Below are positions 1-41,978 of a stretch of DNA of 41,978 bases, one piece after another. The stretch's first letter is position 1. Each line of letters opens with the position of its first letter. Source of the DNA: Lacinutrix sp. (GTDB lineage Bacteria; Bacteroidota; Bacteroidia; Flavobacteriales; Flavobacteriaceae); NCBI RefSeq assembly GCF_023299985.1, contig NZ_JALZVX010000124.1:1-41978 (forward strand). The letters run 5' to 3'. The position numbers were made by a program, and so were the translations under genes. The notes beneath the pieces were generated by a model. It worked only from the letters and a program-made list of their open reading frames with translations. It was not told the DNA's origin and ran no database searches.

Positions 1-3000
1 AATTTGCAATTCCGTCTTCGTTATCATCACAACCTAATATAGTACCACTTTGTACTAATATTGGTTTAGGTGCTAAATCGATATTAAAGGTAGTAGTTTC
101 AAAACAACCGTTAGCATTTTCAACTCTTACATAAATAATTTGTGCAATTCCTTCAAAATCTAATGGGTTTGCTATTGCATTCATACTTGTTTCTGCATCT
201 GCTAAACTCGTATAATAAGAGAAAACAAATCCTGATTGTCCATTAGAAATAACTGATTCGTTTAATGTTAAGTCGTAATTAGCAATACCGTCAGCATTAT
301 CATCACATGCTAATATAGTATTAGCTTGAACTAGAACAGGCTTAGGCGCTAATGCTAAGTTAAAACTACTAACTTTAAAACATCCTGTTATATCATCTTC
401 TATTCTGTAATAAATAATTGTAGGAGTTGATTGGTAAGCTGTTGAGTTAGCAATTGGGTTAACACCATCTGTAGCATCTTGCTCTGCTAAGTAGTAAGAT
501 ATAGTTAATCCTGTTTGTGTTCCTAGAATTTGAACATCATTATCTGTTAAGTCAAATATAGCAAATCCAGTATTATCAGTATCACAACCAAGTATATCTG
601 GAAGATTTTCTGGAGTAATAGGAGTTGGAAAGAATTCGACTATGATATTATCGATCACAAAACAAGATGCACTAGCGTTTAAAACAATTTCAACTTGGTA
701 CGTATTGCTCTCGGTAACAGTTAAAGTTAATCCGCTTTCAGGAATACCATTAGCATCAAGAACTGGTTCTTGAATCAAGAACTCATCTATAGTAAACCAA
801 GTAATAGTAGCATTGCTACCTACTGGTACTCCAACATCTAAAATAATTTCATCACCTTCACAGTTCGCATTTCCATTAGCTACAAGAATGTCTTCTCCTA
901 AATCTACTTCACCAATATCAAAACTACCTGCATTTAAGAATACTGCAGAATCGAAAGCAGTATCGCCATCATCAGCAATTACTAGTTTAATATGGTATGT
1001 TCTATTAGGTACTACTGTTGACATAGCTGCTAATGGAAAAGTTCTACCTATAAAGTTAGTTGGACTTGATATTTCTGGTAAGCCTCCAGGCCCATAAAAA
1101 GCATCAAACAATTCTGGATTTTCAGATGTACAGTTACCGTTAAAGGCCATATCTCTAATAGTAAATACAGAAACAGGAGTTGTTGTGCCTGGAATAAGAG
1201 CAATATTAGTTGTTACACCAGTAACTGTATCTGTTAGTAAGAATGCAAAAGCATCTGAGAATCCACATTGGAAATTACCATATTCTTCTGCTGCAAAAAT
1301 AAATTCGAAAGACATATCTTGAATAAATGGTACAAAGTCAAACTCTATAATGGATGCATTATTTGTTGGACCTTCATTTATTACTGCTTCTAAATCAGCA
1401 TCTCCTAGCCATCCAGAAGCACCACCATCACTAAGAGTCGTTCCCTCAGGTCCTGGAGCATTTTCAGCATTTCCTGTGGTCATTATTATTCCACTTTCAA
1501 AAGGGAATCCAGATCCATTTGCTTCAAAATAACCTATACCATTATCTGAACCAAAATTTGTTCCAGTAGATGATGTTACGTTAGATATAGTTGAACATGG
1601 AGAATTTACCAAGACGTCTTCAACCAATTGCTCTACTGTAAACTGAGTACTACTAACTGTAATAGGTGGAGGTATTGAAATAACACATAAATCAAAAGTA
1701 GTTGTTTCTGCATTGGTATTATTAGAAAATATTCTAATATAATATGTGTTTCCAATTGTAAGACCATTTGCTACACTATTATCATCAGTACTACAAGTTA
1801 TATTTGTTAAAGTGTTACAATCTGGACCTTCATAAAGTCCATGAGACAAGAAAGTTGTCGTTCCAAGAATATTGGTTAAATTAATAGCATGATCTGTAGA
1901 TACTGCTACAAAAGAGAACCAAACATCATCATTAGGTGTTCCATTACATGGATTTGCTTGAGGTGATTGTGTAGCACCAAATATAGTACCACTTGTAAAA
2001 GTTGTACAATTTCCATCTGTGTTAGCTGTAAACATTGTTGCTGTACCACATTCATCATTAGCAGGTAATGTTGAAAAAATAACAGGACCTGTCCAGTCAC
2101 TAAAACCATCACCTGTAGAATTACAATCTGACCTTACATAAATTTCGTAAACTGTTCCAGCTATTAACATATCTACTGTTACAGTTGTTGCCATTGTAAA
2201 TGTTCCTGCAGTTGTTGGAAATCCAGTTCCTACTGGTTGTACTATATATTCCCAAGCAGTTTCTCCAGCACCTGGTAACCAGGAAATTTCTACAGATGTT
2301 TCTGTTATGTTCGCTACTGTAATCATATTAGGAAAAAAACAAGGTGGTAACTCATCGAAAGTAACATCGTCTATTGCTATATCATCAGTAAAATCCCCTG
2401 TTACAGTTTCAGAAAATATAAATCGTGCTTGTACATCGCCAGTTATGTTTAAGGTATTAATGTTTATTATTCTTAATTCCCAACCAGCAGTATTTGTATT
2501 GTATGTACCCATTAGGTTCCAAGCAGCTCCATCCCATACTTCTACATCTAATTGTGCATTGGCATTTCCTTCATTATCACTAATTTCGAAGAAAGATAAA
2601 GCAGGTTCTGCTAATCCAGAAACATCAACAAATGGTGTTAATAAAGTAGTTGGACCATCATTACCAGATGCATCTACCCAAGCAAAAAAGTCATTGGTAG
2701 CAGTAGTTCCTGTAATAGTTCCATCATCTCCAATGTGGTTATTACCAGTAACATTATCAAAATTCCAATCTTCACCACCAGACATTTCCCAACATTGTGG
2801 TATAACTCCTGCGTTCTCAAATCCTTCTGTATATGGTGCTATAAACGTAGAACATTCTGTAGAAAAAGATAATGGTCCTATCCAATCGCTAAATTCTGTA
2901 CCACAATCTGCTCTTACATAAAATTCATAATCTGTAATAGGTGCTAATCCCATAGCTACATGTGGATTTGTAGTTGTAGCAATTCCTGAAGCTGTTGGTA

Positions 3001-5314
3001 CTCCTGTTCCTGGAATTTGCACTACAATTTCCCATGCAGTCTCTGTGCCATTTGCCAACCATGAGAGTGTCGCTGTCGTTTCGTTCACACTATCTATAGC
3101 TAAAGTTGATGGATTTACACAAGTTGGTAATTCATCGAAAGTAACATCGTCTATTGCAATATCATCTACAAAATCACCCAATGGTTCTGAAAATATAAAA
3201 CGTGCTTGCACATTTCCGGTAATAGTTAGTGTGCTAATGTTTATTATTTTTTCTTCCCATCCTGCTGTATTTGTATTAAAAGTACCCATTAAGTTCCAAG
3301 CTGCTCCATCCCATACCTCTACATCTAATTGTGCATTTTCACCTCCTTCATTATCACTAATTTCGAAGAAAGATAATGCTGGTGTAGTTAAACCAGAAAC
3401 ATCAATTAATGGTGTCAATAAAGTAGTTGGACCCTGATTACCCGATGCATCAACCCAAGCAAAAAAGCCATTGGTAAGTGTTGTTCCAGTGATGGTTCCG
3501 TTAGCTCCAATGTGACCAAAAGCTGGTGCTACATCATCAAAATTCCAATCTTCACCTCCAGACATTGTCCAACATACTGGAATAACTCCTGCGTTTTCAA
3601 AGCCTTCTGTATATGGTGCTATAAAAGTAGTACACTCTGTTGTGAAATTTATTGGTCCTATCCAAAGACTAAACTCTGTACCACAATCTGCTATTACATA
3701 AGCTTCATAATCTGTTGCTGCTGTTAATCCTGTAATTACATATGGATTAGTAGTTGTAGCCATACCTGAACCTGTTGGTATTCCTGTTCCTGGCGCTTGT
3801 ACTACAACTTCCCATGCCGTTTCTGTACCATTAGCCATCCACGAAATTGTTGCTGTGGTATCAGTTGCGCTAACTAAAGCTAGATTAGATGGGTTTGGAC
3901 AGTTTGGTAACTCATCGAAAGTAACATCATCTATTGCAATATCATCAGTAAAATCAACCACTACTGGTTCTGAAAATATAAATCGTGCTTGTACATCACC
4001 TGTTATAGTTAATGTACTAAGATTTATAACTCTTTCTTCCCATCCGGCCGTATTTGTATTATAAGTTCCCATTAGGTTCCAAGCAGTTCCATCCCATACT
4101 TCTACATCTAATTGAGAATTAGCATCTCCTTCATTATCACTAATCTCAAAGAAAGATAAGGATGGCGTAGTTAATCCAGAAACATCTATAAGAGGTGTTG
4201 TTAAAGTAGAAGGGCCATCATTTCCTGAGGCATCTACCCAAGCAAAAAAGCCATCGGTTAATGTGTTACCAGTAATAGTTCCGTTATCTCCAACATGTCC
4301 ACCGCCTGGTGCTGCATCATCAAAATTCCAATCTTCACCACCATCCATAGTCCAACATAAAGGAATAACTCCTCCATTATCAAAACCTTCTGTATATGGT
4401 GCAACAATTGTTATACATTCTGTTGCGAAATTTAAGGGTCCAACCCAAATACTAAAATCACCACCACAATCTGCTCTTACATAAGCTTCATAATTTGTTG
4501 CTGGCGATAAAGACATAGCAATATATGGTGCGTTATCTCCAGTTGAAACTCCTGCTCCTGTAGGAGGACCTGTTCCTGCTAGTTGTAATACTACTTCCCA
4601 TGCTGTTTCAGCACCACCTGCAGTCCAAGATAGGTTAGCTGTTGTAGATGTTGCTGCAATAAATGATAAAGCAATAGGCTCAGGGCAATTTACTTCAAAG
4701 ACTGTTACATCATCAAAGGCTACGCCTTCATCATTTACAGAAGCATCTGATCCAAAAGCAATACGTAATATTACATTAGATTCTCCAGCCAAACCATCTA
4801 ATACATGACTTGCAGTTATCCAACCATTAGATCCAGTTCCATTTCGCCCTGTCCAACCTATTGGTTGTCCTCCAGGACTTCCGTTTATAGCACCATCATT
4901 ATACCAATTTACATCATCATCTAATGCACCTACGTTATCCCATGTAGTACCACCATCTATAGAAGATTGTAAGACCGTACCATCCCAACTAAACTCTGAT
5001 TCCCACCAAATACTAAAAGATATGGATGGTGCAGCTAGTGTTGAAAAATCGAATACAGGACTGATAACATTTGATGATTCACCATTGTTGTAATTTCCTA
5101 CTAAGTTAGTAGCCCAAGAATTAACTCCTGAGGCTGCACTATTTATAACAGTTGATGCTGGTGTTCCTAGAGCCCAAGTACCGTTAGTTGTATTGTCTGC
5201 TATCCATCCTCCATCACCTGCTTCAAAATCTTCAGAATAAGGATACGTTGTAATTTGCGCATTAGTTGATAAACTTAAACAAAGTAAAATCAACAATAAA
5301 GTAATCTTTTTCAT
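1..5314 (-). CDS. Partial (3' end lies outside the window) giant secreted modular protein: signal peptide, MAM-like/FN3-like modules, choice-of-anchor-L-like domain, Ig-like/CDDNxDG repeats; likely a T9SS cargo adhesin
   Basis: Continuous minus-strand reading from ATG at 5314 (MKKITLLLILLCLSLSTNAQITTYPYSEDFEAG...) to the window edge. Contains repeated ...PYTEGFENAGVIPxCWTMSGGEDWNFD... (MAM-like), ...TATISWxANGTETAWEVVVQ...YEAYVRADCG (FN3-like), FAAEEYGNFQCGFSDAFAFLL (choice-of-anchor L-like) and repeated ILxCDDNxDGIANYDLTL motifs. It is missing from the ORF track, probably because no stop falls inside the window. Confidence 0.85.
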   Translation of the reverse strand, partial: MKKITLLLILLCLSLSTNAQITTYPYSEDFEAGDGGWIADNTTNGTWALGTPASTVINSAASGVNSWATNLVGNYNNGESSNVISPVFDFSTLAAPSISFSIWWESEFSWDGTVLQSSIDGGTTWDNVGALDDDVNWYNDGAINGSPGGQPIGWTGRNGTGSNGWITASHVLDGLAGESNVILRIAFGSDASVNDEGVAFDDVTVFEVNCPEPIALSFIAATSTTANLSWTAGGAETAWEVVLQLAGTGPPTGAGVSTGDNAPYIAMSLSPATNYEAYVRADCGGDFSIWVGPLNFATECITIVAPYTEGFDNGGVIPLCWTMDGGEDWNFDDAAPGGGHVGDNGTITGNTLTDGFFAWVDASGNDGPSTLTTPLIDVSGLTTPSLSFFEISDNEGDANSQLDVEVWDGTAWNLMGTYNTNTAGWEERVINLSTLTITGDVQARFIFSEPVVVDFTDDIAIDDVTFDELPNCPNPSNLALVSATDTTATISWMANGTETAWEVVVQAPGTGIPTGSGMATTTNPYVITGLTAATDYEAYVIADCGTEFSLWIGPINFTTECTTFIAPYTEGFENAGVIPVCWTMSGGEDWNFDDVAPAFGHIGANGTITGTTLTNGFFAWVDASGNQGPTTLLTPLIDVSGLTTPALSFFEISDNEGGENAQLDVEVWDGAAWNLMGTFNTNTAGWEEKIINISTLTITGNVQARFIFSEPLGDFVDDIAIDDVTFDELPTCVNPSTLAIDSVNETTATLSWLANGTETAWEIVVQIPGTGVPTASGIATTTNPHVAMGLAPITDYEFYVRADCGTEFSDWIGPLSFSTECSTFIAPYTEGFENAGVIPQCWEMSGGEDWNFDNVTGNNHIGDDGTITGTTATNDFFAWVDASGNDGPTTLLTPFVDVSGLAEPALSFFEISDNEGNANAQLDVEVWDGAAWNLMGTYNTNTAGWELRIININTLNITGDVQARFIFSETVTGDFTDDIAIDDVTFDELPPCFFPNMITVANITETSVEISWLPGAGETAWEYIVQPVGTGFPTTAGTFTMATTVTVDMLIAGTVYEIYVRSDCNSTGDGFSDWTGPVIFSTLPANDECGTATMFTANTDGNCTTFTSGTIFGATQSPQANPCNGTPNDDVWFSFVAVSTDHAINLTNILGTTTFLSHGLYEGPDCNTLTNITCSTDDNSVANGLTIGNTYYIRIFSNNTNAETTTFDLCVISIPPPITVSSTQFTVEQLVEDVLVNSPCSTISNVTSSTGTNFGSDNGIGYFEANGSGFPFESGIIMTTGNAENAPGPEGTTLSDGGASGWLGDADLEAVINEGPTNNASIIEFDFVPFIQDMSFEFIFAAEEYGNFQCGFSDAFAFLLTDTVTGVTTNIALIPGTTTPVSVFTIRDMAFNGNCTSENPELFDAFYGPGGLPEISSPTNFIGRTFPLAAMSTVVPNRTYHIKLVIADDGDTAFDSAVFLNAGSFDIGEVDLGEDILVANGNANCEGDEIILDVGVPVGSNATITWFTIDEFLIQEPVLDANGIPESGLTLTVTESNTYQVEIVLNASASCFVIDNIIVEFFPTPITPENLPDILGCDTDNTGFAIFDLTDNDVQILGTQTGLTISYYLAEQDATDGVNPIANSTAYQSTPTIIYYRIEDDITGCFKVSSFNLALAPKPVLVQANTILACDDNADGIANYDLTLNESVISNGQSGFVFSYYTSLADAETSMNAIANPLDFEGIAQIIYVRVENANGCFETTTFNIDLAPKPILVQSGTILGCDDNEDGIAN
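2345..3124 (-). repeat. MAM/FN3 module repeat copy A (780-bp period)
   Basis: Landmark ggtaa[ct]tcatcgaaagtaacatc[ga]tctattgc[ta]atatcat recurs at 2345, 3125 and 3905, exactly 780 nt apart; long stretches of the units are near-identical by eye. Confidence 0.85.
3125..3904 (-). repeat. MAM/FN3 module repeat copy B (780-bp period)
   Basis: Same landmark at 3125; internal landmark ccttctgtatatggtgc at 2823, 3603 and 4386. Confidence 0.85.
3905..4684 (-). repeat. MAM/FN3 module repeat copy C (about 780-783 bp); a more diverged module follows at about 4685-5260
   Basis: Landmark at 3905; the next module begins near 4685 in the same register but is diverged. Confidence 0.8.
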
Positions 5315-5470
5315 TATTATGATTATTGTTAGTGTTATTTAAACAAAATTGAATTTTAAATATAGACTAATTTATTTTAAAAATGGTTAAGGATAGATGT
5401 AATGCATTCTTATTCGATAAAGTGAGTTAAAATTTAAAAGAATGAATAAAGCCTCAATATTATTAACACT

Positions 5471-7819
5471 TTAGTTACTAATTTGTATGTTTCTTTTAAT
5501 TTCATTTCCATATTCATCAACAGCAGTGATGATATGTTTTCCTTCTTTAGGAATAATGGCTAAATCATGAATATCATTGGTGTTTCCAATAAATAGATCA
5601 TTTAAATACCAATAGATTTTGGTTTTGGGTTTTGAGTGTGCAATTTTTAAAATTAATGAATTAATTTTTCCATCAAAATCTTTAGGTAGAAAAACAATGC
5701 TATTGTGTTTTGGATAAATAAATTGCATGTTAACTTGCTCATTAACAGAACAATCATTTCTGAAAGGAGGTAGTGGTTTGTAGAAAGGGTTTTTAGATTT
5801 ATAATAATATTCCATTAATGGAGGAAGTACAAACCAGGATGTATTTGAAACAGTACTTAAATCTTCACAAGAAGAATTTACTTGATGTCTTTTTGATACA
5901 TCTAAGTGTATTAGTTTGTGATATGGACATGGTTTTGTTTTAAGACCACTTTTTTGTACAAATTTTTGAACATTGTTTTGACAATATTGTCCAGATCTAT
6001 AACCACTCTCTTTACAAATGCTAGTTTGTTGCATTTCATCAAACGGTTTAGCAAACCAATCACTATTTGGAAGCAAATCGAAAACATCAAATAGAATAGG
6101 AGCAGCGGCTTGAACACCAACTAAACCAGGTCGTCCTTCTCCATCTGCATTGCCAACCCAAACACCAACAACGTAATCTTTTGTAGTGCCAATTGCCCAA
6201 GCATCACGAAAACCAAAACTTGTTCCTGTTTTCCATGCTATTTGTTTAGAATTATCAAAAAATTCCCAATTTTCGTCTCCTTCAGGTCTATTTACTTCTT
6301 TTAAACTTTCATAAGTTAAATAAATTGAAGCAGCATCAAACAATGTTTTTTCCGTTGATTTTTTTCCAAAATCAATAGTTTTTGAAGCAAAAAAAGTAGG
6401 TTCACAAAATTCGTTCGAAAAGTACTCGCTTGAAGACTCGTTAAAATGATTTAATGTTGAAGAAAAACTCGCGTAGCTTTTACATAGATCCCATAAATTA
6501 CTTTCTGCACCACCAAGAATTAAAGACAATCCGTAGTGATTGGCATTGTTTTTAATATCTTTTAATTTTAAATCTTTTAAATAATGATGAAACCTATCCA
6601 AACCAAAATCTTTAAGCATCCTTACAGCTGGAACATTTAAAGATCGAGACAAGGCGCGACTAGCAGGAACAGCGCCATCAAATTCTTGATGATAATTTTC
6701 TGGCACATAATTACCAAATTGAGTAGGAATATCTGCAACTAAAGTATTTGGGAGTAAATCGCCAGCATCTAGCATTGCAGCATAAAGAAATGGTTTTAAA
6801 ATACTTCCTGTACTTCTAGGTTTGTTTATAATATCAACATCTTTTTGGTTTTTGTTAGTTGTTGGAGCGTTTCCAATGTATGTTAATACTTTTCTGGTTT
6901 TTACATCTAAAACTAGGACTGAAATATTATGAATTTCATTTTGTTTCAATAAGTTGTAATGATTGTAAACAACATTATTAACTTGTTGTTGCAGTTTGTA
7001 ATCTACAGTTGTTTTAATGCGTTCACCATAATTCGATTTTACTATTTTTTGAAGCAAATGAGGTGCTATTTGTGGTAAAGGATATGGTTTTTGAGGCAAG
7101 CCTTCAGCAATTGATAAATTATAGGTTAATGAATCTATAACCTCTTTTTGAAGTAATTTTGCTAGTAATCTGTTACGCTTTTTAAGCAGTCGTTCTTGGT
7201 TTTTTCCTGGATAAATTAAGCTTGGAGCATTTGGTAAAACAGCTAACGTAGCACTTTCTGCCCAAGACAATTCATGCGGATTCCTATTAAAATAACGCCA
7301 AGAGGCTGCATCTATACCAACAACATTTCCTCCAAAAGGTGCATAGCTAGAATAGTAAGTTAAAATTTGGTCTTTACTTTCTCGTAATTCTAAACGAGTA
7401 GCAAGAATTATTTCTTTTATTTTCTCTGTATATGTCCTAGATTGTCCTTTGCGAGATAAACGAATAACTTGTTGTGTAAGTGTGCTTCCGCCACGTTTTA
7501 CTTTACCAGAATTAATATTTTGTTTGAGTGCGTTAAGTATTGAAACAGGATTAAAGCCTGGATGTTTGTAGAAATATTCATCTTCAAAATTAATAATGCA
7601 AATTTTAAATTTAGCTGGAACACTATCGTTTTTTGGAAATCGCCATTGTCCATCTTTTGCAATTTGAGCGCCTAGTAGAGTATTATTAGAGCTTGTAATT
7701 ACTGTTGCTGTTGGATCTTTAAATAATTGTTTTGGTAAACAGAAATAATAAGCGACTAAAAGACAAGCGATAATTATCGACTTTATTTTATTACGGTTTA
7801 TATAAGCTATTATTTTCAT
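5471..7819 (-). CDS. pbpC: Penicillin-binding protein 1C (bifunctional transglycosylase/transpeptidase)
   Basis: Transglycosylase motif EDEYFYKHPGFNPVSILNALKQN..GGSTLTQQVIRL; transpeptidase SILK, SLN and KTG (AWKTGTSFGFRDAWAIG). The start is re-assigned from 7891 to the ATG at 7819 because the first 24 aa come from a palindromic repeat (MSFLRRQES...). Confidence 0.92.
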   Translation of the reverse strand: MKIIAYINRNKIKSIIIACLLVAYYFCLPKQLFKDPTATVITSSNNTLLGAQIAKDGQWRFPKNDSVPAKFKICIINFEDEYFYKHPGFNPVSILNALKQNINSGKVKRGGSTLTQQVIRLSRKGQSRTYTEKIKEIILATRLELRESKDQILTYYSSYAPFGGNVVGIDAASWRYFNRNPHELSWAESATLAVLPNAPSLIYPGKNQERLLKKRNRLLAKLLQKEVIDSLTYNLSIAEGLPQKPYPLPQIAPHLLQKIVKSNYGERIKTTVDYKLQQQVNNVVYNHYNLLKQNEIHNISVLVLDVKTRKVLTYIGNAPTTNKNQKDVDIINKPRSTGSILKPFLYAAMLDAGDLLPNTLVADIPTQFGNYVPENYHQEFDGAVPASRALSRSLNVPAVRMLKDFGLDRFHHYLKDLKLKDIKNNANHYGLSLILGGAESNLWDLCKSYASFSSTLNHFNESSSEYFSNEFCEPTFFASKTIDFGKKSTEKTLFDAASIYLTYESLKEVNRPEGDENWEFFDNSKQIAWKTGTSFGFRDAWAIGTTKDYVVGVWVGNADGEGRPGLVGVQAAAPILFDVFDLLPNSDWFAKPFDEMQQTSICKESGYRSGQYCQNNVQKFVQKSGLKTKPCPYHKLIHLDVSKRHQVNSSCEDLSTVSNTSWFVLPPLMEYYYKSKNPFYKPLPPFRNDCSVNEQVNMQFIYPKHNSIVFLPKDFDGKINSLILKIAHSKPKTKIYWYLNDLFIGNTNDIHDLAIIPKEGKHIITAVDEYGNEIKRNIQISN

Positions 7820-7866
7820 TTTTTTATTTCCAAGAAGGCGAAGATCTATTTGTCTTATTATTATGG

Positions 7867-7886
7867 ATTCCTGCCTTCGCAGGAAT
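7867..7886. repeat. Short palindromic repeat, FLRRQES type (attcctgc-cttc-gcaggaat)
   Basis: Perfect 8-bp inverted repeat with 4-nt loop in the gap between the ABM gene and pbpC; second copy at 28548-28567. Confidence 0.8.
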
Positions 7887-7894
7887 GACAAATT

Positions 7895-8203
7895 TTATTT
7901 ATTAAACTCATATTCACGTTCTACTTTACAAATTTTAACGTTATACCATTTGTACCAATCTTTAATACCTATCTGCTGCGCTAGAATATGATCTGTTTGT
8001 TGTTTCCAACTTTGTATTGCTTCTAAACTTTCCCAATAACTAACAGTGATTCCAACTTCGTTTCTGGCAGAATCTATGTTAAGAAAACCGTCTTGGTTTT
8101 TTGCTAAGGATTCCATCAAGGCTGACATTTCATTATAACCGTAGTCTCCTTCGGTTCTTGTGGATGTAAAAATCACTGCGTAATATGGTTTAAAGTTTTT
8201 CAT
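7895..8203 (-). CDS. Antibiotic biosynthesis monooxygenase (ABM)-like small protein
   Basis: 102 aa; YYAVIFTSTRTEGDYGYNEMSALMESLAKNQDGFLNIDSARN..GITVSYWESLEAIQSWKQQTDH resembles the ABM/dimeric alpha-beta barrel family. Confidence 0.7.
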   Translation of the reverse strand: MKNFKPYYAVIFTSTRTEGDYGYNEMSALMESLAKNQDGFLNIDSARNEVGITVSYWESLEAIQSWKQQTDHILAQQIGIKDWYKWYNVKICKVEREYEFNK

Positions 8204-8213
8204 CTTTATGCTT

Positions 8214-9074
8214 TTAGCAACCCATTGGAATTACAAATTCTATTGTTTTTTCTGTAATATTATCCTCCAAATCTGTTAAAATAAATTTCAAGAAAACACG
8301 ACTAGTAGTCACTCCTGCAGGATATTGATTTACATCTTTAACTTTCTCAATATATTTTGCCCAGTCTTCACCGCATTTTTGAGATACCGCTTGCTTTAAT
8401 TCTTCAATATTAACAGGTATGAATTTTTGGTAATCTGCTTCAGCGTAAGACAATGTTTGAAACTTTATTTTGTTTATTTTCTTTACAGGTTTCCAATCTG
8501 AATTATAATGTTTCCATTCTATTAAATCGCAATGAGGACCTTCATTCATTATAGTTATGCTGTTTTCATAACGCTGAAGAATCTTAACATTCTTGTACTT
8601 ATTGTCCTTAATTATTATGGTTTTATTTTCAGGCGAATCTCCCAAATCTACTGCAATTATTAGATTATTTTCGTAATCTAAATGGCGAACCGCATCATCA
8701 TCAATAATAGATAAGTTTTTAATATGAATGTTGGCTTTTAGAAACTTAACGTTAATAATTTTTGGCATTTTGTTTTCAGATAAAAAACCATTAAAAACGT
8801 AACCTTGTAAACCTTGGGAGCCATTCATTTTTATTTTAACCCATTCTCCTGAAATTTTGTTTCCTTCATCTACCACAATCAATTTAACATCGGTTTTCTC
8901 GATTACTTCTACTGCCTCGTTATACATTAGTTTCCCTGATTTTGAAGCACCAATAGCAGGTCTTTCTCTAACAGTTAAACCACTATCTGCGTTTACATAT
9001 GCATAATTTTGGCCATAGCTTAAAGTGACTAATAACAATAAAATTATAGCTAAAAAATGTTTTGTATTTTTCAT
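8214..9074 (-). CDS. Secreted SH3-like domain protein
   Basis: Signal peptide MKNTKHFLAIILLLLVTLSYGQ, then NYAYVNADSGLTVRERPAIGASKSGKLMYNEAVEVIEKTD, resembling a bacterial SH3 domain. Confidence 0.7.
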   Translation of the reverse strand: MKNTKHFLAIILLLLVTLSYGQNYAYVNADSGLTVRERPAIGASKSGKLMYNEAVEVIEKTDVKLIVVDEGNKISGEWVKIKMNGSQGLQGYVFNGFLSENKMPKIINVKFLKANIHIKNLSIIDDDAVRHLDYENNLIIAVDLGDSPENKTIIIKDNKYKNVKILQRYENSITIMNEGPHCDLIEWKHYNSDWKPVKKINKIKFQTLSYAEADYQKFIPVNIEELKQAVSQKCGEDWAKYIEKVKDVNQYPAGVTTSRVFLKFILTDLEDNITEKTIEFVIPMGC

Positions 9075-9123
9075 AATGTTTGTGTTTTAAAAAATAATAT
9101 TATGGTTAAACATTTTTGGTTTG

Positions 9124-12100
9124 TTACTTCTCAACCGTCACCCATTCTCCTTTAGTACGTACTAAAAACTCGTTATCGTACATAGCTTCTGCTTGAACTC
9201 CTGGTAAATAGTAGGTTCCTAAATACGATGCATTTAGCATCACGTTAAACGTATTGGTTCCATATTTCCCTTTTTTATTTAAATCGAAATAGAAGTTTAC
9301 ACGATCATCGCGAATGTCTGTAAATCGCGCATCGCTTCGTTTAGCAGCACTTCCAAAGGCTGTAAATCGCGTGTTTACAATTTCCCAACCTGATGGAAAA
9401 ATTTGTGTTAATGCGACATCTGTAAGACGTTCGTTTTTAAGATTAGAAACTGTAACTGTAGCCACAAAATCTTGACCTTGTTTCAGGCTTTTAATATCAA
9501 TAGCGTTTCCTTTTAAGTCTTTATAAACAATACTTGTACTTAAACCTCTTTGTTCCGCTAATTCTTGACCTAAAGGTAATTTTCCAGAATTTAATACACG
9601 AACGTAAACCACATTGCCTTGCTTGTTTTTAAAGCTTAAAGTATTGCTGCCATCATTTACTTTTAGTTCTCTTTGCGCAATAGCACTTTTAGAATTTACA
9701 CTTTCGGTTTTACCATTGATAGTGTATTCTAAATCAAGAGATTTTCCACCATTTGCTTTAACCATTTTTGCCATAGACAATAAACTGTAAGCTGTTGTTT
9801 GTGTACTCATCCAACGGTTGCTCGATAAGTCTTTAGCTAAAGTTTTTGCTAATTCCTGCATTCTATAATCTTTGGTTAACACCATAGTTTCTAGAGCCAT
9901 TGCACGATTTCTGTCTATAGACCCATAAGTATAATAGTTATATCTAGGTGCTTTAAACTCTATATTCGCTGTTTTAGAAATTGCTTTACTAGCTTCCGTT
10001 TGTCCTGCTAATGCATAAGCTGCAGCCAATCTCCATTTTGCTTCGTTAGAAATTTCACTAAACTCTTTAAGCCTGTTCATTGCGCCTAAATCTGAACTTC
10101 CTGCTAAAGCTAAAGTGTATAATCTGTAGGCTTGCGCTAAATCGCTGTTGTACGTTTTATAGCTTGGTCTCCAACTTCTGGCTGCCTCTTTTTGGTATTT
10201 TATCCAATTACTTTTGAAGGTAAGCGGAAGAACGAATCCTAGTTTTTCGGCTTCAATCATAAAGTGACCAGAATAGCTTGTTCCCCAATCATTAGCTGAA
10301 GCTTCTCCCATCCAATAACTCATACCTCCATTTGGTCTTTGGAAATTTCCGAGACGCTTGATTCCACTTTCGATATTAGACTGAATTTCTTGTTTTTTCT
10401 TCAACGGAATATCAAAAATTTCATTTAAATATAACTGCGGAAACACTCCTGAAGTCGTTTGCTCCACACAACCATGAGGATATTGTACTAAATATTGTAG
10501 CCTTCGTGAAAAATCCATTGGTGGCATAGTTGAGAATTCAACCGTTGCACTATTTGAACCTACAACACCAAAGGTTTTAAAGTCAAGACTTGCAGAAGCA
10601 GATTTTTCTAGCGTTTGATCTAATGCTTGAGACGTTATCAGATTGACATTTTCAACATCCAATTCTACTTTGTAAGTCGATTTTTCACCATTTCCAGTTG
10701 CAATAACTTCTACAGTATTTATACCGTTTGCTTTAGTAACATCCAGCTCGAAATAAGCCATTTGCTCGTCTGGTTTTGCAAATGATAATTTTTTAGATTG
10801 ATCTCCAATAATTTTAATACCGTTGCTTAATTTTAATTTAATAGTAACATTTTTAATATTAGGTTCCATGGCAAAAACAGTAACAGGTAATGTTACTTTT
10901 TCACCTGGACTTAGTTTTCTTGGTAATGTTGCTAAAACCATTAAAGGCTTTTTAACTTCAACAGATTTATCTGTGCTTCCATAAGCTTCAGCAGTTGTGT
11001 TTCCTGCTACAACCATTGTTCTTACTGCACCAATATAATTTGGCATTTTTATGCTATGCGTTGTTCTTCCACCAGCTTCCAATTTAAAAGGACCTAATAC
11101 TTTTACAACAGGCTTAAAACGGTTTGCTTTTTTATTTTTTCCGCCTGCAGCACTTCCATCTCCACCAATAGCAAACACTTGATCTATACTACCACTATAA
11201 GCTCCAATAACATCATCGAAAACATCCCAAGTTTTTACACCTAAAGCTTCACGAGCATAAAATGCAGACCAAGCATTTGGTGTTTTAAAACGTGTTAAAT
11301 CTAACAAGCCTTCTTCCACCATTGCAATAGTATAGGTCATTGCTTTATTGTTTTTTTCAGAAACAATAACTGTAAATTCTTCTTCTGGACGTAAGACACT
11401 AGGCATTCTAATTTCAGGTTCAAGTTTGGTACTTGGGTCTTCAACTAAAATTGGAATAACACCATAGAGACGTAATGGTAAATCGTTAGCAGTCGTAGCA
11501 TGCGGTTGTAATAATGAAATGTTTACAAACACATTTGGCGCCATTGCTTTTGTAATAGGAACATCTACAACTGTTTCTCCTGCTTTGGTTTTTAGCCATT
11601 TTTGCTCAATAACTTCTGTGCCATTTTCTATAGAAATTAAAGCGCGACCTTCGGTTCCAGATGGGAATGTAATTTTCGCTGTTTCACCAACGTTATAGTT
11701 TTCTTTATCTGCTGAAAACACTAGCATGTTAGCAGATTCTTTGTCACCACTTGGTTGTTTTTTCCACCAGTTTTTATAGAAATATGCTGTACGTCCAGTT
11801 GCGTGACCACTTTTAGGATCGTAAACACGAATTAAATAACGTCCACCTTCTTCTTCTGGAACATTAATATTTAAAGTTGCTTTACCTTTAGCATCAGTAT
11901 TTATTTTACTACTCATAAAAGGCTTGTGATAAGAGTTTGAAGTGTATTTAGATAAATTGTCGTAAGATGAATTCCACCACCAACGCCATTCAACTTTATA
12001 AACTTTTACTTCTAATCCATTACGCTTAATTGGATTTCCTTGATCGTCTACAACAACAATATCAAAGGCTTGATTCTCGTCTGTATAAAAAGAACCGTAA

Positions 12101-14721
12101 GCTCTACCTTTTGGCGAACGCAATCCAACAAATGACTTATAAGGTGCATATTTTTTAGTAAAAGCATCCATTGAGAAATCGCCTCCATTTTCAAAAGCAC
12201 GCACTAAAAACTGAACGTTTAGCATTCCAGGAGCATTTTGTCCTACGCTTAGTTTATTTTTAATTTCGGTAAAACCTTCTTCATTTACATTACCTTCAAA
12301 AACAGTTAATTCTTCTTGAGAAAAAGAACGTGAAGGATCTCTAAACACATATTGTTTATAGTTTTTAAAAGGTGTGTAAGCGTTGCTAAATTTTGCTTTA
12401 ATTTCAGTTTTTACATTTTTGGCAGGTGCTCCATGTAGCCAATTTACATTAAGTGTACCATTTAGTGCTTCGCTTCCAGTAAGGACTTGATCTTTAAAAT
12501 CTACTTTAATTTTTAAGCGGTTTGGTTTTACAGTTTCTACTTTTAAACCTTTATAAAAAGTAGCACCACCAACACTTACTTTTGCGTTCCAATTGCCTGT
12601 TTTATTTTCGGTAGAAGTTGGGACTGTAAAGGTGTAAAAATCGTTAATATTGTCACTTGTAATTTTCTTGTAAGCTAACTTACCATTAGGATCTGTAACT
12701 TCCATTTTTACAGGATGACCTTTTGGTAATTTATTAGCATTATCATCTAATATAAATGTAAGATGAAGTGAGTCTCCAGGTCTCCAAACACCGCGTTCTC
12801 CATAAATATAACCTTTTAAACTACGTTGCAAATGGTTGCCAGAAACATCGAATTTACTAAGCGATAAAGCACGACCATCTCGTAATTTTATATACGTTTT
12901 ATTATTGCCTTTACTAACAATAACGAAAGAGGCATGGCTACTAGTTTCAATTTTAGCTAAACCTTGTTGGTCTGTTTTAGTGCTAGAAATTTCCTGTTGT
13001 TGGTAGTTATATAATGTTACTTTAGCAGCAACTTCAACATTAGTGTTTAATATGTTTGTTACAGCAAAGTAGTAATTGTTATTTGCTCCTTTTTTTACAA
13101 TAACACCTATGTTAGAGGCTAGTAAATTCTGAGATACTTCGCGATCTTGATTGTAATAAGCATCGTGACAAGGGTTGTCGCGTTCTCTCCAATTGTAGTT
13201 GCTGCTGCGATATCTGTAAGTTACATTATCCCAATATTCTTCTTCACGTTGGTCTACGTCTTCAGTTGTGCTTTCGCTATAATTATTGTTGTAATCATCA
13301 TAGTAGTAATCGTCTTCATAATACTCGTCTTCGTAGTAATCATCATTATCTTCAGAGTTTGTAATATTTTGGTTTACAGAGCAATCGTAGAAAGAGTACT
13401 CCTTTTTAAAGCTTAATTCTACTCTGTAAAGTGCTCCAGGATCTGCTTTAAATATTTTAGATAAATCTGCACTGTAGGTTTTCCATTTTCCGGTGTTTTC
13501 AATGCCATCGTTTACCAACGTGATTGTTTGTTTAGCAATGCGACGACCTACTTGTCTTATACTATTTTCGTTTCCGCCTTGTAACTCATTGTCTTGTAGA
13601 AACTGAAGTACATTGTCTTCGTATATTTTAATAACCTTTAAGTCTACCTTTTTAAGATTTACGGCTTCAAAATTGAATTTTAATTCTTGAGAATTTGGTA
13701 ATATTACACCACTATTTACCAAGCGCACTTGTGGTTTAATTTCTTGGAAAGAAATAGTTTCTGAAAACGGTTTTTTAAGTTTGTAGCCTTCTGTATTTAA
13801 AATACCTTGAAAAACATCAACCTGCACGTTTCCAGTGATTTTTGAGTCTGTATAGGCTTTTAGTACATTCCCATCTACAATATATTTTGGGTTTTTTGTA
13901 TTCTGAATAGTTACTAAACCATCGAAATTTTGTTGTTTTTTTATAGGGTCAGAAAAATTAATAAGTAGATATTGCTCCGGATTTTGAACCACATCTATTT
14001 TGGTAATTGTAAAGTTATTTTTACCAGGAATTGCAAAAGTGTTCTCACCAGAATTTTCTGCATCTATTGCTTTACCATTCCATTTTATTAAAATTTCACT
14101 GTCTTCAATTTTACGATTTATACTATCTATTTTAAATTCGAAAACCTTTGCAGGTAAGCGCTCTTCATTCCATTCAATTTTTAATTTTTTTCCAACTTGA
14201 GACGCTTCAACCAATTGCTTTGCTTGTTCTGTAGTAATATAGTCTGCCGATTTTACTACACCTAATAAATATTGCCACTCTTTGTTGTAAGACTGTAAAT
14301 CGTTAGTAATTACATTAAAACTAGGACTAATAGTTTTAAACTGAAAGGTGTAATTTGAAAACTCAGATGGTATATCTGGATAAATCTCACCAAGCTTTAC
14401 AGTAACCGAATATTCTGTGTCTGGATCTAAAGGCTCGTTTGGTGTAAAAGTTAAAGCATGTTTGTTGGCCACTTTTAAATTTCCGGAAACGTTAGGTTTA
14501 ATGGAGAAGAGGCTTTCATCAATTTCATTGCCAATTTCCCAACCTTTAACCTCTTTAGCTAAGCTAATTTGTATGCTACTTGCTGTAGATATTCTTCCCG
14601 AAGTTGTATAACTAATATAATCTCTAAATTTAAAAAGGTTATCGGTTTCTGTTGTTTGCTTCTTGCAGGAAAAAGCAAGTGCGATAATAAGGAGTGTTGC
14701 GAAGAGTGATTTTAATTTCAT
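9124..14721 (-). CDS. Bacterial alpha-2-macroglobulin family lipoprotein with thioester motif
   Basis: 1865 aa; lipobox-like LAFSC; MG-like region (GYIYGERGVWRPGDSLHLTFIL), thioester motif YPHGCVEQ at about 10459-10473, and clustered with pbpC. Confidence 0.92.
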   Translation of the reverse strand: MKLKSLFATLLIIALAFSCKKQTTETDNLFKFRDYISYTTSGRISTASSIQISLAKEVKGWEIGNEIDESLFSIKPNVSGNLKVANKHALTFTPNEPLDPDTEYSVTVKLGEIYPDIPSEFSNYTFQFKTISPSFNVITNDLQSYNKEWQYLLGVVKSADYITTEQAKQLVEASQVGKKLKIEWNEERLPAKVFEFKIDSINRKIEDSEILIKWNGKAIDAENSGENTFAIPGKNNFTITKIDVVQNPEQYLLINFSDPIKKQQNFDGLVTIQNTKNPKYIVDGNVLKAYTDSKITGNVQVDVFQGILNTEGYKLKKPFSETISFQEIKPQVRLVNSGVILPNSQELKFNFEAVNLKKVDLKVIKIYEDNVLQFLQDNELQGGNENSIRQVGRRIAKQTITLVNDGIENTGKWKTYSADLSKIFKADPGALYRVELSFKKEYSFYDCSVNQNITNSEDNDDYYEDEYYEDDYYYDDYNNNYSESTTEDVDQREEEYWDNVTYRYRSSNYNWRERDNPCHDAYYNQDREVSQNLLASNIGVIVKKGANNNYYFAVTNILNTNVEVAAKVTLYNYQQQEISSTKTDQQGLAKIETSSHASFVIVSKGNNKTYIKLRDGRALSLSKFDVSGNHLQRSLKGYIYGERGVWRPGDSLHLTFILDDNANKLPKGHPVKMEVTDPNGKLAYKKITSDNINDFYTFTVPTSTENKTGNWNAKVSVGGATFYKGLKVETVKPNRLKIKVDFKDQVLTGSEALNGTLNVNWLHGAPAKNVKTEIKAKFSNAYTPFKNYKQYVFRDPSRSFSQEELTVFEGNVNEEGFTEIKNKLSVGQNAPGMLNVQFLVRAFENGGDFSMDAFTKKYAPYKSFVGLRSPKGRAYGSFYTDENQAFDIVVVDDQGNPIKRNGLEVKVYKVEWRWWWNSSYDNLSKYTSNSYHKPFMSSKINTDAKGKATLNINVPEEEGGRYLIRVYDPKSGHATGRTAYFYKNWWKKQPSGDKESANMLVFSADKENYNVGETAKITFPSGTEGRALISIENGTEVIEQKWLKTKAGETVVDVPITKAMAPNVFVNISLLQPHATTANDLPLRLYGVIPILVEDPSTKLEPEIRMPSVLRPEEEFTVIVSEKNNKAMTYTIAMVEEGLLDLTRFKTPNAWSAFYAREALGVKTWDVFDDVIGAYSGSIDQVFAIGGDGSAAGGKNKKANRFKPVVKVLGPFKLEAGGRTTHSIKMPNYIGAVRTMVVAGNTTAEAYGSTDKSVEVKKPLMVLATLPRKLSPGEKVTLPVTVFAMEPNIKNVTIKLKLSNGIKIIGDQSKKLSFAKPDEQMAYFELDVTKANGINTVEVIATGNGEKSTYKVELDVENVNLITSQALDQTLEKSASASLDFKTFGVVGSNSATVEFSTMPPMDFSRRLQYLVQYPHGCVEQTTSGVFPQLYLNEIFDIPLKKKQEIQSNIESGIKRLGNFQRPNGGMSYWMGEASANDWGTSYSGHFMIEAEKLGFVLPLTFKSNWIKYQKEAARSWRPSYKTYNSDLAQAYRLYTLALAGSSDLGAMNRLKEFSEISNEAKWRLAAAYALAGQTEASKAISKTANIEFKAPRYNYYTYGSIDRNRAMALETMVLTKDYRMQELAKTLAKDLSSNRWMSTQTTAYSLLSMAKMVKANGGKSLDLEYTINGKTESVNSKSAIAQRELKVNDGSNTLSFKNKQGNVVYVRVLNSGKLPLGQELAEQRGLSTSIVYKDLKGNAIDIKSLKQGQDFVATVTVSNLKNERLTDVALTQIFPSGWEIVNTRFTAFGSAAKRSDARFTDIRDDRVNFYFDLNKKGKYGTNTFNVMLNASYLGTYYLPGVQAEAMYDNEFLVRTKGEWVTVEK

Positions 14722-14830
14722 GGTTATATATTTTCAATAAAATTAATAGTAAATGCCAAAGCTATTGTATTGATTCTAATATTCGGTTGTTACAAATTAG
14801 TATTCGTTAGGTTTTTTTAAGCATTCGTAA

Positions 14831-15916
14831 TTAGTCTTTATATATGGCAATAATTAGTTCGCCTTTATCATTCATGCTCGCACGATACATTCCTGCAGTA
14901 TTAAAATTCATTTCCATATTTCCATTTTTGTCCACAGCTATAATGCCTCCATTACCACCTAATTTTGGTACTTTTTTCTGTATAACTTCATCTGCAGCTG
15001 CTTTTAAAGTTAAGCCTTTATATTCCATCAATGCAGAAATATCGTGAGCCACTGACGCACGAATAAAAAATTCTCCCCAACCAGTTCCAGAAACTGCACA
15101 CGTAGTATTATTTGCATAATTTCCAGCACCTATTATTGGTACATCTCCAACGCGACCATAACGTTTATTTGTCATGCCTCCAGTTGAGGTGCCTGCAGCT
15201 AAGTTTCCATTTTTGTCTAGAGCAACGCAACCAACAGTTCCAAATTTACTGTCTTTGATATCTGTATTGTAAAAAGCCGATGTTTTATCTGTTGTATTTT
15301 CTTGTTCTCTTTTAATAACTCGTTTTAGTGTTTTTAATCTATTTTCAGTTTTAAAATATTCTGGAGATACTATTTCTAAGTTTTGTTCTTTTGCAAAGGT
15401 TTCCGCTCCATTTCCAACCATCATAACATGTGGAGAGTTTTCCATAATTGCTCTAGCTAAATTTATTGGATTCTTTACGGTTTTTGTTCCAGCAGAAGCT
15501 CCTGCATTCAAAGTTTCACCATCCATTATTGAGGCATCGAGCTCATTAGTTTCAGCATTTGTAAAAACAGCACCTTTTCCTGCATTAAATAACGGAGAAT
15601 TTTCTAATACATTAATGGTTTTTTCAACGGCATCAAGACTGCTTCCGCCTTCTTTTAAAATAGCATAACCAACACGAATGGCTTCTTCAAGTTTCGCTTT
15701 GTATTCTGCTTCTTTTTCATTTGTTATATTCTTTTTGAGAATAGTGCCTGCTCCACCATGAATAACGATAGCAAAGTCGTTTACTTTTTTAGAGTTGTTT
15801 TTTGGATTAGGATTCTTACGTGTAATATTATTAGGATTCTCGTCAGGATTTGGAACAAGTTCACCGCAATTTATTAATACTAAAAAAAGAGAGAGTAAAG
15901 TGGTTATTTTTTTCAT
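14831..15916 (-). CDS. Isoaspartyl peptidase/L-asparaginase (Ntn hydrolase), predicted lipoprotein
   Basis: IVIHGGAGTI..; processing site region KFGTVGCVALDKNGNLAAGTSTGGMTNKRYGRVGDVPIIGAGNYA; lipobox LINC near the N-terminus. Confidence 0.9.
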   Translation of the reverse strand: MKKITTLLSLFLVLINCGELVPNPDENPNNITRKNPNPKNNSKKVNDFAIVIHGGAGTILKKNITNEKEAEYKAKLEEAIRVGYAILKEGGSSLDAVEKTINVLENSPLFNAGKGAVFTNAETNELDASIMDGETLNAGASAGTKTVKNPINLARAIMENSPHVMMVGNGAETFAKEQNLEIVSPEYFKTENRLKTLKRVIKREQENTTDKTSAFYNTDIKDSKFGTVGCVALDKNGNLAAGTSTGGMTNKRYGRVGDVPIIGAGNYANNTTCAVSGTGWGEFFIRASVAHDISALMEYKGLTLKAAADEVIQKKVPKLGGNGGIIAVDKNGNMEMNFNTAGMYRASMNDKGELIIAIYKD

Positions 15917-16036
15917 TTTTGGTTTGGTTTTTATAAGTATGGAAGTTACTATTTTTAAGAAAGTTAAGCGCCTAAAAACTCATATTTATTAGTATATTCG
16001 CTTCAAAATTTAATAATTCGTAAAAATTTAATAGAT

Positions 16037-17590
16037 ATGAATGCAGTTTCAACTGATTTCGGAATAAAAGAAGCTTTAAAACAATTAGGAATTAAAGATA
16101 TAAATGATGGAACTTCAACAGGTTCTAAGAATTTTGGAAGTGGAGAAACAATTTCTTCATATTCACCAACAGATGGTTCTTTAATTGGTAAAGTATCCAC
16201 AACTACAAAAGCAGACTACGAGAAAGTAATGAGTGCAGCAACAACCGCATTTACTTCTTTTAGAACGATGCCTGCACCACAAAGAGGTGAAATTGTACGT
16301 CAGTTTGGTAATAAATTAAGAGAATTAAAAGAACCTTTAGGGAAGTTAGTTTCTTATGAAATGGGAAAATCTTTGCAAGAAGGTTATGGTGAAGTTCAAG
16401 AAATGATTGATATCTGTGATTTCGCTGTTGGTTTATCTCGTTCATTAAATGGGCAAACAATACCATCGGAAAGACCACAACACGTTATGAGAGAACAATG
16501 GCACTCACTTGGTGTTGTTGGTATTATTTCTGCATTTAATTTTCCAGTTGCAGTTTGGGCTTGGAATACAGCTTTAGCTTGGGTTTGTGGTGATGTTTGT
16601 GTTTGGAAAGCTTCAGAAAAAGCACCTATTTGTTCGGTTGCTTGTCAGAATATAATAGCAGAAGTTTTAAAGGAAAATAACTTACCAGAAGGGATTTCTT
16701 GTATTATTAATGGAGACTACAAAGTAGGCGAAATGATGACTACAGATCATAGAATTCCATTAATATCTGCAACAGGTTCTACAAGAATGGGACGTATTGT
16801 TGGAGCAACAGTTGCTGAGCGTTTTGGAAAATCTTTATTAGAATTAGGTGGAAATAATGCAATAATTATTACACCAACTGCAGATTTAAAGGTAGTAGTT
16901 CCAGGCGCAGTATTTGGTGCAGTAGGAACTTGTGGACAACGTTGTACTTCTACAAGAAGATTAATTATACACGAATCGGTTTACGATAAAGTAAGAGATG
17001 CTATTGTTGGTGCTTATGGGCAATTAACGATTGGTAATCCATTAGATGAAAAAAATCATATTGGACCATTAATCGATAAAGATTCTGTAAACACGTATTT
17101 AGCTGCTATTGAAAAAGCAAAAGCTGAAGGTGGAAACGTTTTAGTTGAAGGTGGAGTTTTAGAAGGTGAAGGTTACGAATCTGGATGCTACGTAAAACCT
17201 GCAATTATTGAAGCTGAAAATGATTTCGAAATTGTGCAGTCTGAAACATTTGCACCAGTTTTATATTTAATTAAATATTCTGGAGATGTTGAGAATGCTA
17301 TAGATGCTCAAAATGGTGTTGCGCAAGGATTATCTTCTGCAATTATGACTAATGAATTAAAAGAAGCAGAAAAATTCTTATCATTCGCAGGTTCAGATTG
17401 TGGAATTGCTAACGTAAATATTGGAACATCTGGAGCCGAAATTGGAGGCGCTTTTGGTGGTGAAAAAGAAACTGGAGGAGGACGAGAGTCCGGATCTGAT
17501 GCTTGGAAAGTTTACATGAGACGTCAAACAAATACAGTTAACTATTCAGACGAATTACCTTTAGCTCAAGGTATTAAGTTTGATTTATAG
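16037..17590 (+). CDS. ALDH7-type aldehyde dehydrogenase (likely alpha-aminoadipic semialdehyde / piperideine-6-carboxylate dehydrogenase)
   Basis: ELGGNNAIII, GTCGQRCTSTRRLIIHESVYDKV, GEKETGGGRESGSDAWKVYMRRQTNTVNYS are characteristic of the ALDH7 (antiquitin) clade. Confidence 0.88.
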   Translation: MNAVSTDFGIKEALKQLGIKDINDGTSTGSKNFGSGETISSYSPTDGSLIGKVSTTTKADYEKVMSAATTAFTSFRTMPAPQRGEIVRQFGNKLRELKEPLGKLVSYEMGKSLQEGYGEVQEMIDICDFAVGLSRSLNGQTIPSERPQHVMREQWHSLGVVGIISAFNFPVAVWAWNTALAWVCGDVCVWKASEKAPICSVACQNIIAEVLKENNLPEGISCIINGDYKVGEMMTTDHRIPLISATGSTRMGRIVGATVAERFGKSLLELGGNNAIIITPTADLKVVVPGAVFGAVGTCGQRCTSTRRLIIHESVYDKVRDAIVGAYGQLTIGNPLDEKNHIGPLIDKDSVNTYLAAIEKAKAEGGNVLVEGGVLEGEGYESGCYVKPAIIEAENDFEIVQSETFAPVLYLIKYSGDVENAIDAQNGVAQGLSSAIMTNELKEAEKFLSFAGSDCGIANVNIGTSGAEIGGAFGGEKETGGGRESGSDAWKVYMRRQTNTVNYSDELPLAQGIKFDL

Positions 17591-17610
17591 AAAACAATAA
17601 ATTTAAGTTT

Positions 17611-17641
17611 AAAAGCCACATCGAAAGATTTGGCTTTTTTT
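17611..17641 (+). terminator. Rho-independent-like terminator
   Basis: aaaagccacatcgaaagatttggcttttttt: stem AAAGCCA/TGGCTTT with inner ATC-gaaa-GAT and a T tract, just after the ALDH stop. Confidence 0.75.
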
Positions 17642-17803
17642 AATGTGAATATTTCTTATAAACCAATTCTATGTGTTTTGTTAATCGCTATTTTTAGTAA
17701 TTTCATCGATTTTTAAGAGATTGATTTTTAATTTGTTAAAAAAAATGTTAAAATTCAATGGTTTTTTAATAACTTAAGGGTCACTAACTTAAATAAAATT
17801 ATA

Positions 17804-18736
17804 ATGAGTAAAAAAACCAGTTATTTACTTTGGATTTTGCTAACCATTATTTTCGGTACCATTCTGTACTATTTTTTTTGTTGTAAGCCATGTTTGGAAG
17901 CAGCTAAAAAAGAAGCAGAAGTTGAAAATAAAGTAGTAGAGCCAGAAGTAAAAACCGCAACAAAAAATGCATTTTCAATAATTGATTCAAAAAGCAGTTT
18001 AAAATTTGATGCTAACGATAACTTTAATTTTAAAAGCTCTGCTTTTTCTATTTTAGAACCAGTTTCAGATGGATTAAAAGCTCAAATTGAAAGATTATCA
18101 ATTTACCTAAAAGATAATCCTAGTAAAACTGTAAATATTACAGGACACTATACAAGCGAAGAAAAGAATACTTCTGCTTTTCCTAATCTTGGATTAGCAA
18201 GAGCAAATGCTGTGAAAAATTATTTTGTATCGCATGGTATGTCTTCAAAAATGATTAACACCTTTGATAAACTAGACACTAGTTTAGTGGCAGATGCTTC
18301 AAAGATATATTATGGACCACTATCTTATAATATTAATACAAAAGATGCTAATGATACTAGTGAAGCAGATGGTTTAAAAGCATTACGAGAGGAAATTATA
18401 GCAGATCCTTTAGTATTACATTTTGAGACTGCTTCAGCATCAATAAATTTAAATGCAGAACAACGTGTAAAGCTTGCTAAAATGGTAAAATATGTGGATA
18501 AAGCTGATAATGCTTCTATAAAAACTATTGGCCATACAGACAACACAGGAAATCGTGCAACTAACGTAAGATTAGGTTTAGATAGAGCAGAATTTGCTAA
18601 AAACTATTTAGTAAGTAATGGTGTTTCGTCAAGTAATATTATTAGTTCTTCAAAAGGACCAGACAAGCCTATTGCAGATAATAGTACAGATGAAGGACGT
18701 GCAAAAAACAGAAGAGTAGTAGTAACATTAAACTAA
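17804..18736 (+). CDS. OmpA-family protein with two tandem OmpA-like lobes, N-terminal TM segment
   Basis: C-terminal ASIKTIGHTDNTGNRATNVRLGLDRAEFAKNYLVSNGVSSSNI...GRAKNRRVVVTLN; first lobe KTVNITGHYTSEEKNTSAFPNLGLARANAVKNYFVSHGM. Confidence 0.85.
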   Translation: MSKKTSYLLWILLTIIFGTILYYFFCCKPCLEAAKKEAEVENKVVEPEVKTATKNAFSIIDSKSSLKFDANDNFNFKSSAFSILEPVSDGLKAQIERLSIYLKDNPSKTVNITGHYTSEEKNTSAFPNLGLARANAVKNYFVSHGMSSKMINTFDKLDTSLVADASKIYYGPLSYNINTKDANDTSEADGLKALREEIIADPLVLHFETASASINLNAEQRVKLAKMVKYVDKADNASIKTIGHTDNTGNRATNVRLGLDRAEFAKNYLVSNGVSSSNIISSSKGPDKPIADNSTDEGRAKNRRVVVTLN

Positions 18737-18759
18737 CAATTAAATATATATATATAATT

Positions 18760-19356
18760 ATGATTTTATTAATATCAAACATACTATGTTGGCTAATACC
18801 ATTATTAGTAGGAGCAATTTGTGGAATTTTAGGTTATTTACTAGGACGTCTTTTAGGAGGTGGCAGTAATGATAATGTAAACGAAGTAGACGTTGATGTT
18901 TACAAAAACAGAATTTCTAAATTAGAAGCAGATTTAGCAGCGTGTAAAACAAGTAATAAATCTACATTTACTGGAGGAAATTCTTCTGGTGGAGCAACAG
19001 CAGTAGCAAGTTTTGCAGCTGGAACAGCTACAGGAAGTTCAGGTGGTACAACAGCATTAGCTTTTGATGCAGCAGCAGCTAAAGCTGTATTTGGGAAAAA
19101 AATAACTCAAGACGATTTAACAGTAGTTGAAGGTATAGGGCCAAAAATTAGAGAACTATTTCATAATCACGATGTAACAACTTGGGCTGGATTAGCAGCT
19201 TGCTCTGTAGATAAGTGTCAAGAAGTTTTAAAAAGTGGAGGGAAACGTTTTGAGATGCATAAACCAGGTACTTGGCCAGAACAATCTAAAATGGCTGCTT
19301 CTGGACAATGGCAAAAGTTAAAAGATTGGCAAGATACCTTAGATGGAGGAAAATAA
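18760..19356 (+). CDS. Membrane-anchored protein with C-terminal helix-hairpin-helix-like domain
   Basis: N-terminal TM MILLISNILCWLIPLLVGAICGILGYLLGRLLGG; C-terminal DDLTVVEGIGPKIRELFHNHDVTTWAGLAACSVDKCQEVLKSGGKRFEMHKPGTWPEQSKMAASGQW. Confidence 0.7.
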   Translation: MILLISNILCWLIPLLVGAICGILGYLLGRLLGGGSNDNVNEVDVDVYKNRISKLEADLAACKTSNKSTFTGGNSSGGATAVASFAAGTATGSSGGTTALAFDAAAAKAVFGKKITQDDLTVVEGIGPKIRELFHNHDVTTWAGLAACSVDKCQEVLKSGGKRFEMHKPGTWPEQSKMAASGQWQKLKDWQDTLDGGK

Positions 19357-19380
19357 AATTTAACCATCTCATAAAAAATA

Positions 19381-19417
19381 AAAAACCGTTTTTTCATAGC
19401 ATGGAAAAACGGTTTTT
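19381..19417. terminator. Bidirectional terminator between convergent genes
   Basis: aaaaaccgttttt...aaaaacggttttt: 13-bp perfect inverted repeat with T/A runs on both sides, between genes ending at 19356 (+) and 19419 (-). Confidence 0.85.
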
Positions 19418-19418
19418 A

Positions 19419-20219
19419 TTATTTTATAAGTTTAGTTTCGGCAATTATAACTCCAAAATCACCTTTTAGTTCATTACAATTCTTCGAAGGCAAATAGGTT
19501 TTAGAGACAAAGCCATCTAAATATAATGCATTTTCGCATCCGCTGTTTTTAAAAAAGGTAGCAAAGTCATAAAAATTAATTTTATTTTTAGACATTGCAA
19601 AAAGCAAGTCTCCATTTGGTAATGTACCAACACCATTTCTAATGTTTAAATTTGAAGAACCTTTATTAAATTTAGAATGTAGTTTTCCATCAATCACTAA
19701 CATTGGTCCAGATTGCGTTGCATAATTAATATCGTTATTTATATTAAATTTCTGCGTTGTGGTAATTAATGGAATACCATTTTTAGTTATAAGAAACACA
19801 CCGTTTGGTTGTAAATAAAAATTACCAAATCCTTTTTTAATGGTATCTAATTTAGATAGTGTTTCACCTTTTTCTATATATAAACCTTGAGGCGAAAAGT
19901 CTTTTTTAAACATACCACCATTCATGGCGAATACTAATTTTTGATTATTATTATCTACTTCAGTTTTAAGATTTTTAAAGGTTTTAATAATAGAATCTTT
20001 GTTGTTTTTCCAATAGAATTTAAGCGTTTCTTTTTTAGGGTTTACTATGTAGCTTAAAATGAGTGAGTCTTCTAGAGATTGAATTAAATTTTTGGTATTA
20101 CAAATAGCGACAGTATTTTCAGTTTCAGTATTTAAAACAGTTCTTTTATTGTTTTCTGTTTTACAAGACAAAATCATTAAAAATAGAATTGGTATAAATA
20201 CTTTAGCTTTTAATATCAT
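19419..20219 (-). CDS. Phosphodiester glycosidase family (NAGPA/DUF2233-like) lipoprotein
   Basis: LVFAMNGGMFKKDFSPQGLYIEKGE...NGVFLITKNG...ATQSGPMLVIDGKLH...NIRNGVGTLPNGDLLFAMS...NALYLDGFVSKTYLP; lipobox LILSC. Confidence 0.8.
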   Translation of the reverse strand: MILKAKVFIPILFLMILSCKTENNKRTVLNTETENTVAICNTKNLIQSLEDSLILSYIVNPKKETLKFYWKNNKDSIIKTFKNLKTEVDNNNQKLVFAMNGGMFKKDFSPQGLYIEKGETLSKLDTIKKGFGNFYLQPNGVFLITKNGIPLITTTQKFNINNDINYATQSGPMLVIDGKLHSKFNKGSSNLNIRNGVGTLPNGDLLFAMSKNKINFYDFATFFKNSGCENALYLDGFVSKTYLPSKNCNELKGDFGVIIAETKLIK

Positions 20220-20842
20220 AATAATTCAATTTCTTTGGTCAAGTTTTTTCGAGCTTGAACTTCATATTTATTTCTATAAGTTTCAGTAAAATATAAAGTT
20301 TCTCTTTCTAAAAAATGAAGCAATACTTTTTTACGTCCTGGTTTGTACATAAAATCTGGATAGATTTTATATTCTTTTCTAATGTTTTGTATATACTTTT
20401 GGTATGTTTCCCAGTCTGCTCCTAAAACAGAAAGGTCTAAATCTAAAAGATAAGTATTATCTAGATTTTTGTTTAAAACTAACTCATGTTTTTTAGTTGA
20501 AACAATCAGCTTTTTAATAATTTTAATTCTGTTTTCATCAAAATTGATGGTTTTTAATCGTTTTTCTGCAAAAAGAGCACTTTTTTCTTCGTTATCTTTT
20601 TTTGAAGATTTATAAATAATATCATGATACCAAATAGAAAATTGTAAGGCTTCTAAATCTTGAATTTCAGGTTTTAAATCTTCAGCTTGAATAAGCATAT
20701 TATAAATATGCGAAAGGTTATGGTAATGTCTAGTTTTGTTAGTGTAATTATTATGAATTTCAATCCAAAGTGTTTCGGCTAAAGTAGCATTACAATATTT
20801 AGAAGCTAAATTATACCATTCGGTTTTTAGCCAATCTATCAT
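20216..20842 (-). CDS. HD-superfamily predicted metal-dependent phosphohydrolase
   Basis: HYHNLSHIYNML...FSIWYHDIIYK..KKDNEEKSALFAEKRL..; 4-nt overlaps with both neighbours. Confidence 0.75.
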   Translation of the reverse strand: MIDWLKTEWYNLASKYCNATLAETLWIEIHNNYTNKTRHYHNLSHIYNMLIQAEDLKPEIQDLEALQFSIWYHDIIYKSSKKDNEEKSALFAEKRLKTINFDENRIKIIKKLIVSTKKHELVLNKNLDNTYLLDLDLSVLGADWETYQKYIQNIRKEYKIYPDFMYKPGRKKVLLHFLERETLYFTETYRNKYEVQARKNLTKEIELL

Positions 20843-21597
20843 ATTTCCTTTTTAACAATAGTACTACTAGCTTGAGCAGTACAAAACATTAGCACGTCTG
20901 CAATATTTACATGTTTAGGTCTTGAAATAGCAAAGTAAATAACATCAGCAATATCTTCAGGTTGTAAGGCTTTGTATCCTTTATATACATTATCTGCTAG
21001 TGTTTCACCTTTAAAACGTACTTGAGAAAATTCGGTTTCTACCAAACCTGGATTTATTGCTGCTACTTTAATACCGTAAGGATTTAAATCCATACGCATA
21101 CCTTCGGTAACTGCAACAACAGCATGTTTACTTGCACAATATACATTACCTTTTGGGTACACTTCTTTTCCTGCAGACGATCCAATATTTATAATATGTC
21201 CAGATTCTCTTTCCGTCATTTGTGGAATCACAGCTTTACTAACATACAATAAGCCTTTAACGTTTATGTCTATCATGGCATCCCAATCGTCCAAACTACC
21301 TTCTTGAATAGGATCTAAGCCATGAGCATTTCCAGCGTTATTTATTAAAATATCTATTTTTTTAAAATCATCAGGTAGCGATTCTATAGCAGAAACAACC
21401 GCGTTTTTATCGCGTACATCAAAATTTAAAATATGGACTTCGGTGCGCTTTTCTAATGCTTCTTTTACCGTATTCAAACGTTCTTGACGTCTGCCACAGA
21501 TAATTAATTTAATATTATGTTTAGCTAATTCGTGAGCAGTAGCTCTACCTATTCCGCTTGTTGCTCCTGTAATTAATGCTGTTCTTTTCATTGACAA
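20839..21597 (-). CDS. SDR family NAD(P)-dependent oxidoreductase (YdfG-like)
   Basis: TGATSGIGRATAHELA, NNAGNAHG, SSAGKEVYPKGNVYCASKHAV; start may be 21591 (MKRTALITG). Confidence 0.9.
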   Translation of the reverse strand: MSMKRTALITGATSGIGRATAHELAKHNIKLIICGRRQERLNTVKEALEKRTEVHILNFDVRDKNAVVSAIESLPDDFKKIDILINNAGNAHGLDPIQEGSLDDWDAMIDINVKGLLYVSKAVIPQMTERESGHIINIGSSAGKEVYPKGNVYCASKHAVVAVTEGMRMDLNPYGIKVAAINPGLVETEFSQVRFKGETLADNVYKGYKALQPEDIADVIYFAISRPKHVNIADVLMFCTAQASSTIVKKEI

Positions 21598-21736
21598 TTA
21601 TTTTTCTGTTTTCTGTAAAATTAAAATTCCACATTTGATTTAAAACTTAAAAATACCAAACAATTTGCGATAAGTTCCTTTAAATGCTCGAATTTTTAAC
21701 CAATTTTTAACATGTTTACATTAAAAAAAGTAACAA

Positions 21737-21768
21737 TTTGCAATTGATAAATTCAGATAGTATATTCG
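21737..21768 (+). promoter_or_regulatory. Candidate Bacteroidota-type promoter for the moxR/bat operon (TTTG-N20-TATATTCG)
   Basis: TTTG at 21737-21740 and TATATTCG at 21761-21768, near the Flavobacterium consensus TTG / TAnnTTTG, upstream of ATG 21790. Confidence 0.4.
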
Positions 21769-21789
21769 ACGTTTAAAATTTATAAAAAG

Positions 21790-22791
21790 ATGGAAGAAAC
21801 AGGTGCAATTGATATAAAATCGATTAACGAAAAAATTGAAAAGGAAAGTGCTTTTGTTGATTTATTGACATACGAAATGAACAAAGTAATTGTTGGTCAA
21901 ACACACATGATCGAGCGTTTACTAATTGGTCTTTTGGGTCAAGGACATATTTTACTAGAAGGTGTTCCTGGTTTGGCAAAAACTTTAGCTATTAACACGC
22001 TTTCTAAAGCGGTAGATGGTAGTTTTAGTCGTATCCAGTTTACACCAGATTTATTACCTGCAGATGTTGTTGGAACGTTAATTTTTAATATGAAAGAAAA
22101 CGATTTCACTATTAAAAAAGGACCAATTTTTGCCAACTTTGTATTGGCAGATGAGATAAACAGAGCGCCTGCAAAAGTGCAATCTGCTTTATTAGAAGCG
22201 ATGCAGGAAAAGCAAGTAACTATTGGAGATGAAACCTTTATACTAGATAAACCATTTTTAGTAATGGCAACAATGAATCCAGTAGAACAAGAAGGAACTT
22301 ATCCATTACCAGAAGCACAAGTAGATAGATTTATGCTAAAAACTGTGATAGACTATCCTAAAAAGGATGAAGAGCAGTTAATTATGAGAGCTAATTTAAA
22401 AGGCTCTTGGGATAAAGTAAATCCTGTGGTTTCTGTTGCACAGATTTTAAGAGCACAAGAAGTAGTGCGTGAAGTATATATGGATGATAAGATTGAGAAA
22501 TACATTCTTGATATTATTTTTGCAACACGTTACCCAGAACAATATAAGTTAGAAGAGTTAAAGCCATTAATTTCTTTTGGCGCTTCGCCTCGTGGAAGTA
22601 TTAATTTAGCTACAGCTGCAAAATGTTACGCATTTATAAGAAGAAGAGGCTATGTAATACCAGAAGATGTTCGTGCAGTAGTTCATGATGTGTTACGTCA
22701 CAGAATTGGAATTACTTACGAAGCTGAAGCTGAAAACGTAACTAGCGAAGACATTATTAATAAGATTGTAAATGTAGTTGAGGTACCTTAA
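21790..22791 (+). CDS. MoxR-family AAA+ ATPase
   Basis: Walker-A-like GVPGLAKT, LADEINRAPAKVQSALLEAMQEKQVTIGDET, MATMNPVEQEGTYPLPEAQVDRF. Confidence 0.95.
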   Translation: MEETGAIDIKSINEKIEKESAFVDLLTYEMNKVIVGQTHMIERLLIGLLGQGHILLEGVPGLAKTLAINTLSKAVDGSFSRIQFTPDLLPADVVGTLIFNMKENDFTIKKGPIFANFVLADEINRAPAKVQSALLEAMQEKQVTIGDETFILDKPFLVMATMNPVEQEGTYPLPEAQVDRFMLKTVIDYPKKDEEQLIMRANLKGSWDKVNPVVSVAQILRAQEVVREVYMDDKIEKYILDIIFATRYPEQYKLEELKPLISFGASPRGSINLATAAKCYAFIRRRGYVIPEDVRAVVHDVLRHRIGITYEAEAENVTSEDIINKIVNVVEVP

Positions 22792-22795
22792 ATAG

Positions 22796-22906
22796 TTTAC
22801 TGTATTCAGTCACAGTTTGCAGTAGCTTACTTAAAACTGAATACTATAATACTTATTAACGTAACGCAGATAACTAAAAACTGCGACTGAAAACTGTTTA
22901 CTGAAT
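22796..22906. repeat. Imperfect inverted repeat (CAGTTTTCAGT/CAGTTTGCAGT-type element) between moxR and the DUF58 gene
   Basis: tactgtattcagtcacagtttgcagt ... actgcgactgaaaactgtttactgaatac; the right arm reverse complement gtattcagtaaacagttttcagtcgcagt resembles the left arm. Confidence 0.6.
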
Positions 22907-22908
22907 AC

Positions 22909-23772
22909 ATGAATACTAAAGAATTACTAAAAAAAGTACGTAAAATCGAGATCAAGACAAGACGCTTGTCTGATCATATTTTTGGAGGCGAATACCATTC
23001 GACTTTCAAAGGTCGCGGTATGACTTTTTCCGAAGTTCGCCAGTACCAATTTGGAGACGATGTTAGAAATATAGATTGGAATGTAACCGCAAGAACCAAC
23101 CTACCTCATGTAAAAGTTTTTGAAGAAGAGCGTGAGCTTACTATGTTACTTATGGTAGATATTTCGGGTTCAGAATTGTTTGGTACAGACCAACAGTTTA
23201 AAAATGAAATCATAACCGAAATTTCTGCAACGCTAGCATTTTCTGCAACACAAAATAACGATAAAATAGGACTGATTTTATTTTCAGATCAAATAGAATT
23301 ATATATTCCGCCTAAAAAAGGACGTTCTCATGTATTACGTATTATTCGTGAATTAATTGAATTAAAGCCGAAAAGTAAAGGTACAAATGTAGCGGAAGCC
23401 TTAAAATTCATGCGAAACGTCATGAAGAAAAAAGCCATTGTTTTTGTACTGTCAGATTTTATAGCAGACGATTATAAGCAAACACTTAAGATTGCGGCTG
23501 GAAAACATGATATTACAGGTATTCGCGTATACGATAAAAGTGAAGAAGCAATACCAAATTTAGGAATGGTACAAATGCAAGATGGAGAATCTGGAGAATT
23601 AATGATGGTTAATACAGGCTCTAAAAAAGTAAGACAGAATTACGGTAATTTTTATAATGAGAAAGTAGCTTACTATAAAGATAGCTTTGCAAAATCTGGA
23701 GCAGGAAGTATTGATTGTCGCGTAGATGAAAGCTACGTAAAAAAATTACTAGGTTACTTTAAAAGAAGATAA
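22909..23772 (+). CDS. DUF58 domain-containing protein
   Basis: Downstream of MoxR; GRGMTFSEVRQYQFGDDVRNIDWNVTARTNLPHVKVFEEERELTMLLMVDISGS. Confidence 0.92.
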   Translation: MNTKELLKKVRKIEIKTRRLSDHIFGGEYHSTFKGRGMTFSEVRQYQFGDDVRNIDWNVTARTNLPHVKVFEEERELTMLLMVDISGSELFGTDQQFKNEIITEISATLAFSATQNNDKIGLILFSDQIELYIPPKKGRSHVLRIIRELIELKPKSKGTNVAEALKFMRNVMKKKAIVFVLSDFIADDYKQTLKIAAGKHDITGIRVYDKSEEAIPNLGMVQMQDGESGELMMVNTGSKKVRQNYGNFYNEKVAYYKDSFAKSGAGSIDCRVDESYVKKLLGYFKRR

Positions 23773-23782
23773 TTAAATGTCT

Positions 23783-23802
23783 GGTCGAGCGCAGTCGAGA
23801 CC
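23783..23802. repeat. Short palindromic repeat ggtcgagcgcagtcgagacc
   Basis: Inverted TCGA/CC-GG core in the 43-nt gap between the DUF58 gene and the next CDS; resembles a sequence I recall as dispersed in flavobacterial genomes. Confidence 0.6.
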
Positions 23803-23815
23803 TCAATTTTTATAA

Positions 23816-25495
23816 ATGAAAAAAACAGAATTAAAATATAATTTTAAAAGAGACAAAATTTCAATCTTTTTGTCTCTTTTCTTTGCTCTTTTTTCTCTAT
23901 TCTCATTCAGTCAAGTTAAAGCAACTATAGATTCTACTTCAATTAAAATTGGTGCACAAGTCACTTATAAAATTGAAGTCGATACAGATACAACAGCGTT
24001 GGTTATTTTTCCTGAAGGTCAAACATTTTCTCCTCTAGAAATGATTGAATCTTACACCATAGACACCACAAAAAATAACGATCGTTACAACCTAATTAAA
24101 AAATACGGATTAACGCAATTTGATTCTGGTAGATATACCATACCAAAACAAAAAATATTGATAGGTTCAAAAGAATTCTATACAGATTCTCTAAAAGTTG
24201 AAATACGAGAAATTGTTATAGACACTACAAAACAAGGATTATACGATATAAAACCAATAATTGAAGTAGATAAGAGTATTGGTGATTGGTGGAAATATCT
24301 ACTACTAGTTATACTTGCAATAGGCTTAGTAGGCTTTTTATTATGGTGGTTTATTTGGAGAGTAAAACCATTAACAGAGGAAGAAGAAATAGCATTATTA
24401 CCACCTTACGATCGTGCTAAGTTAGCTTTAAAGCATTTAGACGAAAGTAGCTATCTTCAAAACGAAAATCTAAAAGGATACTATTCAGATTTAACATACA
24501 TTATTCGAAAATTTCTAGACGAAAAGGTTTACGATCGCGCATTAGAAAGTACTACAGATGAATTGGTTTCTAGATTAAACTTATTAAAAGATGGCAACCA
24601 AATAGAATTAAGTAAAGACGATATTAGAAATATCGAGACCATTTTAAAACGTGCCGATTTAGTAAAGTTTGCAAAAGGCACTCCAGATGTTGCTTTAGCA
24701 GCAATAGATAGAAAAACAATTGACTTAGAAATCGACCACGTTAAGGAAGCTTTACCAGAACTAACCGAAGAAGAAAAACTTTTAGACAAGCAGTATAAAG
24801 AAGATCAAGCACGTAGAAAGAAAACTAAAAAAATAATATTAACCGTTGGTATTGTCTTCTTTTTATTAATTGGAACATTAGCTGGATTGGGTTATAAATA
24901 TGGTTTTAGTTATGTAAAAGACACTATTTTTGGTCACGAAAGTAAAGAGTTGTTGGAAGGCGAATGGGTAACCAGCGAATATGGTTTTCCACCAATTTCC
25001 ATTGCAACACCTAAGGTTTTAAAGCGTATTGAAATTTCAGTTGGAGAAGGCCAGGAAAATCAGCCAAAATCTAGTAGTTTCTCTTATGGCACAATGCTAG
25101 ATGTTTTTAATGTTACAGTAAATACATTACAGTTTCCAAAGCAAACAAAAGAGGCAGGAACTCAAGAACAAGCTAATACACCAGAGGTTGATTTAGCTCA
25201 AATTTCGGAAAAAGGTTTACAAGCTATGGAAGCCAGAGGTGCAAAAAACATTGTAGCCCTAAAAGAAAAATTTGAAACACCAAATGGAGCCGAAGGTTTA
25301 AAGTCTTATGGAACCATGAATATTCCGTCTCCTGGAAGCGATAAATTAAGAGAAGCCAAATTTGCTTTTGTATTATTTACAGCAGAAAACGTATTACAAC
25401 AAGTTATGGTTATTTATCAAGAAGACGATACTTATGCAAATAAAATGGTAGAACGTATTTTAAACTCAATAGAATTAAATCCAAAAACTAAATAA
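23816..25495 (+). CDS. Bat-operon membrane protein (BatD-like N-terminal region, DUF4381-like middle, extra C-terminal domain)
   Basis: Signal peptide-like N-terminus, ATIDSTSIKIGAQVTYKIEVDTDT, TM WWKYLLLVILAIGLVGFLLWWFIW, AKLALKHLDESSYLQNENLKGYYSDLTYIIRKFLDEKVYDRALESTTDEL, second TM and a further 150+ aa; position in the Bat operon. Confidence 0.75.
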   Translation: MKKTELKYNFKRDKISIFLSLFFALFSLFSFSQVKATIDSTSIKIGAQVTYKIEVDTDTTALVIFPEGQTFSPLEMIESYTIDTTKNNDRYNLIKKYGLTQFDSGRYTIPKQKILIGSKEFYTDSLKVEIREIVIDTTKQGLYDIKPIIEVDKSIGDWWKYLLLVILAIGLVGFLLWWFIWRVKPLTEEEEIALLPPYDRAKLALKHLDESSYLQNENLKGYYSDLTYIIRKFLDEKVYDRALESTTDELVSRLNLLKDGNQIELSKDDIRNIETILKRADLVKFAKGTPDVALAAIDRKTIDLEIDHVKEALPELTEEEKLLDKQYKEDQARRKKTKKIILTVGIVFFLLIGTLAGLGYKYGFSYVKDTIFGHESKELLEGEWVTSEYGFPPISIATPKVLKRIEISVGEGQENQPKSSSFSYGTMLDVFNVTVNTLQFPKQTKEAGTQEQANTPEVDLAQISEKGLQAMEARGAKNIVALKEKFETPNGAEGLKSYGTMNIPSPGSDKLREAKFAFVLFTAENVLQQVMVIYQEDDTYANKMVERILNSIELNPKTK

Positions 25496-26499
25496 TGTTT
25501 GAAGGCATAGAATTTTTAAATAAAGGATTTTTCTGGTTGCTGCTATTGCTGCCAGTAGCTTTGCTATGGTATTATTTTAAAAACAAACAACAAACAGCAG
25601 CACTTAACATATCAAGTTTAAAAGGCTTTAAGGTTACCAGTTCTTGGTTGCCAAAATTAAAACATTTACTTTTTGGGTTGAGATTAGTTGCTTTAACCTT
25701 TTTAATTATAGCGTTAGCAAGACCAAGAACAGTTGATGTTTCTACTAAAACAAAGACAACTCGAGGTATAGATATTGTAATGGCAATAGATGTTTCGGCA
25801 AGTATGCTTGCTAAAGATTTAAAACCTAATAGACTGCAAGCCTTAAAAAAAGTAGCTGCAGATTTTATTAAAGGACGTCCAAACGATCGTATTGGTATTG
25901 TAGAATATGCAGGAGAGAGTTATACAAAAACACCAATTACTAGCGATAAAAGTATTGTGTTACGTTCTCTAGAAGAAATTAGATACAATAATATTATTGA
26001 AGGCGGAACTGCTATAGGAATGGGTTTAGGTATTTCTGTAAACCGTCTTAAAGAGAGTAAAGCAAAGAGTAAAGTTATTATTCTACTAACAGATGGTGTA
26101 AATAATTCTGGTTCTATGAACCCGAAAATTGCGAGTGAATTAGCTGTGGAATTTGGTATTAAAACCTACACTATTGGTTTAGGTACAAATGGGATGGCTT
26201 TATCGCCAATTGGTATAAAATCTAACGGACAGTTTAAATACGGAAGAGTTAAAGTAGAAATAGACGAAGCACTACTTAAAGAAATAGCAGAAGTTACAGG
26301 AGGAAAATATTTTAGAGCAACCAATAATAAGAAGTTAGCCGAAATATATGACGAGATTAATAAGCTTGAAAAAACAGAAATAGAAGAGTTTAAATTTTAT
26401 AATTACGAAGAAAAATTTAGATGGTTTGTATGGGTAACAGGAATCTTGTTACTGTTCGAACTACTGTTAAGAATTACCATTTTTAGAAGTTTTATATAA
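25495..26499 (+). CDS. batA: BatA, VWA-domain membrane protein
   Basis: MIDAS-like IDIVMAIDVSASMLAKDLKPNRLQALKKVAADFI and VIILLTDGVNNSG; flanking TMs; shares one base with the upstream stop. Confidence 0.9.
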   Translation: MFEGIEFLNKGFFWLLLLLPVALLWYYFKNKQQTAALNISSLKGFKVTSSWLPKLKHLLFGLRLVALTFLIIALARPRTVDVSTKTKTTRGIDIVMAIDVSASMLAKDLKPNRLQALKKVAADFIKGRPNDRIGIVEYAGESYTKTPITSDKSIVLRSLEEIRYNNIIEGGTAIGMGLGISVNRLKESKAKSKVIILLTDGVNNSGSMNPKIASELAVEFGIKTYTIGLGTNGMALSPIGIKSNGQFKYGRVKVEIDEALLKEIAEVTGGKYFRATNNKKLAEIYDEINKLEKTEIEEFKFYNYEEKFRWFVWVTGILLLFELLLRITIFRSFI

Positions 26500-26525
26500 T
26501 TTTAAAAAGTACAAACAAACAGTAA

Positions 26526-27560
26526 ATGCAATTAGAAGAAAAAATATGGTTTTGGGCATTGCTAGTCATTCCAATAATATTGGTGCTGTTTTTAGCGCTT
26601 CAAATTTGGAAACACAAAACGCAAAATAAATTTGCTAATCAGGCTATTTTAAAACGATTGAGTCCTAACAAATCGTTATTTAAATCTGTACTTAAAATAG
26701 TAATTTTATGTTTAGTATTTGCTAGTTTAACAATGGCTTTAGTGAACCCTAAAATTGGTTCAAAATTAGAAACCGTAAAACGCGAAGGCGTAGATATTGT
26801 TTTTGCAGTTGATGTCTCTAAAAGTATGCTAGCCGAAGATATTGCACCAAACAGACTAGAAAAATCCAAGCAATTAGTTACTCAAATCGTAAATAATTTA
26901 GCTAGTGATCGTGTTGGAATTATAGCTTATGCAGGTAAAGCGTATCCGCAATTACCTATTACAACAGATTACGCTTCGGCTAAAATGTTTCTTAATAACA
27001 TGAATACAGATATGCTGTCTTCACAAGGAACAGCAATTAACGAAGCCATAGAATTAGCAAAAACGTATTATGACGACGACCAGCAAACCAATCGTGTTTT
27101 AGTTATTATTAGTGATGGAGAAGACCATAGCCAAGCAGCAGCAAGTGTTGCAGAAGAAGCTAGCGAGGAAGGCATTAGAATTTTTACAATAGGTGTAGGA
27201 GATTTAAAAGGAGGACCAATACCAATTAAAAGAAATGGTGTTATTTTAAATTATAAAAAAGACAAACAAGGTGAAACCGTTATTACAAAATTAAATGAAG
27301 ACACGCTTAAAAACATTGCAAGCGAAGCCAATGGTGTTTATATAAATGGAAGTAGTACAGGAAAAGTAGTTGAAGAAATACGAGATATTTTAAATAAAAT
27401 GGATAAAACAGAATTTGAAAGCAAACAATTTGCAGCTTACGAGTCGCAATTTCAATGGTTTTTAGGTTTCGGATTATTGCTTTTATTTATAGATATTTTC
27501 TTATTAGAGCGTAAAACAGCTTGGTTGAAGAAGCTAAATTTATTTAACGAGAATTTATAA
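26526..27560 (+). CDS. batB: BatB, VWA-domain membrane protein
   Basis: VDIVFAVDVSKSMLAEDIAPNRLEKSKQL, VLVIISDGEDHSQAAA; follows batA. Confidence 0.9.
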   Translation: MQLEEKIWFWALLVIPIILVLFLALQIWKHKTQNKFANQAILKRLSPNKSLFKSVLKIVILCLVFASLTMALVNPKIGSKLETVKREGVDIVFAVDVSKSMLAEDIAPNRLEKSKQLVTQIVNNLASDRVGIIAYAGKAYPQLPITTDYASAKMFLNNMNTDMLSSQGTAINEAIELAKTYYDDDQQTNRVLVIISDGEDHSQAAASVAEEASEEGIRIFTIGVGDLKGGPIPIKRNGVILNYKKDKQGETVITKLNEDTLKNIASEANGVYINGSSTGKVVEEIRDILNKMDKTEFESKQFAAYESQFQWFLGFGLLLLFIDIFLLERKTAWLKKLNLFNENL

Positions 27561-27617
27561 ATTCCTTAACATCAACCAAATCAAGGCTTTCATATATTTA
27601 GAGCTTGAAAATTAACA

Positions 27618-28457
27618 ATGAAAAACATAATAATCTACATATTAATATTTACAGTTTCTTTCACTTTTGCACAGCAAGAGGAAACAGAAAAAGCACTAAA
27701 AATATTAAATCAAGAAACTAACGATTTAATTAGCGATGCTAATGACTTGGCTAGTAGCGACGCCTTTGTTTCAGCTGAAATGGAATATAGAAGAGCAATC
27801 TCTAAAAAACCAACAAGTGTTGCTGGTACTTACAATTTGGGTCATTCATATTACAAAAAAGGAAATTTTGAAGAAGCCCTTTATCGTAATCAACAAGCTG
27901 CAAAACACGCGACAGATAAGTTAGAAAAGCACAAAGCGTTTCATAACATTGGAAACATTTTAATGGAAGAAAAGAAATGTAGCGAAGCTGCAGAAGCTTT
28001 TAAAAATGCATTAAGAAACAATCCTTTAGACGAAGAAACACGTTATAATTATGCACTAGCAAAAGAGTGTGCAAAAAACGAAGAGCCACCTCAAGAAGAG
28101 GACGATAATAAGGATAAAGACAAAGATAAAAAGGAAAACGAAGACCAAAAGGATAAAGATAAGAAAGAAGAAGAAGGCAAGGATAAAGAAGATAATAAAG
28201 ACAAAGGAGAAGACGATAAAAAAGAAGGCGACGAAAACGAAGATGAAGGCAAGCCTGATGAAGAACAAGAAAAAGATGGTAAAGGAGACGACCAGAAAAA
28301 GGAGCAACCTAAACCACAACAACAGCCAGGAAAATTATCGCCACAGCAAATAAAAAACCTCTTGGAAGCCATGGAAAATCAAGAGCAAAAAGTACAAGAT
28401 AAAGTTAATGCAAAAAAAGCAAAAGGCGCTAAAGTACAAACAGAAAAAGACTGGTAA
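27618..28457 (+). CDS. batC: BatC, TPR protein with charged low-complexity tail
   Basis: TPR-like PTSVAGTYNLGHSYYKKGNFEEALYRNQQAAKHA...NPLDEETRYNYALAKECA, then a K/D/E-rich tract. Confidence 0.88.
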   Translation: MKNIIIYILIFTVSFTFAQQEETEKALKILNQETNDLISDANDLASSDAFVSAEMEYRRAISKKPTSVAGTYNLGHSYYKKGNFEEALYRNQQAAKHATDKLEKHKAFHNIGNILMEEKKCSEAAEAFKNALRNNPLDEETRYNYALAKECAKNEEPPQEEDDNKDKDKDKKENEDQKDKDKKEEEGKDKEDNKDKGEDDKKEGDENEDEGKPDEEQEKDGKGDDQKKEQPKPQQQPGKLSPQQIKNLLEAMENQEQKVQDKVNAKKAKGAKVQTEKDW

Positions 28458-28547
28458 ATTAGTATTTAGTTTGCAGTCATAGTAATCCGTATTTACTAGG
28501 TTGCAATTACTCAAGTATTATAATAAAATTAAATAGAATTGTTTGTC

Positions 28548-28567
28548 ATTCTTGCGAAGGCAGGAAT
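28548..28567. repeat. Short palindromic repeat, FLRRQES type (attcttgc-gaag-gcaggaat)
   Basis: Opposite-orientation counterpart of the 7867-7886 element, directly upstream of batD. Confidence 0.8.
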
Positions 28568-28581
28568 CCAGAATAATAGAA

Positions 28582-30348
28582 ATGAAAGTTACAAAACACA
28601 TAGCAATGCTACTTATTATACTTTTTACAAGTATAGCAGGAGCACAAGTGAAATTTCAAACTAGAGTTAGTAAAAAAACTTTAGGATTAAACGAGCGTTT
28701 GCGTGTGGATTTTTCTATGAATAAAGATGGAGATAATTTTAATCCACCAGCTTTTAATGGTTTTAATATAGTTGGAGGTCCAAACCAATCTGTTAGTAAT
28801 TCATGGATTAATGGAAAGCGTTCTTTCGAGAAAACATACAGTTATTTCTTGTCACCAAAACGAATGGGAAGTTTAATGCTTGAATCTGCAAGTATAGAAA
28901 TCGATGGTAAAATTTATAAAACAAACGCCATTGTAATTAAAGTTACCAAAGAGATACAAAAACCAAAAGACCCAAGTACAGCTACTGCTACAGATAATAT
29001 TCATTTAGTAGCTGAGGTTTCTAAAACCAATCCATATTTAAACGAGGCTATTACAGTAGTTTACAAATTGTATGTAGCACCAAGAACTGGTGTTAGTAAT
29101 TGGCGTGAAACAGACGATCCAGAATACGACGATTTTTGGAGCCAAAGTATCAATCCAAAAGGATTAAAAATTGAAAGAGGCAAGTATAAAGGAGAAGACT
29201 ACCAATATGTAGTGTTACGCAGAACTGTTTTATATCCACAAAAAACAGGTAAGCTAATAATAGAACCTTTAAAATTAGATGTTACTGCAGATATTCCAAC
29301 AAAAAGACGAGATATTTTTGGACAGCGTTTAATGAGTAAAGTTAACGTTCCTGTTACAGCTGGAAGGCGAACAATAAATGTAAAACCTTTACCAGAAGAA
29401 GGAAAACCTTTAGATTTTACTGGAGCAGTTGGAGACTTTAAATTTAATTTAAGCACTTCTAAAAGTCAGCTTAATGCAAACGAATCTATGCAAGCAAAGG
29501 TTTCGGTTTCTGGAAAAGGAAATTTAAAACTTTTAACGCTACCTAAACTAACGTTACCAAACTCACTTGAAGTATATGAACCTGAGCATGCTGAAAATGT
29601 ACGTACTAATTTAGATGGAATGCAAGGTGAAATTTCTGATAGTTATACCATTGTACCGCAATACAAAGGTAAATATCCTATACCAACAATTTCGTTTTCT
29701 TATTTTGATTTAAAGACAGAAAGTTATAAACGTATTTCTTCAAACGAAACTATAATTAATGTGATAGAAGGTCCTGTCCATGGCGCTTCAGATAACAACT
29801 TAATAACAGAAGGTGGAGATAGGCAAAATGTTGTTTTAAACGACGACCAATTTGCATTTATTAAAACAAGTCCTAATTTTATTTCTAAAAAAGAAAAATC
29901 ATTCTTTAAATCTAAAGCATTTTGGGCTAGTTTGCTATCACCTTTACTGGCAATACCTTTGGCAATAGTCTTCCGAAGAAAAAGAGAACAACGTGCAGGA
30001 GATTTAGTAGGCAACCGTTTAAGAAAAGCAGATAGATTATCTAAAAAATATTTAGGAGAAGCTAAAAAAGCTTTAGGACAAAAAGAAGCTTTTTATGTAG
30101 CTTTAGAAAAAGCTTTACATAACTATTTAAAAGCAAAATTAAATATAGAAACTAGCGACTTAAGTAAAGATAGAATACAACTATTATTATTAGAAAGACA
30201 AGTAGAAACTACTGTAGTAAAAGATTTTGAAAGTATTCTTGAAAATTGTGAATTAGCAAGATATACACCAATTACAACAGTAACTATGCAGCAAGATTAT
30301 GAAAAATCTGCTAGCACAATTAATTTAATAGATAAACAAATAAGATAA
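28582..30348 (+). CDS. batD: BatD protein
   Basis: QVKFQTRVSKKTLGLNERLRVDFSMNKDGDNFNPPAFNGFNIVGGPNQSVSNSWINGKRSFEKTYSYFLSPKRMG is typical BatD. Start moved from 28543 to 28582 because the first 13 aa are repeat-derived. Confidence 0.92.
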   Translation: MKVTKHIAMLLIILFTSIAGAQVKFQTRVSKKTLGLNERLRVDFSMNKDGDNFNPPAFNGFNIVGGPNQSVSNSWINGKRSFEKTYSYFLSPKRMGSLMLESASIEIDGKIYKTNAIVIKVTKEIQKPKDPSTATATDNIHLVAEVSKTNPYLNEAITVVYKLYVAPRTGVSNWRETDDPEYDDFWSQSINPKGLKIERGKYKGEDYQYVVLRRTVLYPQKTGKLIIEPLKLDVTADIPTKRRDIFGQRLMSKVNVPVTAGRRTINVKPLPEEGKPLDFTGAVGDFKFNLSTSKSQLNANESMQAKVSVSGKGNLKLLTLPKLTLPNSLEVYEPEHAENVRTNLDGMQGEISDSYTIVPQYKGKYPIPTISFSYFDLKTESYKRISSNETIINVIEGPVHGASDNNLITEGGDRQNVVLNDDQFAFIKTSPNFISKKEKSFFKSKAFWASLLSPLLAIPLAIVFRRKREQRAGDLVGNRLRKADRLSKKYLGEAKKALGQKEAFYVALEKALHNYLKAKLNIETSDLSKDRIQLLLLERQVETTVVKDFESILENCELARYTPITTVTMQQDYEKSASTINLIDKQIR

Positions 30349-30357
30349 TATTTTTTT

Positions 30358-30377
30358 ATTTCCGTGTAAGCGGAAAT
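30358..30377. repeat. Short palindrome atttccg-tgtaag-cggaaat between batD and batE
   Basis: 7-bp perfect inverted repeat in a 37-nt intergenic gap. Confidence 0.65.
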
Positions 30378-30385
30378 CGTAATAT

Positions 30386-31141
30386 ATGAAATACATACTT
30401 TACATATTTTTATTTTTCATGGCAAGTCTTTCGGCACAAAACGAAAAGGTTTTCGATCAGGCAAATGCACTTTATAATGAGGGTAAATTTGCTGAAGCTA
30501 TAGATAGATATGATGTAATATTAAATACAGATAAGCATTCTGCAGAGTTGTATTATAACATAGCAAATGCACATTACAAACTTAACCACATAGCACCTTC
30601 TGTATATTATTATGAAAAAGCACTAGCTTTAAAACCAAATGATAAGGATATTAAAAATAACTTAGCCTTCGCTAATAATATGCGAATAGATGCTATAGAT
30701 AATTTACCAGAAGTTGGTTTGTCTCGGTTTGTAAAAAAAGTAACTAATAGTTTGTCTTTTAATGCTTGGGCAAAAGTATCTGTAGCATTAGTAATGCTTT
30801 TTGTTTTATTATATCTATTCTATTATTTCACTTATGGAACAGGAAAAAAGCGTTTCTATTTTGTAGGTAGTACATTGTCAATAGTGTTTGCTTTGATGGC
30901 TTTGGTATTTACATTTTACAGCTATAGTTTGGCAAATAAAAACAATCCAGCTATTGTATTTGCCCAAGAGTCTAAAGTAAAAACTGAGCCTAATTTAAGA
31001 AGCGACGAAGCTTTTGTTTTACACGAAGGAACCAAAGTACAGGTTTTAGACTCTATAAACAACTGGAATAAAATTAAGCTTAGCGATGGTAAAATTGGTT
31101 GGGTTCCAAAAGAAGACATAAAATTGCTGAATATATTTTAG
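30386..31141 (+). CDS. batE: BatE, TPR + SH3-like protein
   Basis: TPR EAIDRYDVILNTDKHSAELYYNIANAHYKLNHIAPSVYYYEKALALKPNDKDIKNNLAFA; C-terminal SH3-like SKVKTEPNLRSDEAFVLHEGTKVQVLDSINNWNKIKLSDGKIGWVPKEDIKLL. Confidence 0.9.
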   Translation: MKYILYIFLFFMASLSAQNEKVFDQANALYNEGKFAEAIDRYDVILNTDKHSAELYYNIANAHYKLNHIAPSVYYYEKALALKPNDKDIKNNLAFANNMRIDAIDNLPEVGLSRFVKKVTNSLSFNAWAKVSVALVMLFVLLYLFYYFTYGTGKKRFYFVGSTLSIVFALMALVFTFYSYSLANKNNPAIVFAQESKVKTEPNLRSDEAFVLHEGTKVQVLDSINNWNKIKLSDGKIGWVPKEDIKLLNIF

Positions 31142-31201
31142 TTATTCTTTAACAATCTTTCCCTTATCAAGTCTTATATTTACTTTTCTTAATTTTAATA
31201 G

Positions 31202-31504
31202 ATGTTAAAACAATATTTACCAATTTTCTTTACTGTGCTATTTTTGTTGACATCTATGGCACCATCGGTATTGGTTTTGGTTGATGATTCTATTGATGTT
31301 TCTTTTTTATTTGACGCTTCAGAAGAAGAAGAAGAAGAAAAAGGTAAGGAAAAAAACAAGGAGTTAGAAGTTTTTGTTATTGATACTACTTTAGAAGCAG
31401 AACGTTTTTTTGCTTCTGAAAGCCAGGATAACCTTGAATATACTTTCAAAAACTATCCTAAACCACATCTTAATTTATTATTTCCACCACCCGAATTTAT
31501 TTAG
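31202..31504 (+). CDS. Small hypothetical protein with N-terminal hydrophobic segment and acidic stretch
   Basis: 100 aa, MLKQYLPIFFTVLFLLTSMAPSVLVLVDDSIDVSFLFDASEEEEEEKGKEKNKELEV...; fits the gap between batE and sulP. Confidence 0.6.
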   Translation: MLKQYLPIFFTVLFLLTSMAPSVLVLVDDSIDVSFLFDASEEEEEEKGKEKNKELEVFVIDTTLEAERFFASESQDNLEYTFKNYPKPHLNLLFPPPEFI

Positions 31505-31597
31505 TAATTTCCCTAAAATAGGACTGTCTAGTTCAAATCTATAGTATTAAAATATCCTACTGCAAATCTATTTCAGTAGTAAAAAATCAATTTATTT

Positions 31598-33178
31598 ATG
31601 TTTAAAAGTTTAAAAAATGACTTGCCAGCGAGTATAGTCGTGTTTTTTGTAGCATTACCATTATGTTTAGGTATTGCTTTGGCGAGTGGAGCGCCATTAT
31701 TTTCTGGAGTAATTGCAGGAATTATAGGAGGTGTTGTAGTTGGAGCTTTAAGTGGTTCTAAAATAGGTGTTAGTGGACCAGCAGCAGGTTTAGCGGCAAT
31801 TGTACTTGTAGCAATTGGTAGTTTAGGTGGTTATCAAAATTTCTTGGTAGCTGTTGTATTAGCAGGAGTTATTCAAATTTTATTTGGTATTTTAAAATTA
31901 GGAATTATTGGATATTACTTTCCATCTTCAGTAATAAAAGGGATGCTAACTGGAATAGGAATTATTATTATTCTAAAGCAAATACCACATTTTTTTGGTT
32001 ATGATCCTGATCCATCAGGCGATTTTGCATTTTTCCAAGTCGATGGACAAAACACTTTTTCAGAGATTATTAGTACACTAAACCACATTACTCCAGGATC
32101 TACATTAATTGGATTAATTGGATTAGGAATTTTATTACTTTGGGATAAAGTACTATCTAAAAAAGGAAAGATTTTTAATCTTATTCAAGGACCATTGGTA
32201 GCTGTTGTAGTTGGTATTGTATTTTTTGTTGTAACGCAAGGGAATTCAAGCATGGCCATTGAGAGTACTCATTTAGTAAGTGTACCAATTCCAGACAGTG
32301 TAGATTCGTTTATTGGACAATTTAGTTTTCCTAATTTTGCGGTAATTACAAATGGAGACGTCTGGGTAGTTGCCTTTACTATTGCTTTAGTGGCAAGTTT
32401 AGAAACATTATTATGTGTTGAAGCTACAGATAAACTAGATCCACATAAAAATGTAACACCAACCAATAGAGAATTATTTGCTCAAGGAACAGGAAATATT
32501 ATTTCTGGATTGATAGGAGGTTTACCTATTACTCAGGTAATTGTTAGAAGTTCTGCAAATATTCAATCTGGTGGTCGTAGTAAAATGTCTGCTATAGTTC
32601 ACGGATTTTTCTTATTAATATCGGTTATTTTAATTCCAACATTATTAAACATGATTCCGTTATCTGTATTAGCAGCCATTCTATTAATAGTAGGTTATAA
32701 ACTAGCAAAACCAAAACTGTTTAAAACAATGTTCAACTTAGGTTGGAAACAGTTTATTCCTTTTGTGGTAACAGTTTTAGGTATCGTGTTTATAGATTTA
32801 CTTTGGGGAATTGGACTAGGATTAGCAGTAGGTATCGTTGTAATTTTAATAAAAAGTTTCCAAAATTCTCATTTCCTACATATAGAAGATAAGAGTAATG
32901 GAAAGCATAGAATAAAAATGACATTTGCCGAAGAGGTTACCTTCTTTAACAAAGGTTCTATTTTAAAAGAATTAGATAGCTTACCAAGAGATACTTATTT
33001 AGAATTAGATGTTAGAAAAACAAGATACTTAGATAATGATATTATTGAAATTTTAGATGATTTCGCTTTTAAAGCTAAAGAGAGAAATATTGATATTCAA
33101 TTAATGTCTGAACGTGGTATAGTTGAGAATCCAGATAGTTTTATTGAGTTTTTTAAACTAAGACCAAAAACAGCATAA
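31598..33178 (+). CDS. SulP family inorganic anion transporter with STAS-like C-terminus (SulP-1)
   Basis: DLPASIVVFFVALPLCLGIALASGAPLFSGVIAGIIGG, SGPAAGLAAIV, LETLLCVEATDKLDPHKNVTPTNRELFAQGTGNIISGLIGGLPITQVIVRSSANIQSGGRSKMSAIVHG. Confidence 0.93.
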   Translation: MFKSLKNDLPASIVVFFVALPLCLGIALASGAPLFSGVIAGIIGGVVVGALSGSKIGVSGPAAGLAAIVLVAIGSLGGYQNFLVAVVLAGVIQILFGILKLGIIGYYFPSSVIKGMLTGIGIIIILKQIPHFFGYDPDPSGDFAFFQVDGQNTFSEIISTLNHITPGSTLIGLIGLGILLLWDKVLSKKGKIFNLIQGPLVAVVVGIVFFVVTQGNSSMAIESTHLVSVPIPDSVDSFIGQFSFPNFAVITNGDVWVVAFTIALVASLETLLCVEATDKLDPHKNVTPTNRELFAQGTGNIISGLIGGLPITQVIVRSSANIQSGGRSKMSAIVHGFFLLISVILIPTLLNMIPLSVLAAILLIVGYKLAKPKLFKTMFNLGWKQFIPFVVTVLGIVFIDLLWGIGLGLAVGIVVILIKSFQNSHFLHIEDKSNGKHRIKMTFAEEVTFFNKGSILKELDSLPRDTYLELDVRKTRYLDNDIIEILDDFAFKAKERNIDIQLMSERGIVENPDSFIEFFKLRPKTA

Positions 33179-33189
33179 AATATAATATT

Positions 33190-34011
33190 ATGAAAGATCA
33201 AAAATATAAAATATTAGTGCTTTCAGACTTGAAAGATACCTTAGATAGTGTGTTAAAAAACACTATTAGTTTATCTCAGATAATTAATGCTGATATCGAA
33301 TTTTTTCACGTAAAAAAGCCTACTGATATTGTAGAAATGGAAAGCCAATTATCGGCAATGAGAACTATTAACAAAGAACATGTTTTAATGGATAATAAAT
33401 TGAGAGATTTATTAGAGCCAATATCTAAAGATTATAACGTAAAAATTAATCATAGTTTCTCTTTTGGTAATATAAAAAATGAAATTAGTGATTGTATAAA
33501 AGAGTGCAAACCAGATATTATTATTTTAGGAAAGAAAAAATCTAAACCACTAAGCTTTATTGGAGATAATGTAACAAATTTTGTGTTTAAAAATCATGAA
33601 GGCGCAGTATTAATCGCTGCAGGTGATAGATTAAAACCTAATACCGAATTATCTTTAGGTCTTTTAAATAATCCTGAACAAAATATTAATTTAGAATTTG
33701 CTGAAAATTTGTTGGCTAATACTAATAGACCTTTAAAGTCTTTTAAATTTATTGACAAGTCAAATAATTATGATTTAGATTCAAATAAAAAAACTGTTGA
33801 GTACGTTTTCGATAAAGGAGATAATGCAGTTAAAAATCTATCAAAATATTTAGCTAAAAGTAATGTCAACTTGTTGTTTTTAAATAGAGAAGCAAAGACT
33901 AGTAATAAAAAGTCAGCTTCATTAAGTTCAGAGCAAAAAAATGTTATCAATATGGTAGATGTTTCTCTTTTGTTTAGTAACAGAAAACAACCCATACATA
34001 TTTCTAAATAG
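33190..34011 (+). CDS. Universal stress protein-like, possibly with a degenerate second lobe
   Basis: YKILVLSDLKDTLDSVLKNTISLSQIINADIEFFHVKKP...CKPDIIILGKKKSKPLSFIGDNVTNFVFKNHEGAVLIA. Confidence 0.75.
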   Translation: MKDQKYKILVLSDLKDTLDSVLKNTISLSQIINADIEFFHVKKPTDIVEMESQLSAMRTINKEHVLMDNKLRDLLEPISKDYNVKINHSFSFGNIKNEISDCIKECKPDIIILGKKKSKPLSFIGDNVTNFVFKNHEGAVLIAAGDRLKPNTELSLGLLNNPEQNINLEFAENLLANTNRPLKSFKFIDKSNNYDLDSNKKTVEYVFDKGDNAVKNLSKYLAKSNVNLLFLNREAKTSNKKSASLSSEQKNVINMVDVSLLFSNRKQPIHISK

Positions 34012-34020
34012 AAAACAGAA

Positions 34021-34695
34021 ATGAAATTTTTAAAACAAGCAGTGTTAATTATTGTTCTTTTGGTGTTTTTTACACCAATAAATACTAATGCCCAAGATAG
34101 CGACTTGGGCAATTGGTTAATTTATATTGGTAATAAAAAACTAAACAATGGATGGAGCATACATAATGAAGTACAATACCGAAATTATGATGCCATTGGT
34201 GATTTAGAACAATTGTTATTACGTACAGGTATAGGTTATAATTTAACAGAAAATAATAATAACCTATTATTAGGTTACGGTTATATTTTATCTGAAAACT
34301 ATATAGGTGAAACAGATGAAAAAGTTTCGGTTAACGAGCATCGTATTTTTCAACAATTTACAACGAAGCAAAAAATTGGTAAAGTAGGTTTAAGCCATCG
34401 TTACCGTTTCGAGCAACGTTTTGTTGAAGATGATTTTAGAATGCGATTAAGATATTTTTTGGGAATAAACATTCCACTTCAGTATAAAGAAGATGGTAAA
34501 AACCCACTGTATCTTTCAGCATATAATGAGATTTTCTTGAATACAGAATCATCGGTTTTCGATAGAAATCGTGTGTATGGAGGATTAGGTTATAAGTTTT
34601 CTAATGCGCTAAGAATGGAGTTAGGTTACATGAATCAATTTTTCGAAAACTCGGGAAGAGATCAAATTAACTTAATAGCATTCGTAAATTTCTAA
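34021..34695 (+). CDS. DUF2490-family outer-membrane beta-barrel-like protein
   Basis: Signal peptide then DSDLGNWLIYIGNKKLNNGWSIHNEVQYRNYDAIGDLEQLLLRTGIGYNL; C-terminal aromatic ...INLIAFVNF. Confidence 0.8.
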   Translation: MKFLKQAVLIIVLLVFFTPINTNAQDSDLGNWLIYIGNKKLNNGWSIHNEVQYRNYDAIGDLEQLLLRTGIGYNLTENNNNLLLGYGYILSENYIGETDEKVSVNEHRIFQQFTTKQKIGKVGLSHRYRFEQRFVEDDFRMRLRYFLGINIPLQYKEDGKNPLYLSAYNEIFLNTESSVFDRNRVYGGLGYKFSNALRMELGYMNQFFENSGRDQINLIAFVNF

Positions 34696-34734
34696 TTAAA
34701 TAAATTTTGAGTACCATTTACTTTTAAACTAGAA

Positions 34735-34779
34735 ATGAAAAAACTACTTTACAATCTAAAGTTAAAACTAGAAATATGA
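34735..34779 (+). CDS. Candidate 14-aa upstream leader ORF MKKLLYNLKLKLEI overlapping the SulP-2 start by ATGA
   Basis: atg aaa aaa cta ctt tac aat cta aag tta aaa cta gaa ata tga; the TGA (34777-34779) overlaps the SulP-2 ATG (34776-34778). Too short for the ORF track. Confidence 0.3.
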   Translation: MKKLLYNLKLKLEI

Positions 34780-36644
34780 AGAATTTGTTTTCAAACATTA
34801 AAGGCGATGCCTTTGGTGGTATTACCGCAGGAATTGTTGCATTACCACTAGCATTAGCATTTGGTGTTTCATCAGGATTAGGACCAGAAGCTGGTTTGTA
34901 TGGTGCCATATTTATTAGTTTTTTCGCTGCACTGTTTGGTGGAACAAGTACTCAAATTTCTGGGCCAACTGCACCAATGACCGCAGTAAGTATGGTTGTA
35001 ATTGCAGGAATAATAGCAACAAACGATGGAAACGTAGATAAAGCTCTACCAGTTATATTAACTGTTTTTTTGCTAGCTGGTTTAATGCAAATTGGTTTAG
35101 GCGCTTTAGGGCTTGGAAAGTATATTAGATATATTCCATATCCTGTAGTTTCTGGTTTCATGACAGCAATTGGAGTAATAATACTATTAACTCAAATTTT
35201 ACCTTCAATTGGTTATTACCCAAAAGAAGACACAGCTTTTGTAGAAACTTTTAGACCTCAAGCGGAAGAGGTCCTACTTAAAAATATTTTAAAAGAAGAA
35301 GCAGGAGAAGGTATTTTGGTTCTTGAAAATTTTAAAGAAACTCAAATTAGGGCAAATGCAATAACGCCAAAAGATATTTTAAAAGAATCTCAGACTATTG
35401 CAGAGAAAACAGGAAAAAGTACTTTAGGAGTACTTAGAATACTTCCAAGGGCCTTAAAAAACATTAATTGGTTAGAGCTTGTATTAGCGCTTTCTACAAT
35501 TTTTATTGTTTTTGGTTTTAAACGGATTACTAAAAAAATACCAAGCACTTTAGTAGCCTTAATTGTAGTATCTGGTGTTGCTTATGGATTTAATTTAGGT
35601 TACAGACCAATTTCTGAAATACCTGGAGGAATACCAATTCCTAATCTAGAAATGTTTACAAGCTTTAATCTAGGTAGTATTACACCTTATATATTTACAG
35701 CCCTAACTTTAGCACTTTTAGGAGCAATAGATTCTTTGCTTACAAGTGTGGTTGCAGATAATATGACTAAAACCAAACATAAACCAAATAAAGAATTAAT
35801 AGGTCAAGGTATTGGAAATAGTATAGCATCTATATTTGGTGGTATTCCTGGAGCAGGAGCAACTATTAGAACAGTTGTAAATATCAATGCAGGTGGAAAA
35901 ACAAAGTTGTCTGGAATGATTGCAGGTATAATGTTGTTATTAATTATGTTAGCATTTAGCGATGTAGCTTCAAAAATTCCAGCTGCTGTTTTAGCAGGTA
36001 TTTTAATAACTGTAGGCATTGGCGTTATGGATTATAAAGGCTTAAAAGCCATACCTAGTTTACCAAAAGACATTAAATTAGGACCAATAAAATTAAGCTC
36101 AGAAGTATTAATTATGCTTATTGTTTTAGTATTATCAACCTTTTGGGATTTAATTTATGCAGTAGGTATTGGTTTAGTAATAGCCTCATTAATGTTTATG
36201 AAAAAGATAGGAGATTTAACAGCTGAACGTTCAGACGTAAAGTCTTTAGATGAAGAAGCATGGTTAGATGAAAGTGATTTTCCAATAAACCTTAAAGAAG
36301 AAGTGTTTATTAAACACTTAAAAGGTCCTTTGTTTTTTGGTTCTACAAGCGATTTTCAAGCACTTACCTTGCAAATTCCTGACACCGCAACAACTGTTAT
36401 TTTAAGATTAGGACGTATGCAGTACATGGATCAATCTGGTTTGTATGCTATGGAAGATATGCTTCAATATTTAAAAACTAAAGGCGTAGAAGTTCTTTTT
36501 GTAGATCTATTAAAACAACCGCGTTATATGATGGAACGTATTGATATTATTCCAGATTTTATACCAAACGAACACGTTTTTAAAGATTTTAAAACCTGTT
36601 TAAAATGGGTTAAAAATAATGTGAAAGACACAATTAAAAATTAA
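34776..36644 (+). CDS. SulP family inorganic anion transporter with STAS domain (SulP-2)
   Basis: DAFGGITAGIVALPLALAFGVSSGLGPEAGLYGAIFISFFAALFGGTSTQISGPTAPMTAVSMVV, LLGAIDSLLTSVVADNMTKTKHKPNKELIGQGIGNSIASIFGGIPGAGATIRTVVNI, STAS VILRLGRMQYMDQSGLYAMEDML. Confidence 0.95.
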   Translation: MKNLFSNIKGDAFGGITAGIVALPLALAFGVSSGLGPEAGLYGAIFISFFAALFGGTSTQISGPTAPMTAVSMVVIAGIIATNDGNVDKALPVILTVFLLAGLMQIGLGALGLGKYIRYIPYPVVSGFMTAIGVIILLTQILPSIGYYPKEDTAFVETFRPQAEEVLLKNILKEEAGEGILVLENFKETQIRANAITPKDILKESQTIAEKTGKSTLGVLRILPRALKNINWLELVLALSTIFIVFGFKRITKKIPSTLVALIVVSGVAYGFNLGYRPISEIPGGIPIPNLEMFTSFNLGSITPYIFTALTLALLGAIDSLLTSVVADNMTKTKHKPNKELIGQGIGNSIASIFGGIPGAGATIRTVVNINAGGKTKLSGMIAGIMLLLIMLAFSDVASKIPAAVLAGILITVGIGVMDYKGLKAIPSLPKDIKLGPIKLSSEVLIMLIVLVLSTFWDLIYAVGIGLVIASLMFMKKIGDLTAERSDVKSLDEEAWLDESDFPINLKEEVFIKHLKGPLFFGSTSDFQALTLQIPDTATTVILRLGRMQYMDQSGLYAMEDMLQYLKTKGVEVLFVDLLKQPRYMMERIDIIPDFIPNEHVFKDFKTCLKWVKNNVKDTIKN

Positions 36645-36650
36645 TAACTT

Positions 36651-36665
36651 TTCCTTTTAAAGGAA
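36651..36665. repeat. Palindrome ttcctttTaaaggaa between SulP-2 and carbonic anhydrase
   Basis: 7-bp perfect inverted arms in the 38-nt intercistronic gap. Confidence 0.5.
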
Positions 36666-36682
36666 CTTAATTCAAAATTAAA

Positions 36683-37312
36683 ATGAAAAACACAGCAATT
36701 ACAAAACAAGTTCAAGATACATTAACACCAAGTAGCGTGTTAAAAGATTTATTAGTAGGAAACGAGAGATTTGTAAACGGTAAACTTCAGTCTGTTGATA
36801 ATTCTGCATTAGTATCTCAAACAACAGGAGGACAATTTCCTAAAGCAGTTGTATTATCGTGCATAGATTCTCGTGTGCCAGTTGAAACCGTTTTAGACCA
36901 AGCTATAGGTGATATATTTGTAGCGAGAGTTGCAGGAAATTTTGAAAATGCAGACATATTAGGCAGTTTAGAATATTCTTGTAAAGTAGCAGGAAGTAAA
37001 TTAGTTTTAGTGATGGGTCATGAAGCATGTGGTGCTGTAAAAGCTGCTTGCGATGGTGTAGAATTAGGGAATATTACACATTTATTAAGTAATATTTTAC
37101 CTGCTGTTCGCCAAAGTGCGAAAGAGGTAGATGGAGAAGCAAACTCTTCGAACAAAGCATTTGTAGCAAAAACAGTAGAAAATAATGTAAAATTAACAAT
37201 AGAGCGTATTCGTGAAAAAAGTCCAATCTTAAAAGAAATGGAAGAAAACAACGAAATCTCAATTGTTGGTGGTGTTTATAATCTACATTCTGGTAAAGTA
37301 GAAATGCTATAA
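36683..37312 (+). CDS. Beta-class carbonic anhydrase
   Basis: CIDSRVPVETVLDQAIGDIFVARVAGN (C-x-D-x-R) and MGHEACGAVKAA (H-x2-C) zinc-site motifs. Confidence 0.93.
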   Translation: MKNTAITKQVQDTLTPSSVLKDLLVGNERFVNGKLQSVDNSALVSQTTGGQFPKAVVLSCIDSRVPVETVLDQAIGDIFVARVAGNFENADILGSLEYSCKVAGSKLVLVMGHEACGAVKAACDGVELGNITHLLSNILPAVRQSAKEVDGEANSSNKAFVAKTVENNVKLTIERIREKSPILKEMEENNEISIVGGVYNLHSGKVEML

Positions 37313-37332
37313 TAAAGGTATTATACAATTAT

Positions 37333-37362
37333 AAAAAAACCACTCGATTGAGTGGTTTTTTT
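37333..37362. terminator. Bidirectional terminator
   Basis: aaaaaaaccactc-gatt-gagtggttttttt between convergent carbonic anhydrase and cvpA-like genes. Confidence 0.88.
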
Positions 37363-37376
37363 GTTTAGTAAAATTT

Positions 37377-37892
37377 TTAAGATTCGGTTTCAGGCTCTAT
37401 TTCATCGTCATCAGCCTTTATAATATTTGGAAAAATTATTGGCGCAATAGATTTTACAGGTTTATAAAGTATAGAATCTTTAATATGTTCTTCATCAACA
37501 AAGGTTATTGTGTTATTCATTTTATTAAAAACAATTAGTACGACACTTAATATCATTCCTATTTTTAGTGCTCCAAAAACACCACCAAGTAATTTGTTTA
37601 AAATACCAAGCGAAGCAAAGTCTGCAAGCTTAGTAAATGCTTTTCCAGTTAAGGCAATTATTATTATTATAATTACAAATGTAATAGCAAAAGCAGTGAT
37701 ATTGATAGTTTTTTCTGCCCATGCTGTTCGTTCTTGAAGAAATTCGGCAACAAAGTAACTAAAATGTATGGCACCATAAACTCCAGCAACTAGCGCAACT
37801 AAGGAGGCAACTTCAACAAAAAGACCTTTCATAAAACCACGAACAAGTCCAAAAAGTAATAAAGCACCTAAAACAATATCAATAACAGCCAT
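37377..37892 (-). CDS. CvpA family membrane protein
   Basis: MAVIDIVLGALLLFGLVRGFMKGLFVEVASLVALVAGVYGAIHFSYFVAEFL; start moved to 37892 from 37937. Confidence 0.88.
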   Translation of the reverse strand: MAVIDIVLGALLLFGLVRGFMKGLFVEVASLVALVAGVYGAIHFSYFVAEFLQERTAWAEKTINITAFAITFVIIIIIIALTGKAFTKLADFASLGILNKLLGGVFGALKIGMILSVVLIVFNKMNNTITFVDEEHIKDSILYKPVKSIAPIIFPNIIKADDDEIEPETES

Positions 37893-37908
37893 AATATTAG
37901 ATTTTAGA

Positions 37909-37938
37909 CAAATATAAATTAACTTTGTGACTTTCAAA
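37909..37938 (-). promoter_or_regulatory. Candidate promoter for the cvpA-like gene (TTTG-N18-TATATTTG on the minus strand)
   Basis: caaatata at 37909-37916 (reverse complement TATATTTG) and caaa at 37935-37938 (reverse complement TTTG), matching the Flavobacterium consensus. Confidence 0.5.
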
Positions 37939-37959
37939 CTTTATACTTTTAACAAATAC

Positions 37960-38316
37960 ATGTCTAGAGATCAAGAATTAAAAGAACGATGGGAATTGGT
38001 TGTTAGTAAACTATCCAACCAATTTGCAGATGGAGATAAATTAGATTTAGACGCAATAATTTACCTTATTGGCATTCAAGAATTAGGGCAATTAGAGCGC
38101 AAGTTTAAAAAGGATCACAAGCTCGATTTAATGCATATTGCTATTTGTAAGTTATTAGTACCTTATGGATATTATGAACTAGATTTTGTTGATAAAGAAG
38201 GTTGGCCACATTATACAATAAAAGAACAATTGCCAACTTTAAAAGCTGGCGAGCAAAGTGTTTTAATGAAAGAAGCGATTGTAAATTACTTTTTAGAAAC
38301 GGAATATATAAAGTAG
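37960..38316 (+). CDS. Conserved hypothetical protein
   Basis: MSRDQELKERWELVVSKLSNQFADGDKLDLDAIIYLIGIQELGQLERKFKKDHKLDLMHIAICKLL...; internal ATG at 37960 preferred over 37927, which would overlap the divergent promoter region. Confidence 0.75.
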   Translation: MSRDQELKERWELVVSKLSNQFADGDKLDLDAIIYLIGIQELGQLERKFKKDHKLDLMHIAICKLLVPYGYYELDFVDKEGWPHYTIKEQLPTLKAGEQSVLMKEAIVNYFLETEYIK

Positions 38317-38370
38317 AAATTCATAAATTTGTGGCTTCACTAAGAGTTACTGAATTAAATTCAGCATAAA

Positions 38371-39390
38371 ATGATAGATAAGATAAAAGAACTCATTGCA
38401 GAAGCAGATAGCTTTAAAGCACAATCTAAAGAAGAGGTTGAAGCTTTTAGAATAAAATATTTAGGCAAAAAAGGTTTGCTTAACGATTATTTTGCTGAGT
38501 TTAAAAATGTAGCAAACGAGCAAAAAAAGGAGTTTGGTCAAGTTATTAACCAGTTAAAAAATACTGCTCAAGAAAAAGTTAACGCTTTAAAAGAAGAGTT
38601 AGATAACTCAACAGACGATAACTCTGGAAATCTAGATTTATCACGTCCAGGAGCACCAATAACTATTGGATCTAGACATCCTATTTCTATTGTAAAAAAC
38701 GATATTATAGATATATTTTCTCGAATAGGATTTAATGTAAGCGAAGGCCCAGAAATAGAAGACGACTGGCATAATTTTACTGCATTAAACTTACCAGAAT
38801 ACCATCCAGCAAGAGACATGCAGGATACCTTTTTTATACAAACAGATCCAGATATATTATTACGTACGCATACAAGTTCTGTACAAGTACGTTATATGGA
38901 AAATAACCAACCTCCAATTCGTACTATTTCACCAGGTCGTGTGTATAGAAATGAAGCTATTTCGGCAAGGTCGCATTGTTTTTTCCATCAATTAGAAGGA
39001 TTATATATAGATAAGGATGTAAGTTTTGCAGATTTAAAGCAAACTTTACAATACTTTACTACAGAGCTTTTTGGGAAGTCTAAAATAAGATTACGTCCAT
39101 CGTATTTTCCATTTACAGAACCTAGTGCAGAAATAGATGTTTATTGGGGACTTGAAACAGAAACCGACCATAAAATCACCAAAGGAACTGGTTGGTTAGA
39201 AATTGGCGGTTGTGGTATGGTAGATCCAAACGTATTAACCAATTGTGGTATTGATGCGAATGAATATTCTGGCTTTGCTTTTGGAGTTGGTATAGATCGT
39301 ATAGCAATGTTATTACACCAAATTAGTGATATTAGATTGTTAAGTGAAAACGATGTTAGGTTTTTAGAGCAGTTTAAAAGTGCCTTGTAA
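38371..39390 (+). CDS. pheS: Phenylalanyl-tRNA synthetase alpha subunit
   Basis: FNVSEGPEIEDDWHNFTALNLPEYHPARDMQDTFF, LRTHTSSVQVRYM, PGRVYRNEAISARSHCFFHQLEGLYID, GFAFGVGIDRIAMLLHQISDIRLL. Confidence 0.97.
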   Translation: MIDKIKELIAEADSFKAQSKEEVEAFRIKYLGKKGLLNDYFAEFKNVANEQKKEFGQVINQLKNTAQEKVNALKEELDNSTDDNSGNLDLSRPGAPITIGSRHPISIVKNDIIDIFSRIGFNVSEGPEIEDDWHNFTALNLPEYHPARDMQDTFFIQTDPDILLRTHTSSVQVRYMENNQPPIRTISPGRVYRNEAISARSHCFFHQLEGLYIDKDVSFADLKQTLQYFTTELFGKSKIRLRPSYFPFTEPSAEIDVYWGLETETDHKITKGTGWLEIGGCGMVDPNVLTNCGIDANEYSGFAFGVGIDRIAMLLHQISDIRLLSENDVRFLEQFKSAL

Positions 39391-39405
39391 TACTAGCGTT
39401 TTTAT

Positions 39406-39801
39406 ATGAAAAAAGACATCCATATTCCTAAAGTTGAAAACGTTTACATTGCTGTAGTAAACGAGTACAACGACATTTATAAAACACAAGATTGGAACGC
39501 TTACATTATTAACGATAAAGACGTTGATATAGAAATGGTTTTAATTGTTACAAGTGGCTATAATGAAGATAAAATGACTTCTATCTTTAGAAAAAAACTA
39601 GATGTACTCCCTAAAAAAAGCTATGCTAAAATAGAGTTAATGCAAGAAGATTTATTTGCACTAAATAACCAGTTTAAAGTTACTTTTTTTGAAGATAATA
39701 AGATGTTTGATAAAACATACACTTTTAGAAAAAACACTATTAATTTAAAGGCTTTGCAGTCTTTGCCTTTAATGGAAGTAAAAGGTGTTTTGGTTAAATA
39801 A
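39406..39801 (+). CDS. Conserved hypothetical protein downstream of pheS
   Basis: 131-aa ORF MKKDIHIPKVENVYIAVVNEYNDIYKTQDWNAYIIND...; short gap to pheS, same strand. Confidence 0.7.
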   Translation: MKKDIHIPKVENVYIAVVNEYNDIYKTQDWNAYIINDKDVDIEMVLIVTSGYNEDKMTSIFRKKLDVLPKKSYAKIELMQEDLFALNNQFKVTFFEDNKMFDKTYTFRKNTINLKALQSLPLMEVKGVLVK

Positions 39802-39804
39802 CCA

Positions 39805-39824
39805 ATTCCTGAGAATGCAGGAAT
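39805..39824. repeat. Degenerate short palindrome attcctg-agaatg-caggaat
   Basis: 7-bp inverted repeat starting 4 nt after the stop of the preceding gene; related to the 7867 and 28548 elements. Confidence 0.6.
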
Positions 39825-39877
39825 CTTATAATAAATAAGCATAAACTTAGAAAGAAACTTTACAGTAGTAGATTAGT

Positions 39878-39960
39878 GCGTTAGGGATTGAACGGTCTGT
39901 TTGAGCTCCTCGAAGAGAGCGAGTAGTGAAAGCCCGACCTTTTTAGGTAACGCCCAAAAA
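39878..39960 (+). ncRNA. Candidate structured dispersed element: GCGTTAGGGATTGAA...GAAAGCCCGACCTTTTTAGGTAACGCCC
   Basis: Closing helix GCGTTA (39878-39883) / TAACGC (39948-39953), inner GGG/CCC potential and a small internal hairpin (ctc-ctcgaa-gag region). GC-richer than its surroundings, in an otherwise non-coding convergent gap. Resembles a motif I recall recurring in flavobacterial genomes. Confidence 0.45.
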
Positions 39961-39964
39961 GATA

Positions 39965-39989
39965 AAATTCCTTTTTTTTAAAGGGATTT
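39965..39989. terminator. Terminator-like hairpin aaattccttttttttaaagggattt
   Basis: AAATTCC(TTT)/(AAA)GGGATTT stem immediately downstream of the gpsA stop (minus strand). Confidence 0.55.
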
Positions 39990-39990
39990 A

Positions 39991-40992
39991 TTAATCCAAC
40001 TTATCAGTCAATTTTTTAAATACTTTTTTAGCGTCTTTACCTTCATATAAAATTGCGTAAACAGCATTTATAATTGGTAGTTTGGTTTTGCTTTTATTTT
40101 TTTCGTTTAATAAAAAAGCACTTTTTGTAGCGTAGTAACCTTCAGCAACCATACTCATTTCCATTTGTGCAGATTTTACAGTGTAGCCTTTACCTATCAT
40201 GTTTCCAAACATGCGGTTTCTAGAGAAAACCGAGTAGCCAGTAACCAATAAATCACCTAAGTAGGCAGAGTTGTTTATGTTACGTTTCATTTTATGCATT
40301 TTCTTAATAAAACGTTTCATTTCACGAATTGCATTACTCATTAATACACTTTGGAAATTATCGCCATAGCCTAATCCATGAGCCATTCCAGCTGCAATAG
40401 CATAGATGTTTTTAAGCATTACTGCATATTCTGTACCTATAACATCGTCGCTAATTTTAGTTTTTATATAATTGCTAGACAAAGCATCTGCAATTGCTTG
40501 CGCTTTTACAGCATCTGCACATGAAATAGTTAAATAAGATAATCTTTCTAGTGCAACTTCTTCTGCATGGCAAGGTCCAGCAATAACTCCAATATTTTCG
40601 AAAGGTACATTAAAGTTTTCATGAAAATGCTCGCCTAAAAGTAATCCTGTTTCTGGAAGAATACCTTTTACAGCACTAACTACAATTTTATCTTTAAGTT
40701 CTAAATTAAGTTTTTTAAGTTCACTATTAATAAAAGCAGAAGGGATTACAAATATTAAAACATCTGCATAAGTCACCATCTCATTAATATCATTACTAAT
40801 ATGAAGTTGGTCTAAATGAAATTCTACAGAACTTAAATACGTAGGGTTGTGTTGTTCTTTTAGTAAGTGTTCTTTAGTGTAAACACTTCTCATGTACCAA
40901 CCAACCTTTTCTTGGTTTTCACATAGCATTTTTACTATAGCAGTTGCCCAACTTCCAGATCCAAAAACAGCATATTTTAATTCTTTACTCAT
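39991..40992 (-). CDS. gpsA: NAD(P)H-dependent glycerol-3-phosphate dehydrogenase
   Basis: YAVFGSGSWATAIVKML, VIFVIPSAF, GVIAGPCHAEEVALERLSYLTIS, YAVMLKNIYAIAAGMAHGLGYGDNFQSVLMSNAIREM. Confidence 0.95.
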   Translation of the reverse strand: MSKELKYAVFGSGSWATAIVKMLCENQEKVGWYMRSVYTKEHLLKEQHNPTYLSSVEFHLDQLHISNDINEMVTYADVLIFVIPSAFINSELKKLNLELKDKIVVSAVKGILPETGLLLGEHFHENFNVPFENIGVIAGPCHAEEVALERLSYLTISCADAVKAQAIADALSSNYIKTKISDDVIGTEYAVMLKNIYAIAAGMAHGLGYGDNFQSVLMSNAIREMKRFIKKMHKMKRNINNSAYLGDLLVTGYSVFSRNRMFGNMIGKGYTVKSAQMEMSMVAEGYYATKSAFLLNEKNKSKTKLPIINAVYAILYEGKDAKKVFKKLTDKLD

Positions 40993-41123
40993 AGGTATAA
41001 TTAATTATAAAACAAAATTACACAATTATTAGTTGTTGTTAATATGCTAAAAAACAGCATTTTATTTATTTTGGCAAAGCTTTTGAAATTGTTGTTATAT
41101 CAATCCTTTAAAACGAAACGATT

Positions 41124-41978
41124 ATGAAGACATTAAAATCACTTTCAGTATTTGCCTTAATGGCAACACTATTAACTTCTTGTTATACAGAAGTTTTAAT
41201 AGAAGACGGTTATGCAAACAACACTACACCAGCAATTTCTATAAATCAATTATTAAACTCTTACGAGCTTTGGTATGTAAATATAAATGAAACTGTAGGT
41301 TATGGCGAATCACCATTGTTACAAATTGCATTTACACTATCTTTTAGAAATGGAACTTTACATGCTAATAATAATTTGGTTGGTATAGGAAGTCAAGGTA
41401 ATGGTTTTGGAATACCAGTAGGATATTATAATGCTTATAACATGGTTTTAGATATCGATCACGATATTGATGGTTACGATAGTTTTGATGTTTACCAAAT
41501 AGACAATAACACAATAGAGCTTTATAACCCTTTTAACGATACCTCTTATTTTTTAAATGGTTACCAACGTTCTAACTTTGATTACGACTATGTTTTTTAC
41601 GATAACATTCAGTATTTTATGCAAGAATATGAAGCTTGGGAAAAAACATATACAAGCGATTTTGGTGCATTAAATGAATTTGACAACGAAAACTTCTTAC
41701 AGTTTTTATCTGGCAGAAATGATAACACTTTTAGAAGTTCTCAAGATATAAATGTAACACACCCAAACAATTTGTATTGGGATTTTACAGGAGATTATGG
41801 TGTAGGAAACGTTAATGGAAATATGTATTTAAAAACATTAACTCTTGATTACGATTATTTTGATAATGAGTTTTTTGAACTTAGTGTTATAAACGATCAA
41901 AGAATAGAGTTATTACATGCAGATTCTGGAACGGTTTACGAGTTTACTGGTAGAGGTTATATTGAGTATTTAAAAGAT
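41124..41978 (+). CDS. Partial (runs off the window) hypothetical lipoprotein
   Basis: ATG at 41124, MKTLKSLSVFALMATLLTSCYTEVLIEDGYANNTTPAISINQLLNSYELWYVNINETVG...; lipobox LLTSC; open to the window end. Confidence 0.8.
   Translation, partial: MKTLKSLSVFALMATLLTSCYTEVLIEDGYANNTTPAISINQLLNSYELWYVNINETVGYGESPLLQIAFTLSFRNGTLHANNNLVGIGSQGNGFGIPVGYYNAYNMVLDIDHDIDGYDSFDVYQIDNNTIELYNPFNDTSYFLNGYQRSNFDYDYVFYDNIQYFMQEYEAWEKTYTSDFGALNEFDNENFLQFLSGRNDNTFRSSQDINVTHPNNLYWDFTGDYGVGNVNGNMYLKTLTLDYDYFDNEFFELSVINDQRIELLHADSGTVYEFTGRGYIEYLKD

Follow-up and report, generated by a model that had tools for sequence, protein, structure and literature searches.

A short folded element beside gpsA, found in a 41,978-nucleotide stretch of Lacinutrix sp. 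DNA (the whole analysed sequence, referred to here as the window), is a member of an interspersed family of REP-like elements, the Flavo-1 superfamily, which is enlarged by a variant carrying a different stem module (module A). The copies of this family form a three-armed fold specific to one strand, are inherited in place under purifying selection, are located at gene ends and exchange their stem modules. The best overall explanation, to which we assign a probability of roughly 0.45, is a REP-like element folding as a single strand, mobile in origin and now retained at gene ends, where it acts as DNA; the last property, action as DNA, is probable.

The whole element has 76 bases and forms a three-way junction with an A-type stem module (Table 1). 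The initial annotation reported a candidate structured RNA or dispersed mobile-type element at 39878-39990. The reported sequence is present there, and its extent stands for 39878-39953 (with CCAAA, to 39958) and falls for the remainder, since 39959-39990 is AT-rich DNA of the gpsA side, lies outside the element and contains a hairpin that resembles a terminator of gpsA. A further dispersed palindrome, TTCCTGC..GCAGGAATC, was noticed at 39806-39828 of the window, and similar ones are located near other copies (e.g. L012, L110).

Table 1 Features of the element and its neighbours (window coordinates)
Feature	Position	Strand	Evidence or remark
Whole element	39878..39953	+	Full-length match to covariance model R1, 63.4 bits, E 2.1e-11
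P1 closing helix, 5′ side GCGTT, partner 39949-39953	39878..39882	+	Both-side changes at all five P1 pairs, 93 copies
P2 base, 5′ side GGGATT (GGG with 39933-39935, TT with 39930-39931)	39884..39889	+	Covariation
Exchangeable type-A stem module with apical hairpin	39890..39927	+	Core GAGCTCCTCGAAGAGAGCGAG at 39903-39923; module B replaces A at orthologous sites
P2 base, 3′ side GAAAGCCC	39928..39935	+	Covariation
P3 hairpin ACCT-TTTT-AGGT	39937..39948	+	Alignments of copies; part of the DNA minimum-energy fold
P1 closing helix, 3′ side AACGC	39949..39953	+	Both-side changes at P1 pairs
Conserved 3′ edge CCAAA, probably belonging to the element	39954..39958	+	Exact CCAAA there in 83/176 copies; positional profile
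gpsA, stop codon (39991-39993) facing the element 3′ end	39991..40992	-	Distance 37 nt, phase 1; terminator-like hairpin between
131-aa ORF on the 5′ side of the element, convergent with gpsA	39406..39801	+	Other genes in its place in some relatives

Taken singly, the window copy has a fold that is only mildly unusual (z of -1.7 for RNA and -2.7 for DNA), as a chance hairpin in an intergenic gap might have. Such an origin is practically out of the question, being refuted by the BLAST and model matches as well as by the covariation and conservation of the copies. BLAST gave 16 matches to the element in the draft genome to which the window belongs (2.57 Mb, 78% complete), and a covariance model built from 22 copies raised this to at least 33 copies. 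The same model found 4-58 copies per genome in 12 members of the genus; copy numbers drop outside Flavobacteriaceae, where weak matches may have been missed by the model search. The sequence is therefore not single-copy: the homologue search and the covariation check that had been proposed for it yielded both homologues and strong covariation, and the statement of the initial annotation that similar ends recur in flavobacterial genomes proved right, the family being found across Flavobacteriaceae.

The known relative of the element is the Flavo-1 RNA (Rfam RF01705; Weinberg et al. 2010, PMC2864571). The comparison with Rfam suggested by the initial annotation identifies Flavo-1 for sibling copies and not for the window copy. 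The search of the whole window gave nothing at Rfam's own thresholds, and the window copy, with 17.7 bits against Flavo-1, stays under the 42-bit gathering threshold and thus outside the family as defined there, because it carries a different stem module that is missed by Rfam and is also widespread. Four sibling BLAST places lie above the cut-off (50.7-61.2 bits vs 42), B-type siblings with the same ends score 50-64 bits, and the Rfam model alone recovers 20 copies in the window's own genome, 19 of them over the cut-off. The likeness to Flavo-1 comprises the P2 ladder of 2-3 bp helices split by G.A-rich internal loops, in which columns 7-12 and 16-17 covary, and the ends, which the B-type siblings carry too. 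The differences are the A stem module, the P1 and P3 arms falling outside the Rfam model, and the evidence obtained here, which favours DNA over sRNA.

The fold has three arms: P1 (GCGTT/AACGC), P2 (GGG/CCC and TT/AA, followed by an internal loop and 2-3 further pairs) and P3 (ACC..GGT). The pairing of the ends, proposed earlier as GCGTTA/TAACGC, holds as the covarying P1, the inner GGG/CCC pairing corresponds to the covarying P2, and the central small hairpin is confirmed; the third arm ACCT/AGGT (39937-39948) had been missed. For 13 pairs in 93 copies, 97% of the cells were paired and 11 of the 13 pairs had changed on both sides, with 187 double-change cells; shuffles gave 50 and slid controls no more than 37. 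The result was replicated in a second set of 93 copies from many named genera (95.9% paired, 146 double-change cells). Covariation also includes a non-canonical site, A.G in 83 copies and G.A in 10, and G.A occupies column 13 in 93/93 copies. In the P2 base of the window copy A39887 lies opposite G39932, a position that swaps from A.G to G.A in other copies. P3 is hypervariable in length among the aligned copies, with its pairing always kept.

The wobbles on the written strand are 18 G-T vs 2 A-C (binomial p 4e-4, shared ancestry ignored), and the written strand is therefore the folding strand; it was also more stable than its complement in 147 of 179 copies. For the window copy alone DNA energy parameters predict the three-way junction and RNA parameters another structure, and the mean probability of the covarying P2 pairs, taken over 186 copies, is 0.485 with DNA parameters vs 0.214 with RNA parameters. 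This comparison, which hinges on mismatch parameters, may be taken as a pointer to action as DNA rather than as its proof.

The arrangement of conserved ends around a variable middle, correctly recognized in the initial annotation, is the key feature of the family. In the alignments the A- and B-type copies share the ends GCGTTA(R)GGATTGA ... AAGCCYGACC..GGTAACGCCCAAA and differ in the middle, which is GAGCTCCTCGNAGAGAGCGAG for module A (window copy) and GCGGCATCCTTTTTT..AAAAAAGATATAGCGG for module B. The exact A core AGCTCCTCGVAGAGAGCGA was found in at least 118 GTDB genome stretches, nearly all from Flavobacteriaceae. In Tenacibaculum and some others it lies between the classic Flavo-1 ends TAGCCC..GGGAAATAGC; ends and stem modules therefore combine freely. 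In a comparison of the window's genome with two species at greater distance, the stem module differs at 11 of 36 shared orthologous sites, and among the carriers of the element at the gpsA site in the genus three versions of its middle occur. Individual exchanges were seen at orthologous loci of two sister genomes. At the L157/L167 locus (G009:C1:1829343-1829429 vs G011:C22:81893-81972) module A faces module B on both arms; the upstream flank is identical, and the ends and the apical loop are kept despite the swap. The apical hairpin has been replaced by an unrelated hairpin at G009:C1:1695387 / G011:C20:91744, and at G009:C1:1494085 / G011:C2:75063 the apical hairpin and P3 have been replaced in the same manner.

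In sister genomes, whose flanks are 97-99% identical at most loci, nearly all copies are paired in place; for 6 of the 44 copies of one sister genome, the DNA fetched from the other contained no partner. In 33 orthologous pairs, substitutions affected 15 of 3098 element sites (0.48%), compared with 153/5284 (2.9%) in the flanking intergenic DNA and 857/33710 (2.5%) in coding DNA (p 6e-17 and 2e-17, respectively, vs elements). Individual copies are thus under purifying selection, evolving sixfold more slowly than their flanks in this pair; counting copies present in both genomes favours well-kept ones, and the sixfold gap is still large. For the window's genome and the two more distant species the orientation was the same at 36 of 37 shared sites, with one inverted, and the conserved partner at shared sites was mostly the 3′-side gene. 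Of 13 genus genomes, 10 have the element at the gpsA site in one common orientation, two are without it and one has a decayed remnant (L117, G004). An inverted pair occupies the same gap at G000:C10:7827-7899 (-) and G002:C1:2964629-2964742 (+); the two copies have different module types, and in each orientation the 3′ end points towards a gene boundary.

The position of the copies relative to genes, with gene ends taken from a simple ORF caller, is strongly biased. Their 3′ end faces a stop codon in 60 of 87 copies from three genomes, within 25 nt in 44 of them, whereas in 7 of the 87 a stop lies not more than 25 nt from the 5′ end; the corresponding numbers in a second set of 92 copies from other genomes are 41 and 3. 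The usual layout is a stop codon, about 10 nt, the element reversed, about 80 nt and the start of the following co-oriented gene, and the folding strand is therefore mostly antisense to the neighbours. Many copies, intergenic location and a bias to gene 3′ ends are properties of REP sequences, which are mostly located behind genes, close to stop codons (PMC3733652). The genes on the 3′ side, named by eye, are mixed housekeeping ones (GuaA, TpiA, TrpB, HflX, pyruvate kinase, GpsA and others), and the search for a common function among them revealed no single regulon. Replication-strand bias was considered as the cause of orientation and rejected: judged relative to GC skew it is weak, and stop-side placement occurs on both replichores. 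Some copies form inverted, BIME-like pairs about 110 nt apart (L157 10512-10598 (-)/10711-10796 (+); L257 5755-5829 (-)/5942-6026 (+)), and in a three-copy cluster (L346) and the two-copy loci ordinary genes and no recombinase were found between the copies.

The distance from the element 3′ end to the stop codon, which peaks at 7-13 nt, is 3-periodic (1, 4, 7, 10, 13, 16, 19; maxima at 10 and 7; about 120 copies). The phase was repeated in a separately fetched set (17/24), and after pooling and deduplication 61 of 93 copies shared one phase (p 6e-10, corrected for phase choice), a p-value made optimistic, like the others given here, by the shared ancestry of copies, which deduplication by protein ends lessens and does not remove. 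None of the three remaining pairings of an element end with a gene end showed a frame in this pooled set. At orthologous sites with identical protein ends some distances differ by 3 or 6 nt and others break the phase. The favoured phase is the one that on average gives the soonest stop on read-through; copies without an early read-through stop hold it too, and a backup stop codon is therefore no more than a candidate cause of the frame lock.

A role in ending or protecting the mRNA of the neighbour is the main rival to action as DNA. The element could be an mRNA-level 3′ element of the adjacent gene, comparable to E. coli REPs situated not more than 15 nt from the stop, or an unusual terminator, and the frame-locked peak of stop distances fits with this; E. 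coli REPs within 15 nt of the stop stall ribosomes (PMC12306157). Intrinsic terminators were also significantly rarer in gaps with an element than in other gaps (13/73 vs 75/201), with a small second set going in the same direction (5/18 vs 11/21, not significant). However, the structurally selected strand is the complement of that mRNA, and because it is not the mRNA strand, a simple mRNA 3′ UTR structure is disfavoured. The hairpin and T-run of an intrinsic terminator do not occur together here: no T-run follows the element in either direction, the 3′ flank being CCAAA and the 5′ flank A-rich in the gene sense. Moreover, the terminator-like hairpin at gpsA already lies ahead of the element, and one copy sits between trpB and trpA. 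We consider such a role at the mRNA level doubtful.

Still less probable is an autonomous structured small RNA, the class ('Gene; sRNA') under which Rfam lists Flavo-1. In its favour are the covariation, the wobbles of G-U type found on the written strand, the purifying selection acting on each copy and the strong Rfam matches of the siblings. Yet there was no sign of a promoter of its own, the motif TAnnTTTG occurring upstream in the element sense 22 times vs 24 expected, whereas the promoter motif of the neighbour was threefold enriched on the opposite strand. With no own promoter and a strand mostly antisense to the neighbour, an autonomous sRNA is therefore unlikely, and the presence of dozens of dissimilar copies, mostly antisense to the adjacent gene, also speaks against it. 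In the transcriptome of Flavobacterium psychrophilum transcripts do not track Flavo-1 matches, which are found 'indistinctly' in sense or antisense, many being untranscribed (PMC9723704). Action as DNA has its own difficulty in this respect, as the selected fold could still be RNA: a minority of copies (about 15-25%) lies in sense just upstream of a gene, with the 3′ end often 10-20 nt from the start codon, and some Flavo-1 matches of F. psychrophilum are located in transcribed leaders (PMC9723704). Among the three options offered initially, a non-coding RNA, a 3′ UTR element or a REP/MITE-like repeat, the REP-like one fits best, while the autonomous ncRNA and the simple 3′ UTR element are disfavoured.

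The REP-like character leaves the matter of mobility. The element could be a currently mobile REP/MITE-type element moved in trans by a Y1 (RAYT/TnpA_REP) or other single-strand transposase, its retained copies having no role. Conserved ends, a folded strand and 4-58 copies among genus members agree with this, and RAYTs of subclass 2.6 of Bacteroidetes have at their flanks 'atypical secondary structures' that recur in other places of the genome (PMC6006769), so that an ancestral RAYT is still conceivable. The in-place pairing of nearly all copies in the sister genomes and the purifying selection speak against present mobility. The search for Y1 transposases in the window's own genome and 60 relatives found none in several genomes with 30-51 copies, no R1 element occurred within 32 sources around Y1_Tnp genes, and RAYT/Y1 was rejected as the current mobiliser, showing no association with the element in the own genome, the relatives or the Y1 loci. 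In a wider stretch, one Flavo-1 copy and a Y1 gene were about 2.4 kb apart (L144; G018); G018, a member of the family, has 14 Y1_Tnp matches and is rich in intact IS200-type transposases. For 87 copies the signal of target-site duplication was not clearly above chance, and presence/absence differences occur but no clean empty-site junction was found among them. Searches for carriage by plasmids and phages gave no match; four viral-contig matches of the A core were rejected as chance, lacking the ends of the element. We judge current mobility improbable.

Like REP/BIME sequences with their RAYT, the element is short, folded, intergenic, present in many copies and placed behind genes near stop codons; unlike them, it has neither the GTAG/CGTC foot (the 5′ flank profile shows a pyrimidine at -1 only) nor an adjoining RAYT gene flanked by repeat copies, and it has a larger three-armed fold, a lower copy number and orthologous retention across species. 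With MITEs it shares small size, non-coding nature and pairing ends, but it differs in the missing target-site duplication, in the strand-specific fold and in that no parent transposon was found. Integron attC sites likewise fold on the strand opposite to the coding strand of a gene with its stop just upstream and combine conserved ends with a variable middle. In the element, however, the end motifs are reversed in order (GTT first, AAC last), the aligned ends reading GTTARG first and TAACGC last instead of the attC boxes RYYYAAC ... GTTRRRY, there are no cassette arrays, and the neighbours are housekeeping genes.

The favoured explanation is a REP-like element retained at gene ends and probably acting as DNA. 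Where opening or negative supercoiling affects the duplex at a gene end, the written strand would fold, and a putative host protein may hold the folded strand, so that the gene is followed by a boundary of the kind formed by REP/BIME sites. A strand-specific recombinase or transposase probably used this single-strand fold as its substrate when the element first spread. New insertions would have survived mainly just behind stop codons, in one reading phase, and later change may have been mostly in-place exchange of the stem module or arm tips, perhaps by gene conversion. Against this explanation it must be set that neither a binding protein nor a recombinase was found, and the results on Y1 genes, target-site duplication and empty sites weigh here as well. 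A further-reaching proposal, which we put forward tentatively and hold to be far from likely, is that the family represents a new chromosomal punctuation, a strand-specific three-armed ssDNA fold selected behind housekeeping genes, with its stop distance frame-locked and its stem modules exchanged cassette-like between fixed ends.

Since 2010 Flavo-1 has remained an orphan 'RNA', and the present analysis adds to it a closing helix, a third arm and a second stem module that Rfam does not detect. In the literature searched, this is the first evidence for purifying selection on its individual copies, for their location at orthologous gene ends and for folding of the strand that is mostly not the mRNA. 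The annotation becomes testable with respect to the binder of the fold, its action as DNA and its codon-frame spacing from stops, and has a bearing on how REP-like repeats turn into host functions.
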